In this document: positions 1 to 64,000 of the stretch, piece after piece
Layout: every line of letters begins with the position of its first letter
Numbering within the stretch: position 1 is the stretch's first letter
Origin: Spirochaetia bacterium
GTDB taxonomy: Bacteria > Spirochaetota > UBA4802 > UBA5550
DNA length: 64,000 bases
NCBI GenBank assembly: GCA_009885955.1
Contig: VFJS01000003.1
Location: forward strand, 335,086 to 399,085
Direction: 5' to 3'
Program-made: the position numbers and the translations under genes
Notes under the pieces: generated by a model
Database searches by the model: none
What the model saw: the letters and a program-made list of their open reading frames with translations, nothing else
What the model was told of the DNA's origin: nothing

Positions 1-1
1 C

Positions 2-1681
2 GGCGCCAGGTTTATCCCGGAAACAAATGAGGTCAAAGTACCGGAATCAGTGAAGAGAGCGGTAAAAAAATTTTTTGAAAGCGGGTTTAATCTCATGAGA
101 GTATCTGAGTCTCAGGGGGGGATGCAGATGCCTGTGCTTTTTCACACCGCCTGTTATGAATATTTCCAGGCCGGGAACACGTCGGCCGAAATGTACGGCG
201 GAGCAACCCTGGGAGCAGCGTACATACTTACGAAATTCGCAACCGATGAACAGAAGAAACTATACCTGCCAAAAATGGTGGCAGGGGAATGGGGCGGGGA
301 CATGTGCCTTACTGAACCGGATGCCGGTTCCGATGTGGGAGCATTGAAAAGCAGGGCGGTGAAACAGCCTGACGGCACATATCTGATAACCGGCCAGAAG
401 ATATTCATTTCATCAGGCGAAAACGATATATTTGAAAACATCATACACCCGGTACTCGCCAGGATCGAAGGTGATCCTGCCGGGACAAAAGGTATATCAA
501 TATTCATTGTCCCCAAGTATTTAGTCAACCCCGACGGAACACTTGGGAAGAGAAACGATGTCATATGCTCCGGCATCGAGCATAAATTGGGCATAAAAAG
601 CAGCTCCACCTGTTCTTTGAATTTCGGAGACAACGGGAAATGCGTCGGATACCTCCTCGGGAAGGAAAGGGAGGGGATGAAGATAATGTTCTACCTCATG
701 AACGAAGCAAGGATAGCAACAGGCCTCCAGGCCCAGGGCCAGTCAAGCGCCGCGTACATGCACGCGGTTACCTATGCTAGAAACAGAAAACAGGGTTCCC
801 ATATCACCCAAACACTAAATCCCGATGCACCTAAAACAGCGATTATCAATCACCCCGATGTCCAGAGGATGCTTCTATGGATGAAGGCGTCTGTTGAGGG
901 GATGAGGATGCTCTCCTATTACCTCTCCTATTGCGTGGATCTCTCGGAAGTTGAAGATGGAGAAGAAGCTAAAAAAGCGAATGCTATTGTCGAGCTTTTA
1001 ACACCCATCGTCAAAGCCGGAATTTCCGATAGCTCCTGGCTCGTTACGTCCGAGGCGATTCAGGTATACGGCGGATACGGGGTATGCATGGATTATCCGG
1101 TTGAGCAGTACGCCAGGGACACAAAAGTTTTTTCCATATATGAAGGGACCAATGCTATCCAGTCGCTGGATCTGATCTTCAGAAAGATTTTAATGAATCC
1201 CGACAATTATAATCTCAAATGCTGGAGGGAGTTTGCCGGCGAAATAACGGAAAAATCAAAGGGTGTTGTTGATGAAAAATATACGGCCATGGTTGAAAAG
1301 GGCTTTGCTAAATTCGATGAGGTTATCAGCTTTATAAAGGACCAGATGGACACCGGGAAATTCATGGCCGTTACTCTCCATGCGACTCCCCTGCAGCAGT
1401 GCATGTACATGCTTGTGCTTGCATGGCTTCATCTATGGAGCCTGACGGTCTCCACCCCGAAAATGAAGGAGCTTCTTGGAAACGCCAAAGGCGATGAGAG
1501 GCAGAAAATTATTAATGATAACCTGGAGGCTGCTTATTATTCAGGCAGGGTATTATCATCACAGTTCTATATCGGATCTGAATTTCCGAAATATTTCGGC
1601 AAAGTGGAATCCATACTCATCAATGAACTGGCTGCAATTAAAACAACTTCAGCTGTTTTTTCGGGCGCTCCTGAGGAGTAG
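2..1681 (+). CDS. Acyl-CoA dehydrogenase, 5' end outside window
   Basis: Flavin-dependent alpha,beta-dehydrogenation of an acyl-CoA thioester. The reading frame is open from base 2, so the true start lies upstream. The mid-domain flavin signature (MCLTEPDAGSD, bases 305-337) and the C-terminal YEGTN motif are present; the Glu codon at 1142-1144 is the expected catalytic base. The long C-terminal extension after the YEGTN motif matches the large (about 600 residue) branch that includes AidB-like and DmdC (methylmercaptopropionyl-CoA dehydrogenase) enzymes rather than the short 380-residue dehydrogenases. Substrate cannot be told from sequence. It converges on the minus-strand operon ending at 1701 with only 19 bases between stop codons. 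Confidence 0.93.
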   Translation, partial: GARFIPETNEVKVPESVKRAVKKFFESGFNLMRVSESQGGMQMPVLFHTACYEYFQAGNTSAEMYGGATLGAAYILTKFATDEQKKLYLPKMVAGEWGGDMCLTEPDAGSDVGALKSRAVKQPDGTYLITGQKIFISSGENDIFENIIHPVLARIEGDPAGTKGISIFIVPKYLVNPDGTLGKRNDVICSGIEHKLGIKSSSTCSLNFGDNGKCVGYLLGKEREGMKIMFYLMNEARIATGLQAQGQSSAAYMHAVTYARNRKQGSHITQTLNPDAPKTAIINHPDVQRMLLWMKASVEGMRMLSYYLSYCVDLSEVEDGEEAKKANAIVELLTPIVKAGISDSSWLVTSEAIQVYGGYGVCMDYPVEQYARDTKVFSIYEGTNAIQSLDLIFRKILMNPDNYNLKCWREFAGEITEKSKGVVDEKYTAMVEKGFAKFDEVISFIKDQMDTGKFMAVTLHATPLQQCMYMLVLAWLHLWSLTVSTPKMKELLGNAKGDERQKIINDNLEAAYYSGRVLSSQFYIGSEFPKYFGKVESILINELAAIKTTSAVFSGAPEE

Positions 1682-1700
1682 TGGTTTATGTAATTACTGT

Positions 1701-2075
1701 TCATGACTCTTTTATCTGTCTTGTGTTGAAATAAGAAAAAGATAAGAGCGCTACTATTACTATGTATGCTGTTACTCTGACAATTGTTCGTGTCACAGAT
1801 ATGATTCCGGAAAATCCGTCCATCGCCGTCACGATTCCTAATAATGACGCTATAAGTATTGTCGGGAGAAGAATCCATCTTCTTTCCAACGGCTTTCTAT
1901 CTGCAAAAATCAACAGAACTCCCCAGGAAAATGCTGCGGAAGCCATCATGCCCATTGGTAATGAATAATGTGTTTCTCCGTTCATCTCCGGAATCAGTAC
2001 AAGTATAGCTATTAAAAAATCAGCTAAAGCAGGAACCCAATAACTGATTCTTAACCAAAATATTTTTCTTTTCAT
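1701..2075 (-). CDS. Small four-helix membrane protein, unknown function
   Basis: 124 residues with about four hydrophobic segments separated by short polar loops, beginning MKRKIFWLRISYW. Charged turns such as ADRKPLERR separate helices two and three. I do not recognise the family with certainty; it resembles short uncharacterised bacterial integral membrane proteins. It is the last gene of a minus-strand set with the thioesterase-like and SRPBCC proteins upstream, 37 bases from its neighbour, and shares their AT-rich composition. An AGGAG-type site (rc of ctcctt at 2089-2094) precedes the start. Confidence 0.65.
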   Translation of the reverse strand: MKRKIFWLRISYWVPALADFLIAILVLIPEMNGETHYSLPMGMMASAAFSWGVLLIFADRKPLERRWILLPTILIASLLGIVTAMDGFSGIISVTRTIVRVTAYIVIVALLSFSYFNTRQIKES

Positions 2076-2112
2076 CCTTTAAATCTCCTTAAAATATGTT
2101 AATATATAGACA

Positions 2113-2520
2113 CTATAAATTTTTAAATAGTTTAAGATCATCCCAGAATGACTCCATCTCTTTTACGGGAATAATCGTATTACTTGTTTTGTATAAAAAA
2201 ACATTAGTAATATCCGCTTCAATCAGAATTTTTTTATCACGTAAAACTGTTTGTTTAAATATTATACTTCTGTCAGTTACTTTTAAGAGTTCTGTATTAA
2301 TGGTTACCAGATCTCCAAATGTAGCACTTGAACGGTAATCAATATTAATATTAACAATGACATGATATATTCCCTTATTATGGAATTCATCCATCAGGTT
2401 GTTCTGAAAGCAGTATAGCCATCTCCCTTCTTCCATGAGTTCAAGATATCTTGCATGGTGAACAATATTGAACGAATCCATTTGATAATTCATAATCCTT
2501 TTCTGCATTTCAGTCTTCAT
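2113..2520 (-). CDS. Hotdog-fold acyl-CoA thioesterase (YbgC/FadM-like)
   Basis: 135 residues with the 4HBT single-domain layout: an N-terminal MDSFNIVHHARYLELMEEGRW block corresponds to the family's D-x-x-G-h-V-x-N-x-x-Y active-site region, followed by the IDYRSSATFGD strand-turn and the FKQTVLRDKKILIEAD strand. The Asp of the family active site is present (MDSF), but the usual Asn before the Tyr is His/Ala here, so activity is likely but not certain. Probable role is hydrolysis of a short or medium acyl-CoA. The gene lies 10 bases downstream of the SRPBCC gene and is probably cotranscribed; both are divergent from an AraC regulator, which may control them. Confidence 0.75.
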   Translation of the reverse strand: MKTEMQKRIMNYQMDSFNIVHHARYLELMEEGRWLYCFQNNLMDEFHNKGIYHVIVNINIDYRSSATFGDLVTINTELLKVTDRSIIFKQTVLRDKKILIEADITNVFLYKTSNTIIPVKEMESFWDDLKLFKNL

Positions 2521-2530
2521 CTGAATTCAT

Positions 2531-3046
2531 CTATTCCCCTGGTTGTTTGTTGAAGATAAGTATTGTTCCGTTTTCACAATAGTGTTTCAATGAATGACCG
2601 AGGAATGTCATCATCAGTTTCATTCGATCCTTCATTGTTTCATCAAAACTGGAATTTGCTTCATTGCTTATTGCCGTAATGGTCATATCCCATGTAACTT
2701 CAGTCTCTTGTGGATTAACTGTTTTCATGGTGACTTCAACTTTTGTGACTGTCGAACTGCGCACCAGTAGCCAATGAATTATATGGTTTTCTGAATCATA
2801 GCGTGTTGTTATCCAGTATGTAGGTTCAGATTTTTCAGTTCCCATGATATGTTGTGCTGACATATTTTCGGTAAAAATGCAATTATTCTCATTTTTGCCG
2901 GTGTTGGAATAAACCATACTATAAGCCCAGCCGTTGATCCATTTCAACTCTTCAACCGGGCAGGCAAGAGGGAAAATTTTTTGAATAGTGGCATTAATTA
3001 ATATTGAAAATGATTCATTTTCCCGGCTAAAATTATTTTGCTTCAT
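2531..3046 (-). CDS. SRPBCC-fold (START/polyketide-cyclase-like) protein
   Basis: 171 residues. An N-terminal beta strand, the PLACPVEELKWINGW block, a central stretch of alternating strands (WLLVRSSTVTKVEVTMK, EVTWDMTITA) and a long C-terminal helix ending GHSLKHYCENG fit the SRPBCC ligand-binding fold. No signal peptide is visible, so it is probably cytoplasmic and binds a hydrophobic ligand. First gene of the minus-strand set 3046 to 1701, with an AAGGAG-type site just before the start, and divergent from the AraC-type regulator. Function beyond the fold is unknown. Confidence 0.65.
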   Translation of the reverse strand: MKQNNFSRENESFSILINATIQKIFPLACPVEELKWINGWAYSMVYSNTGKNENNCIFTENMSAQHIMGTEKSEPTYWITTRYDSENHIIHWLLVRSSTVTKVEVTMKTVNPQETEVTWDMTITAISNEANSSFDETMKDRMKLMMTFLGHSLKHYCENGTILIFNKQPGE

Positions 3047-3151
3047 ATGAAATCTCCTTTTATAAAAAATGTATTTACAGCACTACAATATTGAATTAAA
3101 AATGGATTGTCTTGTTCTTACACGCATAATTATTGCTATATTGCGCAATTG

Positions 3152-4234
3152 ATGGGAATTGATAAAATGTTTGAATCATTAAAACAAGAATCATCATCAG
3201 CATATATGTTAAAGGCATTAATTGTTTTCTCTTCAGAACGCGGGGTTGATACTGAGACCATATTAAATGCTAATAATTTTGATGTAAAGCTTCTGGATGA
3301 TGAACAGGCGCGTATTCCTCTTGCAGTATTTAATCAGTTGTGGAAAGAGATTGCGGAAGTATTACATGATCCTTTTCTGGGCCTGCATTTTGGCGAAGCT
3401 TTTGGAAAGCAGGGAGAGGGACATTTCCTCTTTGTCATTATGAAGAACTGCGAAACTCTTCATAAGGCAATAAAATCACTTTTGCGTTTCCATAGCCTCA
3501 TGACTGATATCGTAAAACCATCATTGTCTATCATTAATGGGAAAGCTCATATAGAATTGGAAAATAAATTTAACAACACAGCAATTTCACGGCATCTTTC
3601 CGATGCTGTATTGAGCCTGCTTGCCACTGTGCTCCGTAAAATAACGAATGATGAGATAGTCTTCGAAAATATATATATATCTCATTCGACGGTTGATGAT
3701 TCTGATGAGTATACAAAAATTTTTGGTAAAAAACCTATTTTCAAATCTGACAAAAATTGTATTGTATTTGATGAGTCTGAATTAAACCGTACTTTTCCTT
3801 TAGCACACCATGAATTTGGCACTCAGCTTCAGGAGTTCGCTGAAAAACTTGAGAATCAATTGTATCAATCTAAAAAATATAATGATAAGATATTAATTAT
3901 ATTGGAAAAAAATATTCTCAAAGGTGAAGATTGTTCTATCAAGACTGTTGCTAATACTTATAATATGAGCATTCGTCACTTACAGAATAAATTAAAGGAA
4001 GAAGGATTTACCTATCAAATATTGCTTGATAAAGCACGGAAGGGTATAGCTCTTCATTATTTGCAGAATGGAGAGGTGATGTTTTGTGATATTGCTTTTT
4101 TACTGGGCTTTTCCGAGCAAAGCTCTTTTAATCATGCGTTTAAAAAATGGACTGGCTTGACTCCCCGAGAATATAAAGAAACAATCTTCGGCCGTACCGG
4201 AGCCGTCATCTCACAGAAAATTTCTAAAACATAA
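3152..4234 (+). CDS. AraC-family transcriptional regulator (arabinose-binding-like sensor domain)
   Basis: About 360 residues. The N-terminal two thirds (HDPFLGLHFGEAFGKQGEGHFLFVIM...) match the OruR/ArgR-type sensor domain found in many AraC regulators; the last 100 residues hold the double helix-turn-helix, with the recognisable end block DIAFLLGFSEQSSFNHAFKKW followed by TGLTPREYK. The frame is open 45 bases further upstream to a TTG, but the Met codons at 3152 and 3167 are better starts; no strong ribosome site separates them. It is divergent from the SRPBCC/thioesterase operon, the usual position for a regulator of its neighbour. The effector is unknown. Confidence 0.85.
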   Translation: MGIDKMFESLKQESSSAYMLKALIVFSSERGVDTETILNANNFDVKLLDDEQARIPLAVFNQLWKEIAEVLHDPFLGLHFGEAFGKQGEGHFLFVIMKNCETLHKAIKSLLRFHSLMTDIVKPSLSIINGKAHIELENKFNNTAISRHLSDAVLSLLATVLRKITNDEIVFENIYISHSTVDDSDEYTKIFGKKPIFKSDKNCIVFDESELNRTFPLAHHEFGTQLQEFAEKLENQLYQSKKYNDKILIILEKNILKGEDCSIKTVANTYNMSIRHLQNKLKEEGFTYQILLDKARKGIALHYLQNGEVMFCDIAFLLGFSEQSSFNHAFKKWTGLTPREYKETIFGRTGAVISQKISKT

Positions 4235-4531
4235 AATATTCTTCATCTCTTGACCGGGCATGGATATTCGGTTTTTATATTAAAAAGCAGGGAACGCCGT
4301 TTATTAAAAAAATAATTTCTGCACTATTTTCCCTGTTAAAAGAAAAATTTAGAGTGCTATAAATTTTTTTGATTATATCTATTTAACTAACGAAAATGAT
4401 TAATTGCATATATTTTTATCAAAAGATTAACCATGAAATGCACAAACCACACGAATTTGTCATAATATTTGTACAATAAATTCATTTTTATCAAAAATAA
4501 ATAATTTTTTTTAAAATATTAAATTTTTTGC
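4235..4531. other. AT-rich intergenic region
   Basis: Between the AraC gene and the rrf2-like promoter. Very rich in A/T runs with no convincing open frame, RNA fold or repeat. It probably holds only the end of the upstream transcript and the upstream part of the next promoter. Confidence 0.5.
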
Positions 4532-4566
4532 TTGCCATATATCCGGCATATAGGTATTATAATACC
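4532..4566 (+). promoter_or_regulatory. Sigma-70 type promoter with overlapping palindromic operator
   Basis: TTGCCA (4532-4537), a 17-base spacer and TATTAT (4555-4560) give a good -35/-10 pair. The -10 box sits inside the perfect 14-base palindrome GGTATTATAATACC (4553-4566). The Rrf2-type gene starts 24 bases downstream, so this palindrome is the natural candidate for autorepression by that protein. Confidence 0.6.
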
Positions 4567-4590
4567 ACTTTACCAATAAGGAACAATTTA

Positions 4591-4998
4591 ATGAATGGCA
4601 TGATAAAAATATCTGAAGCAGCGTCCATAGCATTGCACTCAATGGTGTACATGGCGTCTAAACATGATATTGTTTCTGTAAATGATATCTCTTCAGGCAT
4701 CAAAGTTTCAGAGAACCATCTGTCAAAAGTTCTTCAGAGATTGACCAAGTACGGGCTTATAAAATCGATCAGGGGGCCAAAAGGCGGCTATCAGCTAGCC
4801 AAACCGGAAAACATGATTTTTTTAAAGGATATATATGAAGCCATTGAGGGTTCCATGAAAGAATCTTCATGTCTTTTTGACCATGAAACATGCAGTAATG
4901 GAAAATGCGTCATGGGAGATGTTATCGATAAAACAAACAGGATAGTCAGTGAGCACATGGGCAAAACCAGTCTCTCTGACCTTTCCGATGTATACTAA
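4591..4998 (+). CDS. Rrf2-family transcriptional regulator with Cys cluster
   Basis: 135 residues. Winged helix N-terminus (KISEAASIALHSMVYMAS, then ISSGIKVSENHLSKVLQRL and the wing IRGPKGGYQLAK) is typical of IscR/NsrR-type regulators. Three Cys in a C-x6-C-x4-C arrangement (CLFDHETCSNGKC) sit where the family binds an Fe-S cluster, so it may sense iron-sulfur status, NO or redox. Start chosen at 4591: it has AAGGA eight bases upstream and lies downstream of a clear promoter, whereas an in-frame TTG at 4528 would overlap the -35 region. Followed after 26 bases by a zinc-ribbon protein, probably cotranscribed. Confidence 0.88.
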   Translation: MNGMIKISEAASIALHSMVYMASKHDIVSVNDISSGIKVSENHLSKVLQRLTKYGLIKSIRGPKGGYQLAKPENMIFLKDIYEAIEGSMKESSCLFDHETCSNGKCVMGDVIDKTNRIVSEHMGKTSLSDLSDVY

Positions 4999-5024
4999 GC
5001 AATATATAATTCAGGAGGATTGAG

Positions 5025-5681
5025 ATGAATAAGACAATGTGCCCGGGGCAGGATACAAGGTTTTGGCAGCCAGGTGATATTTTTAATTCAAGGTGCGGCA
5101 ATTGCGGCAGCCTGATCGAGTTTTTCAAGGATGATGCCAGCCAGAAATGCAAAAAGTGCGGTACCAAGGTACAGAACCCCAAGCTCAACCTGGGGTGCGC
5201 GCAGTGGTGTGAACATGCCAAGGATTGCCTGGGCTATGATCCCAAGGATACAGAAAATGCGGCAGCCATGGCAGAGAGCGTGGGGTTTGATATATCACTT
5301 GCAGATAAGATTCTGGGCGAGATAAAGCTGAAGACCGGTGAGGATTCAGATCTCTATAAACATGCCAGGAAATACAGGGAAAAAGCGGAACTGATGATTG
5401 ACGCCAAAGGCGGCAAACCGAGGATAATAATTCCCGCTGCCATGCTCATTGATGCCGGTGCTGATTTAAAGCAGGCAGGAAATGGCTCTAAATCCGATTC
5501 AAACAAGGGTGAAGCGAAGAAGACCCTTGCAGAGAAAATATTAAAAGAGGTGGGCCTGGATAATGCCTCAATTGATGAAGTAACTGAAATTATAAATGCC
5601 CATAATGGCAACACTCTCATAGATTCTAATGAATTTAAAATCGTATCTGAAGTAATCAACAGTTTTCAGACACAGCAGTAG
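5025..5681 (+). CDS. Zinc-ribbon protein with degenerate HD domain
   Basis: 218 residues. The N-terminus (CPGQDTRFWQPGDIF, then CGNC and CKKC pairs and a further GCAQWCEHAKDC cluster) is the zinc-ribbon leader seen in a family of anaerobe HD-domain phosphohydrolases. In that family the second half carries metal-binding His and Asp residues. Here the helix beginning YKHARKYREKAELM keeps one His, but the LHDIG signature reads MLIDAG, the His pair reads NAHNGN and the last Asp segment reads EFKIVSEVINSF. Most metal ligands are therefore gone, and the protein is probably a non-catalytic or regulatory relative. Good AGGAGG ribosome site. Linked to the Rrf2 regulator. Confidence 0.7.
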   Translation: MNKTMCPGQDTRFWQPGDIFNSRCGNCGSLIEFFKDDASQKCKKCGTKVQNPKLNLGCAQWCEHAKDCLGYDPKDTENAAAMAESVGFDISLADKILGEIKLKTGEDSDLYKHARKYREKAELMIDAKGGKPRIIIPAAMLIDAGADLKQAGNGSKSDSNKGEAKKTLAEKILKEVGLDNASIDEVTEIINAHNGNTLIDSNEFKIVSEVINSFQTQQ

Positions 5682-5711
5682 TTATCCTCCAGGGTAAATT
5701 TTTTTTTCATC

Positions 5712-5774
5712 CCATGCCTGTTATCATTCCTTCGGGGATATCTTCTTGACAATTATTTCCATGCCTGTTATCAT
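5712..5774 (+). repeat. 16-base direct repeat, two copies
   Basis: CCATGCCTGTTATCAT occurs at 5712-5727 and again at 5759-5774, in the leader of the following gene. Meaning unknown; it may be a local duplication or a pair of protein-binding sites. Confidence 0.5.
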
Positions 5775-5871
5775 CCATCATATATAAAAATATTTCCTTT
5801 TAGCGCAATTTATTGGATTCCATAGAAGTTGAATATCGCAGTTTCAAAATTTTTCTGGCAGGAGGTTTATC

Positions 5872-7386
5872 ATGGATAGATACGGGTGTTTCAAGATAAT
5901 GACAAACTGCGGCAGCTGCGGACTTCCGGTGCCCGTCAATGGGCCCATGAGGAGGATTACCTGCACAAGCTGTTTTAATGATGTCAATATTGAATCGGAA
6001 ACTCTTACCGGATTCTTTGAGAATCTTCAGGAAGAGTATGAAAATTTAAATGAAGGGGAAGGCATGGAAAGTACGCTCATGGGAGGAGACGGTACCTTCA
6101 AATACACATATTACCGTCTTGCTCCCCACTGCTCTTCGTGCAAAGGGGAGCTCCAGGAAATCCCAGCTGACACCGACGGTACCGTGTCATGCGTAAAGTG
6201 CGGCGCCGGGAATGAAACCTTTCCCGCACCGGCATGGCTGAAAGAGGCCATGCCTTCGGTACTCCAGATTATCTGCGCCGAGAGGGAGGAGGGCACAAGC
6301 CGAAAGGCCGTCGCCGCGGTTGACAATGAAGGTGCCGGGCCGGTGGCGATGAACTGCCCCCAGTGCGGAGGCTCACTCATTATTACCGGGTCCAGCACCA
6401 GGATCACGAAATGCGGGTATTGCAGCATTGATGTCTATGTCCCCGACGCCATATGGCTCCGCCTCCATCCCGTGAAAATTGCTGGTGAATGGTATGTCCG
6501 CTTTGAGATAGTGCCACTGGTTGATAAAGCGTCTGTAAAGAATGCTAATGATGAGACAAAGCGGAAGGCCGCAAAAAAGGTGAGCGTCTCAAGAAGTATT
6601 GAAGGGAATACCCGGAAGATTATAATTTTTTCAATAAAGGCCGTTGCCGTAGTTGTGGTACTGGCCCTATTTACCGCCGGCACCATGAACCTGATGCAGT
6701 TTACCGGAGAAGAGATTGGAAATGTGATGAGATGGTTTGCAGGGTTCATTGTGATATCATGTTTTATCACAGGCACCGCCTGGGGGGCCATTGGTACTGA
6801 GTTGGCATTAAAATTCATGGCTCCAGGCCGGTGCAGGGCCCACATGACCGCCCTTGCGGAAAAATACAACTGGAAACATGAAGGAATATCGAAATATTCC
6901 ATGGGGTATATCTCGGGAAAGTGGAAAGGGCGTGAATTTGAGCTCAGGCCCGATGACCGTTATGCGCTTACGGTCGATATTTCGCGGTCCCTCATGAGTC
7001 TTAGTACCGATCCCGATGGATATTATGATGAGAAATATGAGTTTTTTTCCTCGGGAAACCAGCTCTTCGATGAAATATTTCCGGTCCGATATGTAAATTT
7101 TAAATTAATTACATTAATTGAGGAAAACTCAGGCAAAGACAGTTCTCCGCTGGCCCCAGTGTTCTGGTTTCTTGAAAGATGGAAGAATAAACTTGCAAAA
7201 ATGGAGATAAACTGGTCTTCCATCTGTATTCACCTGGCACCCGGCCATGAAGATACCTTTATTAATCCCGTCCGGTACCTCTATCCCGAGGATATTGAGC
7301 CTTTAATGCTTGATACTTACATCCTTGCCCGGGCCATTGAGGATGTAAACAAGGGGCAAAAGCCCGAGCTGCCTGACAGCGCCTGA
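5872..7386 (+). CDS. Multi-zinc-ribbon membrane protein, unknown function
   Basis: 504 residues. Three paired CxxC zinc ribbons: residues 13/16 with 31/34, a second near residues 87-108 (HCSSC and SCVKC) and a third near 164-184 (NCPQC and KCGYC). A basic linker leads to two hydrophobic segments (about residues 250-272 and 287-310, the second running WFAGFIVISCFITGTAW). The C-terminal 190 residues form a soluble domain with GYISGKWKGREFELRP and no recognised motif. Predicted topology is both termini in the cytoplasm. It has its own strong AGGAGG ribosome site and no clear operon partner. I do not know the function; zinc ribbons suggest protein or nucleic-acid binding at the membrane. Confidence 0.7.
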   Translation: MDRYGCFKIMTNCGSCGLPVPVNGPMRRITCTSCFNDVNIESETLTGFFENLQEEYENLNEGEGMESTLMGGDGTFKYTYYRLAPHCSSCKGELQEIPADTDGTVSCVKCGAGNETFPAPAWLKEAMPSVLQIICAEREEGTSRKAVAAVDNEGAGPVAMNCPQCGGSLIITGSSTRITKCGYCSIDVYVPDAIWLRLHPVKIAGEWYVRFEIVPLVDKASVKNANDETKRKAAKKVSVSRSIEGNTRKIIIFSIKAVAVVVVLALFTAGTMNLMQFTGEEIGNVMRWFAGFIVISCFITGTAWGAIGTELALKFMAPGRCRAHMTALAEKYNWKHEGISKYSMGYISGKWKGREFELRPDDRYALTVDISRSLMSLSTDPDGYYDEKYEFFSSGNQLFDEIFPVRYVNFKLITLIEENSGKDSSPLAPVFWFLERWKNKLAKMEINWSSICIHLAPGHEDTFINPVRYLYPEDIEPLMLDTYILARAIEDVNKGQKPELPDSA

Positions 7387-7428
7387 TACCTTTCTCCTGT
7401 ATCTGGCATCATTACATATGAAAAAAAG

Positions 7429-7647
7429 TTGCTCAGATCTTTACACGGATAAATGGTCAAAAAAGTGAAAAATGCAGAAAATCGCTGATTTTTTAGTTGA
7501 GATATTAGTTATAAAGCAAATTTCAGTATCAGATACAAATCAGTTATTGAATTTTTGAAGTAAATCTGATATGAGAAGAAAAGTTTATGAGTGCGGTATT
7601 AACAAATTTAAAAATCCGTGAACATCTGCGTTAATCCGTGAGCAAAA
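7429..7647. repeat. Inverted-repeat element, family B (copy 1, divergent arms)
   Basis: Left arm 7429-7454 (TTGCTCAGATCTTTACACGG...) and right arm 7612-7647 (ATCCGTG...TTAATCCGTGAGCAAA) are related to the family whose cleaner copies read GCTCACGGATTACACGGAT at one end and ATCCGTGTGAATCCGTGAGC at the other. The AT-rich centre is non-coding. It fills most of the 347-base gap before the DUF1566 gene. Confidence 0.5.
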
Positions 7648-7733
7648 AATGATAACTGAATAGATACCCTGATCCGGAAATAATATATAAATACTATTAT
7701 ACAGTTATCCATAATCACTTCGGAGGAACATTC

Positions 7734-8759
7734 ATGAAAACAAGTTTAGCTTGCATAGCCATTGCCGTTTTCATCATCACTATCATGGGGACAGCGCAGA
7801 ATAAGAAAAGGGACGTGGCGGATTATTTTCTCATCCTCCCCGAGGATGTGTCAGGGATCGGTTTTGATGGCAGGGCTGAAGTTCTGAAAACGAAGGCCCC
7901 CAAAGAGTATGAGTGGGGATATGAAGATATAGACAGGGGAAATGGATATCTGAGGTTATACTTCTCCAATGGCAGCAGCGGGCATGCCATGGAAGTTGTA
8001 TTATGGACACTGACGGGAAAACCTGATATCATCGGGGTAAATGTACTGGCCTGTAACAAGGGGGTATGCCGGAATAAACTTTATTCGAATACGAACAGGC
8101 TCATATATTTTTACGAATCCAGGAATAACCATCTTACAGATGTAACGGCATCTGTTTTTCCCGATATCAAAGAATCGGACTTTCCCGATCCAATAGAAGA
8201 GAAAAACGGCATTTCCTTCGAGTGCAGCCTCCCCAAAGTGGGCGTGAATATTATATGTAAAAATAGTAAAAATTCCCGGGTGGAATTTGTATGGGCTGAC
8301 GGCAGGTTTACAAAGAAAGGCCAGGTCGCGAGACGGAGGGTGGAGAGCGGCCCCCTATCGGGAACGGGCCCGGGAATGGTAAAAGTGGGGAACCTCATCT
8401 GGCAGAAGTGCAGCGCCGGGGAGAACTCGCCCGGCTGCTCAGGAGAGGCATCCAAAATGACCTGGGACAGCGCCGAGGAATATTGCCGGAAACTGGACCT
8501 GGGCGGGCAGAAGTGGCGGCTCCCCACCACGGCTGAATTGATGGAATCATTTTCCAAAGGCGGGAATGACCTGAAACCGGCCATTGACAGGGGGGGGCCT
8601 GACGGAAGTGAACTCCCATCCATCTACTGGTCATCAACCCCTCACGATAAGGGAGATCCCAAATTTATGAAGTATGTGGAATACTTTAACTCTAATGGCC
8701 AGGTCAATTACCACTTGAAGACCTTTACCTTTTATGCCCGTTGCGTTTCAGGGGAGTAA
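7734..8759 (+). CDS. Secreted DUF1566 (Lcl C-terminal) domain protein
   Basis: 341 residues with a signal peptide (MKTSLACIAIAVFIITIMG) and a C-terminal DUF1566 domain starting near residue 215: GNLIWQKC, the MTWDSAEEYCRKLDLGG block, WRLPTTAELMES, YWSSTPHDK and the final YARCVSGE are its usual landmarks. Such domains occur in exported proteins with a C-type-lectin-like fold; the substrate is unknown. The N-terminal 200 residues are unrecognised and contain a possible disulfide pair. CGGAGG ribosome site seven bases upstream. The end of the gene overlaps the open frame of the following toxin gene. Confidence 0.8.
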   Translation: MKTSLACIAIAVFIITIMGTAQNKKRDVADYFLILPEDVSGIGFDGRAEVLKTKAPKEYEWGYEDIDRGNGYLRLYFSNGSSGHAMEVVLWTLTGKPDIIGVNVLACNKGVCRNKLYSNTNRLIYFYESRNNHLTDVTASVFPDIKESDFPDPIEEKNGISFECSLPKVGVNIICKNSKNSRVEFVWADGRFTKKGQVARRRVESGPLSGTGPGMVKVGNLIWQKCSAGENSPGCSGEASKMTWDSAEEYCRKLDLGGQKWRLPTTAELMESFSKGGNDLKPAIDRGGPDGSELPSIYWSSTPHDKGDPKFMKYVEYFNSNGQVNYHLKTFTFYARCVSGE

Positions 8760-8809
8760 GGTATCTGTTAAGCCAGAATTTGATGAATTCAGGGAGTTCA
8801 CATACATAA

Positions 8810-8849
8810 GTTGCTCTGAGCACTTCAGTTTTAACTTGCTCAGAGTAAC
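8810..8849. repeat. Family E palindromic repeat pair (hairpin) in toxin 5' region
   Basis: GTTGCTCTGAGCA (8810-8822) and TGCTCAGAGTAAC (8837-8849) pair as a 13-base inverted repeat with one mismatch around a 14-base loop. Each arm is itself a near palindrome around GCTCTGAGC. The same element recurs at 9531-9691 and 61114-61619. Confidence 0.75.
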
Positions 8850-8856
8850 TCGATTT

Positions 8857-9123
8857 ATGTACAAATTAGACAAATTTTTAAGCTATATTGGAGGTCAAAT
8901 AAGAGTGATGCCTTTGCTCAATGATCCGGATATTGAAACGACAAATAAAAAACCGTTAATGGTGGGAGAAAACTTTAATATATGGGAATTAAAATTTGGA
9001 CACCAGAATCAATTTCGGGTTTTTTATGAAATTGATTCAATTAATTTTGAAATATCGATCCTGGCAATCGGTAGAAAAATAAAGGAAAAATTATTCATTG
9101 GCAATAAGGAAATAAAATTATGA
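8857..9123 (+). CDS. RelE/ParE-type toxin, N-terminus interrupted by repeat
   Basis: The C-terminal half (IWELKFGHQNQFRVFYEID, then ISILAIGRKIKEKLFIGNKE) is the conserved core of a RelE/ParE toxin subfamily that is encoded in front of a Phd-type antitoxin. The first Met with a plausible core length is at 8857, giving 88 residues but no ribosome site. The frame stays open upstream to 8734, overlapping the DUF1566 gene, and in that extension VSVKPEFDEFREF looks like the missing first strand and helix of the toxin. The family E hairpin lies between this and Met 8857, in frame. The gene may thus be a toxin into which a repeat has inserted; activity is doubtful. It overlaps the antitoxin by four bases. 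Confidence 0.65.
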   Translation: MYKLDKFLSYIGGQIRVMPLLNDPDIETTNKKPLMVGENFNIWELKFGHQNQFRVFYEIDSINFEISILAIGRKIKEKLFIGNKEIKL

Positions 9124-9371
9124 AAATTGCATCCCTCGCAGAGATAAAATCTAAGTTCAGCGAATTCATTAAGGAATCCCGGAAAGGGCCGGTGGTCATA
9201 ACAAAGAATGGCAAACCTGCTGCGCTCCTCATTTCCGTGACCAGCGATGAGCAGATGGAGCGTATAATTCTTTCGGAATCGAGAATGCTGAAAAAAATGT
9301 TGATGAAATCAAAGAAAGCGATGGGAGCCGGGGATAAAATCGGCCACCAGGAATTCTGGGATGAATTGTGA
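9120..9371 (+). CDS. Phd/YefM-family antitoxin
   Basis: 83 residues. The N-terminus (MKIASLAEIKSKFSEFI, then GPVVITKNGKPAALLIS) is the standard Phd/YefM DNA-binding dimer fold; the charged C-terminal tail, ending GHQEFWDEL, is the toxin-neutralising part. ATG overlaps the stop of the toxin gene (ATGA), so the two are translationally coupled in the toxin-first order. Confidence 0.88.
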   Translation: MKIASLAEIKSKFSEFIKESRKGPVVITKNGKPAALLISVTSDEQMERIILSESRMLKKMLMKSKKAMGAGDKIGHQEFWDEL

Positions 9372-9806
9372 GTTCAGGAATATCATAGGTCAGCAGTCAC
9401 TATACTGATTATCAGTAGAAATATTAAATCCATCCCCTGTCATTATAAAGGAGTCACTAGTAAGGATCTGTTTTCTCCTGCAATCAGGGTAGAAGAATTT
9501 TATTCCTCCCTTACTTATTCTTGCTCAGAGTAAATTCAATGAATTACTTATATTTTCATATTCCCTGCTCAGAGTAATTAATATCGCAGATGTCATTGGC
9601 AGAATAATGCCTGAAAATTAGACAAAAAATAATATATGTCAGCAAAATATAATCTATCAAGCTGAATCTTATGGTTTTTTTACTCTGAGTACCTTAAACT
9701 AACCTGATTTCTGTCATTGTGAAAATTCCCATCATTCTTATTTCTTACTTGATATAATTTTATTTATATTTATTTTTGACAAAAAATCAATTAAGGGAAA
9801 ATACTT
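9372..9806. other. Intergenic region with scattered family E repeats
   Basis: No gene seen. It contains three copies of the GCTCAGAG palindrome (9531-9543, 9565-9577, 9680-9691) in AT-rich sequence. The last 30 bases carry TTGACA (9776-9781) and an AAGGGA ribosome site for the next gene, but the TTGACA is too close to the start codon to act as its -35 box. Confidence 0.6.
9531..9691. repeat. Family E palindromes, three copies
   Basis: TTGCTCAGAGTAA at 9531-9543, CTGCTCAGAGTAA at 9565-9577 and TTACTCTGAGTA at 9680-9691. The first two are in one orientation and the third is reversed, as judged by the central base of GCTC(A/T)GAG. Confidence 0.65.
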
Positions 9807-10253
9807 ATGGATAAAGAACTGGATTCATTGCTCGATAAATACAGGCATATGCAGGGTAATACCATAGCCATTCTCCAGGGGGTGCAGAACCTATACCAGT
9901 ACCTCCCCGAAAAGGCCCTTCTGCGGGTTTCAGAGTATAACAATATACCCCTGTCAGACATCTACGGGGTTGCCACATTCTATTCCCAGTTTAAATTTAA
10001 AAAACCGGGAAAATTCCAGATAAAGGTCTGCCACGGCACCGCCTGCCATATAAATAACGCCGTGCGCATTTCTGAAATCATCGAGGAGGAACTGGAGATA
10101 AAACCCGGAGATACTACGGCAGACGGTAAGTTTTCCCTTGATGAAGTTGCGTGCCTGGGCTGCTGCAGCCTTGCTCCGGTAATCATGATAAACGAACAGG
10201 TTTACGGCAACCTGGATGATAAAAAGCTGAGAAAAGTTTTGAAATCTTATTAA
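9807..10253 (+). CDS. NuoE-like [2Fe-2S] thioredoxin-fold subunit (StnC/HydC-like)
   Basis: 148 residues, the usual length of NuoE/HndA/HydC. The N-terminal helical part (LQGVQNLYQYLPEKAL, YGVATFYSQF) and the four cluster-binding Cys (CHGTAC, then CLGCC) are present. It passes electrons between an NADH-oxidising flavoprotein and other clusters in complex I-like and bifurcating enzymes. It heads a three-gene set; the second subunit starts 94 bases downstream. Cytoplasmic, no signal peptide. Confidence 0.92.
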   Translation: MDKELDSLLDKYRHMQGNTIAILQGVQNLYQYLPEKALLRVSEYNNIPLSDIYGVATFYSQFKFKKPGKFQIKVCHGTACHINNAVRISEIIEEELEIKPGDTTADGKFSLDEVACLGCCSLAPVIMINEQVYGNLDDKKLRKVLKSY

Positions 10254-10347
10254 TGTGAAGATTGGAGATTCTCCTATATTGTACGGTGCAAACCCCGGCA
10301 GGAGAATTTGACATATTTATTCCTTATAAATGCAGGGAGATTCAGTT

Positions 10348-12120
10348 ATGAAACATAAAAAAATCACAGTGGGCCTGGCAAGCTGCGGTATATCAGCGGG
10401 CGGGGACACGGTTTACAAAACTTTTGAGGAGCTCCTCAGCCAGAATAAGGGTTCCGGCGCCGAGCTCGGGAAAACCGGATGTATCGGGGCCTGCTTCAGG
10501 GAGGTCCTTGTTGACCTGACTGATGAAAAAGGGACCTACACCTATGCCGAGGTTACACCGGAAAAGGCGAAGGAAATTTTTGAGCAGCATATCCTGAACA
10601 ATGAGCCGATTAAGGATTATCTCATGAGTGACCTGGAAAGCAGCCAGGAAGCATCTTTTTTCAGCAAGCAGAAACGGATAGTTCTCAGGAACACGGGCGT
10701 AATTGATCCTGAAAATATAGATCATTATATCATGAGGGACGGATACAAGAGTATTGAGAAAGTCCTGAAGTCAATGAGCCGCGAAGAGGTTCGCGACGTC
10801 ATAAAAAAATCGGGCCTCAAGGGGAGGGGCGGTGCCGGTTTCTCCACGGGGATGAAGTGGGATTTTGCATCGAAAGAGGTTTCTGATAAGAAGTACATGG
10901 TCTGCAACGCCGACGAAGGCGACCCCGGTGCATTCATGGACAGGTCGGTCCTGGAAGGCGACCCCCATTCTGTTCTTGAAGGCCTGTCAATAGCGTCATA
11001 TGCCATCGGCGCCGATGAGGCCTACATATATGTGCGAGCTGAATATCCCCTGGCAATCAAAAGGCTTATCATCGCCATTGAACAGGCAAAAGAGCGCGGG
11101 TACCTGGGGAAAAATATTCTCGGCTCGGACCTTTCGATTGAAATAAAACTGAAAATAGGCGCCGGTGCCTTTGTATGCGGCGAGGAGACTGCGCTGATTG
11201 CCTCCATAGAAGGTAAACGGGGCATGCCAACCATACGGCCGCCATTCCCTGCAGTCAGCGGGATATGGGGGAAGCCCACGATCATTAACAATGTGGAGAC
11301 TCTGGCGAATGTCCCCTACATCATTTTCCATGGATGGGAGGGCTTCGCGTCAATCGGGACAGAGAACAGCAAGGGGAGCAAGGTCTTCGCCCTGACCGGC
11401 AAGATAAAAAAAGCAGGCCTGGTTGAGGTTCCCATGGGGGTATCCCTCCGGGAGGTAATCTTCGACATCGGCGGCGGTATTAAAAAAGACAAAAAGTTCA
11501 AGGCTGTTCAGCTGGGGGGCCCATCGGGCGGCTGTATACCCGGGGACCTTCTGGAAACTCCCGTCGATTACCAGTCGCTCATGGCTACGGGCGCCATCAT
11601 GGGTTCGGGCGGCATGGTCGTCATGGACGAGGACACCTGCATGGTTGACGTGGCAAAGTTTTTCATGAATTTTGTGCGCGATGAATCGTGCGGAAAATGC
11701 ACCTTCTGTAGAATAGGGACCAAGAGGATGCACGAACTTCTGGTGAAGATCACCGAGGGGAAGGGGGTCGATGAGGACATTAACAAGCTCATGGAACTGG
11801 CATACAATGTGAAAGACAGTTCCCTCTGCGGCCTCGGTCAGACGGCTCCCAATCCCGTACTTACTACCCTGAAGTATTTCAGGCACGAATATGAGGAGCA
11901 TATAAAAAATAAAAAATGCAGATCCAAGGTCTGCAAGCCGCTGCTTACCTATACCATAAACACAGAGGCCTGCACCGGATGTATGGCCTGTGTTAAAAAA
12001 TGCGCCGTTGATGCCATCATCGGCGAGAAGAAAAAGCCTCAATCGATTATCCAGGAAAAATGCATCAAGTGCGGAAGCTGCTATTCTGTCTGTACCTTCG
12101 ACGCGGTTAATGTTGAATAG
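10348..12120 (+). CDS. NuoF-like NADH-binding flavoprotein subunit (StnB/HydB-like)
   Basis: 590 residues. Order of domains: thioredoxin-like N-terminus with Cys 13, 45 and 49; NADH/FMN domain with GRGGAGFSTGMKW, CNADEGDPGAFMDR and GAGAFVCGEETALI; the NuoF [4Fe-4S] site (ESCGKCTFCRIG ... SSLCGLGQ); and a C-terminal pair of [4Fe-4S] ferredoxin motifs (CTGCMACVKKC, CIKCGSCYSVC). This is the layout of HydB/HndC/StnB, where FMN is the probable bifurcation site. Start chosen at 10348 because AGGGAGA lies about nine bases upstream; an in-frame ATG at 10330 lacks such a site. Middle gene of the complex. Confidence 0.92.
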   Translation: MKHKKITVGLASCGISAGGDTVYKTFEELLSQNKGSGAELGKTGCIGACFREVLVDLTDEKGTYTYAEVTPEKAKEIFEQHILNNEPIKDYLMSDLESSQEASFFSKQKRIVLRNTGVIDPENIDHYIMRDGYKSIEKVLKSMSREEVRDVIKKSGLKGRGGAGFSTGMKWDFASKEVSDKKYMVCNADEGDPGAFMDRSVLEGDPHSVLEGLSIASYAIGADEAYIYVRAEYPLAIKRLIIAIEQAKERGYLGKNILGSDLSIEIKLKIGAGAFVCGEETALIASIEGKRGMPTIRPPFPAVSGIWGKPTIINNVETLANVPYIIFHGWEGFASIGTENSKGSKVFALTGKIKKAGLVEVPMGVSLREVIFDIGGGIKKDKKFKAVQLGGPSGGCIPGDLLETPVDYQSLMATGAIMGSGGMVVMDEDTCMVDVAKFFMNFVRDESCGKCTFCRIGTKRMHELLVKITEGKGVDEDINKLMELAYNVKDSSLCGLGQTAPNPVLTTLKYFRHEYEEHIKNKKCRSKVCKPLLTYTINTEACTGCMACVKKCAVDAIIGEKKKPQSIIQEKCIKCGSCYSVCTFDAVNVE

Positions 12121-12173
12121 TGAGTTGATCTTTATCATATATTAAAAGAATATTTATAATCGGGGAATCTCAA

Positions 12174-15100
12174 ATGGCAAAGTTAAAAATAAACGGGAAA
12201 GAAATTCAGGCTGACAATAATAAAACTCTCCTTGAGGTCATCAGGGAGAACAATATCACCGACATGCCCACCCTCTGCCACAGCGAAATGCTTGAGCCCT
12301 TTACCTCATGCTTTCTCTGCCTTGTCGATATCGAGGGGGCGCGTTCCATGAGGCCCTCGTGCGCCACAAAGGTAATGGACGGAATGGTCGTTCATGCCGA
12401 CAGCCAGAAGGTCAATGAATCAAGGAAAATGAACCTGGAACTTCTCCTCTCCAATCATTATGCCGACTGCTACCCGCCCTGCAGGCTGAAGTGCCCGGCG
12501 AACATGGACATCCAGGGATATATTGCCCTTGCATCCAGGGGCCTTTACAAAGAAGGGCAGAAGCTGATGAAGGAGACAAACCCGCTTACGGTTATCTGCG
12601 GCAGGGTCTGCGCACGGCCATGCGAAGATGACTGCAGAAGGCAGTATGTTGATGAATCAGTGGATATTAAAAATATAAAGAGATACATGGCTGATCTTGA
12701 CCTGTCTTCGGGAAATACCTATGTACCGCCGGTAGGAAAAGATACAGGAAAAAAGGTAGCAGTAATCGGCGCCGGCCCGGCAGGGCTTTCTGTGGCCTAT
12801 TTTCTCCGCCAGTACGGACATGCGGTGACCATATATGAGAGGCTTCCGGAAGCAGGAGGGATGGTCCGTTATGGAATTCCCGAATACCGGATGCCGAAGG
12901 CTGATTTGAAAAAGGAGATCGATTCCATCCTGAGTATGGGAGTGGAGATAATATTTAATACAACCCTCGGCAAGGATGTTACAATTGAAGGCCTCTTCAA
13001 GTCAGGATATGAAGCGGTTTTTCTCGGCATCGGGGCCCAGCTGGGGAGCGCCATGGGAGTCCCCGGTACGGATCTGAAAGGCGTCATGCAGGGAGTTGAC
13101 TTTCTTCTTGATGTTAACCTGGGAAAGGACATTAAGCTCAAGGGGAGCGTATATGTCGTGGGCGGGGGAAATACCGCAATTGACGCAGCGCGATCAGCGC
13201 TGAGATCCGGAGCCGACAAGGTTTCCATTGTGTATAGAAGAACCAAGGCTGAGATGCCCGCGCATCCCGAAGAGATAGAAGATGCCATAGACGAGGGGAT
13301 CGACCTCAAGATCCTCAATAACCCGGTGGCGTATATAGGCGAAAACGGGATGCTCACATCGGTAAAGCTCCAGAAGATGGAGCTTGGAGAGCCCGACTCC
13401 AGCGGAAGACGGAGCCCGGTACCCATGAAGGGGAGCGAGTATATTGAAAATGTCGATTACGTCATCGAGGCCGTTGGCCAGAAGATGGATGCGGCGTGTC
13501 TTGACGGAGTGGATGTTTCTAAAAGGAACACAATTGCGTACGATGAAAAACTTTTCACAACGAGCAGAAAGGGCGTATTTGCCGGCGGCGATGCCGTGAC
13601 GGGGCCCAGTATCATCATCAGCGCCGTTGCCCACGGACGGAAGGCGGCACATACTATCAACGATTATCTAAACGGGATCGAGCTCAAGGCCGAAGACAGG
13701 CTCGGATTCAATATACGCAAGGAGGACTTCGCCCCCATCAATCCCGATGATTTTAAAGACAAGCCAAAGCTCAAGCGGAACCACCAGAAGAAACTTCCGG
13801 CAAAAACAAGAAAGAGCTCCTTCAAGGAAGTGGAGCTTGGTTTTAACGAGGAGGACTTCAGGAAGGAGACCTACCGCTGCCTCGAATGCGGCTGTCAGGA
13901 TATATATGAATGCAAGCTGAAGGAATATTCCGCGCGCTACAAGGCTGACCAGAAGAGGTTCATGGGAGGGGAATACAAGAAGAATTCCTATGATTCCAAA
14001 CACAGCTACATTGCAGTGAGCAATGAAAAATGCATCAACTGCGGGCTCTGCGTCAGGCTCTGCTCCCAGGTACAGAAGCAGTCCGTATTCATGTTTCACA
14101 AGAGGGGGTTTGATGCTGTACCGGTCCCCTATCTCTTCAGGGCCCTTGATGACACGAACTGCATAGCCTGCGGCGTTTGCGTCAACGGCTGCCCGGTCGG
14201 CGCCCTGGTTGAAAAGACCCCCAAGGGGAGCAAACCCGGTCCCTTCGAAAACAGGCTCACGGAATCCCACTGCAGCCTCTGCGGGGACGGGTGCAGGATC
14301 GTGGTGGAAACAAGGGACAACAACCTGATAAAAGTCAGCTCGAAGATAAAGAACGAGAAGTTTTTCGATAACCTCTGCGAGCGTGGAAGATTCGGTTACG
14401 ATACATATAGCGGCAGGCCACTGATCTCTGCCGGGGCTGCGGAGATTGATAAGATCAAAAAGTCCCTTAAGGGTATGAAAAGCGATACTGCGCTCATCTC
14501 TGTATCAACAGATCTCACCATTGAGGAGATCGACCTGGTGAAGGTTTATGCTGATAAAAATAAAATCGACCTCTACTCCTTTGAGCTGGGGGCTGATATT
14601 GACAGGCTGGACATCCTCAGAGAAAACGGCATTAACGTCATGGGGATGTCTGCCGATGACGCGGGGAAATTCAGCGAAATCTATTACTTCGGTCCCTTTG
14701 ATGAGGACTTTAACTCTGTCTCCTTCAGAAAGATCATACGGGACGATAAAAACAGGAACATCCATGTATCGGCAAAACTGGACAATAAGTATTTCAGATA
14801 TCTGAAATATGGTTCCGATGATGAGATGTTTGACAGTATGTCAAAGGTTTTCACCGTCAATTCACTCATAGTTTTCAACCTTCAGATGATAGACACTGTT
14901 GTTCTTAAAAAACTTGCGCCCTTTATTGCTAAATGGGACAGGAAGAATTATATACTATTGAACAGCCATGTAAATTATTCCTATCTCATGAACAAGATAG
15001 GAGATCCGGGCAGTATCAGGTCAAGGATAGATAAAAAAGCCTATTCTACCCTGGTAATGGTAAACGGGAGCGAGGAGCTTATCCATGGAAAGTTCGGCGA

Positions 15101-15269
15101 AACTATTTTTTTTGGCGACAGGAATGTGAAAGGCAAAGTGAGTCAATTTGTCCCCATCAGTTCCATTTATGAAAAATCCGGGAAGATAATAGATCAGTTC
15201 GGACATGAGAAGGTGCTTGTAAGGAGCGCAAAGGAAAAAGGATACAGCCTGAGCCAGTTTTTCGCTTAA
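12174..15269 (+). CDS. Fused NuoG-type / GltD-type oxidoreductase (StnA-like)
   Basis: 1031 residues. Residues 1-75: [2Fe-2S] domain with Cys 35, 46, 49, 63. Residues 95-165: GltD-type Fe-S leader (Cys 99, 103, 107, 142, 146, 150, 154). Residues 195-500: GltD/NfnB-like flavoprotein with FAD motif GAGPAG (201-type glycine loop) and nucleotide motif VVGGGNTAIDAARSA plus YRR, typical of NADP(H) binding. Residues 618-680: two [4Fe-4S] motifs (CINCGLCVRLC, CIACGVCVNGC). Residues 700-735: the CSLCGDGC leader of molybdopterin oxidoreductases, followed by about 290 residues lacking a recognisable catalytic Mo site. No H-cluster motif is present, so it is not a hydrogenase. The combination matches the Sporomusa-type Nfn transhydrogenase. 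Confidence 0.85.
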   Translation: MAKLKINGKEIQADNNKTLLEVIRENNITDMPTLCHSEMLEPFTSCFLCLVDIEGARSMRPSCATKVMDGMVVHADSQKVNESRKMNLELLLSNHYADCYPPCRLKCPANMDIQGYIALASRGLYKEGQKLMKETNPLTVICGRVCARPCEDDCRRQYVDESVDIKNIKRYMADLDLSSGNTYVPPVGKDTGKKVAVIGAGPAGLSVAYFLRQYGHAVTIYERLPEAGGMVRYGIPEYRMPKADLKKEIDSILSMGVEIIFNTTLGKDVTIEGLFKSGYEAVFLGIGAQLGSAMGVPGTDLKGVMQGVDFLLDVNLGKDIKLKGSVYVVGGGNTAIDAARSALRSGADKVSIVYRRTKAEMPAHPEEIEDAIDEGIDLKILNNPVAYIGENGMLTSVKLQKMELGEPDSSGRRSPVPMKGSEYIENVDYVIEAVGQKMDAACLDGVDVSKRNTIAYDEKLFTTSRKGVFAGGDAVTGPSIIISAVAHGRKAAHTINDYLNGIELKAEDRLGFNIRKEDFAPINPDDFKDKPKLKRNHQKKLPAKTRKSSFKEVELGFNEEDFRKETYRCLECGCQDIYECKLKEYSARYKADQKRFMGGEYKKNSYDSKHSYIAVSNEKCINCGLCVRLCSQVQKQSVFMFHKRGFDAVPVPYLFRALDDTNCIACGVCVNGCPVGALVEKTPKGSKPGPFENRLTESHCSLCGDGCRIVVETRDNNLIKVSSKIKNEKFFDNLCERGRFGYDTYSGRPLISAGAAEIDKIKKSLKGMKSDTALISVSTDLTIEEIDLVKVYADKNKIDLYSFELGADIDRLDILRENGINVMGMSADDAGKFSEIYYFGPFDEDFNSVSFRKIIRDDKNRNIHVSAKLDNKYFRYLKYGSDDEMFDSMSKVFTVNSLIVFNLQMIDTVVLKKLAPFIAKWDRKNYILLNSHVNYSYLMNKIGDPGSIRSRIDKKAYSTLVMVNGSEELIHGKFGETIFFGDRNVKGKVSQFVPISSIYEKSGKIIDQFGHEKVLVRSAKEKGYSLSQFFA

Positions 15270-15270
15270 T

Positions 15271-15530
15271 GCCCTCACCCCCGAGGGACTGTCTAAAAAG
15301 TCAGCCACGGAGACACAGAGGCACGGAGTATAGCAATATTAAATTGAAAAAATCTCAATAGATTGATAAACAATTTATTCATATTATATAATTAACTATT
15401 GTTTCTCTGTGACTCTGAGCCTCTGTGGCAAAATTTTTTTCTTTTTGGACAGTCCAAGGTCGAGCATTTAAGTTTTGTATAAGAAGCCCTCGCCCTAATG
15501 GGAGAGGGCGCGCAGAGCGCGGTGAGGGCA
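15271..15530 (+). repeat. Family C repeat (GCCCTCACCCC...GGTGAGGGC), copy 1, split by family A
   Basis: GCCCTCACCCCC at 15271-15282 and the longer arm 15486-15530 (GCCCTCGCCCTAATGGGAG then AGGGCGCGCAGAGCGCGG and TGAGGGCA) are the two ends of a family whose intact copy is at 55439-55551. Here a family A element occupies the middle, so A appears to have landed inside C. Confidence 0.65.
15286..15455 (+). repeat. Family A inverted repeat, copy 1 (forward)
   Basis: Outer ends GGACTGTC (15286) and GGACAGTCC (15447-15455) are complementary. Inside them the left arm reads TAAAAAGTCAGCCACGGAG and the right arm ends CTCTGTGGCAAAATTTTTTT. The arms differ next to the GCCAC core (GTCA on the left, TTTT on the right), which gives the element a direction. 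AT-rich non-coding centre. Confidence 0.75.
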
Positions 15531-15594
15531 TCCGGTAAAAAATATATCATGCTTGCCAAACATATCCTATAATGCTATACCTCAACTTGTACCT

Positions 15595-16167
15595 ATGAAA
15601 AGGATCCTCCTCATCGACAACTACGACTCCTTCACCTACAACCTGAAGCAGCTCATTTTGATCAACTTTGACGGTACCGTTGATGTCAGAAGAAACGATG
15701 AGATTGATATCCCCGGCATCCGGGCCGGGAGGTACAATGGCATTGTTATCTCACCAGGCCCTAAAAAACCTGCAGATTCAGGTATATCCAATGAGGCCAT
15801 CAGGTCATTTTATGAAGAATTGCCGATACTTGGCGTCTGCCTGGGAATGCAATGCATAAATGAGGTCTTTGGCGGTAAGACGGTAAAGTCGCCTGAACCC
15901 CTTCATGGAAGGAGGTCCGAAATAATCCACAATGAATCCAGGCTCTTCAGGGGCATTCCCGAAAGATTTATGGCAGCAAGATACCACTCCCTGATAATAC
16001 ACCTTGCGTCCGGGAAACTGCTGCTCACAGCTGCCACGGCAAGCGGAATTCCCATGGCTATCGAGCATGAAGAATTGCCCCTTTTCGGAGTGCAGTTCCA
16101 TCCCGAGTCATTCATGACTGAATACGGCAATGAGTTGATAAATAATTTTCTGGCCTGTATCCAATGA
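15595..16167 (+). CDS. pabA: Glutamine amidotransferase, aminodeoxychorismate synthase component II
   Basis: 190 residues, class I glutamine amidotransferase. LLIDNYDSFTYNL at the N-terminus, nucleophile Cys in GVCLGMQCINE, and the His-Glu pair in FGVQFHPESFM complete the triad. It supplies ammonia from glutamine to its partner. A TrpG role cannot be excluded from this sequence alone, but the partner next to it has the PabB-type lysine. Start taken at ATG 15595, directly before KRILLIDNYD; an upstream TTG at 15553 would add unconserved residues. Its stop overlaps the pabB start by four bases. Confidence 0.9.
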   Translation: MKRILLIDNYDSFTYNLKQLILINFDGTVDVRRNDEIDIPGIRAGRYNGIVISPGPKKPADSGISNEAIRSFYEELPILGVCLGMQCINEVFGGKTVKSPEPLHGRRSEIIHNESRLFRGIPERFMAARYHSLIIHLASGKLLLTAATASGIPMAIEHEELPLFGVQFHPESFMTEYGNELINNFLACIQ

Positions 16168-17507
16168 ATCTTCACATCACGCGATATGCCGTTACAGAGA
16201 TCCCGTATATGGATTCTGTTAAATATTTTGATGGCTTTTCATCATCATATTACGGTTCCCTTCTCACCGGAAGGGGGGCAGGGGACATCTCCGGGCATTC
16301 ATTTATCGGGCTTTATCCCCATCATATTATCAGGTACAGGGATGGCCACTTTGAGATAGAAAGTGAAAAAGGGATAGAGGCAGTGGATAAGGATTTCTGG
16401 GAATTTCTTAAAGATGTATATGAGTCCATCGATTTCGGCAGCTATGATTATCCTCTCAACAGGTGCGGAGCTGTCGGGTATTTCTCATATGAAGGGTTCC
16501 GGGTGATTGAGAATATCAAATCCTCCAAAGAAGAGAGCTATACCATGCCCCTCTTTGAGATGGTCATATACAACAGGTACCTGGTTTTTAACGACAGGGA
16601 GGAGAAAATCTTTCAGATCGATATAGAGTATGATGAGAAGAGTTTTATAGATCGTATTCATGGAAATTCAGGAGACCATGTTGCTGTAAGGGGGATTAAG
16701 ACAGAATGCAGCAGGGATGAATATCTGGATAAAATTAATCGGATAATTGAATATATCTTAGAAGGGGATGTCTATGAAGTATGCCTCACTACTGAGTTCA
16801 GGGCCGGAATTGAAGGGAACCCCTATATTATTTTCAAGAATCTTTTTTTAAGCAACCCCGCGCCATTCTCAGCATATCTGAACTTCAGGGATATCACTGT
16901 CCTCTGCAATTCGCCGGAGCTTTTTATAAGATGTATTGATAAAGATATCGAGAGCAGGCCAATCAAGGGGACTGCGCCCAGGGGCAGCAACTCTGAGTCT
17001 GACATTGAAAATAGAGAAAAGCTTCTCTCTTCGGGAAAAGATGAGGCTGAGCTTGCCATGATTATAGATCTGCTCAGGAACGACATTGGGAAGGTATGCA
17101 GGACAGGTACGGTAATGGTCGCTGACAGCAGGAGGATTGAGGCGTATGAAAATGTTTTTCAGCTCATAGGCATAATCAGGGGCGAGCTCGATGAAGGGTT
17201 GAATTATATTGATCTTTTAAGGGCTGTTTTTCCCGGCGGATCGATTACCGGATGCCCTAAAATAAGGAGTATGGAGATTATTGAAGAGCTCGAGCGATAC
17301 AGGCGCAATATTTATACAGGCACAATTTTTATGTTAAATAAAAAATTTTTTCAGTCAAATATTGTAATTCGGACAGCCGTGGTATCGGGGGAAACAATTT
17401 TTTTTAACTCCGGCGGCGCCATAACAATCGATTCAAATCCTGCCGATGAATACGATGAGATGATTCAAAAGGTGAAGAACATCATGAGGGTTATGAGCTG
17501 GAGCTAA
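16164..17507 (+). CDS. pabB: Aminodeoxychorismate synthase component I
   Basis: 447 residues of the chorismate-binding family, converting chorismate plus ammonia to 4-amino-4-deoxychorismate for folate synthesis. The PIKGTAPRG motif has Lys where anthranilate synthase TrpE has Ala, which points to PabB. Other landmarks: IDLLRNDIGKVC, FPGGSITGCPKIRSMEII and the end block NSGGAITIDSNPADEYDEM. Translationally coupled to pabA through ATGA. No lyase (pabC) lies in the window. Confidence 0.9.
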   Translation: MNLHITRYAVTEIPYMDSVKYFDGFSSSYYGSLLTGRGAGDISGHSFIGLYPHHIIRYRDGHFEIESEKGIEAVDKDFWEFLKDVYESIDFGSYDYPLNRCGAVGYFSYEGFRVIENIKSSKEESYTMPLFEMVIYNRYLVFNDREEKIFQIDIEYDEKSFIDRIHGNSGDHVAVRGIKTECSRDEYLDKINRIIEYILEGDVYEVCLTTEFRAGIEGNPYIIFKNLFLSNPAPFSAYLNFRDITVLCNSPELFIRCIDKDIESRPIKGTAPRGSNSESDIENREKLLSSGKDEAELAMIIDLLRNDIGKVCRTGTVMVADSRRIEAYENVFQLIGIIRGELDEGLNYIDLLRAVFPGGSITGCPKIRSMEIIEELERYRRNIYTGTIFMLNKKFFQSNIVIRTAVVSGETIFFNSGGAITIDSNPADEYDEMIQKVKNIMRVMSWS

Positions 17508-17509
17508 AT

Positions 17510-17655
17510 TAAAAAAAGCAGCCACAGAGTCACTGAGGCACAGAGAATCATTAATATTGCATAATTGTAAAGTTAAACTTCTTAATCGAAACCCATTTTT
17601 TATTATTAATTAATAATAACATAACTCTGTGACTCTGAGCCTCTGTGGCAAATCA
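17510..17655 (+). repeat. Family A inverted repeat, copy 2 (forward)
   Basis: Left arm AAAAAAAGCAGCCACAGAG (17511-) and right arm CTCTGTGACTCTGAGCC then TCTGTGGCAAATC (ends 17655), AT-rich centre. It fills the space between the convergent pabB and symporter operons and might also serve as a transcription stop. Confidence 0.75.
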
Positions 17656-17667
17656 TTCTTATCACAG

Positions 17668-17847
17668 CTAAAAAACTGCAATTCTCAGCATGTCTTCAAA
17701 TATGACTCTGAGGAAAAAAAGCAGCGCAATGGAGCCGAAGAGCAGGCGCACAAAATCCCTTTCGCCATCTTTATCCCTGTAGGTGAGGCCGTGATAGGCA
17801 ATAAATCCGGTTAATATCAGGAAAATGATATTTACTCCCCTTTCCAT
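17668..17847 (-). CDS. Small two-helix membrane protein (59 residues)
   Basis: An unlisted short frame on the minus strand, ATG at 17847 and TAG at 17668-17670. It begins MERGVNIIFLILTGFIAYHG, has a charged loop TYRDKDGERD and a second hydrophobic stretch LLFGSIALLFFLRVIF. The clean two-helix pattern with a polar hairpin, and its position 45 bases after the cNMP/CBS gene on the same strand, suggest a real last gene of the symporter operon. No strong ribosome site is visible. Function unknown. Confidence 0.55.
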   Translation of the reverse strand: MERGVNIIFLILTGFIAYHGLTYRDKDGERDFVRLLFGSIALLFFLRVIFEDMLRIAVF

Positions 17848-17892
17848 TTTTAACCGGTATATTCTTTCATAGTGTTTTTGCCTTTTTATGAC

Positions 17893-19824
17893 TCACAGTA
17901 TTCCGGCATCTTTCATAAATTTTGTCAGTTCGGCCTGGAGCCTTGAAATAATCCGGAAAATGTCGTTCATGAATTTTTTTTCAAGAATAGAGAGTAGGCC
18001 GGGATCGATGAGGTCATCGGGGGCTGCTTTACGTTCCTTCTTCCTCAATTGATTCATGATCCTGAGGTTGAGAAGAAATTCAAATCCATTCAGGATGTCA
18101 TCCCTCAGATCAGGGAGGATGATATTTTTTTCTGAAAGTAAGTATATCCTTCCTATGGTCGAAGGGGTTTCAATTTTGCTGAAAAGGGCCATGACCCTTA
18201 TTGAGTCTACAATGGGGTAGATGCAGCTTCTTGAAATATGGAGTTCACCTTTATGTTCGCCGCTGCTCATAACTACTCTGTCATTGTAAAAGCCGATGGG
18301 TGGGTTTACAGAAAGGGCCGGTAGTGTCATTGCGGCAAGGTACTTTTTCTCCGAGGCTATTCTGTCATGGATTTTATTTTTAAAAAGGGTTGATGTTTCC
18401 TCGCTGCCGTAAAAATTTTTTAAGTCAAGAAACCTGCTTGCCGAAGTTATCTTCTCCGGATCACCTGAAAGGAGGCCGGAGCTGATAAGCCCTATCCATT
18501 CGGAGATACTCCCGGCCGGGAGCGCTCCTGCTCCGGAGGGATTCGATTCAACAGGAGGGAAACCAATCTTGACGTTAACATCCTCCTGGTTGCGGATCAG
18601 TTTCATGCAGAATTCCCTCAGTTCCGATTCTATCCTCCCGTCTGCCTGGTCCGGATAGACGAGGGCCTGATTCCACGCTGAATTGAATACCTGCTCGGAC
18701 CTGCCGCTGCTTCCAAAGGAGAGGCAGGAAAGAGTGCTGAAGATCTTTTTTTCATCGTCTTTGAGAATGATATTAATTGTCCTTCGTGCAATCCGTTCAT
18801 TTATATTCGTGATGATCCCGGCAATATGCCTGGCGCTCACCCCTGTACCTGTCAGGGTTGATATTATTTTAACTGTCTTCCCATAAATGGCGGCAAGACT
18901 ATCAAGACTGTTTTCAATTTCAATTGTTTTCACAATGGATATGGGCGATATGCCCTGCAGTACCATGAAATCGGAATTTGTGACAACACCCTTCAGCCTG
19001 TTTTCGTTATCAACGACAATCAGGTGGTGTATGTTATGGCTCATCATCATCAGCAGCGCATCGAAGGTCATTATCGATGAGTTTACGGTATAGGCAGCCG
19101 GGCTCATTATTTCTGTTACCTGCCGGCCCGGGTCTATTCCCGTGGCCAGTACCTTGTCCCTGAGGTCTCTCAGTGTTATGATACCGGCAGGTGAGCCCAT
19201 TTCATCCTCGAAAATGAGGCTGCTGATATTGTTATCAGACATTATTTCAGAAGCTTTTCTTATGCTTATTCCTGTCCCTGAGGTAATTACTTTTCTGTGT
19301 ATGAGGTCTTCGATCTTTGTTGTAAACAGCAGCCTGTCCGTATCCCCTTCCCCGTCAGCGGGTTTGAAATGCTTTGAATACATCTCCAGGGTTGACTGAT
19401 CGGGAAAATTACGAAAGAAAGCATGTGAGAAAAATTTCCTCAAGGCAGGGACTTCATTTGTCATCACCGAAATTTTTTCCATGGGGATAACATAGACGAT
19501 AGTATCATCCATTGTTTCAATATCAACATCAAGGCCATCTCCATGTTCGGAAGGTGAGAACCCGAAGATCTGGCCACAGTCTAAAACAGCAACGGGGGAA
19601 AGGGAGTCCATGACACCGCATGCACCGGAATTTTTTATCATAACGCCGCCGCTCCTGATTACTCTTATGTATTTTAATAAGGCGGGATTATTCGCAGGGA
19701 TTTTCTCACCTTTATGAAAAAATTCAACGGAGACTACCTGAGCTATCACATTGATCTGTTCCTCGTTCAGAAATCTGAAAGGCGGGACTGCGTTAATAAA
19801 ATCAATGATTTCTCTGAGTATCAT
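17893..19824 (-). CDS. cNMP-binding/CBS/DUF294 signalling protein with altered nucleotidyltransferase site
   Basis: 643 residues. Residues 1-135 form a cyclic-nucleotide-binding-like barrel; about 165-290 hold two CBS motifs (SEIMSDNNISSLIFEDE, HNIHHLIVVDNENRLKGVVT); about 300-440 match a GlnD-like nucleotidyltransferase (DUF294), and the rest the DUF294 C-terminal helical domain. In active relatives the motif reads GS-x-GR-x-EQ-...-D-x-D-N-A. Here it is FGSSGRSEQ followed by NSAWNQALVY, so both metal-binding Asp are replaced by Ala and Asn. It probably senses nucleotides without transferring them. It lies downstream of an SSS symporter, a pairing seen in other bacteria, and may control that transporter. 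Confidence 0.85.
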   Translation of the reverse strand: MILREIIDFINAVPPFRFLNEEQINVIAQVVSVEFFHKGEKIPANNPALLKYIRVIRSGGVMIKNSGACGVMDSLSPVAVLDCGQIFGFSPSEHGDGLDVDIETMDDTIVYVIPMEKISVMTNEVPALRKFFSHAFFRNFPDQSTLEMYSKHFKPADGEGDTDRLLFTTKIEDLIHRKVITSGTGISIRKASEIMSDNNISSLIFEDEMGSPAGIITLRDLRDKVLATGIDPGRQVTEIMSPAAYTVNSSIMTFDALLMMMSHNIHHLIVVDNENRLKGVVTNSDFMVLQGISPISIVKTIEIENSLDSLAAIYGKTVKIISTLTGTGVSARHIAGIITNINERIARRTINIILKDDEKKIFSTLSCLSFGSSGRSEQVFNSAWNQALVYPDQADGRIESELREFCMKLIRNQEDVNVKIGFPPVESNPSGAGALPAGSISEWIGLISSGLLSGDPEKITSASRFLDLKNFYGSEETSTLFKNKIHDRIASEKKYLAAMTLPALSVNPPIGFYNDRVVMSSGEHKGELHISRSCIYPIVDSIRVMALFSKIETPSTIGRIYLLSEKNIILPDLRDDILNGFEFLLNLRIMNQLRKKERKAAPDDLIDPGLLSILEKKFMNDIFRIISRLQAELTKFMKDAGIL

Positions 19825-19853
19825 AAAGTTTTTCAGACAGGGCGTAACCCCGA

Positions 19854-20444
19854 TCAGAGGATTTTCCCGGGCTGGTACATATTCTGTTTTTTATCAAAGG
19901 GGTCGTATTTGAGTACCCGATCCTTCTCAGGTTTTTTTAATTCCTTTTCCAGATAATTCAACCGGTCATAAATAGTCGGCTGTTTTTCATGGATATTCCT
20001 GGCAAAACGCCAGAGCCATCCCGGGCCTTCTGCCAGCGAAGGGTTGTATCTCAGGGCATCCCTGTAATCTTTCGCAGCTTCATTGTATTTTTCAAGTCTG
20101 TCGTTGAGGATGCCCCTGTTGGCGTATGCCTCAGCAAAGTCATTTCTCCCTGAAATGGCCTTATCAAAGGAGTTTTTTGATTCAATGTATTTCCCCTCAA
20201 GCATTAGAATTATCCCTCTGGTCATATGCATTGGCGGAAAATCAGGATTTTCTTCAAGCCCCCTGTCAATATGGACAAGGGCCCGGGCGATATTTTTTTT
20301 TTCAAGATGGATGTTGCTTATCCTGTATTCTCTCTCCCCTTTAAAACTCTCATCCCTGCTTGAAAGTATGAAATAAAGACCATACCCTGCGAGAAGGGCA
20401 ATCATACAGAGAGGTAAAAAATTTTTTTTTAATGTATCGATCAT
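19854..20444 (-). CDS. Membrane-anchored TPR protein
   Basis: 196 residues. One N-terminal hydrophobic segment (FLPLCMIALLAGYGLYFIL) is followed by about three tetratricopeptide repeats, the clearest being ALVHIDRGLEENPDFPPMHM, AKDYRDALRYNPSLAEGPGW and the one between them (YIESKNSFDKAISGRNDFAE). The tail is charged and unrecognised. TPRs mediate protein contacts, here probably at the periplasmic face of the inner membrane. Start overlaps the stop of the upstream small membrane protein by four bases, so it belongs to the symporter operon. Confidence 0.8.
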   Translation of the reverse strand: MIDTLKKNFLPLCMIALLAGYGLYFILSSRDESFKGEREYRISNIHLEKKNIARALVHIDRGLEENPDFPPMHMTRGIILMLEGKYIESKNSFDKAISGRNDFAEAYANRGILNDRLEKYNEAAKDYRDALRYNPSLAEGPGWLWRFARNIHEKQPTIYDRLNYLEKELKKPEKDRVLKYDPFDKKQNMYQPGKIL

Positions 20445-20707
20445 TTCTTATCGAACATTTTCCAGATTAAATAGTAGTTGAATATTAATGAAAAAATTAT
20501 ACAAATGATGAGGGCCGTGAGAGTCGATTTTCTCTCTATCGTTTTCCTGTTAATTACATCGGTTTCTCTATCCAGATTTCTTTCAGCCCTTTTGAGCCTT
20601 CCGTTGAATATTATTTTTTTTACCGGACTGTAGAGAAAAAAAGCCATAAGTAATGTGGTTCCCGCCTGCCAGAGGAAGAGTCTTAATTTTATTTCATCAT
20701 AGCCCAT
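20441..20707 (-). CDS. Small membrane protein of symporter operon
   Basis: 88 residues with two hydrophobic segments: LFLWQAGTTLLMAFFLYSPV near the N-terminus and LTALIICIIFSLIFNYYLI near the C-terminus, joined by a basic amphipathic stretch (RLKRAERNLDRETDVINRK). It follows the symporter by three bases and overlaps the TPR gene by four. The size and place recall the small subunits that accompany some SSS transporters, but no signature of such a family was recognised. Confidence 0.7.
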   Translation of the reverse strand: MGYDEIKLRLFLWQAGTTLLMAFFLYSPVKKIIFNGRLKRAERNLDRETDVINRKTIERKSTLTALIICIIFSLIFNYYLIWKMFDKK

Positions 20708-20710
20708 GTA

Positions 20711-22660
20711 TCAATTGTTTAATGCCGTCGGGGCATCATCAACCAGGGCCTTGATTTCAGCTTTCGGTATTATTGACATTTTAAAGTAATAGGCAAGCAT
20801 CCACATCATGGCTACTCCTGCCGCCCACCAGATAATCTGCCAGGCCCAGATGGAGGGCATTCCGAAGATCCATGTTTCCGAATTATTCGGATCACCGAAA
20901 ATATTATTCCCGATGATAGCTCCCGGGCCGATAGCCATGACAAACCATGCGATTGTCAGTATCCATCCAGCCGGCCTGAATTTTTTTCTCTCCTCAGGAA
21001 CTGAGGCATGTTCCCTGAGAAAATTGTGAAATTTCATCTTGTGTTCCAAATCCTCATTATTCTGGGTGAATAGGGAAACAGTCAGTGCCAGGCCCAGGTT
21101 GAAAAATATCCCCCATCCCGCCGAGTGCATTGTAAGGGGCCATCTCCCCCAGAAGGGGATTCCCAGGAGATCCACTCCAATGGATTCAGTCAGGGTTACT
21201 GCCAGTATCCCCGCAATAAGGCCGGCGTTTATGCCGGACCGAGTAAGCCATGGCCAGTAACATACCGCGATGAGTGCCGGCCACATCTGGAAGCCATAGG
21301 CAACTGCGAGCCCTCCAAGGAGAACCAGCGCATCGCTGGAATATATTGCAATAGTCATGGATGATGCAATTATCAGGAAAATGCTGAGCTTTCCGAATAA
21401 TATCTGGATTTCATGTGATGCAGTCTTATTGATGAAGTGTTTGTAAAAGTCCCTTGTGATGATGCCGCCGGCTGCCGAGAGATAGGGTGCTGCTGTTGAC
21501 TGCATGGCTGCCAGGGCGCAGACACTGAGAAGCCCTATTGCCCACGGGGCGCTTTCAGAGAGGAGGTTTATCAGCGCCGGGACAATGATGTCCTGCTTTC
21601 CGGGGTGCAGCATAATGTCCATGCCCAGGCCTGTGTAGTCCAGGTTTGAACCTGCTTTTACCATGGATGCATCGAGTCCCAGAAAGTGTCCACCCAGGCC
21701 CTGCATGGCAGTAAAGACAATAAGGATAAAACCAATGAGACATGATGAAGCCCAGACCTGCTGCGGAGCAAAGGGTTTCGGGTCCTTGTTTGAAAAAGCC
21801 CACATGGTATAGGTTGGCGCGGCCTGAATACCCATGAGGGCGAACATGTACGTGAGGCACATCATCCCGGTCCATTCGCCGCCCAATGCGTCTTTGCCCT
21901 GCTTTACAAACTGTATGATGCCGGGCATTGCAATGTAGTGGCTGTATCCGTCCGGGGTTCTTGTCTGATCATTGAATGCCAGTTTTTCAATCCCTTTCAT
22001 AAGCATTTTCCATCCGCCGACATAATAGAGGGTAATTATTCCAGTTGCTATTATTCCAGTTGCAAGGAGGATAAACTGCATTGTATCAACATATACGATT
22101 GCCTTAACCCCTCCAAGGGCCACGAAGATGAGTACCACAAGGGCAATCATGAGAATTCCGGCCTCAAAGGGGAAGAGGTCGTCTGATAGAATTTTAAAGA
22201 GCAGGCCCGAAGCCCTCAGCTGGACGGCAATATAGGGGATTGTATAGAACATGGCTATGATAACCGTGAGAATTCTTATAAGGTCCGATTTGAAATAGTC
22301 GGAAAACATATCACCGGGAGTGACATAGCTGAAGCGCTTTCCAAGCATCCATTGCCTTTTTAAAAACATGGTTCCGGTAAAGGGGATTCCAATGGCATAG
22401 AATGAAGCGTAGGCATACTGGAACCCGTTAAGGTAGAGAAGGCCGGGATGCCCCATGAAGGTCCACCCTGAGAATGAAGTCGCGGTAGCTGCAAGGATAA
22501 ATACCCATATGGGGATTTTCCTGCCCGCTTGAAAGAAGTCCGTAGCGGTCTTTGTAAGCCTGGTTCCTTTAATCCCCCAGAATATGCAGTAGAACCAGTA
22601 GAGAAGTACAAAGACGAGAAGCCATATTACTTTTGCCTGCACGTAAGCCCCCAGCTTCAT
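20711..22660 (-). CDS. Sodium:solute symporter (SSS family)
   Basis: 649 residues, with about thirteen or more hydrophobic segments, longer than the typical 500-residue member. FFQAGRKIPIWVFILAATATSFSGWTF is the SSS start of the transporter core; GGVKAIVYVDTMQFILLATG and the AAMQSTAAPYLSAAGGIITRDFYKHF block are the standard sodium-site landmarks. Inner membrane, cation-coupled uptake; substrate not predictable, perhaps a carboxylate or amino acid. It leads a minus-strand operon with two small membrane proteins, a TPR protein and a cNMP/CBS/DUF294 protein. Confidence 0.9.
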   Translation of the reverse strand: MKLGAYVQAKVIWLLVFVLLYWFYCIFWGIKGTRLTKTATDFFQAGRKIPIWVFILAATATSFSGWTFMGHPGLLYLNGFQYAYASFYAIGIPFTGTMFLKRQWMLGKRFSYVTPGDMFSDYFKSDLIRILTVIIAMFYTIPYIAVQLRASGLLFKILSDDLFPFEAGILMIALVVLIFVALGGVKAIVYVDTMQFILLATGIIATGIITLYYVGGWKMLMKGIEKLAFNDQTRTPDGYSHYIAMPGIIQFVKQGKDALGGEWTGMMCLTYMFALMGIQAAPTYTMWAFSNKDPKPFAPQQVWASSCLIGFILIVFTAMQGLGGHFLGLDASMVKAGSNLDYTGLGMDIMLHPGKQDIIVPALINLLSESAPWAIGLLSVCALAAMQSTAAPYLSAAGGIITRDFYKHFINKTASHEIQILFGKLSIFLIIASSMTIAIYSSDALVLLGGLAVAYGFQMWPALIAVCYWPWLTRSGINAGLIAGILAVTLTESIGVDLLGIPFWGRWPLTMHSAGWGIFFNLGLALTVSLFTQNNEDLEHKMKFHNFLREHASVPEERKKFRPAGWILTIAWFVMAIGPGAIIGNNIFGDPNNSETWIFGMPSIWAWQIIWWAAGVAMMWMLAYYFKMSIIPKAEIKALVDDAPTALNN

Positions 22661-22758
22661 TAATAAAAATTACACAAAAATCTTTTTTTTAACTGACTGT
22701 TATTATTATCAGGCTTTCTAGTAAGGAATGTCAAGAGAAAATTTTTCCCGGACCGGCT

Positions 22759-22794
22759 AAAAAAAAGGGCCCCTGTTCAACGGCGCCCTTTATA
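22759..22794 (-). terminator. Rho-independent terminator after the hsp20 pair
   Basis: On the minus strand AAAGGGCGCC ... GGGGCCCTTT followed by a run of T (the A run at 22759-22766 on the plus strand). It ends the hsp20 transcript before the symporter operon begins. Confidence 0.75.
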
Positions 22795-22842
22795 TCATTC
22801 TAACATTTATTCTTTTTAATAATTTAAATGTTCATCCTTTGG

Positions 22843-23211
22843 TCAATGAATTTCAATTTTTTTCGGTATAGCCTCCTCTTTTTTATTCAGAATCAGTGTC
22901 AACAGACCATTTTCAAGCTTTGCTTCAATTTTGTCAGTATCTACGCCCTCATCTGTTTTAAATTTTCTATAGAAGCTTGCCGGTGTATATTCGCCGTAAA
23001 GCAGGCTTTTCCCCTCAGGAACAAGTTCATTTAAGTTGCCTTTGATTTCAAGTTCTCTCCCGTTTACTGTTATATCCAGGTTTTCCCTGGTAATCCCGGG
23101 AACTTCATAAATCATATGATAACCCGCATCAGTCTCATATATATCTGTCAAAGGGAGAAGGACGGTTTCCCGGCATTCACCGTTTTCATAATTTTTTATT
23201 GCTGTTTCCAT
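22843..23211 (-). CDS. Hsp20/alpha-crystallin small heat-shock protein
   Basis: 122 residues. The alpha-crystallin domain is complete: YHMIYEVPGITRENLDITV, FYRKFKTDEGVDTDKIEAK and the closing ENGLLTLILNKKEE with its GLLTL core strand. It ends IPKKIEIH, a conserved C-terminal I-x-I tail that docks to neighbouring subunits in oligomers. ATP-independent holdase that binds unfolding proteins in the cytoplasm. It lies 12 bases downstream of a second Hsp20 gene and shares its CIRCE-controlled promoter. The two proteins are clearly different in sequence and may form mixed oligomers. Confidence 0.93.
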   Translation of the reverse strand: METAIKNYENGECRETVLLPLTDIYETDAGYHMIYEVPGITRENLDITVNGRELEIKGNLNELVPEGKSLLYGEYTPASFYRKFKTDEGVDTDKIEAKLENGLLTLILNKKEEAIPKKIEIH

Positions 23212-23223
23212 AATAGGGCCTCC

Positions 23224-23631
23224 TTATTTTATTTCAATTTTTTTCGGCATAGCATGTTCGCTCTTCGGCATTTTAATGGTGAGAAGGCCGTCCTTCAATT
23301 CTGCATTTACTTTTCCCGCATCCACCTCATAAGGGAGAGTGATGGATTTTTTAAACTTTCCAAAAGTCCTTTCCTTCCTTAAGTAGGTGTTGCCGGTGTA
23401 ATCTGACTGTTTTTCACCTTCAATTGTAAGCAGTTCATCTTTGACTTCAATTTTCAGGTTTTCCCTGCTGATTCCAGGTAATGCAGCCCTGATCTCAATT
23501 TCATTATTTCCTTCATAGACTTGAACATATGGATATTCAGCATGGATAAAATCGACTGTTGAGCGATTAAACAGGTCGTCAACATAGTCAAAAATATCAA
23601 AACCTCTGTTTATTAGATTGTAAGTAACCAT
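23224..23631 (-). CDS. Hsp20/alpha-crystallin small heat-shock protein, first of pair
   Basis: 135 residues. N-terminal arm with DYVDDLFNRS, then the alpha-crystallin domain (IEIRAALPGISRENLKIEV, FKKSITLPYEVDAGKVNAEL, DGLLTIKMPK) and the IEIK tail. The first gene after the promoter and CIRCE operator upstream; AAGGAGG ribosome site. The expected role is protection of proteins during heat or other stress. Confidence 0.94.
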   Translation of the reverse strand: MVTYNLINRGFDIFDYVDDLFNRSTVDFIHAEYPYVQVYEGNNEIEIRAALPGISRENLKIEVKDELLTIEGEKQSDYTGNTYLRKERTFGKFKKSITLPYEVDAGKVNAELKDGLLTIKMPKSEHAMPKKIEIK

Positions 23632-23670
23632 AATTAACCCTCCTTATCATTCATTTTCTTGTTATTGTTG

Positions 23671-23697
23671 TTAGCACTCATCATTATTGAGTGCTAA
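23671..23697 (-). promoter_or_regulatory. CIRCE operator (HrcA-binding site)
   Basis: Perfect inverted repeat TTAGCACTC (23671-23679), nine-base spacer, GAGTGCTAA (23689-23697). This is the consensus CIRCE element bound by the heat-shock repressor HrcA. It lies just downstream of the -10 box of the hsp20 promoter, about 40 bases before the first start codon. Confidence 0.95.
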
Positions 23698-23701
23698 CAA
23701 C

Positions 23702-23730
23702 AATATACAAAAATATTTTATATTCGTCAA
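23702..23730 (-). promoter_or_regulatory. Sigma-70 type promoter of the hsp20 pair
   Basis: Minus strand TTGACG (complement of 23725-23730), 17-base spacer and TATATT (complement of 23702-23707). The CIRCE operator covers the predicted transcription start, so HrcA binding would block initiation or early elongation. Confidence 0.7.
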
Positions 23731-23820
23731 TAGTGGAGATGAATTTTTATGATTTTTATGATTTTTTTCTGTAAATTTTTTTAAGAGCTATTGAGTTATT
23801 TTAATAAAACTGGAAGGGCT

Positions 23821-24444
23821 TTACGGTATAATATTTACAAGTTCATCATCAAAGACCTGCTTGAGAACATTTTCTTTTGTCATATGGTTGATTTCATTTT
23901 TCCTGAGTTTTTCAAAATCCAGGGATATGCTGTAGTAATCATTTATCATCGAATGATGTAAGAGTATGGTATAGTGAAATTCCCCGGAAGAATTTTCAGT
24001 GGAATTTTTTTCCGGGGTATAATGTACAAGGAATTCACACCTGTCTATTCCTGCAATTCCGGACCAGATAATATTTCTTATGAAAAGGTCATTCTGGGAG
24101 GATCTGGTTTTATATTCCAGGACATTCTCAGGTTTAAAAATAAAGCTTATCAATCCGAAACTTCTCCTCTTCAATTCAATGAAAATCCTTCCCCTTGCCG
24201 GGATGTTTGATAGATAAAGGTGAAAGGTTCTGTTGGAGATGAGAAATTTACTCGCAATAAAAGTTATAAGGCCAATGGCAGGGATTATACTTATTTCATC
24301 CCAGAGTGTTTCTGCTGAAAAGTGCGGGAATATTATCCTGATGGCATGGATGACAATCAAACCAAAGGTAATGGCGATAAGGAGCACCATGAGAAATATC
24401 ATCAGCATTCTAAAATCAATCTTTCTTTTACTATTTTTTATCAT
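23821..24444 (-). CDS. Membrane protein, unknown function
   Basis: 207 residues. Two hydrophobic segments near the N-terminus (MLMIFLMVLLIAITFGLIVI and SIIPAIGLITFIASKFLI) are followed by a soluble, beta-rich domain with no recognised motif (YLSNIPARGRIFIELKRR, YSISLDFEKLRKNEI). It may be a small membrane-anchored protein facing the cytoplasm. The gene stands alone between the hsp20 set and an AT-rich gap. No function proposed. Confidence 0.6.
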   Translation of the reverse strand: MIKNSKRKIDFRMLMIFLMVLLIAITFGLIVIHAIRIIFPHFSAETLWDEISIIPAIGLITFIASKFLISNRTFHLYLSNIPARGRIFIELKRRSFGLISFIFKPENVLEYKTRSSQNDLFIRNIIWSGIAGIDRCEFLVHYTPEKNSTENSSGEFHYTILLHHSMINDYYSISLDFEKLRKNEINHMTKENVLKQVFDDELVNIIP

Positions 24445-25268
24445 TTTAAAAATCTTTTATGTTTTTTTTGAATTTCTTCATTGTTCCGGATACGTATAGG
24501 AATTCAGACGGTATGTATACCAGGTTATATTTATTTATATGACTTTATCCAAATAATTTTGTCGAGCAAATTAAAAAATTTAATTTTTTTTCTGATAATC
24601 AATAAATATGTTTGACAGGAGACATAATATTTTATAATCTATTTTTAATTGATGATAAAAAAAGGAGAATTTCAGACTGCTATTTAAACTGGGCTGGTTA
24701 TAGAGTATATTCCATCTACGGCCACTTTTTATCAGCAGTTGTTAATATGAAATCCGATAAAATACCTCCCAGTCAAAGCCAAACGAAAGCAGGCGAATTT
24801 TTTCTCTGCCCCGGGCCTCTATCCCTATCTATTATTTTTAATTTAAAATTTTATGCTGATAAAATAGTTAAAGATAAAAAAATAATCTACGATATTCTTA
24901 TTAATTTCAGTAACTTTTTTTTAGTTTTTTTTACAATTTATCAAAAAAGATTTGCAATTTTCAGCCATGGATCAAAATTGATTAGTTTTTTTAAATTTTC
25001 ATTGCAGGAGAATTTTAAAGCGATAATGGAAATAGAGTTTAGAAGCACACATCTTACGAAAAAAAATACTGTCCTTTGTTACCTCTGATGCAGACGATAG
25101 CAGTCCCCATAAATACAAAAAATAAAATTCAGGATTTCCTATCCCAAAAATCCATCATCCCGGCAAATGAGCCCTGTGGAAAGAATGAAACCATGGATAA
25201 TTTTTTTATTCATGAAAAAATAATATTCTTAAAATTTAATAAATTTTAAAAATGGAGAAAAGAAAAAA
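24445..25268. other. Long AT-rich intergenic region before kamA
   Basis: 824 bases with strong A/T bias and no convincing gene. An open frame from a TTG at 24612 to 25088 (plus strand) could encode about 158 residues, but it lacks a ribosome site, recognisable domains and the codon pattern of its neighbours. The AT-rich end presumably holds the kamA promoter; a run AAAATGGAGAAAAGAA precedes its start codon. Confidence 0.5.
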
Positions 25269-26579
25269 ATGATTGAAAATCAGCTTGAAAAAGATGAACC
25301 CGAGCCGCCCAGTTCGACTGTAGCTCTGGCGGAAAATGAAGAGGAGCAGGCCGGAAGATCCATGGAATCTTTTGACAGGGCTTCTAACATTGGTATTACC
25401 CGCTCATTTGATTTTTTTATTAAAAAAGTAACTAAGGACATTCATACCTTCCCGATCAGCGAAAAAACCCGTTTATTCAAGGAAAAACATTTTATTTCAG
25501 CAGGCGATAACGAATGGAACAACTGGAGATGGCAGGTTAAAAACAGAATAACCAGCCTTGGCCAGCTTGAAAAAATCGTCAGCCTCAGAGAACTGGAACA
25601 TAAGGCTATTTTGATGCACAAGAGCTCCATGCCCCTTGCCATTACCCCTTACTATGCCAGTTTATTAAATGAAGATGATTATGATCAGCCTGTAAGAAAA
25701 ACCGTCATACCGACAATTCACGAGCATATCCGCTCTGCCGGTGAATCGGAAGACCCCCTGTGCGAGGATGAAGACTGCGCAGTGCCCGGCCTGATACACA
25801 GATACCCCGACAGGGTGCTCTTTCTGGTGACCAATTACTGTACAACCTACTGCCGGTACTGCACCAGGTCCAGGATGATAAAACCGAACAACAAATATCC
25901 CTTCAATATTATGCAGTGGGAAATGGCGCTTAACTATATCAAAAATAATGAAAGCATCAGAGACGTGCTTATTTCAGGCGGTGACCCGCTGAGCCTCCCG
26001 TCGAGCAGGCTTGAATGGTTATTACAGAGGCTTAAGCAGATCCAGCATGTTGAATTCATCCGCATCGGGACAAAGATTCCCGTGGTTCTTCCCCAGCGCA
26101 TTACCACGGACCTTGTCAGGATGCTGAAGAGGTACCAGCCCCTCTGGATGAGCATTCACTTCACGCACCCCGACGAACTCACTCCAGAGGTTGCCGAGGC
26201 ATGCAAAAGGCTGGCCGATGCAGGCATCCCCCTGGGGAGCCAGACGGTTCTTTTAAAAGATATAAACGACGATGTTGAGACAATGAAGAAACTCATGCAT
26301 GGTCTCCTTAAAATGAGAGTCCGGCCGTATTACATGTACCAGTGTGATCCCATAATGGGCTCATCCCATTTCAGGACTCCGGTAGACAAAGGACTTGAGA
26401 TAATCCAGGGGTTGAGGGGGCACACAACAGGCTACGCGGTGCCGTCCTATGTTATCGATGCCCCTGGGGGCGGAGGGAAAATCCCGCTGCTGCCGGAATA
26501 TTTCATTGGGAAGAATAATGGCGAAGTGATTCTTAAAAATTACAAGGGGCTCCTGTATAAATATCCTGATTGTGTTTAG
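25269..26579 (+). CDS. kamA: Lysine 2,3-aminomutase (KamA), radical SAM/PLP
   Basis: 436 residues. Converts L-lysine to L-beta-lysine using SAM, a [4Fe-4S] cluster and PLP. Radical SAM motif CTTYCRYC at residues 191-198. PLP lysine K404 in the PGGGGK motif. D360 (YQCD) and D397 (VIDAPG) occupy the places of the two Asp that hold the substrate epsilon-amino group in the clostridial enzyme (D293, D330; offset 67 throughout), so lysine rather than glutamate is the expected substrate. The N-terminus is 60-70 residues longer than in that enzyme and acidic. Followed by an ATP-grasp ligase and a GNAT protein that may use the beta-lysine. Confidence 0.92.
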   Translation: MIENQLEKDEPEPPSSTVALAENEEEQAGRSMESFDRASNIGITRSFDFFIKKVTKDIHTFPISEKTRLFKEKHFISAGDNEWNNWRWQVKNRITSLGQLEKIVSLRELEHKAILMHKSSMPLAITPYYASLLNEDDYDQPVRKTVIPTIHEHIRSAGESEDPLCEDEDCAVPGLIHRYPDRVLFLVTNYCTTYCRYCTRSRMIKPNNKYPFNIMQWEMALNYIKNNESIRDVLISGGDPLSLPSSRLEWLLQRLKQIQHVEFIRIGTKIPVVLPQRITTDLVRMLKRYQPLWMSIHFTHPDELTPEVAEACKRLADAGIPLGSQTVLLKDINDDVETMKKLMHGLLKMRVRPYYMYQCDPIMGSSHFRTPVDKGLEIIQGLRGHTTGYAVPSYVIDAPGGGGKIPLLPEYFIGKNNGEVILKNYKGLLYKYPDCV

Positions 26580-26608
26580 GATTTTTTGACTGGCCTCTTC
26601 ATGAATTT

Positions 26609-26647
26609 ATCAAGCCCGATACGTTATAACTGCATATCGGGCTTGAT
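26609..26647. terminator. Hairpin downstream of kamA
   Basis: ATCAAGCCCGATA (26609-26621) and its exact complement TATCGGGCTTGAT (26635-26647) enclose a 13-base loop. No T run follows, so it may be a weak terminator or a processing hairpin between kamA and the ligase gene. Confidence 0.45.
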
Positions 26648-26682
26648 GTATTAATGGCACCTTGAATAATGAACATAGGTGG

Positions 26683-26716
26683 TTATCCTTGTTTATCCGT
26701 GTGAATCAGTGAGCAG
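26683..26716. repeat. Family B right arm only (solo end)
   Basis: TTATCCTTGTTTATCCGTG followed by TGAATCAGTGAGCAG matches the right end of family B copies at 45.9 and 55.3 kb; no left arm was found nearby. Confidence 0.5.
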
Positions 26717-26763
26717 ATATCTATATCTGATTTGCAGTAAATTAAAATATTAATATAAATCCG

Positions 26764-27759
26764 ATGAATGGAAAAAACGCAGCCGTATTATACAACAAAT
26801 TAAGCCCTGTCCCGACAAAAGACGAAGAGGATGTCCTTGCCCAGAGGGATCTGGTGGCCATGTCCCTTGAGAACCTGGGGTATAAGGTCATCCTCCATGA
26901 AGTCGATCTTAACCTGAAGGACACCCGTGATTTTTTACTTACGTATAATCCCGCCATAGTATTCAACCTCGTGGAATCGATCGATAAAAAAGACCATCTT
27001 GCCCCCATAGTGCCCCTGCTCCTCGATACAATGGCTATCCCCTATACCGGGTGCAGCTCCGAAGCCCTGGCGCTTACCCTTGACAAGGCGTCATCAAAAA
27101 AGCTCTTTGCCCTTTTCGGAATTAATACACCCCGCTGGTCTTCGGCAGGTGAGATCATGAAAGGCGATATCGGGCACGAGCCGCCGTACATAATAAAATC
27201 ACTGTGGGACCATGCATCGGCCGGCCTGGAAGACGATTCCATTGCCCATTCCAGGGAGCGGCTGAAGGAGATTCTCATAAAGAAGATGGCCGGGGGAAAG
27301 ACGCAATTTTTTGCCGAGGAATACATTGACGGAAGGGAATTCAATATTTCGGTCCTGGGAGGGAAGAGGGGCCCGGAAACGCTTCCATGCGCCGAAATCA
27401 GGTTTGTCAATTTCAACGGGAGGCCGAAAATAGTGGGCTACAGGGCCAAATGGATTGAGGATTCCCTTGAATACTCCAATACTCCGAGGAGTTTTGAATT
27501 CAGGGAAGAGGAAAAGGCTCTCTTGCAGAAGATGAAGGATATCTCCCTTGTCTGCTGGGAAAAATTTTCACTTCGCGGCTATGCCAGGGTAGACTTCAGA
27601 GTCGATGGGAACGGGATCCCCTATGTTCTGGAGATAAATGCAAACCCCTGCATCTCCCCTGACAGCGGGTTTATCGCCGCAGCTGCGGAATCAGGCCTGG
27701 GAGCCGATGATGTTATCGCGAGGATTATCGACGATACGCTTAAGGAATTTTATGGCTGA
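26764..27759 (+). CDS. ATP-grasp ligase of the D-Ala-D-Ala ligase fold
   Basis: 331 residues. The ATP-grasp core includes YIIKSLWDHASAGL, FFAEEYIDGREFNISVLGG, and metal ligands in DFRVDGNGIPYVLEINANPC. True Ddl enzymes carry an N-terminal HGxxGEDG loop for the first D-alanine; here the equivalent region reads FNLVESIDKKDHLAP, so D-alanine is an unlikely substrate and a cell-wall role is doubtful. It lies between kamA and a GNAT gene, overlapping the latter by eight bases. I infer ligation of an amino acid, perhaps beta-lysine, to another carboxylate or amine, but the substrate is not shown by sequence. Confidence 0.85.
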   Translation: MNGKNAAVLYNKLSPVPTKDEEDVLAQRDLVAMSLENLGYKVILHEVDLNLKDTRDFLLTYNPAIVFNLVESIDKKDHLAPIVPLLLDTMAIPYTGCSSEALALTLDKASSKKLFALFGINTPRWSSAGEIMKGDIGHEPPYIIKSLWDHASAGLEDDSIAHSRERLKEILIKKMAGGKTQFFAEEYIDGREFNISVLGGKRGPETLPCAEIRFVNFNGRPKIVGYRAKWIEDSLEYSNTPRSFEFREEEKALLQKMKDISLVCWEKFSLRGYARVDFRVDGNGIPYVLEINANPCISPDSGFIAAAAESGLGADDVIARIIDDTLKEFYG

Positions 27760-28285
27760 AAAAAATGACATGATAAAAGAGGTCATTCCGGCGCACGGGA
27801 TAACATTCAGGGATGAGGTACTGCCCGGGGACAGGGATGCCGTCAGATCAATTGTCACTTCGTCGGGATTTTTTTCAGAGGAGGAGATTGATATTGCAGT
27901 GGAGCTGGTTGATGAAAGGCTTGCCGGGGGGGAGAAGAGCGGATACTATTTCATCTTTGCTGAAATCGGGGGTACGATTGCCGGTTACAGCTCTTATGGG
28001 CCGATTGCATGCACAAAAAACAGTTATGATCTCTACTGGATTGCGGTTGACGAAAAATTCAGGGGAGGCAGGATAGGTACAGAACTCCTGAAAATTTCAG
28101 AAAAGAGTATTGCCCTGAAAGGCGGCAGGAGGATCTATGTTGAGACCTCTTCCCGCAGCCAGTATGAGCCTACCAGGAAATTTTATGAGAAAAGGGGCTA
28201 TTTTCTGGAAGCGGAAATCAAGGACTTCTATGATCTTCATGATTCAAAACAGATATACACCAGGGTAATTTCCGTCTCAAGATAA
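27752..28285 (+). CDS. GNAT-family N-acetyltransferase
   Basis: 177 residues. Acetyl-CoA loop in the LYWIAVDEKFRGGRIGTELL block (motif A, R/Q-x-x-G-x-G/A as RGGRIG) and the C-terminal FYEKRGYFLEAEIKDFYD. Start at 27752, which overlaps the ligase stop. In methanogens and some bacteria KamA (AblA) works with a GNAT enzyme (AblB) to make N-epsilon-acetyl-beta-lysine; this protein is shorter than AblB and is separated from kamA by the ligase, so equivalence is only a hypothesis. Confidence 0.85.
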   Translation: MAEKNDMIKEVIPAHGITFRDEVLPGDRDAVRSIVTSSGFFSEEEIDIAVELVDERLAGGEKSGYYFIFAEIGGTIAGYSSYGPIACTKNSYDLYWIAVDEKFRGGRIGTELLKISEKSIALKGGRRIYVETSSRSQYEPTRKFYEKRGYFLEAEIKDFYDLHDSKQIYTRVISVSR

Positions 28286-28314
28286 AACAAATAACAATTT
28301 AACAGGAAGTTTAT

Positions 28315-29919
28315 ATGAAAAAAATTCTTTTAATCGTCGTTATCTCATTTTTAACAGGAACCGGGTCGGGCCAGGAAAAAAATAACCTGCCTGAATTTCT
28401 TGTCCATTCCAAAGCGCTGGTCTTCGGAAAGACATCAAAATTGTCTGAAATCATCAAATCGATAAACCTGATGTCTGATAAATTTCTCGATCAAAATGAT
28501 ACCAGGGCTCTCTCAGACATGAGAAATGAATACTCCAAAATTTCCGGGATAGATATCTTGAGCCCGGACTCCCTATCCAGAGCGGGGATTGATGTATCAA
28601 GAAGCGCGGGATTTGCCTATTTCAATGAGGATAGTATTAAGGAAGGGATGATGGTGATTATTCCCGTATCGGGCGTTGTAAAATTTTCCGATACATTTGT
28701 TGAAATCATAAAAAGAATGAACGCCGATAACAAAGAGTTTAACATATCATCATCGGATCACCGGGGGTTCAGGATAGTCCGGCTTGATAAGGATCTTTTC
28801 ATTACAAACATCAGGGATTACTTTACGATTGCTTCCTCGCCTGAAATTGTCAAAAGGGCGATTGATCTTTCTTTTGACCCCTCCGGGACATTATCAAATG
28901 ATGCGCTGTACAGGGACTACCTGTCAAAAAGAAAGGAATCCGGTGATATTGAAATATTTGCCAGGAAAGAGGTTTTTGCCCCTGTCTTTGAATCTTTTAC
29001 CTCAGGGGATGACTCCCCGGATAAAAATGATGATGGAAAAGATAAAGGGAAGAAAGCCCGGTCTCACCTTGATTCCATCGAATATGCCGCAGCCGGTATT
29101 AGCCTTGGAGATAAGGGGGTAAGGATAAGGACCGCATCCAGTCTGAACAGGGATCATCCTGTATCCAGGATGATCATGGGGATTGCCAGGACTGAATTAT
29201 CACCCAGGTCCCTGTCCATGGGTAAGACGCTGTTTTATCTCTTTTTTTCCTATAACCTAGAATACATAAACACCATGTGCGAAAAGCCTTCGTCATTCTG
29301 CGGATTTTATAAAAGCACGGTAAAGAAGCTTGAAATGGACTCAGGCATACATATCATCAGGGACTATATGCCGACTTATGGCGGGTTCATAAATTTATTT
29401 ATCAGGAACATAAATCCCCAGACAGGCAAGGGGGAATTTACGGTATATGTTCCCATGAGTCATAAGGCAACGGCATCGGACATCTGGCACAGGATGAAGG
29501 GGAAGCTTCAAAATAAGTATGCAAAAACAGGCGGATTCGGAGAAGGGTTAATCGGCCAGGCTGTAACATTCTGGTACAAGGAAGGAACTGAAAAGATATA
29601 TGTCATCTTTGACAAAAGAGGTATCTATTCAGGGAACAGCCAGGAACTGCTGAAAAATGCAATGGAAAGCAGGGAGATGGGGGTTGAAAACCGTCCTGAC
29701 CGCATAAAAGAGATGATGGACCGGGATACATTTTTTCTTGTGTATCTGAACAATGATTCAGCGGTTACAGGGCTTCTCAAGTCACAGGGTTCGGGGAATC
29801 CGGGGGTCAGCAGGGCGGCAGACAGTGTAAAAGATATTTATATAAAGTTAGGCAGGAAGGATAATTTCATAATAATTGATGCTGAGTTAAATCTTGCTGA
29901 AAAGAAAAAGCTAAAATGA
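28315..29919 (+). CDS. Secreted protein of unknown function, DUF3352-like
   Basis: 534 residues with a signal peptide (MKKILLIVVISFLTGTGSG). The body resembles large exported proteins of the DUF3352 type: a long alpha/beta domain with IASSPEIVKRAIDLS and VYLNNDSAV-like strands and internal repeats of that pattern. A low-complexity acidic-basic stretch (SPDKNDDGKDKGKKARS) sits near residue 240. Probably periplasmic or surface. It follows the GNAT gene by 29 bases and overlaps the radical SAM gene by four, so it is part of the same transcript. Function unknown. Confidence 0.65.
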   Translation: MKKILLIVVISFLTGTGSGQEKNNLPEFLVHSKALVFGKTSKLSEIIKSINLMSDKFLDQNDTRALSDMRNEYSKISGIDILSPDSLSRAGIDVSRSAGFAYFNEDSIKEGMMVIIPVSGVVKFSDTFVEIIKRMNADNKEFNISSSDHRGFRIVRLDKDLFITNIRDYFTIASSPEIVKRAIDLSFDPSGTLSNDALYRDYLSKRKESGDIEIFARKEVFAPVFESFTSGDDSPDKNDDGKDKGKKARSHLDSIEYAAAGISLGDKGVRIRTASSLNRDHPVSRMIMGIARTELSPRSLSMGKTLFYLFFSYNLEYINTMCEKPSSFCGFYKSTVKKLEMDSGIHIIRDYMPTYGGFINLFIRNINPQTGKGEFTVYVPMSHKATASDIWHRMKGKLQNKYAKTGGFGEGLIGQAVTFWYKEGTEKIYVIFDKRGIYSGNSQELLKNAMESREMGVENRPDRIKEMMDRDTFFLVYLNNDSAVTGLLKSQGSGNPGVSRAADSVKDIYIKLGRKDNFIIIDAELNLAEKKKLK

Positions 29920-30842
29920 AATATCTCTTCGGACCGGTACAGTCAAGGAGGCTGGGGCTTTCTCTTGGAATAGATCTGGTCCCCCATAAAACCTGTACTC
30001 TCAACTGCATTTACTGTGAATGCGGGCCCACGACATTGCTTACAAGTGAAATCCGCGAGTATGTTCCAACCGTTGAGGTGCTCCATGAGATCGATCAATA
30101 TCTCTCGGACAGGCCGGTTCTTGATGTAATAACCTTTTCAGGCTCGGGCGAGCCCACGCTCCATTCAAGGATCGGAGAAATCATCACCCATATAAAGGAG
30201 GCCCATGCAGGCTACCGGGTGGCGGTATTGACAAACGGTACACTGCTGTGGGACGCCAGGGTCAGGGAAAATCTTATGAATGCCGATATCGTAATACCAT
30301 CGCTTGACGCAATCAATGAAGAGACTTTCAGGATAGTCCTGCGGCCCCACATGAATATCACGCCGGAGAGGATGATGGAGGGCCTCATGCAATTCGGAAA
30401 AGATTTCAAGGGGAGGTATATCCTTGAAGTCTTTATCATCCCGGGGATCAATACATCGGTGGAAGAGCTGACAGAGATAAAGAATGCCTGTTCAAAGATA
30501 CGGCACAATGAAATTCATCTCAATACCCTGGACAGGCCGGGTACGGTAAAATGGGTAAAACCGGCGAGCATGGAAGAGATGGATGAGATTGAGGACTTTT
30601 TCAGGCCCCTGAATGTGAAGGTCATCGGCAGCCCGGGAATGTTGGAAATGAATCTCATCAGCAGCGGCAAGTCCGACGATATAATATCAATAATTAAAAG
30701 ACGCCCATCAACAGCTGAAGAGCTTAATCATATAACCGGCATCCCGATGGATGAGCTGTCCCGATTGCTGGAAAAGCTTGAAAAGAGCTGTGTCATAAAA
30801 GGTGAAAAGCTGGAGAGGGGCCTTTTTTACAGGCTCTTCTGA
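29916..30842 (+). CDS. Radical SAM protein (COG0731-like) with C-terminal winged helix
   Basis: 308 residues. Cluster motif CTLNCIYC near residue 28, preceded by FGPVQSRRLGLSLGIDL, which is typical of the COG0731 branch (Fe-S oxidoreductases related to wyosine-tRNA enzymes). ITFSGSGEPTLH is the SAM-binding GGE-like motif. The last 70 residues (KRRPSTAEELNHITGIPMDEL to GLFYRLF) look like a small winged helix. Substrate unknown. The gene is coupled to the secreted protein by ATGA overlap and ends convergently with a CBS-domain gene. Confidence 0.85.
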   Translation: MKYLFGPVQSRRLGLSLGIDLVPHKTCTLNCIYCECGPTTLLTSEIREYVPTVEVLHEIDQYLSDRPVLDVITFSGSGEPTLHSRIGEIITHIKEAHAGYRVAVLTNGTLLWDARVRENLMNADIVIPSLDAINEETFRIVLRPHMNITPERMMEGLMQFGKDFKGRYILEVFIIPGINTSVEELTEIKNACSKIRHNEIHLNTLDRPGTVKWVKPASMEEMDEIEDFFRPLNVKVIGSPGMLEMNLISSGKSDDIISIIKRRPSTAEELNHITGIPMDELSRLLEKLEKSCVIKGEKLERGLFYRLF

Positions 30843-30851
30843 CCCTCCTCT

Positions 30852-31301
30852 TTACTCCTCCATGTTTCCAACATAATCGCTCAGGTGCCTTATCTGCAGG
30901 TTTTTCTCGGTGAGAAGTGAATTGACCACGTCCCGTATGGAGAGGATGCCGATGATAACCCTGTTTTCAACGACAGGGATGTGCCGTATATGTTTCTGCG
31001 TCATGATCTGCATGACATATTCAATAGGGTCGTCCCCCTTGGCAATTATCATGTCCCTTGTCATAACATGTTCTACCGGGATTGTCCTGAAATCGTCATC
31101 GGTGCAGATGATCCTGAGGAGATCACGCTCGGACACTATCCCGATGTAATGGGGCGGCTCCGTGCCCGGTTTTTTTACAAGAAGGGCGCCGACTCCATGT
31201 TCACACAGGGTAATGGCCACATCCTTCAATTTTGTATCGGATGTTACTGAAACAATATTTTTCCTTATCCCTTTTTCTTCAAGAATTGCCTTTATTTTCA
31301 T
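30852..31301 (-). CDS. CBS-domain pair protein
   Basis: 149 residues consisting almost only of two CBS motifs: VTSDTKLKDVAITLCEHGVG with IGIVSERDLLRII, and GDDPIEYVMQIMTQKHIRHI with IGILSIRDVVNSL. Such stand-alone pairs bind adenosine nucleotides and act as energy sensors. Start set at 31301, where AGGAGGAGAG precedes ATG; the frame is open twelve codons further but that would overlap livF. It is the last gene of the liv transporter set, 13 bases after livF. Confidence 0.85.
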   Translation of the reverse strand: MKIKAILEEKGIRKNIVSVTSDTKLKDVAITLCEHGVGALLVKKPGTEPPHYIGIVSERDLLRIICTDDDFRTIPVEHVMTRDMIIAKGDDPIEYVMQIMTQKHIRHIPVVENRVIIGILSIRDVVNSLLTEKNLQIRHLSDYVGNMEE

Positions 31302-31314
31302 TACTCTCCTCCTG

Positions 31315-32019
31315 CTATCCGCCAAGATAGGCGTCAATTATTTTCCGGTTATTCAGGAGACTCTCCGATGTGTCTTCAATCATGATATTCCCGGTTTCCA
31401 GGACATAGCCCCTGCTGCTGATTTTAAGAGCCATGCGGGCGTTTTGTTCAACAATGAGGATTGCAGTGCCGGTTTTATGTATGTCTGCAATTATATTGAA
31501 AATCTCCCTGACCATGAGCGGGGCAAGCCCCATGGACGGTTCGTCAAGTAAAAGGAGTTCCGGCCTCCCCATGAGGGCCCTCCCTATGGCAAGCATCTGC
31601 TGTTCCCCGCCGGAGAGCGTTCCCGCTGGCTGGTTCAACCTGCTGCCGAGGATTGGAAATCTCGTTAAAATTTCATCAATATCCTTTTTTATCTGGCGTT
31701 TATCCTTTCGTATAAAAGCTCCAAGCTCCAGGTTTTCACTGACCTTCATGGTTGTGAGGATGGCCCTGCCTTCGGGGACCTGAATGATCCCGCTTCTGAC
31801 GATTGAATCGGTATGGCTCTTCGTAATATTTTTTCCTTTATATATAATAGAGCCTGAAGAAGCCCTGACAATGCCCGATATGGTGTTAAGCGTGGAACTT
31901 TTTCCAGCCCCGTTGGCCCCAATGAGGGCCACTATCTCCCCCCTTCCGACGCGGAGCGAGATCCCTTTCAGGGCCTGGATGTGACCGTAGTCAGCGCATA
32001 TATCTGTAAGTTCAAGCAC
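31315..32019 (-). CDS. livF: Branched-chain amino acid ABC transporter ATPase
   Basis: 234 residues. Walker A GANGAGKSS, signature LSGGEQQML, Walker B LLLLDEPSMGLAP with the LivF-type PSMGLAP, and the LIVEQNARMAL end block. Start taken at the GTG at 32019 (GGGAGGGAC upstream), eight bases inside livG; a TTG at 32055 is possible. Powers import of leucine, isoleucine, valine or related amino acids from the inner face of the membrane. Confidence 0.92.
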   Translation of the reverse strand: MLELTDICADYGHIQALKGISLRVGRGEIVALIGANGAGKSSTLNTISGIVRASSGSIIYKGKNITKSHTDSIVRSGIIQVPEGRAILTTMKVSENLELGAFIRKDKRQIKKDIDEILTRFPILGSRLNQPAGTLSGGEQQMLAIGRALMGRPELLLLDEPSMGLAPLMVREIFNIIADIHKTGTAILIVEQNARMALKISSRGYVLETGNIMIEDTSESLLNNRKIIDAYLGG

Positions 32020-32776
32020 CGGTCTCGTCCCTCCCGAGATATGCTTCGATGACAAGGGGGTTGTTCTTTATTTCATCCGGGGAGCCCTGCGCGATGAATT
32101 TCCCGAAATTCAGGACACCGATACGCCGGCATATTCCCATGACCACCTTCATGTCGTGTTCGATGAGGCATATGGTATATTTCCTGCTGTTTATCCGGAC
32201 AATCTCGCCCATGAGCTCTTCGGTTTCAGCGGGATTCATTCCTGCTGCCGGTTCATCAACGAGGATGAGCTTCGGTTCCGTGGCCAGCGCCCTGGCAAGT
32301 TCCAGTTTCCGCTGTTCACCATATGAGAGGCTCTCTGCCTTCAGGCCGGCTTTTTCCGAAAGCCGGACAATGGAGAGAATATCATAGGCCTTTTCTCTGA
32401 GCTCTTTTTCCTCCCGTCTCTTTTTTTTCAATTCAAAAAGCATGGACACGGCGGAATAGGAAAAAAGCCTGTGCATTCCCACAAGGACATTTTCCAGGAG
32501 CGTCATCTCTTTGAATATCCGTATATTCTGGAATGTCCTGCTTATCCCGGCTGCCGTGATTGCATGGGGTTTCAAGCCGGTAATATCAATAGTATTGAAA
32601 ATTATCCTTCCGCCGGTGGGCTTCAGCAGGCCGCTGATAATATTAAATAGCGTTGTCTTTCCCGCGCCATTGGGCCCTATGATTCCGTAGATGGTTCCCT
32701 CTTCGATCTCAAAAATGACATCATCGAGGACCCGCAGGCCTCCGAAATCCCTGGTTATATTTTCAACTCTAAGCAT
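32012..32776 (-). CDS. livG: Branched-chain amino acid ABC transporter ATPase
   Basis: 254 residues. Walker A GPNGAGKTTL, signature LSYGEQRKLELARAL and Walker B LILVDEPAAGMNPAE; the LSYGEQ form and the long insert after Walker A (ISRTFQNIRIFKEMTLLENV) are LivG features. Start at ATG 32776, with a GAGAGA site and eight bases of overlap with livM; a GTG at 32791 is an alternative. Confidence 0.92.
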   Translation of the reverse strand: MLRVENITRDFGGLRVLDDVIFEIEEGTIYGIIGPNGAGKTTLFNIISGLLKPTGGRIIFNTIDITGLKPHAITAAGISRTFQNIRIFKEMTLLENVLVGMHRLFSYSAVSMLFELKKKRREEKELREKAYDILSIVRLSEKAGLKAESLSYGEQRKLELARALATEPKLILVDEPAAGMNPAETEELMGEIVRINSRKYTICLIEHDMKVVMGICRRIGVLNFGKFIAQGSPDEIKNNPLVIEAYLGRDETGA

Positions 32777-33641
32777 TGGATTTTCTCTCACTGAAGAGCT
32801 TTTTTAGGGAGATGAATGTTCCCCTGCTGACAATACCGTTGGGCAGGTAGAGGACAACGAGGAGGAGGATGATGCCGTTCACGGCAAGCCTGTAGGGCCC
32901 CATGAACCTCATCATCTCCGGAAGCACGGTGAGAATGGCGCTTCCGGCAATGGGGCCCCAGAAGGTCTTTGTGCCGCCCAGGATGGCAAAGGTGAGGATG
33001 TCCACAGCGGGTTCAAAGCCGTACTCCCTGGGCGAAATGAAATAGGTAAAATGGGCGTTCAGCCCGCCGGCAACTCCTGCGATGAAAGCGCCGGCTGTGA
33101 ATGTCCAGACCTTAAAATAGGTTGTCCGTATGCCCATGACCGAGGATGCCACTTCATCTTCGTTTATGGCTTCCATGGCCCTGCCGTATTTTGAGTCCCT
33201 GAGCCTGATAAAAAAAAATATTATGATGCCCATGATGAGGACAAGGTGCCACAACTCGGTCTTCTGGGGAATGCCGTTAATTCCCATGGATCCGCCGGTA
33301 ATTTCCATGTTCAGCAAAACAACACGCACAACCTCTCCGAAGCCCAGAGTAGCCATGGCAAGGTAGACGCCGGAAAGGCGGAGCGTGGGGATGCCTATGG
33401 CAAGGGCAACCATGGATGGGAGGATCCCGCCTGCAATGAGACTGATTCCGAAGGGAAAACCGGCCTTCATTGTGAGGAGCGCGGAAGTATATGCCCCTAT
33501 CCCCATGAACGCTGCGTTTCCCAGGGAAAGAAGCCCGCAGGCAAGGGTCAGGTAGATTGACAGCCCCAGCATACCGTGAATAAATATCGTGTAAAACAGG
33601 GTGTTGTAGGTCTGCCAGAAGGATATAAGGAAATCGGACAT
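32769..33641 (-). CDS. livM: Branched-chain amino acid ABC transporter permease
   Basis: 290 residues, eight or more hydrophobic segments. SLGNAAFMGIGAYTSALL and the LRLSGVYLAMATLGFGE block are LivM signatures; GRAMEAINEDEVASSVMGI is the coupling helix that meets the ATPases. Start at ATG 33641 with AGGAAAGG upstream, one base after the livH stop. Confidence 0.92.
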   Translation of the reverse strand: MSDFLISFWQTYNTLFYTIFIHGMLGLSIYLTLACGLLSLGNAAFMGIGAYTSALLTMKAGFPFGISLIAGGILPSMVALAIGIPTLRLSGVYLAMATLGFGEVVRVVLLNMEITGGSMGINGIPQKTELWHLVLIMGIIIFFFIRLRDSKYGRAMEAINEDEVASSVMGIRTTYFKVWTFTAGAFIAGVAGGLNAHFTYFISPREYGFEPAVDILTFAILGGTKTFWGPIAGSAILTVLPEMMRFMGPYRLAVNGIILLLVVLYLPNGIVSRGTFISLKKLFSERKSNA

Positions 33642-33642
33642 A

Positions 33643-34524
33643 TCAGCCTTTCCTCTCAATTTTTTTTCCGAATATCCCCGACGGCCTTATGAGCAGTATG
33701 AGGAACAGCAATCCGAAAGAAACGGCATCCCTGAAGTCCGAGGAGATATACGCCACGCTCAGCACCTCTGCGAAACCGAGGATGAGGCCACCGGCCATGG
33801 CGCCCCTGATGTCGCCCATGCCCCCCAGAATTATAACTGCGATTCCCCTGTGGAGAATCGGCCCGCCCATGAAGGTATGGATGGTATTGAAATTCAGGCC
33901 GGTTAAAACACCTGCCGCACCGCCAAAAGATGACGAGATGATCATGGTAAACTGGTAGACCCTCTCAACCGGGATACCCAGGAGCGCGCCCGTTCTTGAG
34001 TTTTCAGCAACGGCGCGGACAGCCTTGCCCCATTTCGTTTTATTGAGGAAGAAGATCATCATGATCATCAGTATAAACGAGGTAAAGATTATAGTCAGCT
34101 GAAGCTGCGTAAGCTGTATTCCCCGAAACTCATAGTTTTCATTGGGCACAAAATCAAAGGGAAACCGGTAGGCCTCTGCGCCGAAGATTCCCTGATAGAT
34201 GCTTGTGATGATCGTGGCGCAGCCGATGGTTGCTATCATGGGGGCAAGGTGGTGGAATTTTTTTTTCCTGAGGGGCCGTATGGCAACCAGGTCCAGGACG
34301 AATCCTATAAATCCCGATGCCGCCATGCTTATGATAAGGCAGGGGATAATGCCCAGGCCGAATTTTGTCGCAGCAGTGTAGCCGGCAAACGCGCCGACCA
34401 TGAACACTGCCCCGTGGGCAAGTGTTATGATCTCCATTACCCCGAAAATCAGGGTAAAGCCTATGGCGAAGAGAGAGTAAACTGCGCCAAGGGCAAGCGC
34501 ATTGGCTAACTGCTGATAAAACAT
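33643..34524 (-). CDS. livH: Branched-chain amino acid ABC transporter permease
   Basis: 293 residues, about eight hydrophobic segments. ALGAVYSLFAIGFTLIFGVM and AHGAVFMVGAFAGY at the N-terminus, and AVRAVAENSRTGALLGI as the cytoplasmic coupling loop, are LivH landmarks. IILGGMGDIRGAMAGGLILG near the end is also typical. First transport gene after the binding-protein gene livK; 27 bases separate them. Confidence 0.92.
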   Translation of the reverse strand: MFYQQLANALALGAVYSLFAIGFTLIFGVMEIITLAHGAVFMVGAFAGYTAATKFGLGIIPCLIISMAASGFIGFVLDLVAIRPLRKKKFHHLAPMIATIGCATIITSIYQGIFGAEAYRFPFDFVPNENYEFRGIQLTQLQLTIIFTSFILMIMMIFFLNKTKWGKAVRAVAENSRTGALLGIPVERVYQFTMIISSSFGGAAGVLTGLNFNTIHTFMGGPILHRGIAVIILGGMGDIRGAMAGGLILGFAEVLSVAYISSDFRDAVSFGLLFLILLIRPSGIFGKKIERKG

Positions 34525-34551
34525 CTATATCAAATAACGGATTTAATCAGG

Positions 34552-35709
34552 TTATTCGGAATAGATGGTGAATTTTTTATTTTTAACAATCAGAACCCTT
34601 GCTTTCTGTACCGCGTCCCTGTTTTCACTAAAGGAGAAATTTCCGCCGACACCGTCGAAGTTTTTAACTTTCGCCAGCGCGTCCCGGAGCTCTGTCCTTG
34701 CGTCTTCAAGGCTCCCGGTAAATTTCAGGGTTTTCAGGGCTTCGGTCATTATGTAAAGGGCGTCATAGGCCTGAGCTGCAAACTGGTCGGGTTCGGAGCC
34801 GTATTTTTTCTTATAAGCTGCAATAAAGGCTACATTTTTTTTGTTTGGATCACCAAGGAACCAGGGGCTGCCGTTTATGATTCCTTCAGAGGCGTTCCCG
34901 GCTATTTCGGCAAGTTTGGGAGAATTGAACCCGTTTCCTCCGATAAAGTGGATGTTCGCAGGTATGCCCAGTTTTCTTGCCTGGAGAACAATGTTGGCTG
35001 CCTCTTCAACAAGAGCTGAACAGATGATCGCGTCGGGGTTTAGGTTTTTAATCTTGGTGAGCTGGGCTGAAAAATCGATATCGCCTTTGGCGAAGGTCTC
35101 TGTTGCCACCACCTGGAGCTTTTCAGCACCAACAGCTTTCTTGAATATGTCATAACCCGATTTTGTGAAGGCATCGTCATTTCCATACATCATGGCCACC
35201 TTTTTCAGGTTTAGCTTGTTTTTTGCCATTTTTACCACTTCCGGAAGGATATCAGATTCAGTAATGGAGTTTCTGAATACATAGGGCCCTATCGCGGTAA
35301 TTCCGTCAGCAGTGTTTGATGTACCGAAAACAACGGTTTTTGCAGCATTTGCCGTGGGATCTGCTGCAAAAGCAGAGTTGGATAGAGTCGGGCCGAATAT
35401 TGCCAGAACCTTGTCCTTATGGATGAATTTTTTGAATACGTTAATTGCCTCTTCCTTTTTACCCTGCTCGTCATCAACTACGAGGTTGATTTTTTTCCCG
35501 TTGATTCCGCCGGCGGCATTTATCTCTTCGGCTGCAAGGGTGAAGCCGTTTTTAATCGGCACCCCGTATTTGGCGATGGGCCCGGTAAGCGCTTCCGCAA
35601 CACCGATTTTGATTCCTTCGGCAAGATAATCAGTTTTGCCGCAGCCGATTATGCAGGCAATGATGGATACTGCAAAGATTGAAAAAATTTTCCTTATAGG
35701 TAACTTCAT
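34552..35709 (-). CDS. livK: Branched-chain amino acid-binding lipoprotein
   Basis: 385 residues. Lipoprotein signal with lipobox IIGC (Cys 23), then a periplasmic binding protein type 1 domain: IKIGVAEALTGPIAKYG, AAEEINAAGGINGKKI, VDDEQGKKEEAI and the GPTLSNSAFA loop. Membrane-anchored receptor of the liv system. Specificity could be branched-chain amino acids, other amino acids or amides, since LivJ/K-like receptors vary. It leads the minus-strand operon livK-H-M-G-F-CBS. Confidence 0.92.
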   Translation of the reverse strand: MKLPIRKIFSIFAVSIIACIIGCGKTDYLAEGIKIGVAEALTGPIAKYGVPIKNGFTLAAEEINAAGGINGKKINLVVDDEQGKKEEAINVFKKFIHKDKVLAIFGPTLSNSAFAADPTANAAKTVVFGTSNTADGITAIGPYVFRNSITESDILPEVVKMAKNKLNLKKVAMMYGNDDAFTKSGYDIFKKAVGAEKLQVVATETFAKGDIDFSAQLTKIKNLNPDAIICSALVEEAANIVLQARKLGIPANIHFIGGNGFNSPKLAEIAGNASEGIINGSPWFLGDPNKKNVAFIAAYKKKYGSEPDQFAAQAYDALYIMTEALKTLKFTGSLEDARTELRDALAKVKNFDGVGGNFSFSENRDAVQKARVLIVKNKKFTIYSE

Positions 35710-36233
35710 GTTACACCTCCCTTTATTTTTTTACAGATGACTGTTTTATGTTTATTCCTGTAGCTGGAGTATTAAACTTATCGAAAATTGCCCGAAGTGT
35801 GATATAATGTCAAGAAAAAATATTTTAATTTATTCCGGTTAAAACTTATTATGCAGTACTGTTTCAATCTGAAAACGGCATGAGAATCAATAGTAAAGGG
35901 TTGATAAAATGAGTTGACAATGTATGAAAATACAATAGATAATAATTATTAGAACTGATTATATTTTTTACGATGAATGACAGGCAGATGGTGAAATTTT
36001 ATGGCGCCTGTTAATAGGGTTATAAATTTTAAATTTTACATATTGTTAACATTATTCCCATTATTTTTATTGCCTGTTTTCAGGTATGTATCTTTATTAG
36101 GACTATGAAAGGAAGGATAGTTGCCTGATATTCAGTAAAAAAAATTTCTATTAATGGGCTGGGTTTTAGAATATTCGTAATTATCTGTTTCTGTAATTTT
36201 TATAATATTTTATTTTATAGGTGAGGAGAAAAT
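35710..36233. other. Divergent intergenic region between livK and glnN
   Basis: 524 bases, AT-rich, without a gene. It must hold both promoters. On the plus strand TTGACA (35914-35919), an 18-base spacer and GATAAT (35938-35943) is a reasonable candidate for glnN, leaving a leader of nearly 290 bases. On the minus strand a TTGACA box lies at 35808-35813 but no good -10 follows. No sigma-54 site (GG-N10-GC) was recognised. Confidence 0.5.
35914..35943 (+). promoter_or_regulatory. Candidate promoter upstream of glnN
   Basis: TTGACA, 18 bases, GATAAT (five of six -10 positions). About 290 bases before the start codon, so a long untranslated leader would result. Confidence 0.35.
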
Positions 36234-38402
36234 ATGAAGAAGAAAGAGCCCGCATACAGTTCAGAGTTATCTTCCATGAGCTCATGTGAAGACGGAAAGT
36301 GCATCACCGAATATTTCGGAGAGGATACATTCAATAACAAGGCTATGAAGCTGAGGCTTCCAAAGGAAGTTTACAGGAGATTTCAGGAGATAATCCAAAA
36401 GGGTAAAAAGTTTGATCTTGATACTGCCAATTCCGTTGCTCATGCCATGAAGGAATGGGCCATTGAAAAGGGCGCAACCCATTACAGCCATTGGTTCCAG
36501 CCCATGACCAGCAGCACAGCGGAAAAGCATGACTCTTTCATAGAATTTACCGATGACGGCGATATTATAGAGCGCTTTACGGGCAAACAGCTTGTCCAGG
36601 GTGAGCCCGACGCCTCCAGTTTTCCCAGCGGAGGCATACGATCCACCTTCGAGGCCAGGGGCTATACCGTATGGGATCCATCGAGCCCTGCTTTTATCAT
36701 CAAAGCCGGCAAAGGCGTGACCCTCTGCATCCCGACTGTATTCCTCTCATATACCGGAGAGGCCCTGGACAACAAGGCGCCGCTGCTCCGTTCGATTAAG
36801 GTAATCAATGACAGCTCGATAAAAATGCTGAGTCTCCTGGGGAATAAAAAGGCCCGCAAAGTTGTATCAACCCTGGGAACCGAGCAGGAATATTTTTTAA
36901 TCGACAAGGATTATTTCTGCCAGAGGACCGACATTGTGCTCACAACGAGGACACTCCTCGGTTCATCTCCTGCCAAGGGACAGCAGCTTGAGGACCACTA
37001 CTTCGGAAGCATCAAGGAGAGGATCCTCTCCTACATGCACGAGCTGGAAGAGGCGCTCTACCGCCTCGGCTACCCCGCCAAGACCAGGCATAACGAGGTT
37101 GCGCCGAGCCAGTATGAGATCGCCCCTATTTTCGAAGAAGCCAATATTGCAGTTGACCATAACCAGCTTTTAATGGAGGTCATGAGAAAGGTAGCTGTCC
37201 GCCACGGCCTTGTTGTTCTCCTTCATGAGAAGCCCTTTGCCGGCATAAACGGTTCAGGGAAACACCTCAACTGGTCACTCTCCGATGACATGGGAAATAA
37301 CCTCCTGAATCCCGGAAAGACCCCCCATGACAGTATCCAGTTCCTCGTGTTCCTCATAGCAACCATACGGGCTGTATACCAGCACGCGGATATACTCCGC
37401 GCATCTGTGGCCTCGTCGGCAAATGATCACCGGCTTGGCGCCAATGAGGCCCCGCCTGCAATCATCTCAGTTTTTCTGGGGGAACAGCTCACAAAAATTC
37501 TCAACGACATAGAGAGCGGCGCAGTGACAAAAGCGACGAACGAGGCCATCATCGACCTTGGAATATCGAACCTCCCGATCCTGAGCAAAGACAGCACCGA
37601 CCGGAACAGGACCTCTCCCTTCGCGTTTACAGGGAATAAGTTCGAGTTCAGGGCTGTGGGTTCTCACCAGTCCGTATCCTTCCCGGCAACGGTTCTTAAC
37701 ACCATAGTGGCTGACAGCCTTGATTACCTGGCGGACAAAATAAGCTCCAGGGGTACAGATATAAAACAGGCCGCCCTTGATGTGATAAGGGAGGAAATTA
37801 AGATCATCAAGCCTGTGCTTTACATGGGCGACAACTACACCCGGGAATGGGAACTGGAGGCTGAGAAGAGGGGGCTCCCGAACAAGAAGAACCTCCCGTC
37901 ATCCATTACAGACATGGTTACAGAGAAGACCCTCAAGCTCTTTGAAAAGTACGGGGTACTCTCGCAGGTGGAGATGAAGTCCCGATATCACATCCGCGTC
38001 GAGAGGTACTGTAAGAAGATGGACATAGAGGCCATGACTTTGCATAGCATGCTTTCCAACCAGATTCTTCCGGCCGCGGTATACTACCAGAAGGAGCTTG
38101 CCGAATCAATCGAGAGCACCAGGAGGGTTCTGGGCAATGAAACTGACATGACGCCGCAGGTGATGGTTTTATCAGAGCTCTCAGGGCTTACAGGGAAACT
38201 TGTACTGTTCGCAAAAGACATCCTGGATAAACGGAACCATGCCATGACCATACCGGATCACCAGGCACAGGCCGAATATCTCTGCAAAGAGATACGGCCG
38301 GCAATGGAGAATGCAAGGACCGCTGCTGATGCCCTTGAAGGGATTGTAGACGACAATTTATGGCCCATACCTAAATACTGGGAAATGCTTTTTATCTGCT
38401 GA
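36234..38402 (+). CDS. glnN: Glutamine synthetase type III
   Basis: 722 residues, the length of GSIII (about 700-730), far longer than GSI. HYSHWFQPMT (N-terminal substrate motif), YTVWDPSSPAF, LGTEQEYFLID (metal-binding Glu loop), AGINGSGKHLNWSL (ATP/Glu site) and NRTSPFAFTGNKFEFRAVGS are GSIII hallmarks. Makes glutamine from glutamate, ammonia and ATP in the cytoplasm. GGTGAGGAGA ribosome site. Divergent from the liv transporter genes, together suggesting nitrogen assimilation. Confidence 0.96.
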   Translation: MKKKEPAYSSELSSMSSCEDGKCITEYFGEDTFNNKAMKLRLPKEVYRRFQEIIQKGKKFDLDTANSVAHAMKEWAIEKGATHYSHWFQPMTSSTAEKHDSFIEFTDDGDIIERFTGKQLVQGEPDASSFPSGGIRSTFEARGYTVWDPSSPAFIIKAGKGVTLCIPTVFLSYTGEALDNKAPLLRSIKVINDSSIKMLSLLGNKKARKVVSTLGTEQEYFLIDKDYFCQRTDIVLTTRTLLGSSPAKGQQLEDHYFGSIKERILSYMHELEEALYRLGYPAKTRHNEVAPSQYEIAPIFEEANIAVDHNQLLMEVMRKVAVRHGLVVLLHEKPFAGINGSGKHLNWSLSDDMGNNLLNPGKTPHDSIQFLVFLIATIRAVYQHADILRASVASSANDHRLGANEAPPAIISVFLGEQLTKILNDIESGAVTKATNEAIIDLGISNLPILSKDSTDRNRTSPFAFTGNKFEFRAVGSHQSVSFPATVLNTIVADSLDYLADKISSRGTDIKQAALDVIREEIKIIKPVLYMGDNYTREWELEAEKRGLPNKKNLPSSITDMVTEKTLKLFEKYGVLSQVEMKSRYHIRVERYCKKMDIEAMTLHSMLSNQILPAAVYYQKELAESIESTRRVLGNETDMTPQVMVLSELSGLTGKLVLFAKDILDKRNHAMTIPDHQAQAEYLCKEIRPAMENARTAADALEGIVDDNLWPIPKYWEMLFIC

Positions 38403-38407
38403 AAAAA

Positions 38408-38431
38408 AAGGGCCGCCGGAAGGCGGCCCTT
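38408..38431. terminator. Bidirectional Rho-independent terminator
   Basis: AAGGGCCGCC, loop GGAA, GGCGGCCCTT. On the minus strand the stem is followed by eight T, so it is strongest for the histidine kinase gene; on the plus strand it can end glnN. Confidence 0.85.
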
Positions 38432-38446
38432 CTCAAGTGCCCTGAA

Positions 38447-40093
38447 TCATCCCTTTGCTTTCTTCACTTTAAATTTTATCAGGTATGATGTCCCTCCATC
38501 TTCATTTATTATGTATTCACCGTTCAGCTGGTTTTTTACAATATGCCGTATGAGTTCCATGCCGAAGGATTTGGCGTCCGGTTTTTTTTCCTTTGACAGC
38601 CCTATACCGTTGTCCGAGATCATCAGCTCAGCTTCATTACCGGTCCCCATGGTGAGTGTGATGACTATCTCCCCGGGCGTGTTTAAGGGGAATGCATGTT
38701 TCATCGAGTTGGTGATGATTTCATTGACAAGGAGCCCGCATGGTATTGCCTGATCGATATCAATGAATACCTCTTCGGAAATAACCCTGATTGTTATGGA
38801 CTTATTGACAACAGAACGGGATTCCCTGATCTCTTCAGAAATATTTTTCAGGTATTCCGCGAAGTTAATCCTGGAAATATTTTTCGAAAGGTAGAGCTTT
38901 TCATGCACCATGGACATGGACCTGATCCTGTTGACAAGATCACTGAGCTTTCCGGCGAGCGCCGTATCATTAACTTCCGAACCCTGCATATCTATAAGCG
39001 ACATGACCATCTGAAAATTATTCTTTACCCGGTGGTGTATCTCCTTCATGAGGGTCTCTTTCTCGTCAAGGGAGTTTTTCAGTTCGGTCTCGACTGCCTT
39101 TCTTTGTTCAATCTCTTCAAGGAGCAGGCTGTTTGATGTTTCCAGTTCCCTGGTCCTCTCCTGTACACTTTTCTCAAGTACCTGCCTGTTTTCCAGGAGA
39201 CTTCTGGCCATAATATTGAAATCGCTGGTAAGAGCGCTGAGCTCTTTCCCGAAGGGGAGGGTTACCTCCTCCCATGGATGAAATAAATTCCCTGCTGCCG
39301 CAGCTGCCCTTTCACGGATTGAATTGACGGGAACAAAGACATACCGGTAAAAAATTTTTTTCTGAACCGCAAACAGTAGCATCATGAATATTACAAGGAC
39401 TCCAGAAAGCTGAAAAGAAACAGTGTTTGCATGATCATAGGCATCTGTAAGCGGTATCCGGATTGATATGGCAGATACGGTCTCTCCTGTATACCGGTTG
39501 AAGCTTCTTACCGGGCCATAGTGTTCCACAAGTCCCCGTGGAGTCTTGTCCGGCGTACTGTGGCAGCGGAGGCATGAACTTTCCATAGATTCCCCCCTGC
39601 GCAGTACCGTAAAGAACAGTCTTCTGTCAATCTCTCTAATCCCGGAGTGAATCTGGATGTTTTTGTCACTGTTGAGCCTCTTGATAAAATCCATTTCATA
39701 GGAATCGGCCTCGTTTTCCGGGGATCGGGCATTTATCGCACACTCCTTGTAATAATAATCGGACTTATCGATTTCATCAAAATACTTATTTATGCCCCTG
39801 ATGGCATATGTGGAAGACATCCATACGGGGTTAAATATAATGGTATCATTTTTTTTACCCAGGGATTCAAGGTAGCTGAACATATCAGGTTTCAATGTCT
39901 GATTAAAGTATTGGTGGACGGCAAGGTTATGGTCCAGGAGTACCTTCGCCTTATTCTCGGCCTCGGACAGGGCATATCTCTTCATCACCAGATTGATGAC
40001 AATAATCATGATCAGGAAAAAGAAAAAAAAGAGTATGCTGTTAATGAATGTTACAAAGGTACTGATATTTATATGATTAAATTTAAATTTCAT
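38447..40093 (-). CDS. Sensor histidine kinase with haem-binding (CxxCH) extracytoplasmic domain
   Basis: 548 residues. TM1 about residues 15-37; periplasmic domain 38-225 of the DUF3365 (Tll0287-like) type; TM2 about 229-248; HAMP-like linker; coiled coil (SVQERTRELETSNSLLLEEI) and a HisKA_2 kinase core with EIHHRVKNNFQMVMSLI (phospho-His 353/354), LLVNEIITNSMKHAF and SDNGIGL. The sensor contains SCLRCHSTPDK, a CxxCH c-type haem motif at 174-178, so it may sense a redox state, NO or oxygen through covalent haem. No response regulator is adjacent. It lies between glnN and the cytochrome oxidase genes. Confidence 0.88.
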   Translation of the reverse strand: MKFKFNHINISTFVTFINSILFFFFFLIMIIVINLVMKRYALSEAENKAKVLLDHNLAVHQYFNQTLKPDMFSYLESLGKKNDTIIFNPVWMSSTYAIRGINKYFDEIDKSDYYYKECAINARSPENEADSYEMDFIKRLNSDKNIQIHSGIREIDRRLFFTVLRRGESMESSCLRCHSTPDKTPRGLVEHYGPVRSFNRYTGETVSAISIRIPLTDAYDHANTVSFQLSGVLVIFMMLLFAVQKKIFYRYVFVPVNSIRERAAAAAGNLFHPWEEVTLPFGKELSALTSDFNIMARSLLENRQVLEKSVQERTRELETSNSLLLEEIEQRKAVETELKNSLDEKETLMKEIHHRVKNNFQMVMSLIDMQGSEVNDTALAGKLSDLVNRIRSMSMVHEKLYLSKNISRINFAEYLKNISEEIRESRSVVNKSITIRVISEEVFIDIDQAIPCGLLVNEIITNSMKHAFPLNTPGEIVITLTMGTGNEAELMISDNGIGLSKEKKPDAKSFGMELIRHIVKNQLNGEYIINEDGGTSYLIKFKVKKAKG

Positions 40094-40350
40094 AACAGAC
40101 TATCTGTGTAAAATTTATATCAATACTTGGTTTGACCGTTGCATAGAGCTTGGTGTCAGAATTGATGAATTTTATATACATATTTATTATACAGTAATGT
40201 TTGAATATACGTATGTAAAGTGGTATAAAATTACTTAAATATTTCAGGTATGTCAATTTTTTTTCATGATATAACAGGTTTTCTAAAAATTATCATTATT
40301 CATGTTCACTGACAGCGGCAGGTTAAGTAATTTTTTTTTGTATCAATTCA

Positions 40351-41271
40351 TTATTGAATCAATGAAATTAAATGGGGCAGGGGAATCCGGTCCGTTATTA
40401 TTATGATATGCAGTATCATAATGGAAATGTTTATACTGCTGAATATCACAGGGTACGGGGCCCGTTCATTTTCCGCAAAAATAACATAGGCGAATATCCC
40501 GATAATTGTGAGGGCATTCAGCGTTATCAGCACCAGTGATGCAGCTGAAACAGTTATTCCCAGAAGGGGGAGGTTCATGGCTGCAACTGCAAAGGCGGCG
40601 GCCCACAAAAAAATCAGTTTATGCATAACAGCCGGCGGGTGGGAAGACGCTGCTCCCCGTATCCCGGCCCTTTTGTGGTCTTCCAGGCATGACAGCCCGG
40701 TGATCCAGGTATGGGGTATCTGCCACAGGACCATTAATGCCAAGAGGAAAAGAATTTTTTCTGATAGTAACGGGCCTCCAGCTGCAATCCATCCTATATA
40801 TACCGGCATGGCTCCGCTCGCCAAACCCGGGATCACGGAAAAAGGTGTTATCCGTTTCAGTGGAGTATATAAGAAATTATAAAGAACAACTGCGGCCATG
40901 GAAAATATTAATACCCTTGATGTGGCGGATGCATACATCAGAATAACATTCCCCAGGAGTATGAACACGGGGGAAATGACGGCCGCCTCTGCCAATCTGA
41001 TTTTTCCGCCAGGAAGTGCCCGGTGCATTGTCCTATTCATGATCCTGTCAATGTCCCGGTCCTGGATGTTGTTGAGCACCAGCGCGCCCGTTGCCACAAA
41101 TCCTGTGCCAAGGGCAGCCAATGAAGACAATGCAGTGACCTTTTCCAGAAATGCCGTGCTCCCTGCCAGGGAGGCTGCGATGCTCATAAGTCCAATGGGG
41201 GCCTTGAAAAGTTTCAGCCTCAGGGCCAGGGCATGAAAGGCCGGCAGTATCAATTTTTTTTCTCCAGCCAT
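40351..41271 (-). CDS. ctaB: UbiA-family prenyltransferase, probable protoheme IX farnesyltransferase
   Basis: 306 residues with about nine hydrophobic segments. The first Asp-rich motif NNIQDRDIDRIMNRTMHRAL and the YTPLKRITPFSVIPGLASGAMP block match heme O synthase, which adds farnesyl to heme b on the way to heme a for aa3 oxidase. It overlaps the subunit II gene by 22 bases. No heme A synthase (ctaA) is in the window. Confidence 0.88.
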   Translation of the reverse strand: MAGEKKLILPAFHALALRLKLFKAPIGLMSIAASLAGSTAFLEKVTALSSLAALGTGFVATGALVLNNIQDRDIDRIMNRTMHRALPGGKIRLAEAAVISPVFILLGNVILMYASATSRVLIFSMAAVVLYNFLYTPLKRITPFSVIPGLASGAMPVYIGWIAAGGPLLSEKILFLLALMVLWQIPHTWITGLSCLEDHKRAGIRGAASSHPPAVMHKLIFLWAAAFAVAAMNLPLLGITVSAASLVLITLNALTIIGIFAYVIFAENERAPYPVIFSSINISIMILHIIIITDRIPLPHLISLIQ

Positions 41272-41846
41272 CTCCTGTATTCATCCATTTTTACAATCCG
41301 GAGAATGGCCGACATTTTTGAATGGTCCAGGCCGCAGTATTCAGCGCAGAAGATGTCGTAATTCCCGGCCCTGGCTGCCTGGAACCATGCATAGGTCTTC
41401 ATCCCTTTTACCGCATCTATCTTGACCCTGAATGACGGGATGTAGAGGCTGTGGATAACGTCGTCTGAAGTGACGGTCAGCTTCACCGCCTTCCCCTCGG
41501 GCACCACGAGGAGGTTTGCGCTCTCCCTGCCGCCGGGATACTTGAAGAGCCATGAGAACTGCATGGCCAGGACGTCAATTTCCATTGCCCCTTTAGGTAC
41601 GTTTCTCAGGCCCAGGTAGGAGTTCCAGCCCACGTAGAACATGGAGAGGGCGATGAGAAGGGGTATGATGGTCCATACAAGCTCCAGCTTCCAGTTTCCG
41701 CGGATGTCTGCGGGTTCGGGATTTTTGCTTCTCCGGTATTTGACCGTGAAGAAAATCATGGTAAAGGTTATACCGGTGAGGAGGACAACCGATATGCCGA
41801 TTATGTATATGAAGGCATTGTCAATATTTTTTACAACATCACCCAT
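41250..41846 (-). CDS. ctaC: Cytochrome c oxidase subunit II
   Basis: 198 residues from the preferred start. Two N-terminal hydrophobic helices, then the CuA cupredoxin domain: DDVIHSLYIPSFRVKIDAVKG (His ligand) and CAEYCGLDHSKM (two Cys, Glu carbonyl, His, Met). There is no cytochrome c extension, unlike caa3 oxidases. Start set at ATG 41846 because GCAGGAT lies just upstream and it follows the ctaF stop; a Met at 41873 would overlap that gene. Confidence 0.93.
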   Translation of the reverse strand: MGDVVKNIDNAFIYIIGISVVLLTGITFTMIFFTVKYRRSKNPEPADIRGNWKLELVWTIIPLLIALSMFYVGWNSYLGLRNVPKGAMEIDVLAMQFSWLFKYPGGRESANLLVVPEGKAVKLTVTSDDVIHSLYIPSFRVKIDAVKGMKTYAWFQAARAGNYDIFCAEYCGLDHSKMSAILRIVKMDEYRRWLEKKN

Positions 41847-41847
41847 A

Positions 41848-42138
41848 TTATCCTGCCCTGTAGGAGAGATCAAAAAATAGTATCCCGATTACCAGCGCCA
41901 GGATAAATACCGCTGCCAGGAAGGAGATCATGACAGCCTTTCCCTCTTTTTTTATGTGCATAAAAATTAAAAGCACCACCGAGGATTTTGCCGCGGCAAC
42001 GAAGAGCGCGACCCATATGCCCATGGACCCGAGTTTAAGTCTGGATACATATACCGTAATACAGGTGAGCAGGAACAGGGTAAGGAGCGCGCCGGCCAGG
42101 CGCATGTAAGGCTGTCCCTTGCTGTTTTCGTTATCCAC
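41848..42138 (-). CDS. ctaF: Cytochrome c oxidase subunit IV-like protein
   Basis: 96 residues, three hydrophobic segments (LAGALLTLFLLTCITVYVSRL, IWVALFVAAAKSSVVLLIFM, VMISFLAAVFILALVIGILF) with the IFMHIKKEGK turn common to prokaryotic COX IV. Helps assembly or stability of the oxidase. Sits between the subunit III and II genes. Confidence 0.8.
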   Translation of the reverse strand: MDNENSKGQPYMRLAGALLTLFLLTCITVYVSRLKLGSMGIWVALFVAAAKSSVVLLIFMHIKKEGKAVMISFLAAVFILALVIGILFFDLSYRAG

Positions 42139-42186
42139 TTTTTTCTCCTTCAGTTTCCCATGGCGCTTCCGGTATGTTCAGCCGGA

Positions 42187-42798
42187 TCATGCAATAAGAT
42201 AGAGCATGGGGAAAATAAAAATCCACAATATATCTACCAGGTGCCAGTAGAGCCCGGCGTTTTCAAGGAGCGCGTGATTATCCCTTGATATCCTTCCGGA
42301 AGCGGTAAAGGCAAAGGTGATCATCAGGACAATCAGGCCGATGGTCACATGGACCGCGTGAATGCCGGTCATGGTAAAGTAGAGATTGTAAAATATTATC
42401 CTGCCATGGCCTGCCGGGTCTGCTGCTTTGAATGCCGCTGACCCGGGATAGATTCCGGCGCTTATTTTATGGCTCCATTCAAAATATTTTATTCCAAGGA
42501 AAACCATGCCCAGGACGATTGCCGAGAGGAGAAAGGCCCCTGAGAGTTTCATGGATCCCTTCTGTACTGCAGCAAGGGACGAGGCCACGGCAAAACTGCT
42601 GGTGAGGAGGATGAGGGTATTGGCCGTACCCAGAGTCAAATCAAGCTCGCTTCCGCCGGCTGCGAAGCCGCTCTGGTATTTCAAGAAGTAGGCTGCATAC
42701 AGTATGAAGAGGGCTCCGAAGAGCATTATTTCCGAATAGAGGAATAGCCACATCCCGAATCTCGATCCTTGTGAATCGCTGACTGCTGCAGTGCCCAC
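42187..42798 (-). CDS. ctaE: Cytochrome c oxidase subunit III
   Basis: 203 residues, five or more hydrophobic segments. GMWLFLYSEIMLFGALF at the start, the FTMTGIHAVHVTIGLIVL pair of His and the YWHLVDILWIFIFPMLYL end block are diagnostic. Probable GTG start at 42798, two bases after the subunit I stop. Confidence 0.92.
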   Translation of the reverse strand: MGTAAVSDSQGSRFGMWLFLYSEIMLFGALFILYAAYFLKYQSGFAAGGSELDLTLGTANTLILLTSSFAVASSLAAVQKGSMKLSGAFLLSAIVLGMVFLGIKYFEWSHKISAGIYPGSAAFKAADPAGHGRIIFYNLYFTMTGIHAVHVTIGLIVLMITFAFTASGRISRDNHALLENAGLYWHLVDILWIFIFPMLYLIA

Positions 42799-42800
42799 GG

Positions 42801-44426
42801 CTATTTTTCCTTTTCCCGGTTTTTATTCAGCCTGGTGAAATCGTAGGGATACTCCCCGATCTCCGGGTCTGCTGTAAAATTATGGACTGTGGGAGGCGAC
42901 TGGATCTGCCATTCAAGGGTTACTCCGCCCCAGGGATTGGCCGGGGCCTGTTCTCCTTTTTTAAGGCTGATGATAAGATTGATGAAGATGACCATTATCC
43001 CGGCTGCCATGATGTATGCCCCGATTCCGGCAAGAAAATTTCCGGGCTCATATACCGGGAGGTAGTCATAGTACCTGCGCGGCATCCCCTGCATGCCGAG
43101 GACAAACATGGGCATGTAATGGAGCATGAAACCCGCGGTGAGCATGAATATTCCCGCGTAGGCCCGTTTGAAGCTGTACATGCGGCCGAACATCTTGGGC
43201 CACCAGTAGTGGAGCCCGCCGAAGAAGGCAAACCCCGCTCCGCCGAACATGACAAAATGGAAATGAGCAACGACGAATTGTGTATCGTGCACATGGACAT
43301 TGGTCCCGGCCGATCCCAGCACAAGGCCCGTGAGGCCGCCGATTGAAAAGAGATATACAAAGCAGAGGCCGAAGAGGAGGGGCGGCGACATCTGTACCGA
43401 ACCCCTGTACATTGTTGAGACCCAGCTGAATACCTTTACCGCGCTCGGGATCGCCACCAGGTAGGTGAGCAGTGAAAAGACGAGGATCGCAGTGTCGCTC
43501 ATTCCCGACACGAACATGTGGTGCGCCCATACGAGCGAACCCACAACGGCAATGGCCATGGAAGCCGCAACAATGGCCTTGTACCCGAATATCGATTTCC
43601 GTGAAAATACCGGGAATATCTCGGAGATGATCCCCATCCCAGGCAGGATCATGATGTAGACTGCCGGGTGGGAATACATCCAGAAGAGGTGCTGGTAGAG
43701 GAGGGGATCGCCTCCCCTGGACGGGTCAAAGAGCCCGGCGCCGAAAAACCTTTCAAAGACAACAATGAGCAGGGTCATGGCAATAATGGGGGTGGCCAGG
43801 AGCTGAACCCAGGACGAGGCATAGACAGACCAGGTGAAGAGCGGTATCTGGAACCAGCCCATTTCCCTTCTCCTCAGCCTGTGTATGGTCGTGATAAAGT
43901 TGAGTCCCGTGAGCATAGAGGACATGCCCAGGATGAATACTGCAATGAGCGCCAGGGAAATCTCCCTCTCTGTCTTTATGCTGAAGGGTACATAAAAGGT
44001 CCATCCGGTGTCGGGCAGGCCTTTCACGAACAGCGAGACAATGGCAAGAATGCCTCCAAGGATATAGAGGTACCATGTGAGGAGGTTCAGCCTGGGGAAA
44101 AACACGTCCTTTGCCCCGATCTGTATCGGTATGAAAAAGTTTCCGAATATGGCAGGGATTCCGGGAATGATGAAGAGAAATACCATGATCACACCATGGA
44201 GGGTAAAGAGGGCGTTGTATGTTTCGGCACCGAAGAGGGTCTCACCCGCCTTCATGAGCTCGGTCCGCATTGTCAGGCCCAGGAATACTGCCGCGGTAAA
44301 CCAGAACATGAGTGCCCACATGTACATGAGTGCAATCCGTTTATGGTCTGTGGTCAGGAGCCAGGAGAGTATTCCCCTGCGCTGCAGAGAAGATGTATGT
44401 TCAAGATATGATGGTTCCTGTGACAT
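42801..44426 (-). CDS. ctaD: Cytochrome c oxidase subunit I, A2-type
   Basis: 541 residues, twelve hydrophobic segments. All six metal-binding His are in place (FTLHGVIMVF; YSHPAVYIMILPGMG; WAHHMFVSG; HVHDTQFVVAHFHFVM). The motif is YSHPAVY, not the GHPEVY of A1 oxidases, so the proton-pumping Glu is absent and the enzyme belongs with the A2 subgroup. Reduces O2 with electrons from cytochrome c. Overall order on the minus strand is DOMON-Sco-I-III-IV-II-ctaB. Confidence 0.95.
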   Translation of the reverse strand: MSQEPSYLEHTSSLQRRGILSWLLTTDHKRIALMYMWALMFWFTAAVFLGLTMRTELMKAGETLFGAETYNALFTLHGVIMVFLFIIPGIPAIFGNFFIPIQIGAKDVFFPRLNLLTWYLYILGGILAIVSLFVKGLPDTGWTFYVPFSIKTEREISLALIAVFILGMSSMLTGLNFITTIHRLRRREMGWFQIPLFTWSVYASSWVQLLATPIIAMTLLIVVFERFFGAGLFDPSRGGDPLLYQHLFWMYSHPAVYIMILPGMGIISEIFPVFSRKSIFGYKAIVAASMAIAVVGSLVWAHHMFVSGMSDTAILVFSLLTYLVAIPSAVKVFSWVSTMYRGSVQMSPPLLFGLCFVYLFSIGGLTGLVLGSAGTNVHVHDTQFVVAHFHFVMFGGAGFAFFGGLHYWWPKMFGRMYSFKRAYAGIFMLTAGFMLHYMPMFVLGMQGMPRRYYDYLPVYEPGNFLAGIGAYIMAAGIMVIFINLIISLKKGEQAPANPWGGVTLEWQIQSPPTVHNFTADPEIGEYPYDFTRLNKNREKEK

Positions 44427-44441
44427 GGTATTTTTCTTTTT

Positions 44442-45260
44442 TTATTTATGAACCGGATTTTTTTTTCTTAAAAGCAAAAAAAGGATAACCGCCATTACAA
44501 GAAGCAGCACGCCGGTGATTATCCTGACGCCCTTCAGGGCATAGGTTTTTTTCTCGCTCTCATAGCTGAAACAGTAGGATAACAGTTTCCTGATTGAGAT
44601 AGAAGGAGTCCCCTTTTCCGCCTCTGTCAGGGCCATGGCTATGTCAAAAGGGAGAAAATCCGGGCCGCTGAGGTAACGTATAATGGTCCCGTCTGCAGAA
44701 AGGGCAATCAGCGTATTGGGATGAAAAAAGTCGCCTCCTTTCCCTTTTTTAAAGGAAAATCCGATGGATCCGGTAATTTTTACTATCTCATTCATATTCC
44801 CGGTGAGGTAGAACCATGCGTCAATGGGAGCCGGTTTTTTCAGTATTGCCGAATAATTGTCCCTTGCCTTCCGTGCGTTTTCCGGTGTATCGTCACCGTC
44901 AAAACTGAAGGCCAGTATATTGTAGTCCCTGCCCAGAGCCAGCGGGACATCATTCACGGCACGCGCCAGGTTCGCCATCATGATTCCGCAGGTAGTGCGG
45001 CAGGTGAAATAGACAGGGAGGAGAAGCGTGGGCTTTACAATTAAATCGCCAAGCAGCCGTTTAGCGCCCTTTTCATCAGCAAGGATTGCGTCTTTTGAAA
45101 TTTTTTTTCCGATTTTTTCTTCAAGGCCTATCCCGGGATTATCTGTGGTTTTCCCGTTTGTATGCTCCCCTTCATGGGCCGGGGCAATAGTACCCCCGGC
45201 GTAACTGATTGCCAGCAGAACGAGGAGCAGGGCCGCCGGGGATAATTTTGATACCGGCAT
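44442..45260 (-). CDS. SCO1/SenC copper chaperone-like protein
   Basis: 272 residues. N-terminal signal or anchor (LSPAALLLVLLAISYAGG), a thioredoxin-like domain with copper ligands CRTTC and the later His in FFHPNTLIAL, and a C-terminal anchor helix (VLLLVMAVILFLLLRKK). Delivers copper to CuA of subunit II, which is encoded three genes downstream in the same operon. Confidence 0.9.
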   Translation of the reverse strand: MPVSKLSPAALLLVLLAISYAGGTIAPAHEGEHTNGKTTDNPGIGLEEKIGKKISKDAILADEKGAKRLLGDLIVKPTLLLPVYFTCRTTCGIMMANLARAVNDVPLALGRDYNILAFSFDGDDTPENARKARDNYSAILKKPAPIDAWFYLTGNMNEIVKITGSIGFSFKKGKGGDFFHPNTLIALSADGTIIRYLSGPDFLPFDIAMALTEAEKGTPSISIRKLLSYCFSYESEKKTYALKGVRIITGVLLLVMAVILFLLLRKKNPVHK

Positions 45261-45261
45261 T

Positions 45262-45864
45262 CTAATTTTTTCTTTTTTTCACATACATGAGTTCATAATT
45301 TCCATTGGAAAAGTTTATGTTGAGCATTGCGCGAAGTATGTGCATTTTCATCATGTTATGGTCCTCGCCATAGGCAAGAATTACCGTTGTCATTTTTCCT
45401 GTGTCTATGTTTTTGTCATAGATATCCTTTGACTGCAGGGGCATTCCAAAGGATATCCCGGTCATGTCCCCGGTTTCCGTGCCTTCCGGATTGGTTATGT
45501 CATCGGTGCCGCCCAGGGATGTGTCTTTCTGGTGCTGCCGTTTTGATATTCCGAATTCATCGGAAATTACCGCTTTACCGTTTTTAACGTACCCTATGAT
45601 GATGTTGGCGTCCTTCATCTCTTCCGTGGGGTTGAATCCGATACCCAGCCATCCCTTTGTTTTTCCGTTCAGTTTAATTTTAAGAGAGCTTTTATCTATC
45701 TTCCAGCTGAAGGACATGTCCTCTGCGGATATTTTGTAATCATATCCCCCATCCCCTTTCTCCGCTGTTCCTGTTTTAACCGGCTTTTCTGCCTCCTTTT
45801 TGCCGCAGTGCAGAATTCCGGAAACAGAAAGGGTAATTGCAATTAATATATATATTACTCTCAT
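45262..45864 (-). CDS. DOMON-domain lipoprotein
   Basis: 200 residues. Lipoprotein-like N-terminus (MRVIYILIAITLSVSGILHC; the residue before the Cys is His, unusual outside spirochaetes). A DOMON fold follows: FSWKIDKSSLKIKLNGKTKG, GWLGIGFNP, ADVI-like NIIIGYVKNGKAVISDEF and the late HNMMKMH block with Met/His residues that could ligate haem or copper. First gene of the oxidase operon, possibly a periplasmic electron carrier or haem protein. Confidence 0.75.
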   Translation of the reverse strand: MRVIYILIAITLSVSGILHCGKKEAEKPVKTGTAEKGDGGYDYKISAEDMSFSWKIDKSSLKIKLNGKTKGWLGIGFNPTEEMKDANIIIGYVKNGKAVISDEFGISKRQHQKDTSLGGTDDITNPEGTETGDMTGISFGMPLQSKDIYDKNIDTGKMTTVILAYGEDHNMMKMHILRAMLNINFSNGNYELMYVKKRKN

Positions 45865-45910
45865 TTTTCAAAACTCCTTTTTGTTAGTTTTTTTACTGCA
45901 TATTAATAAA

Positions 45911-46069
45911 TGTCAGCTCACGGATTACACGGATTTCAACGAATTTTTTAATATCATTGTCATTGTTTTTTTCCAATTGCTGTTTGTTCTCAATAATATA
46001 ATAATTCAACATTAAATTTTATTGTCATTATTATCCGTGTTTATCTGTATAAATCCGTGAGCTGATTTT
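45911..46069. repeat. Family B inverted repeat, copy 3 (complete)
   Basis: Left arm TCAGCTCACGGATTACACGG (45913-) and right arm TATAAATCCGTGAGCTGA ending about 46065, with an AT-rich centre. Lies between DUF2231 and the oxidase operon. Confidence 0.7.
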
Positions 46070-46075
46070 TTCTTC

Positions 46076-46495
46076 TCATCCGTAAAGGATTTCGCCTCCC
46101 AGGAAGCCCTGGACAACGGCCCCCAAGGCAGTGATTATGAAAAGGAAAAGTATTAGTTTTCTGTCTGTTTCCTCTTTCCTGCTGAAAATCAGTGTGGCAA
46201 TAACCAGCATTGATATTGCAACGGCTAAAACCATTTTAAAGATTATCAGGGAGCTCCCTTTCCCGAATAAACGGTACTGCCAGTCCATTATGCCGGTCAA
46301 TGCCGCCAGGGGTATGAATACCAGGGCCAGCATATAGCAGTGCCTGGCGGTTGCAAGGAGCTCCGGTTTTTTTTGTGAGGCTATGGCGAATATGCATCCC
46401 CCCAGGATGAGGCCCATGGGGATATGCGTAACTGCCGGATGGAGCGGATGGTTAAAACCGATTGAAGCAAGAGTTTTGTATATAAATGTAATCAA
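46076..46495 (-). CDS. DUF2231-family membrane protein
   Basis: 139 residues with four hydrophobic segments. NHPLHPAVTHIPMGL is the family signature, and the Met-rich RHCYMLALVFIPLAALTGIMDW block follows. Members often sit near respiratory genes and may carry haem at the paired His, but the role is unproven. Upstream of the cytochrome oxidase operon on the same strand, separated from it by a family B repeat. Confidence 0.8.
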   Translation of the reverse strand: MITFIYKTLASIGFNHPLHPAVTHIPMGLILGGCIFAIASQKKPELLATARHCYMLALVFIPLAALTGIMDWQYRLFGKGSSLIIFKMVLAVAISMLVIATLIFSRKEETDRKLILFLFIITALGAVVQGFLGGEILYG

Positions 46496-46741
46496 TCAGG
46501 GTATCCTCCTAGATTAAAATAGTGTTTTTTGATAATAAAATCATTACATTAAAGACACGGGTAAAAATCAGAATTTTCATCCGCCTTTACATATCCCGAT
46601 CCTGAACTGTAAAAATAAATTATATGAGAGCAGGGAATCAAGAAAAAAATTACTTTTTTTGATAAATTTGGGGCTTTTTTTAATAAATTTTGTCGACAGG
46701 CAAAACATATTTGGAAATTTTAATGATAAAGAGCCTTTTTT

Positions 46742-48190
46742 TTACTGCCGGCAATATGTATTGAAGCAGTATTCCACCCGTTTCCTTAATTTTTCAAAGC
46801 CTATCAGGGGGATTGCGGCGTCCATTTCAGGGCCCTTGAGCCTCCCGGTGAGCATGGCGCGTACCGGCATGAATAGTTTTTTGCCCTTAAGCTCTGTTCC
46901 CTCTTTTATCATAGTGATTATGCCTTCGATAAAATTTTCCCCGTTAATTCTGCTGCCGGAGAAGAGTTTCTCTGTCAGGATTATGATTTCCCTGGAATAA
47001 TCCTCCTTCAGCATTTTATCGGCCTCTTCATCGGGCTCATTTAATTCCGAGAGAAATATGCCTATGACCTTTTTTATATCAGACAGAACCTCGCAGCTCC
47101 CCCTCACCGCCGTGATGATCGACTTCAGATGCCTCTCTTCCACTGCCAGGGGATCGAAACCAGCCTCTGTAATATAGGGGAGAAAAAGTTCCACCAGGCT
47201 ATCCACGGGATAGTTTCGTATATAAATGCCGTTCATCCATCTCAGCTTCTGAAAGTCGAAGACCGATGCGCTTTTGCCGATGTTCTTGAGATCGATCTGC
47301 CTTACGATCTCGTCAAAGGTGAGTATCTCAGCTCCGTCCTCCGTTGCCCAGCCAAGGAGGGCCATGTAGTTGACCAGGGCCTCTGGGAGGTAGCCCTCCT
47401 TCCGGTAGAGTTCCACGGATGTTATGCCGTGGCGTTTTGAGAGCTTTGCCCTGTCGGGCCCCAGGATGAGGGGGTGATGCGCATATTCAGGGACCGGAAT
47501 GCCCAGCGCCCTGTGAATGAGAACCTGCTTGGGAGTATTTGACAGGTGGTCTTCTCCCCGGATCACATGGCTCACCTTCATGAGGATATCATCCAGGACC
47601 ACGATGTAGTTGTAGATCGGATATCCGTCGGAGCGGACGATGATGAAATCGCCTCCTATGTTGTCGGAGTTGAACGTGATGTTCCCTTTTATATAGTCCT
47701 TAACCGTGATGAGTTCCCCCCTGGAAACCCTGAACCTCACGGCCGGTTTTCTTCCGTCCAGTTCAAATTTTTTCTTATCATCATCACCGATCTCGCCGCA
47801 CCTGTTCACACATTCATAGGGCTTGTTCTCGGCTTCAACTTTTTTCCTCACCGTTTCAATCTCATCGGGGGTGCAGTAGCAGTGGTAGGCATTGTTCTCT
47901 TCAAGGAGCCTTTCGGTATACTCCCGGTAGATATCAAACCGCTCGGACTGGCGGTAGGGCCCATAGCTGCCTCCCTTGTCCGGGCCCTCGTCCCAGACGA
48001 TTCCCAGCCAGCTCAGGTCGTTCAGTATGGATTGTTCCGATTCCCTGGTGCTCCTCTCCCGGTCGGTGTCTTCAATCCTGAGTATGAATTTCCAGTTGTT
48101 GCTTTTGGCAAGGAGGTAATTGATAATGGCAGTCCTTGCATTTCCAATGTGCAGGAATCCTGTGGGGCTGGGGGCGAATCTCACTCTCAT
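46742..48190 (-). CDS. gltX: Glutamyl-tRNA synthetase
   Basis: 482 residues, class I synthetase. RFAPSPTGFLHIGNARTA contains the HIGH-type motif (HIGN) and LSKRHG is the KMSKS-type motif. Zinc-like cysteines CYCTPDEIETV are present. Attaches glutamate to tRNA(Glu), and possibly tRNA(Gln) if it is non-discriminating. Start at 48190 with GGAG six bases upstream; Met at 48202 is an alternative. Confidence 0.95.
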   Translation of the reverse strand: MRVRFAPSPTGFLHIGNARTAIINYLLAKSNNWKFILRIEDTDRERSTRESEQSILNDLSWLGIVWDEGPDKGGSYGPYRQSERFDIYREYTERLLEENNAYHCYCTPDEIETVRKKVEAENKPYECVNRCGEIGDDDKKKFELDGRKPAVRFRVSRGELITVKDYIKGNITFNSDNIGGDFIIVRSDGYPIYNYIVVLDDILMKVSHVIRGEDHLSNTPKQVLIHRALGIPVPEYAHHPLILGPDRAKLSKRHGITSVELYRKEGYLPEALVNYMALLGWATEDGAEILTFDEIVRQIDLKNIGKSASVFDFQKLRWMNGIYIRNYPVDSLVELFLPYITEAGFDPLAVEERHLKSIITAVRGSCEVLSDIKKVIGIFLSELNEPDEEADKMLKEDYSREIIILTEKLFSGSRINGENFIEGIITMIKEGTELKGKKLFMPVRAMLTGRLKGPEMDAAIPLIGFEKLRKRVEYCFNTYCRQ

Positions 48191-48244
48191 CGGGGTCTCC
48201 ATAAATAAGTAAATTCTGAAATAGTATTCAGCCTGGTACAGTTG

Positions 48245-48430
48245 AAATAAGTCAGCCACAGAGGCACTGAGTCACAGAGTAAAATAGAATTAATAAAAGA
48301 ATTAGTATTTTAAAAATTAAAATGATAACTCAATTATAAATATTTGCTCACGGATACACACGGATATGCACGGATTATTTTATATTATTAATATTTCTCC
48401 GTGTCTCTGTGCCTCTGTGGCAATATTTTT
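48245..48430 (+). repeat. Family A inverted repeat, copy 3, with family B arm inside
   Basis: Left arm AAGTCAGCCACAGAGGCAC (48249-) and right arm CTCTGTGCCTCTGTGGCAAT ending about 48426. A solo family B left arm (TTTGCTCACGGATACACACG) lies inside at 48343-48378, so B probably jumped into A. Close to the gltX start. Confidence 0.65.
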
Positions 48431-48508
48431 TGTCAATATCAACGGCTCATCCAGATCAAAAATAAAACCAGGACCCAGCCTGTCAATGATATTTATTCCC
48501 GGCCTGTT

Positions 48509-48742
48509 TCAGTAATCAAAAAGATTCGCCGAGGGGTTTCCGGTGGCGATTTCGCCGCTATCCCGTTCCACCCGGTTCACCAGTTTTTTTATTTTATCCG
48601 TTATTTCATCTGTTATCAGGATGGCATCGCACCTGGTGCATTTGAATGCCGGTATATTTTCAAGAATGATGCTGAAATTTTTTCCGCTCAGCCTCTTGAT
48701 TGTTTTTCCGTCCAGTAAAACTCCGCCGCATTTGCATTCCAT
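48509..48742 (-). CDS. YgiT-type (MqsA-like) zinc finger protein
   Basis: 77 residues. CKCGG at the N-terminus and CTRCD later form a zinc finger; the middle IENIPAFKC-type block and ITDEITDKIKKL helix match YgiT-type antitoxin zinc-finger proteins. The usual DUF4258 toxin partner was not found beside it, so it looks orphaned. Function then may be regulatory only. Confidence 0.65.
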   Translation of the reverse strand: MECKCGGVLLDGKTIKRLSGKNFSIILENIPAFKCTRCDAILITDEITDKIKKLVNRVERDSGEIATGNPSANLFDY

Positions 48743-48897
48743 AAACTTTCTCCAACCTGTGATGTTTCAGGCATCTATCATGTGTACCATGATGTCTTGA
48801 GAACCATAATTTAGACAGGATAAAAAAATCAAGCGGTTTATTTTCATTAAAATGCCAGGAAACGATTGAAAGATTTGTCATGCAGAAACTTTGACCT

Positions 48898-49009
48898 CAC
48901 CCCGCTCCCTTCGGCTCCGCTCAGGGACCGGAAATATTTCGTTTAAGCCATGCTCAGAAAACCCGGCCGTTGAGCGGAGCCGAAACCGGTCGTTGAGCGG
49001 AGCCGAAAC
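48898..49009. repeat. GC-rich dispersed repeat (CGTTGAGCGGAGCCGAAAC), two direct copies plus one inverted
   Basis: CGTTGAGCGGAGCCGAAAC at 48968-48986 and 48991-49009, and TTCGGCTCCGCTCAGG at 48910-48925 in opposite orientation. These resemble the widespread short dispersed GAGC-CTG-type repeats of many genomes and are far richer in GC than flanking DNA. Confidence 0.6.
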
Positions 49010-49053
49010 GCAGGGGATGTCATAACTTTGCCTGAATAAGTAATATTTTATTA

Positions 49054-49082
49054 TTGACATTTGCTTTATTTTGTAATATATT
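49054..49082 (+). promoter_or_regulatory. Sigma-70 type promoter of second toxin-antitoxin pair
   Basis: TTGACA (49054-49059), 17-base spacer, TATATT (49077-49082), then AGGGGAG as ribosome site before the antitoxin. TAATA and TATTA half sites around the -10 box could be an operator for the RHH antitoxin. Confidence 0.65.
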
Positions 49083-49110
49083 GTATTAATATTATTTAAG
49101 GGGAGAAGCT

Positions 49111-49356
49111 ATGCCTAAAACCATTACATTGCGGATTGATGATGAATTACTTGATAGATTTAAGCACCATGCAAAAATTGAGAATAGAACTATTTCCAAT
49201 TTCATTGAAACTGCCACATTGCGGTATATTGAGGAATCAGAATTAGTTGATGAATTTGAAATGGCTGAAATTTTAAGTAATGAAAAATTAATAAAACGAT
49301 TGAAAAATGGAAGCGGGGACGTTCGAAAAAAAAGAGGCCGTTTTGTTAAAATATAG
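49111..49356 (+). CDS. Ribbon-helix-helix antitoxin
   Basis: 81 residues. N-terminal MPKTITLRIDDELLDRFKHH and RTISNFIETATLRYIEE are a CopG/ParD-type ribbon-helix-helix DNA-binding fold; the charged tail (DEFEMAEILSNEKLIKRL) would bind the toxin. Overlaps the toxin gene by 14 bases. Expected to repress its own promoter, whose -10 box lies 29 bases upstream. Confidence 0.88.
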   Translation: MPKTITLRIDDELLDRFKHHAKIENRTISNFIETATLRYIEESELVDEFEMAEILSNEKLIKRLKNGSGDVRKKRGRFVKI

Positions 49357-49621
49357 AATATTTGAAAGTAATACTTTTTTAGATGATCTGGATAATATTG
49401 CTCAAAATCATAAAAAAAAAATATATAATAAAATTCATAATTATGCCTATCCTCAATTAATATTAAATCCCTATCATGGAAAAAATATCAGGAAGCTGAT
49501 TAATTATGATCCCCCGACCTGGCGCTATAGAATCGGTGATTATCGAATATTTTATGAAATTGATCAGGATAAACGGATTATCTATATCATTGCAATAGAA
49601 ATCAGACATAAGGCTTATTAA
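49343..49621 (+). CDS. RelE/ParE-family toxin
   Basis: 92 residues. FLDDLDNIAQNHKKKIYNKI (helices), HGKNIRKLINYDPPTWRYRI and GDYRIFYEIDQDKRIIYIIA are the family core. Start set at TTG 49343 (GAGG five bases upstream), giving the usual MLKYRI-like beginning; an in-frame ATG at 49307 would lie inside the antitoxin gene. Likely targets are ribosome-bound mRNA or gyrase, not decided here. Confidence 0.85.
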   Translation: MLKYRIFESNTFLDDLDNIAQNHKKKIYNKIHNYAYPQLILNPYHGKNIRKLINYDPPTWRYRIGDYRIFYEIDQDKRIIYIIAIEIRHKAY

Positions 49622-49730
49622 AGGCGATAAAAACTGCATACTGCAAAGTATAACCTTTTCGTTTTTCTGATTCCTTTCTTCAAGTTGAGAACTTGGTTTA
49701 ATGATTAATGCCGGAAAGGTCACTTTTTTA

Positions 49731-49759
49731 TTGACACGTAACTTTATTTATGACAAAAT
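49731..49759 (+). promoter_or_regulatory. Candidate promoter of sir2-mutL-coaC-coaB
   Basis: TTGACA (49731-49736), 17-base spacer, CAAAAT (four of six positions). The expected start of transcription is at or next to the ATG at 49766, and no ribosome site precedes it, so the first gene may be translated from a leaderless message. Confidence 0.4.
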
Positions 49760-49765
49760 ACAAAA

Positions 49766-50530
49766 ATGAATGCATTAATAGAAAAAGCAGCGGAAATCAT
49801 CGTAAAATCGAAGAACCTCATTGCCCTCACCGGTGCCGGGATATCGGTGGAGAGCGGAATTCCCGATTTCCGGAGCGCCGGGGGCCTCTGGGACAAGTAC
49901 GATCCTTCAATCTATGCCACCATAGAGGCCTTTCACAAGATGCCGGGAAAGGTATGGGAGATGATTTTCGATATGATAGAGCTCACATCCTCTGCGAAAC
50001 CAAATTCCGGTCATGAAGCACTGAGCGAGCTTGAAAGTATGGGGCTGATAAAATCGGTCATCACGCAGAATATCGACAACCTCCACCAGAGGGCCGGCAG
50101 CATAAATGTAATCGAATTCCATGGAAACGCCCTGAGGCTCATATGCCTCAGGTGCGGTACCGGATACGGCCTTGAGGATTACCGGATCCCTGAACGGGTG
50201 GTGCCCCTGTGCAGAAACTGCCAGAGGATACTCAAGCCCACGGTAATTTTTTTCGGGGAGATGATTCCGCAGAGGGCCCTCTTCGAATCGAACTTCCTGG
50301 CCGAATCGGCTGATGCGGTACTCGTTGTGGGGACGTCGGCAGTGGTCTACCCCGCGGCGGCAATCCCTGAAGTCGCCAAGCAGAACGGGGCGTTCATCAT
50401 CGAAATAAACCTTGAAGAGACCGGCCTTTCAGAGAACATCACCGATATTTTTCTTCAGGGTGAATCAGGTAAAGTGCTCCCCGGCCTGGTGAACTCGGTT
50501 AAATCCCTTCACGGCAAGGGGAAAGGGTAG
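49766..50530 (+). CDS. cobB: NAD-dependent protein deacylase, Sir2 family
   Basis: 254 residues. GAGISVESGIPDFRSAGGLW is the NAD-binding motif, TQNIDNLHQRAG the catalytic region with His in IEFHG, and CLRCG ... CRNC the zinc-binding pair. The sequence VVGTSAVVYPAA is the C-terminal NAD contact. Removes acyl groups from protein lysines in the cytoplasm. First of a four-gene set with mutL six bases downstream. Confidence 0.92.
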   Translation: MNALIEKAAEIIVKSKNLIALTGAGISVESGIPDFRSAGGLWDKYDPSIYATIEAFHKMPGKVWEMIFDMIELTSSAKPNSGHEALSELESMGLIKSVITQNIDNLHQRAGSINVIEFHGNALRLICLRCGTGYGLEDYRIPERVVPLCRNCQRILKPTVIFFGEMIPQRALFESNFLAESADAVLVVGTSAVVYPAAAIPEVAKQNGAFIIEINLEETGLSENITDIFLQGESGKVLPGLVNSVKSLHGKGKG

Positions 50531-50536
50531 GTCTGA

Positions 50537-52294
50537 TTGAACAGGATTGCGCTTTTATCCGACAGCATCAAGAAGAAAATAGCCGCAGGCGAGGTCATCG
50601 AAGGCCCATTTTCAGCGGTAAAAGAGCTTATTGAGAATTCCCTGGATGCCGGGGCCTCGGAGATCGATGTCCAGGTGGCCGACAGCGGCCTGCGGCGCAT
50701 CTCGGTAAAGGATAACGGCTGCGGGATTTTCAGTGAAGACATCAGGCTTGCCATATCGGAGCACGCGACCAGCAAGATACGGGATTTCCATGACATAGAG
50801 AAGATCATGTCCTTCGGGTTCAGGGGCGAGGCCCTGTCGAGCATCTCCTCGGTCTCGGAGATTACCATATTGACACGGTCACCCGATGAGGATATGGGGA
50901 GCCGGCTCTACTCCTCTTCCGGGGAGATTGATGTGAGCGGCTATGCGGGCCCGGCCGGCACAACGGTAATCGTGGAAAATCTTTTTTTCAACATACCTGC
51001 TCGAAAGAAATTTCTGAAGAGCAGGCGCACCGAACTCAGGTTCATACGGGACATTTTTCTGAACATAGCGCTATCCGTTCCCGGGACCTCGTTTTTTCTG
51101 GGTGTGGACGGTAAGAGGCACATAACGCTCCCGGCTGCCGGATCCCTCCAGGAGAGGGTGAAACAGATATTTGGAAGCGAGGTCTCCGACAACCTCTCCT
51201 TTGACTTTTTACAGGACATAAAGGTTAAAATTTCCGGCTTCTTTTCCCGACCAGGTTACATGAAATCCTCGAGGAGCATGCAGCTTTTGTATGTCAATGG
51301 CAGGCCTGTGGAGTACCGGTACCTGGGATATCTTCTCTCCAGGGCCTATGAAGGGATTGCCATAAAGGGGAAACATCCCGCAGCCCTGGTCTTCGTAGAG
51401 ATTGAACCTGAACTTGTCGATGTCAACATTCATCCGGCCAAGAGGGAGGTGAAGTTTTTCGATCAGAAGTACATCGACGGGCTCATACTCAGCCTGGCAG
51501 GCAAGGTGCTTGACAGGAAGCATGATGCAGCCGGCCGGCTCTTGAACCCTGTGAATTCAGTCTCTTCCATTAACAAAGGTGGTGATGCCATGCATGGCAT
51601 TAATACTACGGTGCAGATATCAGGTAACGCATTAGAAAGCATCTTATCAGATCCGGCATCATCCGCGGGAATGTCCCTCCTCAGGGATCTGCCGGAACTT
51701 TATCATGAGAGTAACCCGGGGATTAATGGAAGCGGCTATAAGATTATGGGAATTGTTTTCGGGGCCTACATAGTCGTGGAAAGGGGAGATGACCTTGAGC
51801 TCATTGATTTCCACGCGGCGCATGAGAGGTTTATCTACGACATCATCATGTCGCTGGACGGTACCGTCGAGTCCCAGATGCTTATATTCCCGGTGATGCT
51901 CGAGCTTCCCGTGGATGACTATCATATCATACTGGAACACAGGGGCGAGTTCATGGAGATCGGGTTTGATATCGACGATTTTTCCGATAACACGCTCATG
52001 GTGAGGGCTGTTCCCGAGATTTCGAAAGGGTCCGATGTGAAGGTCATGATTGAGGACTTCATTGAGTCCATAAGGCAGGGGGATGTTATGAACGGATCCA
52101 TCAGGGAAAAGATAGCCGCATCGGTGGCCTGCCATTCGGCCAGGAGGGCAGGGGACAGGCTCAGCAGCGATGAGATACGTCTCATCGCTGAAGAAACGGC
52201 GAAGGGGAACCATGAGGCCAGGTGCCCCCATGGCAGGCCCTACATACACAGCATTAATAAATCTGATCTTGAGAGGATGTTTAAAAGGCAATGA
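50537..52294 (+). CDS. mutL: DNA mismatch repair protein MutL
   Basis: 585 residues. GHKL ATPase: KKKIAAGEVIEGPFSAVKEL, ENSLDAGASEID, KDNGCGI and FGFRGEALSSISSVS. The C-terminal domain keeps ACHSARRAGD and CPHGRPYIHSI. The endonuclease motif DQHA-x2-E-x4-E is altered to DFHAAHERFIYD. TTG start at 50537 with GGTAGG upstream. The C-terminal domain is near normal length. No mutS lies in the window. Confidence 0.92.
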   Translation: MNRIALLSDSIKKKIAAGEVIEGPFSAVKELIENSLDAGASEIDVQVADSGLRRISVKDNGCGIFSEDIRLAISEHATSKIRDFHDIEKIMSFGFRGEALSSISSVSEITILTRSPDEDMGSRLYSSSGEIDVSGYAGPAGTTVIVENLFFNIPARKKFLKSRRTELRFIRDIFLNIALSVPGTSFFLGVDGKRHITLPAAGSLQERVKQIFGSEVSDNLSFDFLQDIKVKISGFFSRPGYMKSSRSMQLLYVNGRPVEYRYLGYLLSRAYEGIAIKGKHPAALVFVEIEPELVDVNIHPAKREVKFFDQKYIDGLILSLAGKVLDRKHDAAGRLLNPVNSVSSINKGGDAMHGINTTVQISGNALESILSDPASSAGMSLLRDLPELYHESNPGINGSGYKIMGIVFGAYIVVERGDDLELIDFHAAHERFIYDIIMSLDGTVESQMLIFPVMLELPVDDYHIILEHRGEFMEIGFDIDDFSDNTLMVRAVPEISKGSDVKVMIEDFIESIRQGDVMNGSIREKIAASVACHSARRAGDRLSSDEIRLIAEETAKGNHEARCPHGRPYIHSINKSDLERMFKRQ

Positions 52295-52839
52295 AAAAAA
52301 TACTATTAGGGGTTACCGCCTCCATCGCGGCTTACCGGGCCCAGGAACTTGCCCGAATGCTTGTAAAAGCCGGATATTCGGTCCATACGATCCTTACGGA
52401 AAATTCCCTCCACCTTGTCGCGCCCCTCACCTTTGAGACGCTGACGGGGAACCCGGTACACACCGCATCATTTCCCGGTGTGTCAGGGTGGGCTGGGGGT
52501 ATGGGAGGGATGGAACACATCCGTTTAAAGGAGGGTGCTTCACTGCTCCTGGTGGCGCCGGCAACGGCAGATATCATAGGGAAGTTCGCATGCGGAATCG
52601 CAGACGATCTCCTGAGCACCACGTTCCTTTCGGTGTTATGCCCGGTAGTCATGGCCCCAGCCATGAATCCGAACATGTACGGACATCCGGCACTGAAGGC
52701 AAACATGGAGAGGCTGAGGTCCTGGGGCGTCACCTTTGTTGACCCGGCCGAGGGCGCCGCAGTCTGCGGAGATGAAGGCTACGGGAAACTGGCCGGGCTG
52801 GACGATATTTTCCGGGCGGTTCAGGATGCCGTTAGATAA
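52291..52839 (+). CDS. coaC: Phosphopantothenoylcysteine decarboxylase (CoaC part, flavoprotein)
   Basis: 182 residues. Flavin site ILLGVTASIAAYRAQELAR and SLLLVAPATADIIGKFACGIA, the PAMNPNMYGHPA motif and the late Cys in AVCGDEGYGKLA match the N-terminal half of bacterial CoaBC. It decarboxylates phosphopantothenoylcysteine to phosphopantetheine in coenzyme A synthesis. A stop codon ends it where most bacteria continue into CoaB. Coupled to mutL by ATGA overlap. Confidence 0.88.
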   Translation: MKKILLGVTASIAAYRAQELARMLVKAGYSVHTILTENSLHLVAPLTFETLTGNPVHTASFPGVSGWAGGMGGMEHIRLKEGASLLLVAPATADIIGKFACGIADDLLSTTFLSVLCPVVMAPAMNPNMYGHPALKANMERLRSWGVTFVDPAEGAAVCGDEGYGKLAGLDDIFRAVQDAVR

Positions 52840-53509
52840 CAGGAAGGTGATAATCACCGGGGGGCCCACAAGGGAGTGGCTTGACCCGGTGAGGTTCATA
52901 TCGAACCCCTCAAGCGGCAAAATGGGGGGAGCCCTGGCAGATGAGGCCCATTCGAGGGGCTGCGGCACGGTTTTTATCCACGGGCCTGTGAACGCTGAAC
53001 TCACGCGTAACAGGCCCTACCGGTGCGCCGGCGTGGACACCACGGAGGATCTTCTGAATGCAGTGCTCAGCGAGGTCACACCGGGATCCTTGCTTGTCAT
53101 GGCTGCCGCCCCATCCGATTATACTCCCGTGGAAAAATCCGGGCACAAGATAAAAAAAGATTCAGGGGAGATGGTGATAAGGCTTCAGAGGACCCCCGAC
53201 ATTTTAAAAGCGGTGAATGAAAGAAAAAAAGCCGGCCTGCTCAATGGAATTTTAGTTGCCGGTTTTGCGGCAGAGACCAGGAACACCGAGGAGTATGCCC
53301 TGGGCAAGATGAAGGACAAGGACCTGGACATGATCTGTCTCAATGACGTTTCCATGGTAGGGGCAGGCTTTGCCGGGGACACGAACAGGATTATCATATT
53401 TGACCGCTTTGGAGGAAGGATGGATCTCCCGCTCATGAGCAAGAGGGAGGCGGCGCACAGGATTTTTGATTATATAGAAGAAATTTTTACCGGGAGCTGT
53501 TTTAATTAG
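52826..53509 (+). CDS. coaB: Phosphopantothenate-cysteine ligase (CoaB part)
   Basis: 227 residues. VIITGGPTREWLDPVRFISN, SSGKMGGALADEA and MAAAPSDYTPV are CoaB landmarks; AGFAAETRN and the IICLNDVS-like DMICLNDVS complete it. It joins cysteine to phosphopantothenate using CTP. Start at ATG 52826, 14 bases inside coaC, so the usual fused CoaBC is here two overlapping genes in different frames. Split at the normal linker rather than inside a domain, which argues against a sequencing error. Confidence 0.88.
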   Translation: MPLDNRKVIITGGPTREWLDPVRFISNPSSGKMGGALADEAHSRGCGTVFIHGPVNAELTRNRPYRCAGVDTTEDLLNAVLSEVTPGSLLVMAAAPSDYTPVEKSGHKIKKDSGEMVIRLQRTPDILKAVNERKKAGLLNGILVAGFAAETRNTEEYALGKMKDKDLDMICLNDVSMVGAGFAGDTNRIIIFDRFGGRMDLPLMSKREAAHRIFDYIEEIFTGSCFN

Positions 53510-53510
53510 T

Positions 53511-53666
53511 AAAAGAATTTTGCCACAGAGGCACAGAGACACGGAGAGAAGATAGTATATTGCATTTGTAAAATATTTATCTGCATATTATTATTTAATA
53601 ATTTTGCCAAATTGATAATTATTTTATTACCCTCTGTGACCCTGTGTCTCTGTGGCTGACTTTTTG
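53511..53666 (-). repeat. Family A inverted repeat, copy 4 (reverse)
   Basis: Left arm AATTTTGCCACAGAGGCACA and right arm GTCTCTGTGGCTGACTTTTT. The TTTT and GTCA flanks are swapped relative to copies 1 to 3, so the element is inverted. Non-coding. Confidence 0.75.
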
Positions 53667-53687
53667 AATGCTTTATAGGAGGTTGCC

Positions 53688-54509
53688 ATGTTTCACAGGA
53701 AACCGGCTGTTGCAGGAACATTTTATGCATCCAACAGAGAACATCTGAGGATGGAGATAGGTGAATACCTGGGGGAGGCGGCAGGAAAGAAACCCGACGG
53801 CGAAGTTGTGGGCCTCATATCGCCCCATGCAGGCTATATCTATTCCGGGCCCGTGGCTGCCTATTCATATAATCTGCTTAAAGATTCCGGAGCGGACCTT
53901 GCCGTGATTCTTGCCCCGTCGCACCGGAGCCGCTTTGACGGCGCCTCGGTAATTCCCGAAGGGGTCTATGAGACCCCGCTGGGCAATGCGGAGATAGACG
54001 CGGAAGCCGGGGGCCTCCTTGCGGAAAAACCGGGATTCGGCTTCACAAAGGACGTTCATATGCCCGAGCATTCACTGGAGGTGCAGGTCCCCTTCCTCCA
54101 GTCCGTACTTGGTACATTCAAGATACTCCCGGTCATCATAGGCACGGTAAACCTTGAACGCTGCAGGCTCATAGCAAAGGGAATAAGCGACGTGCTCCAT
54201 TCAATAAACAGGAGGCATGTGGTGGTCATCTCCACAGACCTGTCGCATTATCATCCCTATAATAATGCAGTGGAAATCGACAGCCTGTTCATAAAGAGCC
54301 TCGTGACCTTTGACGAGGAAGAGGTGAAAAGGGTGCTGGAGAGCAGGAAGGCAGAGGCTTGCGGGGAGGGGCCGGTACTCACCGGCATGGTTCTCTGCAG
54401 GGAACTTGGAGGAAAAAGGGTTGAGGTTCTTAAATATGCAAATTCAGGTGATACGGCCGGAGACAGGAGCCAGGTGGTGGGGTATCTCTCGGCTGCTATA
54501 ATGAAATAA
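53688..54509 (+). CDS. MEMO1-family protein (AmmeMemoRadiSam system protein B)
   Basis: 273 residues. FHRKPAVAGTFYASN, LISPHAGYIYSGPVAAYSY, ILAPSHRSRFDGASV and the EHSLEVQVPFLQ plus VVISTDLSHYHPYN blocks match the MEMO1/DUF52 family, related to LigB dioxygenases. In bacteria this gene often accompanies an AMMECR1 gene and a radical SAM gene. Function in bacteria is not firmly known. The AMMECR1 gene follows, but the radical SAM partner is not in the window. Confidence 0.9.
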   Translation: MFHRKPAVAGTFYASNREHLRMEIGEYLGEAAGKKPDGEVVGLISPHAGYIYSGPVAAYSYNLLKDSGADLAVILAPSHRSRFDGASVIPEGVYETPLGNAEIDAEAGGLLAEKPGFGFTKDVHMPEHSLEVQVPFLQSVLGTFKILPVIIGTVNLERCRLIAKGISDVLHSINRRHVVVISTDLSHYHPYNNAVEIDSLFIKSLVTFDEEEVKRVLESRKAEACGEGPVLTGMVLCRELGGKRVEVLKYANSGDTAGDRSQVVGYLSAAIMK

Positions 54510-54540
54510 ATTAAATTTGATATATTGGATCGGGAATGTA

Positions 54541-54710
54541 AAAAAGAGAATTTTGCCACAGAGGCACAGAGACACAGAGATATTTTAATTAATTTTAATA
54601 ATTTTGAAAATTTTCATCAATTTATTGACACTACTTTATTAATAAAAAATATTGATATTAAATTTTTTTGTACTCTATTAACTCTGTGACTCTGGGGCTG
54701 ATTTTTTAAA
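54541..54710 (-). repeat. Family A inverted repeat, copy 5 (reverse)
   Basis: Left arm GAGAATTTTGCCACAGAGG and right arm CTCTGTGACTCTGGGGCTGA then TTTTTT. The same orientation as copy 4; the two flank the MEMO1 gene. AT-rich non-coding centre. Confidence 0.75.
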
Positions 54711-54752
54711 CAGTTAAAGTCTAATCTGGAAGATAAATATTCGAGGTACATT

Positions 54753-55319
54753 ATGGTTGAGTTAAACAGGGAACAGCAGGTGACGCTTTTAAAACTTTCA
54801 AGGAGGACCATTTCCGCGGCCCTTTCTCTGGAGTTCGATTCAGGAGAACTGGATCTTGGCGATGAGATCTTCACCACCAGGTGCGGGGCCTTTGTCACCC
54901 TCCATATTAGCGGGAAGCTCAGGGGGTGTATCGGGAATATCATAGGGGTAAAGCCCATTCCTGAAACAATCGTGGAAATGTCGAAGTCCTCGGCATTCAA
55001 AGACCCCAGGTTTAAACCCCTCACAAGGGATGAATTCCCTTTGATCGATATAGAGATTTCAATCCTCAGCCCCATAGAGGTGCTGAAAGACCCGGGGGAA
55101 ATTGTTGTGGGAAGGGACGGTCTGATTATATCAAGGGGTTACAATTCCGGGCTCCTGCTGCCCCAGGTGCCGGTGGAGCAGGGATGGGACAGGAATACAT
55201 TTCTTGAGCATACCTGCTACAAAGCCGGGCTGCCGGCGCACGCGTGGAAGCTTGAAGGCACAAAGATAGAAAAATTTTCAGCGCAGGTTTTCGGCGAAAA
55301 GGGGCTGGGGCTCATCTAA
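54753..55319 (+). CDS. AMMECR1-domain protein (AmmeMemoRadiSam system protein A)
   Basis: 188 residues. GAFVTLHISGKLRGCIGNI (the LRGCIG signature), FKDPRFKPLTRDEFPLIDIEISILSPIE and the GLIISRGYNSGLLLPQVPVEQGWD block are diagnostic of AMMECR1. The C-terminus TCYKAGLPAHAW is also conserved. Role unknown; the partner MEMO1 gene is just upstream, separated by family A copy 5. Confidence 0.9.
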   Translation: MVELNREQQVTLLKLSRRTISAALSLEFDSGELDLGDEIFTTRCGAFVTLHISGKLRGCIGNIIGVKPIPETIVEMSKSSAFKDPRFKPLTRDEFPLIDIEISILSPIEVLKDPGEIVVGRDGLIISRGYNSGLLLPQVPVEQGWDRNTFLEHTCYKAGLPAHAWKLEGTKIEKFSAQVFGEKGLGLI

Positions 55320-55326
55320 AAAAGAA

Positions 55327-55651
55327 TGTACTCACAGATTTCACGGATGAACAATGATAAGAAAGAGATATAAATTTTTTGTTCATTCCGGAATGTTGGG
55401 AAATCGTATAGAGTGTATATTTTTTATTAACATAAAATGCCCTCACCCCCATCCCCTCTCCCGAATAGGGCGAGGGGTGTGTAGCAATAAAGTTAATGCT
55501 AAAGAGCCCTCGCCCTACCGGGAGAGGGCGCGCAGAGCGCGGTGAGGGCATGGAGTTTAAGAAAAAATTATTATATTTTCCCAACAATATGGGAAGACCC
55601 AATTTATTTTTTAATAATAATTAAAAAATCCGTGTGAATCCGTGAGCAAAT
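55327..55651. repeat. Family B repeat, copy 5, with family C nested inside
   Basis: Outer B arms ACTCACAGATTTCACGGATG (55329-) and AATCCGTGTGAATCCGTGAG (55627-), and inside an intact family C element 55439-55551 with GCCCTCACCCCC at one end and GGTGAGGGCAT at the other. It fills the 375-base gap before the lipoprotein gene. Confidence 0.7.
55439..55551. repeat. Family C inverted repeat, copy 2 (intact)
   Basis: GCCCTCACCCCCATCCCCTC ... GGGAGAGGGCGCGCAGAGCG ... GGTGAGGGC. GC-rich stem able to form a strong hairpin; matches the split copy at 15.3-15.5 kb including the GCGCGCAGAGCGCG segment. Confidence 0.75.
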
Positions 55652-55694
55652 ATTATTAGCTGAGCAGTTACTATTTTGTAAATAACGAGGAACG

Positions 55695-56132
55695 ATGAAC
55701 AGGTACAGATTTTTTATTATATGTATATTATTACTTTCATGCAGGGCGAAGGAGAAATTTCTCGAGCCGGAGTTTGTTTTAAATAAATGGGCGAAAGCGA
55801 CCCAGACGCTTAATTACACCGATTACCAGAAGTCCGAGGCCTTTCCGAAAAAACCCGATGTATTCCGCGAGATGTATCAGGAATATTATCTTGCCGATAT
55901 GTCCGTGGGAAAGATAGAAGATTTTGACAGAAAGAAAATTCATAAAGATATTGACGGGAATCAATATTATGGAAGAGATGTTATTTTCCAATGCGCCGAA
56001 ATTAATAGGAAGATCGGGAAGCCGGTTAATCTATTAAAAGGGTCGGTTATTTTTATCAAATATATTGACGGGCCCAGGAAGGGTGAGAGCTGGCTCATGA
56101 TGAACAGGACCCTTATCAGGGTTAAGATCTGA
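55695..56132 (+). CDS. Small lipoprotein, unknown function
   Basis: 145 residues. Signal peptide with lipobox LLSC (Cys 16: MNRYRFFIICILLLSC). The mature part is polar with no recognised motif (FREMYQEYYLADMSVGKIED, YYGRDVIFQCAEINRKIGK). It precedes the lolC/E and lolD genes by 24 bases and is likely in their operon, so it could be a substrate or accessory of lipoprotein release. Confidence 0.65.
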   Translation: MNRYRFFIICILLLSCRAKEKFLEPEFVLNKWAKATQTLNYTDYQKSEAFPKKPDVFREMYQEYYLADMSVGKIEDFDRKKIHKDIDGNQYYGRDVIFQCAEINRKIGKPVNLLKGSVIFIKYIDGPRKGESWLMMNRTLIRVKI

Positions 56133-56156
56133 AGAATTATCACAAAGGTATATGTA

Positions 56157-57461
56157 ATGGGTCTATATGAACTTTTCGTTGGATTGAGATATTTAAAGTC
56201 CAAGAAGGTGCAGGGTTTTATCTCCTTCAATACCATTCTGTCGGTGCTCATCGTTTTTCTCGGTGTATTCATCCTGATCATCGTCATTTCGGTGATGAAC
56301 GGGTTTCAGGCGCAGATAAAGGATAAAATACTCGATGTTGATGCCCACATCACGGTCATGAACTATTACGGATCCAGCAAGGGCGATACCATTTGGGAAT
56401 ACCGCGAGATTGTTAAGAAACTCAAGACCATTAAGGGCGTTGTCACCACCGACCCGTACATTCACGGGCAGGGGCTTATTCGATATAAGAACAACATATC
56501 CTATGTAATGCTCAGGGGAATTGGAACAAAGGGGGGCATGCCCGCCTTTGTGAAGAAATTCATAACCGACGGGGAAAAGGAATTTACTGAAAAGAGCGGC
56601 ATCTATATCGGCGCCGAGATGGCCAGAAACTTCGGGATCAAGATGAATGATGTCATTGAGATCATAGTCCCCAAGGGGAGGCTCACGGCCACCACCGGGG
56701 TTCTCCCGGGGATCGGGAGCTACCATGTAACCGGGTTTTTCAAGACAGGCTATTACGACTTCGATACCAAGCTGATAATGATGTCCCTCCCCCAGGCTCA
56801 GGAACTTTTTTCAGTGGGCGACATAGCCTGGGGCGTCGGTGTAAAGATCGACGATGTCTATAAAATGGACACCATGGCTTCAAAAATAACATCGGCCATC
56901 GGTTTTGAGTATGTTACCATGACTGCCGAGGAGAAGAACCAGAACCTCTTCTACGCATTGAAACTTGAGAAGCTGATCATGATCATCATCCTTTTTCTTG
57001 TAATCATCTCTGCCGGCTTTACTATCATGGGCACCCTGGTCATGGTGGTCATGGAGAAGCGGAAGTCCATCGGCATACTGAAGTCCATGGGTGCACGGCC
57101 GAGATCAATCATGATCATCTTTGTCCTTGAAGGATTCCTCATAGGGGTAATCGGCACCCTGCTGGGCGTTCTCTTCGGCCTTGCAGCTGCCATAAATCTT
57201 GAGGCAATCATAAAATGGCTTGAAAAGTCGATCAACGCTTTCGGACAGCAGGCCTACGATTTCCTGAAGCTCGGAATTTTTGAAAAAATTTCCATAGTAC
57301 CGACAAACATCTATTACATCGACTCCATACCTACAGAGGTGAAACCTGAATTCGTGGTTTTCATCTCCATCTTTGCCGTTTTTCTCTCCACCGTGGCAGC
57401 AATTTTTCCTGCGTGGAGCGCTTCGAGGCTGAACCCCGTGGAGACAATCAGGTATGATTAG
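56157..57461 (+). CDS. lolC: Lipoprotein-releasing ABC transporter permease (LolC/LolE family)
   Basis: 434 residues. GLRYLKSKKVQGFISFNTI, then TM1 with ILIIVISVMNGFQAQIKDK, a large MacB-type periplasmic domain, and three C-terminal helices of the FtsX type (TIMGTLVMVVMEKRKSIGILKSMGA, LEGFLIGVIGTLLGVLFG, PAWSASRLNPVETIRYD). Extracts lipoproteins from the inner membrane together with LolD. A single permease is encoded, as in many bacteria with LolF-like systems. Confidence 0.9.
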   Translation: MGLYELFVGLRYLKSKKVQGFISFNTILSVLIVFLGVFILIIVISVMNGFQAQIKDKILDVDAHITVMNYYGSSKGDTIWEYREIVKKLKTIKGVVTTDPYIHGQGLIRYKNNISYVMLRGIGTKGGMPAFVKKFITDGEKEFTEKSGIYIGAEMARNFGIKMNDVIEIIVPKGRLTATTGVLPGIGSYHVTGFFKTGYYDFDTKLIMMSLPQAQELFSVGDIAWGVGVKIDDVYKMDTMASKITSAIGFEYVTMTAEEKNQNLFYALKLEKLIMIIILFLVIISAGFTIMGTLVMVVMEKRKSIGILKSMGARPRSIMIIFVLEGFLIGVIGTLLGVLFGLAAAINLEAIIKWLEKSINAFGQQAYDFLKLGIFEKISIVPTNIYYIDSIPTEVKPEFVVFISIFAVFLSTVAAIFPAWSASRLNPVETIRYD

Positions 57462-57472
57462 GGAGATATCGA

Positions 57473-58153
57473 ATGGATAATACACCTCTCATAAAGGGAG
57501 AAAATATTCAGAAAATTTACGGCCGCGGCCGGAGCGCCCTTACGGTGCTCAAGGGAATATCCCTGGAAATTGGAAGCGGAGAAATTTTGGCAATCATAGG
57601 GCCGTCGGGTGCGGGAAAATCAACCTTACTCAATATCATCGGCTGCCTGGACAGCTTAAATGGCGGCAGCCTTGAAATTCTCGGCAGGGATGTATCGGGC
57701 TTTTCCGTTGAAGACCTCTCGGGGTTCAGGAACCGGCACATCGGCTTTATCTTCCAGCAGCACAACCTTCTTCCTGAATTTTCAGCAATTGAGAATATCA
57801 TGATTCCCCTGCTCATCAGGCGCGAGAAAAAAAAGTATGCCAGGGAAAAGGCCATGTCTCTGCTTGAAAAGTTTAACCTTACCGACAGAGCGGCCCACAT
57901 GCCTTCAGAGCTTTCCGTCGGTGAGTGCCAGAGGGTTGCCGTGGCGCGGGCAATTATAGGCGATCCGCAGATAATCCTTGCCGATGAGCCCACCGGCAGC
58001 CTGGACAGGGCGAATTCAATGAACCTGGTGGAGGTCCTATTCAAGCTCTGCAGGGAGAACAGGACGACAATAATAATTGTGACCCATGACCTTCAAATTG
58101 CCTCCCTAACAGAGAGGACCATTTCGCTCCTGGATGGAAAGATTGTTTCATAA
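57473..58153 (+). CDS. lolD: Lipoprotein-releasing ABC transporter ATPase (LolD)
   Basis: 226 residues. Walker A GPSGAGKSTLLNIIG, Walker B ILADEPTGSLD, and LolD-type FRNRHIGFIFQQHNLLPEFSA. The signature motif reads LSVGECQR, with Val in place of the second Gly of LSGGE/LSGGQ. This residue normally contacts ATP phosphate from the opposite subunit, so activity could be reduced, although such substitutions do occur. Eleven bases after the permease gene. Confidence 0.9.
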   Translation: MDNTPLIKGENIQKIYGRGRSALTVLKGISLEIGSGEILAIIGPSGAGKSTLLNIIGCLDSLNGGSLEILGRDVSGFSVEDLSGFRNRHIGFIFQQHNLLPEFSAIENIMIPLLIRREKKKYAREKAMSLLEKFNLTDRAAHMPSELSVGECQRVAVARAIIGDPQIILADEPTGSLDRANSMNLVEVLFKLCRENRTTIIIVTHDLQIASLTERTISLLDGKIVS

Positions 58154-58215
58154 TATCTGCTTGACATATTGCCTGTTTAGCAATAGATTATGTTACATCT
58201 CATAATCGTGAAAAA

Positions 58216-58390
58216 AGCCCTCACCCCTCTTTGCAAACAAGGCTCAATTCAACCCGGAAGAGTGTAAGATGGGGGATAAGGGGATGGTTGAGATATGGGG
58301 ATAATACAGAAGTTGATATATATATTTTTTATGGTAGAATTAAATGATAATTTTTTATCTCCTTATCTCCTCCATCTCCCTATCTCCTGT
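58216..58390. repeat. Family C fragment and family D inverted repeat (copy 1)
   Basis: 58216-58230 is a short family C end (AGCCCTCACCCC). Family D: left arm GGGGGATAAGGGGATGGTTG (58271-) and right arm TCTCCATCTCCCTATCTCCT (58368-). Fills the gap before the PilZ-like gene. Confidence 0.6.
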
Positions 58391-58446
58391 TTCTTATATC
58401 CGGCATGCAGAGTGGCGTGGTTATAAGGTTCTAAAGTGAGAAAACT

Positions 58447-59640
58447 ATGACTGAACAGATAAAGACAATAACAGATAAATCCCAGTTCCAGCTGATCATA
58501 GACAAGTTTTATTCCGGGAAGGAAGTCTTCATCAAGACCAAGAGCGGCAATCTTATACTCCAGTTTCTCGGATATTCCCAGAACCAGGTGGCATTCAGGA
58601 TCCCGCGGGTTCAGAATGTTCCCGAGGCAGTGATAATTTATGCCCGGGCCGGGAATGTCACCATAAACGGCAAGATGAAATACCTTGAGAGAAATGAGGA
58701 TACTTTTATTTTTGAACCCCTCCTGTTCCAGGTATTAACTAGTGTGAGGAAGGAGGACAGGAAGGAGCTTCCATCAGGAGAGGCGAGCAAGAATGTCGTT
58801 TATATAGAAAAGCTGCTCTCCGATTTCATCATTAAAAATGAGCTTTCAATGAACGAAAAAAAGATTGACCAGATACGGGAAATCATCAAATTTGAGCTTA
58901 GCAAGCAGTTCCATCATATATTCACCTATTTCATCCACGAACCGAAAAGCGATTTACGATTCAAGCGCTTTCAGGCCGATATCACCCCCATCTTTATCCC
59001 TGACCTCAACAAGAAAGCCGATGAAAAGCATGAGAAAGATTATAATTTTTACATCAACGAGATATACGCCAAGGATTATAAGCTTTCGAGTAAAAAGGAT
59101 TTAATATCGGAAATATCAATACCCGTACTCATTCGCAACATGTTTCCCTTCGGATACATCCAGGTGAACAATACATCCTCCATGACCGATGGCCATCTTG
59201 CTTCCATGAAAAGAATGGCCCTCATAACGAATGAGCTCTTCCGGAAAAATGGTTTTTTCGTACCCGAGGAGGAAAAGATTCTGGTATCCGACATGTCCGC
59301 CCATGGAATGGGGATTGTGTTCCGGGACAGGAGGATCACCAGGTTTTTCAAGGCCAACAGTTTTGTCAGTTTTGAAATAAAACTTCCCACGGGAAAGAAG
59401 ATTGTTCTGGGAGCAGTTGTAAGGAATGTTGTTTTCAAGGATACCGGCATAATCAGGGCCGGTTTTGAAATCACGGTCATTGACGCCATAAGCGAGGTAC
59501 ATTACGATGAGTACCTGGATATGCTGAAAGTGGAGGATGATAAGAAGGCGGCTGAAGATAACAAAAAAACTGAAGAAACTAAAAAAGCCGACGAGGATAA
59601 AAAGGCTGTTGAAGATAATAAAATGGTTGGTGATAATTAG
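58447..59640 (+). CDS. PilZ-like protein resembling Leptospira DUF1577 proteins
   Basis: 397 residues. N-terminal domain (QLIIDKFYSGKEVFIKTKSG), central helices, and a C-terminal PilZ-like barrel with ILVSDMSAHGMGIVF (the D-x-S-x-x-G motif) and VLGAVVRNVVFKD. The upstream R-x3-R motif needed for c-di-GMP binding is not evident, so nucleotide binding is uncertain. The C-terminal 40 residues are repetitive (DDKKAAEDNKKTEETKKAD) and probably disordered. Overall layout is like the DUF1577 family known mostly from Leptospira, hence useful as a lineage clue. Confidence 0.65.
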   Translation: MTEQIKTITDKSQFQLIIDKFYSGKEVFIKTKSGNLILQFLGYSQNQVAFRIPRVQNVPEAVIIYARAGNVTINGKMKYLERNEDTFIFEPLLFQVLTSVRKEDRKELPSGEASKNVVYIEKLLSDFIIKNELSMNEKKIDQIREIIKFELSKQFHHIFTYFIHEPKSDLRFKRFQADITPIFIPDLNKKADEKHEKDYNFYINEIYAKDYKLSSKKDLISEISIPVLIRNMFPFGYIQVNNTSSMTDGHLASMKRMALITNELFRKNGFFVPEEEKILVSDMSAHGMGIVFRDRRITRFFKANSFVSFEIKLPTGKKIVLGAVVRNVVFKDTGIIRAGFEITVIDAISEVHYDEYLDMLKVEDDKKAAEDNKKTEETKKADEDKKAVEDNKMVGDN

Positions 59641-59682
59641 TAGGCCATACGGGTTTTATGAAATAGATTTAAAAAGAGATGT

Positions 59683-59771
59683 GTAAAAAGTCAGCCACGG
59701 AGACACGGAGACACAGAATTATTTAAGACTATTTCTCAGTGACTCTGCGCCTCTGCGGCAAATTTTTTTTG
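59683..59771 (+). repeat. Family A inverted repeat, copy 6 (forward, short)
   Basis: TAAAAAGTCAGCCACGGAGA then CTCTGCGCCTCTGCGGCAAA and TTTTTTTT. Only about 90 bases, half the usual length. Lies between two convergent genes and could act as a terminator for both. Confidence 0.7.
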
Positions 59772-59789
59772 GTCATCCTCATTGTAAAA

Positions 59790-60950
59790 CTATTTCATCT
59801 TTTTACCCATCATGTAGTTGCCTGAATTCGCCTCGTCTTTAGAGCCGTCCTCATTGTAGAATATCCAGGCATCGGCCCTTCTGTCTGCCATATATTTTCC
59901 TTCAGCCTTAACTTTTCCGCTTGGGTAATATTCCTTTGCCGGGCCGTTTTTTTTGGGATTTTTCAGAAGCCCTGACATCTCATATTCCCCAGTCAGCCTC
60001 CCGTTTTCATAGAACTCGCACCGTCCGCCCACCATGGGGCCTTTCATGGTAAGCTTTTTTTCAACAATCTTGTTCTTGTTGTAGAATGACCAGAGCCCGT
60101 CCTGGGTATTGCTTTTATACTCTCCTTCAGATTCAATGGAGCCTTCGGGGAAGAATGTCTGCCACTTACCCTCCATTTTACCCTCGGCTGAGAATTTTCC
60201 GGTCATTGCCGGCTTCCCGTTATCGTGGTAAAAGCTCCATGTACCCACCCTTTTTCCGCCGGCATAGGATCCGTATGCCTTCTGGTTTCCCGAGGCATGG
60301 TATTCATTACTATTCCCTTCGAGCACATCATCCTTGTAAAAGGAGTTTGTCTTGAGCTTCCCATTGGGGAAATATTCCTTGCTGTTTCCGTTTTTCTTGT
60401 CTTCACGGTAGAGGTCCTCTTTTTTCGGGACACCGTTTGGATGGTATTCCTTGCCTTCACCGTTTTTCTTGTTGTTCAGGTATTCGAATTCGGAAATTTT
60501 TTCCCCCGATTCAACAAAGACGCTCTTTTTCCCAGAGAGGTTATTGTTCACATACCCGGCCTCGGACTGCAGCTTTCCGCTTTCATAGTAGGTATTCACC
60601 TTTCCTTCCATGAGTCCCTTTTTGTAGAGCGATTCAGATTTTTTAGCCCCTTTTTCATAAAAGCCGGTCCAGGAGCCATCTTTTTTATCATCGCTGAATT
60701 CGCCTTCCATTGCAGAGTTTTTAGTCCCTTTCTGATAAAGGACCCACTTGCCGTTCTTCTTTTTGTCAGGCAGGCTCACCTTTCCCGATGCCACCAGGTT
60801 TCCCTCCTCGTCATACATCTCAAGGATGTCTCCCTTCAAGACAGCGGGGTTATGTTTTTTTTCAGGCTCCTTTTTCTTAGGCTCTGCAGTGGCGCAACTT
60901 ATAATGATAAGAGATGAAAGTAATGTAAATATGACTCTTTGAAGACTCAT
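59790..60950 (-). CDS. MORN-repeat lipoprotein (YwqK-like)
   Basis: 386 residues. Lipoprotein signal with lipobox SCAT-type IISC (Cys 19), a polar linker (AEPKKKEPEKKHN) and then about eleven MORN-type repeats of around 24 residues, each reading roughly G-x-W-x-x-Y-x-x-x-G-x-x-x-x-x-G, such as SLYKKGLMEGKVNTYYESGK and SGNQKAYGSYAGGKRVG. These form an extended beta platform. YwqK-like proteins are abundant in spirochaetes; function is unclear. Own promoter upstream at 61029-61057. Confidence 0.85.
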   Translation of the reverse strand: MSLQRVIFTLLSSLIIISCATAEPKKKEPEKKHNPAVLKGDILEMYDEEGNLVASGKVSLPDKKKNGKWVLYQKGTKNSAMEGEFSDDKKDGSWTGFYEKGAKKSESLYKKGLMEGKVNTYYESGKLQSEAGYVNNNLSGKKSVFVESGEKISEFEYLNNKKNGEGKEYHPNGVPKKEDLYREDKKNGNSKEYFPNGKLKTNSFYKDDVLEGNSNEYHASGNQKAYGSYAGGKRVGTWSFYHDNGKPAMTGKFSAEGKMEGKWQTFFPEGSIESEGEYKSNTQDGLWSFYNKNKIVEKKLTMKGPMVGGRCEFYENGRLTGEYEMSGLLKNPKKNGPAKEYYPSGKVKAEGKYMADRRADAWIFYNEDGSKDEANSGNYMMGKKMK

Positions 60951-61028
60951 AAAAAAATTCTCCTTAAAATATTTTTGATAGGTTAGATGTCGAATTCATA
61001 CACGGGAGTATAGAATCGATTGTTTTAT

Positions 61029-61057
61029 ATTTTAAATCCTTTGTATTTTTATGTCAA
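61029..61057 (-). promoter_or_regulatory. Sigma-70 type promoter of the MORN lipoprotein gene
   Basis: Minus strand TTGACA (complement of 61052-61057), 17 bases, TAAAAT (complement of 61029-61034), followed by a leader of about 70 bases with an AAGGAG site. Confidence 0.65.
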
Positions 61058-61400
61058 TATAATTTGTATCTTATAAAGCTGAAACTATTGAAAAAGTCAG
61101 CCACAGACACAAATACTCAGAGCATTTTATAATTTAAATAATATTTTGTATTTGTTGATATATTTTAATGTATATTTATTATATTATGTATAATTATTTT
61201 CCTTTTTCTGTGCCTAGCATATTTACTCTGAGCAAATACGGGTTACTCTGAGCAATGCGATATTTCCATTGCTCAGAGCAATTTATTGAGGTGTTGCTCT
61301 GAGCTTGTTGAAGCGGGCAAATCCACTGCTCAGAGCAACTTATTAAAATATTAGGTACATATGCTCAGAGCACTTTTTTTTATATAATCATACGTAAGAA
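61058..61400. repeat. Family E array with a decayed family A copy
   Basis: Family A-like ends AAAAAGTCAGCCACAGACAC (61091-) and CTGTGCCTAGCA (61208-) enclose AT-rich DNA. Family E copies: 61114-61124, 61223-61235, 61243-61255, 61269-61281, 61294-61304, 61326-61338, 61361-61373. The pair 61243-61281 can form a hairpin (TTACTCTGAGCAATG with CATTGCTCAGAGCAA). Confidence 0.7.
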
Positions 61401-61401
61401 T

Positions 61402-61560
61402 CGGAGATAGGGAGATGGTTGTGATAGGGGGATAATTAATCAAAAATTCAAATTTCTGGGTGATTAGAGGCAATTAAAGTATGCATTTTAAAAAATATGT
61501 CTATTTATAAAAACAAATAATTATCTCCACATCTCGAACATCCCCTTATCCCCCTTTCTT
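61402..61560. repeat. Family D inverted repeat, copy 2 (opposite orientation)
   Basis: Left arm GGAGATAGGGAGATGGTTGT (61402-) and right arm ATCTCGAACATCCCCTTATC (61531-) then CCCCTTTC. The left arm corresponds to the right arm of copy 1 and the right arm to its left arm, so this copy is inverted. Confidence 0.65.
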
Positions 61561-61730
61561 ATAAATTTTCTGGTAAAATATCATCTTTTCTATTACGGGA
61601 GATGGGTTGCTCTGAGCTTGCCGGTGCGGGAAAAACTATTTTTCGAAATCTTCTTATTAAAATTGATGATATACCGATAAGTAAAAAGTACGGGTGTAAT
61701 AGTATTTATCAGTTTTCCTGGAGGGTGCAT

Positions 61731-62240
61731 ATGTATAAGCCGGTTATTGAAATGGAGAAAATTCTCAGAAAAGAGAAGGAATTTTATGATGACCTCTACA
61801 GGCTTGAAAATGAAAAGAGCGAAGCCATCTTAAAAAGAGACTGGAAACTTCTTGAGGCCATCTCCCTTGACCAGAGCGGGCTGTTCCCCGATATAGAGAA
61901 GATGGAGAGCCGCAGGGAGGAGCTTATAGAAGAATACAGAAAGGTGAACAATCTTGACGACCTGGACAGGGTCGTGAAACTCAGGGACATCGTCCTTTCC
62001 ATGGATGAGGATTCATCCCTACACATGCTCCAGCTCGGAATTGACCTGAGAGAGGTTATTGTTAAGGTTAACTCACTGGTAAAAACAAACAATGTGCTGA
62101 TTAATGACAACCTTGAATTTTTTAATATATTGATTTCCGGGCTGAAAAACGGCCGGAACGACCGTATCGGTTACGATAGCAGGGGTAAGGAAGATAACAT
62201 AAAAACGGCTGCTCCAGTAATATTCAATCAGACAGCCTGA
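61731..62240 (+). CDS. flgN: FlgN-like flagellar chaperone
   Basis: 169 residues from ATG 61731, which has GGAGG seven bases upstream. A helical, charged protein (EMEKILRKEKEFYDDLYRLEN, DIEKMESRREELIEEYRKV) with the SLVKTNNVLINDNLEFFN block that binds FlgK in FlgN proteins. The frame is open upstream to 61602, but that extension would start inside a family E repeat, so 61731 is preferred. It precedes flgK by 12 bases, as is common for the chaperone of FlgK and FlgL. Confidence 0.8.
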   Translation: MYKPVIEMEKILRKEKEFYDDLYRLENEKSEAILKRDWKLLEAISLDQSGLFPDIEKMESRREELIEEYRKVNNLDDLDRVVKLRDIVLSMDEDSSLHMLQLGIDLREVIVKVNSLVKTNNVLINDNLEFFNILISGLKNGRNDRIGYDSRGKEDNIKTAAPVIFNQTA

Positions 62241-62252
62241 GGGGGATTGTAA

Positions 62253-64000
62253 TGTCAACAACATTCATGGGTCTTGAAATAGGCAAAAAGGGGTTAATGT
62301 CGCACCAGCAGGCGCTTCATGTGACCGGGCACAATATTTCCAACGCGGAAAACAAGGAATACTCAAGGCAGCGGGTGGTCATATCCTCGGCTGAGCCGCT
62401 ATATAATCCGGCGCTCAACCGGTCAAACGGGCCGGGCAACATGGGGCAGGGCTCCGTGGTGTCCAGGGTTGAGAGGGTCAGGGACTCATTCATAGACGAC
62501 AGGATTGCCGTGGAGACAAATAATATGGGGCACTGGAAATCTATTGGAAATTTCATAAGCCAGATTGAGGCGGTTTACAATGAACCTTCCGATCAGTCTA
62601 TCAGGAGCCGCATGGATGAGCTCTGGAAATCCTTTGAGGAGCTGTCCAAATATCCGGAGATGCGGGCTACGAGAGAGGTCGTGAAAGAGAAGGCCGTGAC
62701 GCTGAGCGCCGAGGTAAACAAGGTTTTCAGGCAGTTGACTGAGTTACGGGAGGATGCCAACCGGCAGATCGTTCACAGGGTAAACCAGGTGAACATGCTG
62801 GCGCGGGATCTCCGCGACCTGAACATCAGGATCATCAAGTCCGAGTCCCTGGGAGATAATCCCAATGACCTGAGGGATCGCCGGGACGCCCTTGTAGAGA
62901 AGCTTTCAGGCCTCATCGATGTATCCGTGGGGCGGAGCGACAGTGACGAAACCATAATTTATATCGGCTCAGAGAACCTGGTGCAGGGCGAAGTCCTCAG
63001 GCCCATTGAGGCGGTTATGGATCCCGGCAATAACGGGCTTGTGAAAATAGTCTGGAAATCCACCGGTGGCGATGTAAAGGTAAAAGGCGGCGAGATATCG
63101 GGACTTATTGAGACAAGGGACAGGATCTTACGGGAGAATATTAACGATATCAACTCCTTTGCCATTAACCTGGTGGACATGACCAACGAGGTCCACAGGG
63201 ACGGTTTCGGCAAGAGGGGGGAGACGAATATAAATTTTTTCAAACACCTTACTTCCGGCGACAGCGTTGAGGGGAATTTTGACCTGAACAATGACGGGGT
63301 CGATGAAATCACCGCAGTGTTCAAGGTGTCGGGAAACAACAAGGTTGACGCATCGGCTGCCATTGGTGTTTCGGGGACGCTTACCTTCAAATCCAATGAC
63401 GAGAACGAATCGGTTAAACAGGTTGATTACAACTCCTCTGACACCATAAGCGGTATGATCAAGAGGATCAACGATGCCAGGCTCGGCGTTGTCGCGTACC
63501 TTGACCATAACAGCAGGCTGGCTCTGAAAGCCACGCTGGCAAAGGATAACGACAACAAGAACTTCATGATACGGCACCTGGAAGACTCGGGACAGCTGTT
63601 CGTTGGAATCACGGGTATACTCAAACAGAGCGGACGTGACGGCTCCTTTGATTACAGGAAAGTTGATGAGATTACCAAGTTCCTCCCCGGAAGGGAACAT
63701 ATCACCATAGCGCCGAAAGCCAATCCGGCATCGTACATGGGTGTTTCCGATGCCGTTCTGAGCGACGTGGATGTCATTGCAGCGGCAAAGGGGAAGGACA
63801 TCGGCGGTACCGGCGACTTCAACACCACAAACGGCATAGGCGACGGGACAAACGCCCTGGCGCTTGCAAGGCTGAGGAGCAAGAATGCCATGATCGACTC
63901 CAATACCAATTTTAATGACTTCTACGTATCCCTCATTGCCCGCATTGGTACACAGGGTGAAGAGGCTAAGTACAGGATAAAAAACCAGGAGACCATGCTG
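62253..64000 (+). CDS. flgK: Flagellar hook-associated protein FlgK, 3' end outside window
   Basis: The frame stays open from ATG 62253 to the end, 582 residues so far. The N-terminus MSTTFMGLEIGKKGLMSHQQ, TGHNISNAENKEYSRQRV and later NDLRDRRDALVEKLSGLI are the standard FlgK blocks. It joins the hook to the filament. GAGGGGG ribosome site. Exported by the flagellar type III system. The start of the C-terminal hook-facing domain is not in view. Confidence 0.95.

Follow-up and report, generated by a model that had tools for sequence, protein, structure and literature searches.

What can a protein with a nucleotidyltransferase fold contribute to a transporter operon when its catalytic residues have been lost? 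Enzymes of this fold (the Pol-β superfamily) require a carboxylate pair for metal, and the DUF294 protein encoded in the window, the whole 64,000-nucleotide stretch of spirochaete DNA analysed here, lacks both members of that pair. A single close relative is known and shares the loss; it is encoded in a sister genome of the same GTDB family, G006 (GenBank JAJRXZ, Spirochaetes bacterium isolate Dive96_bin3.202). The window protein represents a pseudo-enzyme form of a transporter-linked module that is known and widespread yet unexplained, and its role is probably that of a sensor or scaffold and not of an enzyme.

The operon and its setting

Five co-directional genes occupy the minus strand from 22660 to 17668, in the order SSS symporter, 88-aa protein, TPR protein, DUF294 protein and 59-aa protein. 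These genes and the associated features are as follows:

22705..22734, minus strand: sigma-70-like promoter, TTGACA-18-GATAAT (consensus match only)
20711..22660, minus strand: SSS-family symporter, 649 aa, gene 1 (Pfam SSF, 1.4e-30)
20441..20707, minus strand: small membrane protein of 88 aa, assigned to no family, with a hydrophobic segment at residues 57-75
19854..20444, minus strand: TPR protein, 196 aa (Pfam TPR_2, 6.6e-15), with an N-terminal membrane anchor at residues 9-27 (hydropathy)
17893..19824, minus strand: CBS-CBS-DUF294-DUF294_C protein, 643 aa, with a degenerate cNMP-like N-terminal domain (Pfam; residues)
18649..18714, minus strand: DUF294 active-site stretch GSSGRSEQVFNSAWNQALVYPD, residues 371-392 (alignment)
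17668..17847, minus strand: membrane protein of 59 aa, last gene, with a counterpart in G006
17521..17649, no strand: inverted repeat that separates the operon from a convergent chorismate-binding gene

In gene order, the junctions comprise a gap of 3 nt, an overlap of 4 nt and gaps of 29 and 45 nt, and this tight arrangement supports the proposal of the first-pass annotation that the symporter, a TPR protein and two small membrane proteins share one transcript with the DUF294 gene. Hydrophobic membrane segments are present in four of the five products. The promoter-like element, which matches the consensus at 11 of 12 positions and is the best in the region, lies 45-74 bases 5' of the symporter ATG. 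At the other end, the inverted repeat is a possible two-way terminator, beyond which the convergent genes encode a chorismate-binding enzyme and its glutamine amidotransferase. No Rfam element was detected within the operon. Two tandem genes for Hsp20 small heat-shock proteins (22843-23631) lie on the same strand immediately 5' of it.

Genomic company of DUF294 proteins

The linkage of DUF294 proteins to symporters, a point on which the earlier reading depended, recurs across phyla, with an SSS gene near DUF294 at no fewer than 11 of the 18 loci examined. A DEDD exonuclease gene is found directly behind DUF294 at 10 of these 18, the sister genome included. Such DUF294-SSS neighbours, often accompanied by DUF4212 or DUF485 and the DEDD exonuclease, recur in Spirochaetota and Proteobacteria, and their DUF294 proteins are normally intact. 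The order is DUF4212, SSS and then DUF294 in Skermanella; acs, DUF485, the acetate symporter and then DUF294 in Paracoccus; and DUF4212, SSS, DUF294 and then the DEDD exonuclease in several spirochaetes. The genome that harbours the window (G000) itself carries a second, canonical set on another contig (C31; L038:8177-18000), comprised of an intact DUF294 protein (TDQDN), a histidine kinase, a response regulator, a PAS-domain DEDD exonuclease, DUF4212 and an SSS symporter.

The window operon resembles the VC_2705-type and acetate SSS systems in clustering a small membrane partner, a symporter and a DUF294 protein, but where those systems have DUF4212 or DUF485 subunits and a DEDD exonuclease, it lacks both DUF4212 and the exonuclease, its own additions being the TPR protein and the unrelated 88-aa and 59-aa proteins. 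The CBS/cNMP/DUF294 proteins of Vibrio, Skermanella and Paracoccus share with the window protein their full-length domain order and their genomic company; those read here all keep DQDN or DQDS, which the window protein and its sister have lost. For Pflu5625 and PP_0354 of Pseudomonas, the likeness to the window protein is one of published description, not of alignment. Pflu5625 of Pseudomonas fluorescens has been described as a protein with cAMP-binding, CBS and nucleotidyltransferase regions and belongs to the acetate-responsive CrbS/R regulon together with actP (PMC5715377), while PP_0354 of P. putida is an acetate-induced and uncharacterised CBS protein (PMC8402216). No paper on the catalytic function of DUF294, or on an inactive DUF294, was found in the open-access literature.

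From this company there is a reasonably good case that the symporter is the target of the DUF294 protein. The protein might instead act on gene expression or metabolism and be merely co-transcribed with the symporter, a reading that draws on intact DUF294 genes found with the exonuclease and no SSS gene in view (L059, L061) or near a DMT transporter (L053), and on an Anaerolineales locus (L077:7293-10611) where the neighbour of an intact DUF294 gene encodes an APC-type amino-acid permease and not an SSS symporter. The locus number of Pflu5625 is also distant from that of actP, and no growth phenotype on acetate is seen in its mutant (PMC5715377). The recurrence of SSS linkage in different phyla and the membrane segments in most of the operon's products speak against simple co-transcription, which we regard as rather unlikely. 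At three spirochaete loci (L037, L035, L064), DUF294 is fused behind sensor-like regions in proteins of 850-1200 aa, beside ActP-like symporters.

Loss of the catalytic site

The active-site sequence of the window protein reads GSSGRSEQVFNSAWNQA, while intact relatives follow the pattern GSEGRxEQxLxTDQDNA. The catalytic Asp positions are 383 and 385, and the window has Ala383, Trp384, Asn385 and Gln386. Across 25 further DUF294 rows aligned from Spirochaetota, Chloroflexota and Proteobacteria, Asp383, Gln384 and Asp385 are each present in all 25 rows and Asn386 in 24, with Ser in one. The motif quoted in the first-pass annotation, GSSGRSEQ followed by NSAWNQA, was accordingly correct in both its letters and its interpretation as a loss of the two Asp residues, and in no relative was the Asp seen elsewhere in an alternative motif. 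Because choosing relatives by overall similarity might favour intact ones, 393 Spirochaetota genomes were also surveyed with the adjoining DUF294_C domain, not the motif, as the key; DQDN is kept at 20 of the 22 loci above the cut-off, and only the window and G006 depart from it. For phyla other than Spirochaetota, the frequency of DxD loss is drawn from a small sample.

The loss extends beyond the Asp pair. A second near-invariant stretch, C425, M430, A431, N433 and W436 (window numbering, relatives' letters), is absent in both the window and G006: the Cys found in 25 of 25 relatives is replaced by Val/Ile in the pair, and the M-A-x-N-P-x-W stretch is missing from both. The window does retain the GS..R.E turn (G371, S372, R375 and E377), W443 and an acidic residue, D467 (Asp or Glu in 25 of 25 relatives), which is a candidate third carboxylate. 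The protein remains a recognizable member of the family, scoring 49.6 bits (4.7e-13) to Pfam DUF294 (PF03445) and 103.6 bits (1e-29) to DUF294_C (PF10335) against cut-offs of 21 and 22.5 bits, respectively, but erosion is concentrated in the catalytic domain: the scanned intact proteins score 132-165 bits to DUF294, compared to 108-152 bits to DUF294_C and 69-92 bits to CBS, where the window scores 67 bits (1.8e-18). The predicted structure, from a three-sequence input, has a mean pLDDT of 48, too low for the model to be informative. With no Asp-x-Asp following its GS..R.E turn, the protein is very likely, judging by these residues, to be devoid of transferase activity. The GlnD and GlnE nucleotidyltransferases share the GS...DxD motif with DUF294, and one relative weakly matches GlnE; the window protein differs from them in having neither an HD nor an ACT domain and in the loss of DxD.

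A rival reading, in which the domain still catalyses a reaction through a remodelled site where Asn385, D467 and further residues take over from the canonical pair, would be consistent with the retention of the GS..R.E turn and D467, which could allow some nucleotide binding or residual chemistry, and with the conservation of Trp384-Asn385 between two proteins whose nucleotidyltransferase parts are only about 28% identical. Against this, both members of DxD are gone together with C425, M430, A431 and W436 of the second stretch, and the carboxylate pair is a general need of the fold, so that we consider continued catalysis improbable.

A loss shared with a sister lineage

The DUF294 motif of G006 reads FKTLWNSAIVY, that is, L-W-N-S where the window has A-W-N-Q, on a contig that ends just within the motif, such that its GS..R.E turn, N-terminal half and any symporter linkage lie outside. 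The two proteins therefore have Trp384 and Asn385 in common, and their Asp pair is replaced by Ala/Asn and Leu/Asn, respectively. An initial scan of contigs with the DUF294 protein as single query gave no match, and both the G006 protein and the intact Anaerolineales protein were recovered by a two-row alignment search of genome contigs. Identity between the window and G006 amounts to 30/108 (28%) in the nucleotidyltransferase part and 66/141 (47%) in DUF294_C.

A tree built from 28 C-terminal regions places the window and G006 in one clade (100/100) whose stem measures 1.53 changes per column, compared to a median tip of 0.75, while their own tips, at 0.78 and 0.71, are ordinary. As the two make up one clade on a long stem, the loss is inherited, and the simplest reading of these branch lengths is a single loss with a burst of change, after which constraint resumed. 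Such a shared, inherited loss renders a sequencing error highly improbable and speaks against decay. Although the catalytic domain scores just 49.6 bits to Pfam DUF294, a decaying gene or an assembly artefact is hardly credible, given a frame open across 643 codons with no stops and an independently assembled MAG (JAJRXZ010000077.1, L076) that is altered at the same positions and conserved in its C-terminal domain; the sister sequence rules out a pseudogene or assembly error.

The 59-aa membrane protein, which has no Pfam match, shows the same distribution. It is encoded in 2 of the 393 phylum genomes, the window's and G006, ends the cluster of the dead DUF294 gene in both, and is 65% identical between them over 52 residues, above the 40% of the DUF294 protein. 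The pattern in these two genomes is suggestive of co-inheritance with the dead DUF294. The 64-aa product encoded behind DUF294 in Paracoccus was considered as a counterpart and ruled out, as it gives no match.

In G006 (L005:782-1495), the DEDD exonuclease gene overlaps the 3' end of the dead DUF294 gene. Its persistence after the loss of DxD means that the exonuclease cannot simply reverse a modification made by DUF294 there.

Nucleotide-binding domains

The CBS domains, reported as kept in the first reading, are indeed so, with the G-h-h-T/S-x-x-D ribose-contact motif of a Bateman module intact in both repeats (GIITLRD and GVVTNSD). The cNMP-like domain, also reported as kept, stands in part. 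Homology to the corresponding region of relatives is seen over the N-terminal 140 residues (67.5 bits to a custom profile of those relatives), but the window protein gives no match to Pfam cNMP_binding at E<=5, whereas six of six sampled relatives having the N-terminal domain match at 5e-7 to 3e-17. The Glu and Arg of the phosphate-binding cassette are likewise missing: the window reads FGFSPSEHGDGLDVDIET, and Paracoccus alone among the aligned relatives has FGERGLLRDGRAVTTA. With no such cassette, the domain does not serve as a sign of cyclic-nucleotide sensing; in the same alignment, judged by eye, most intact relatives lack this Glu and Arg too. With the cNMP-like domain having neither a Pfam match nor the phosphate-binding residues, the CBS pair is the only credible nucleotide sensor, and adenine nucleotides bound by it are the likelier input.

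A proposed regulator acting by binding

These observations can be brought together in a mechanism that we hold to be probable as a whole, though with moderate confidence. The 643-aa protein would descend from the CBS/DUF294 regulators commonly found with SSS symporters and would now be a pseudo-nucleotidyltransferase. The Asp pair and the adjoining invariant stretch would have been lost in the ancestor common to the window and its sister spirochaete, after which the protein would have been held under constraint as a non-catalytic regulator. Its CBS pair would read the adenine-nucleotide or energy state of the cell, while the dead nucleotidyltransferase domain and DUF294_C would form a binding surface that docks on the symporter or on the attached small membrane proteins, such that the symporter is switched by binding and not by nucleotide transfer. 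The conservation of the 59-aa membrane protein suggests that it may be a docking partner. A more specific form, in which the five genes make up a lineage-specific module with the DUF294 protein, once an enzyme, as a non-catalytic, CBS-gated subunit of the SSS transporter and the likewise lineage-specific 59-aa protein as its membrane dock, is put forward tentatively and is doubtful as a complete description.

There are precedents for this mode of control: SbtB binds SbtA in an AMP-dependent manner and CBS domains gate transporters (PMC10710835). The SbtA/SbtB pair exemplifies nucleotide-dependent docking on a sodium-coupled transporter, the mode proposed for the window, but its regulator has a PII-like fold unrelated to that of the DUF294 protein. 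The first-pass annotation had proposed a transporter under the direct control of a non-catalytic sensor, of which the Asp loss, the one-transcript layout and the intact CBS motifs are supported; we infer the directness of the control, as we do the identity of the ligand and the direction in which it acts. The occurrence of a dead DUF294 protein beside an intact paralogue in one genome offers a natural test of whether the job of this family needs catalysis, and should the dead protein still control its transporter, the mechanism would be one of binding.

The symporter and the 88-aa protein

The symporter belongs to the SSS (SLC5) family, matching the SSF profile over its full length (1-406 of 406; 1.4e-30), but falls far below every NCBIfam SSS subfamily cut-off, that of VC_2705 (TIGR03648) included, for which it scores 86.4 bits against 320.75. 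No relative at E below 1e-30 was found in the 393 phylum genomes, nor a close copy in the G006 genome. Its AAMQST segment, containing the Ser/Thr of the Na2 site, aligns with AAAQSS of SiaT, at the sodium site of that transporter, and suggests that the window symporter is sodium-coupled. The substrate may be guessed, from the company that the family keeps, to be acetate or another small carboxylate.

In other SSS systems, the DUF4212 or DUF485 partner gene precedes that of the symporter, whereas the 88-aa gene of the window comes after it. No homologue of the 88-aa protein was found; a weak match in G006 (E 0.003), to the membrane portion at the N terminus of an unrelated phosphoesterase-like protein, is attributed to chance.

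Over its full length, the symporter best matches unannotated proteins of 26-28% identity from alphaproteobacterial (rhizobial) plasmids and a cold-seep plasmid, where the same operon also encodes a rhodopsin, an alcohol dehydrogenase and a protein with a flotillin domain. The plasmid of the Bacteroidota member zrk40 is 246192 long and that of Martelella lutilitoris 246197, and contamination or mislabelling may be involved. The plasmids of Pararhizobium, Hoeflea and Dysgonomonadaceae bacterium zrk40 (L083, L084 and L085) have a near-identical gene order, namely ABC permeases, rhodopsin, flotillin-domain protein, a 141-aa protein, the long SSS-like protein and an iron-containing alcohol dehydrogenase.
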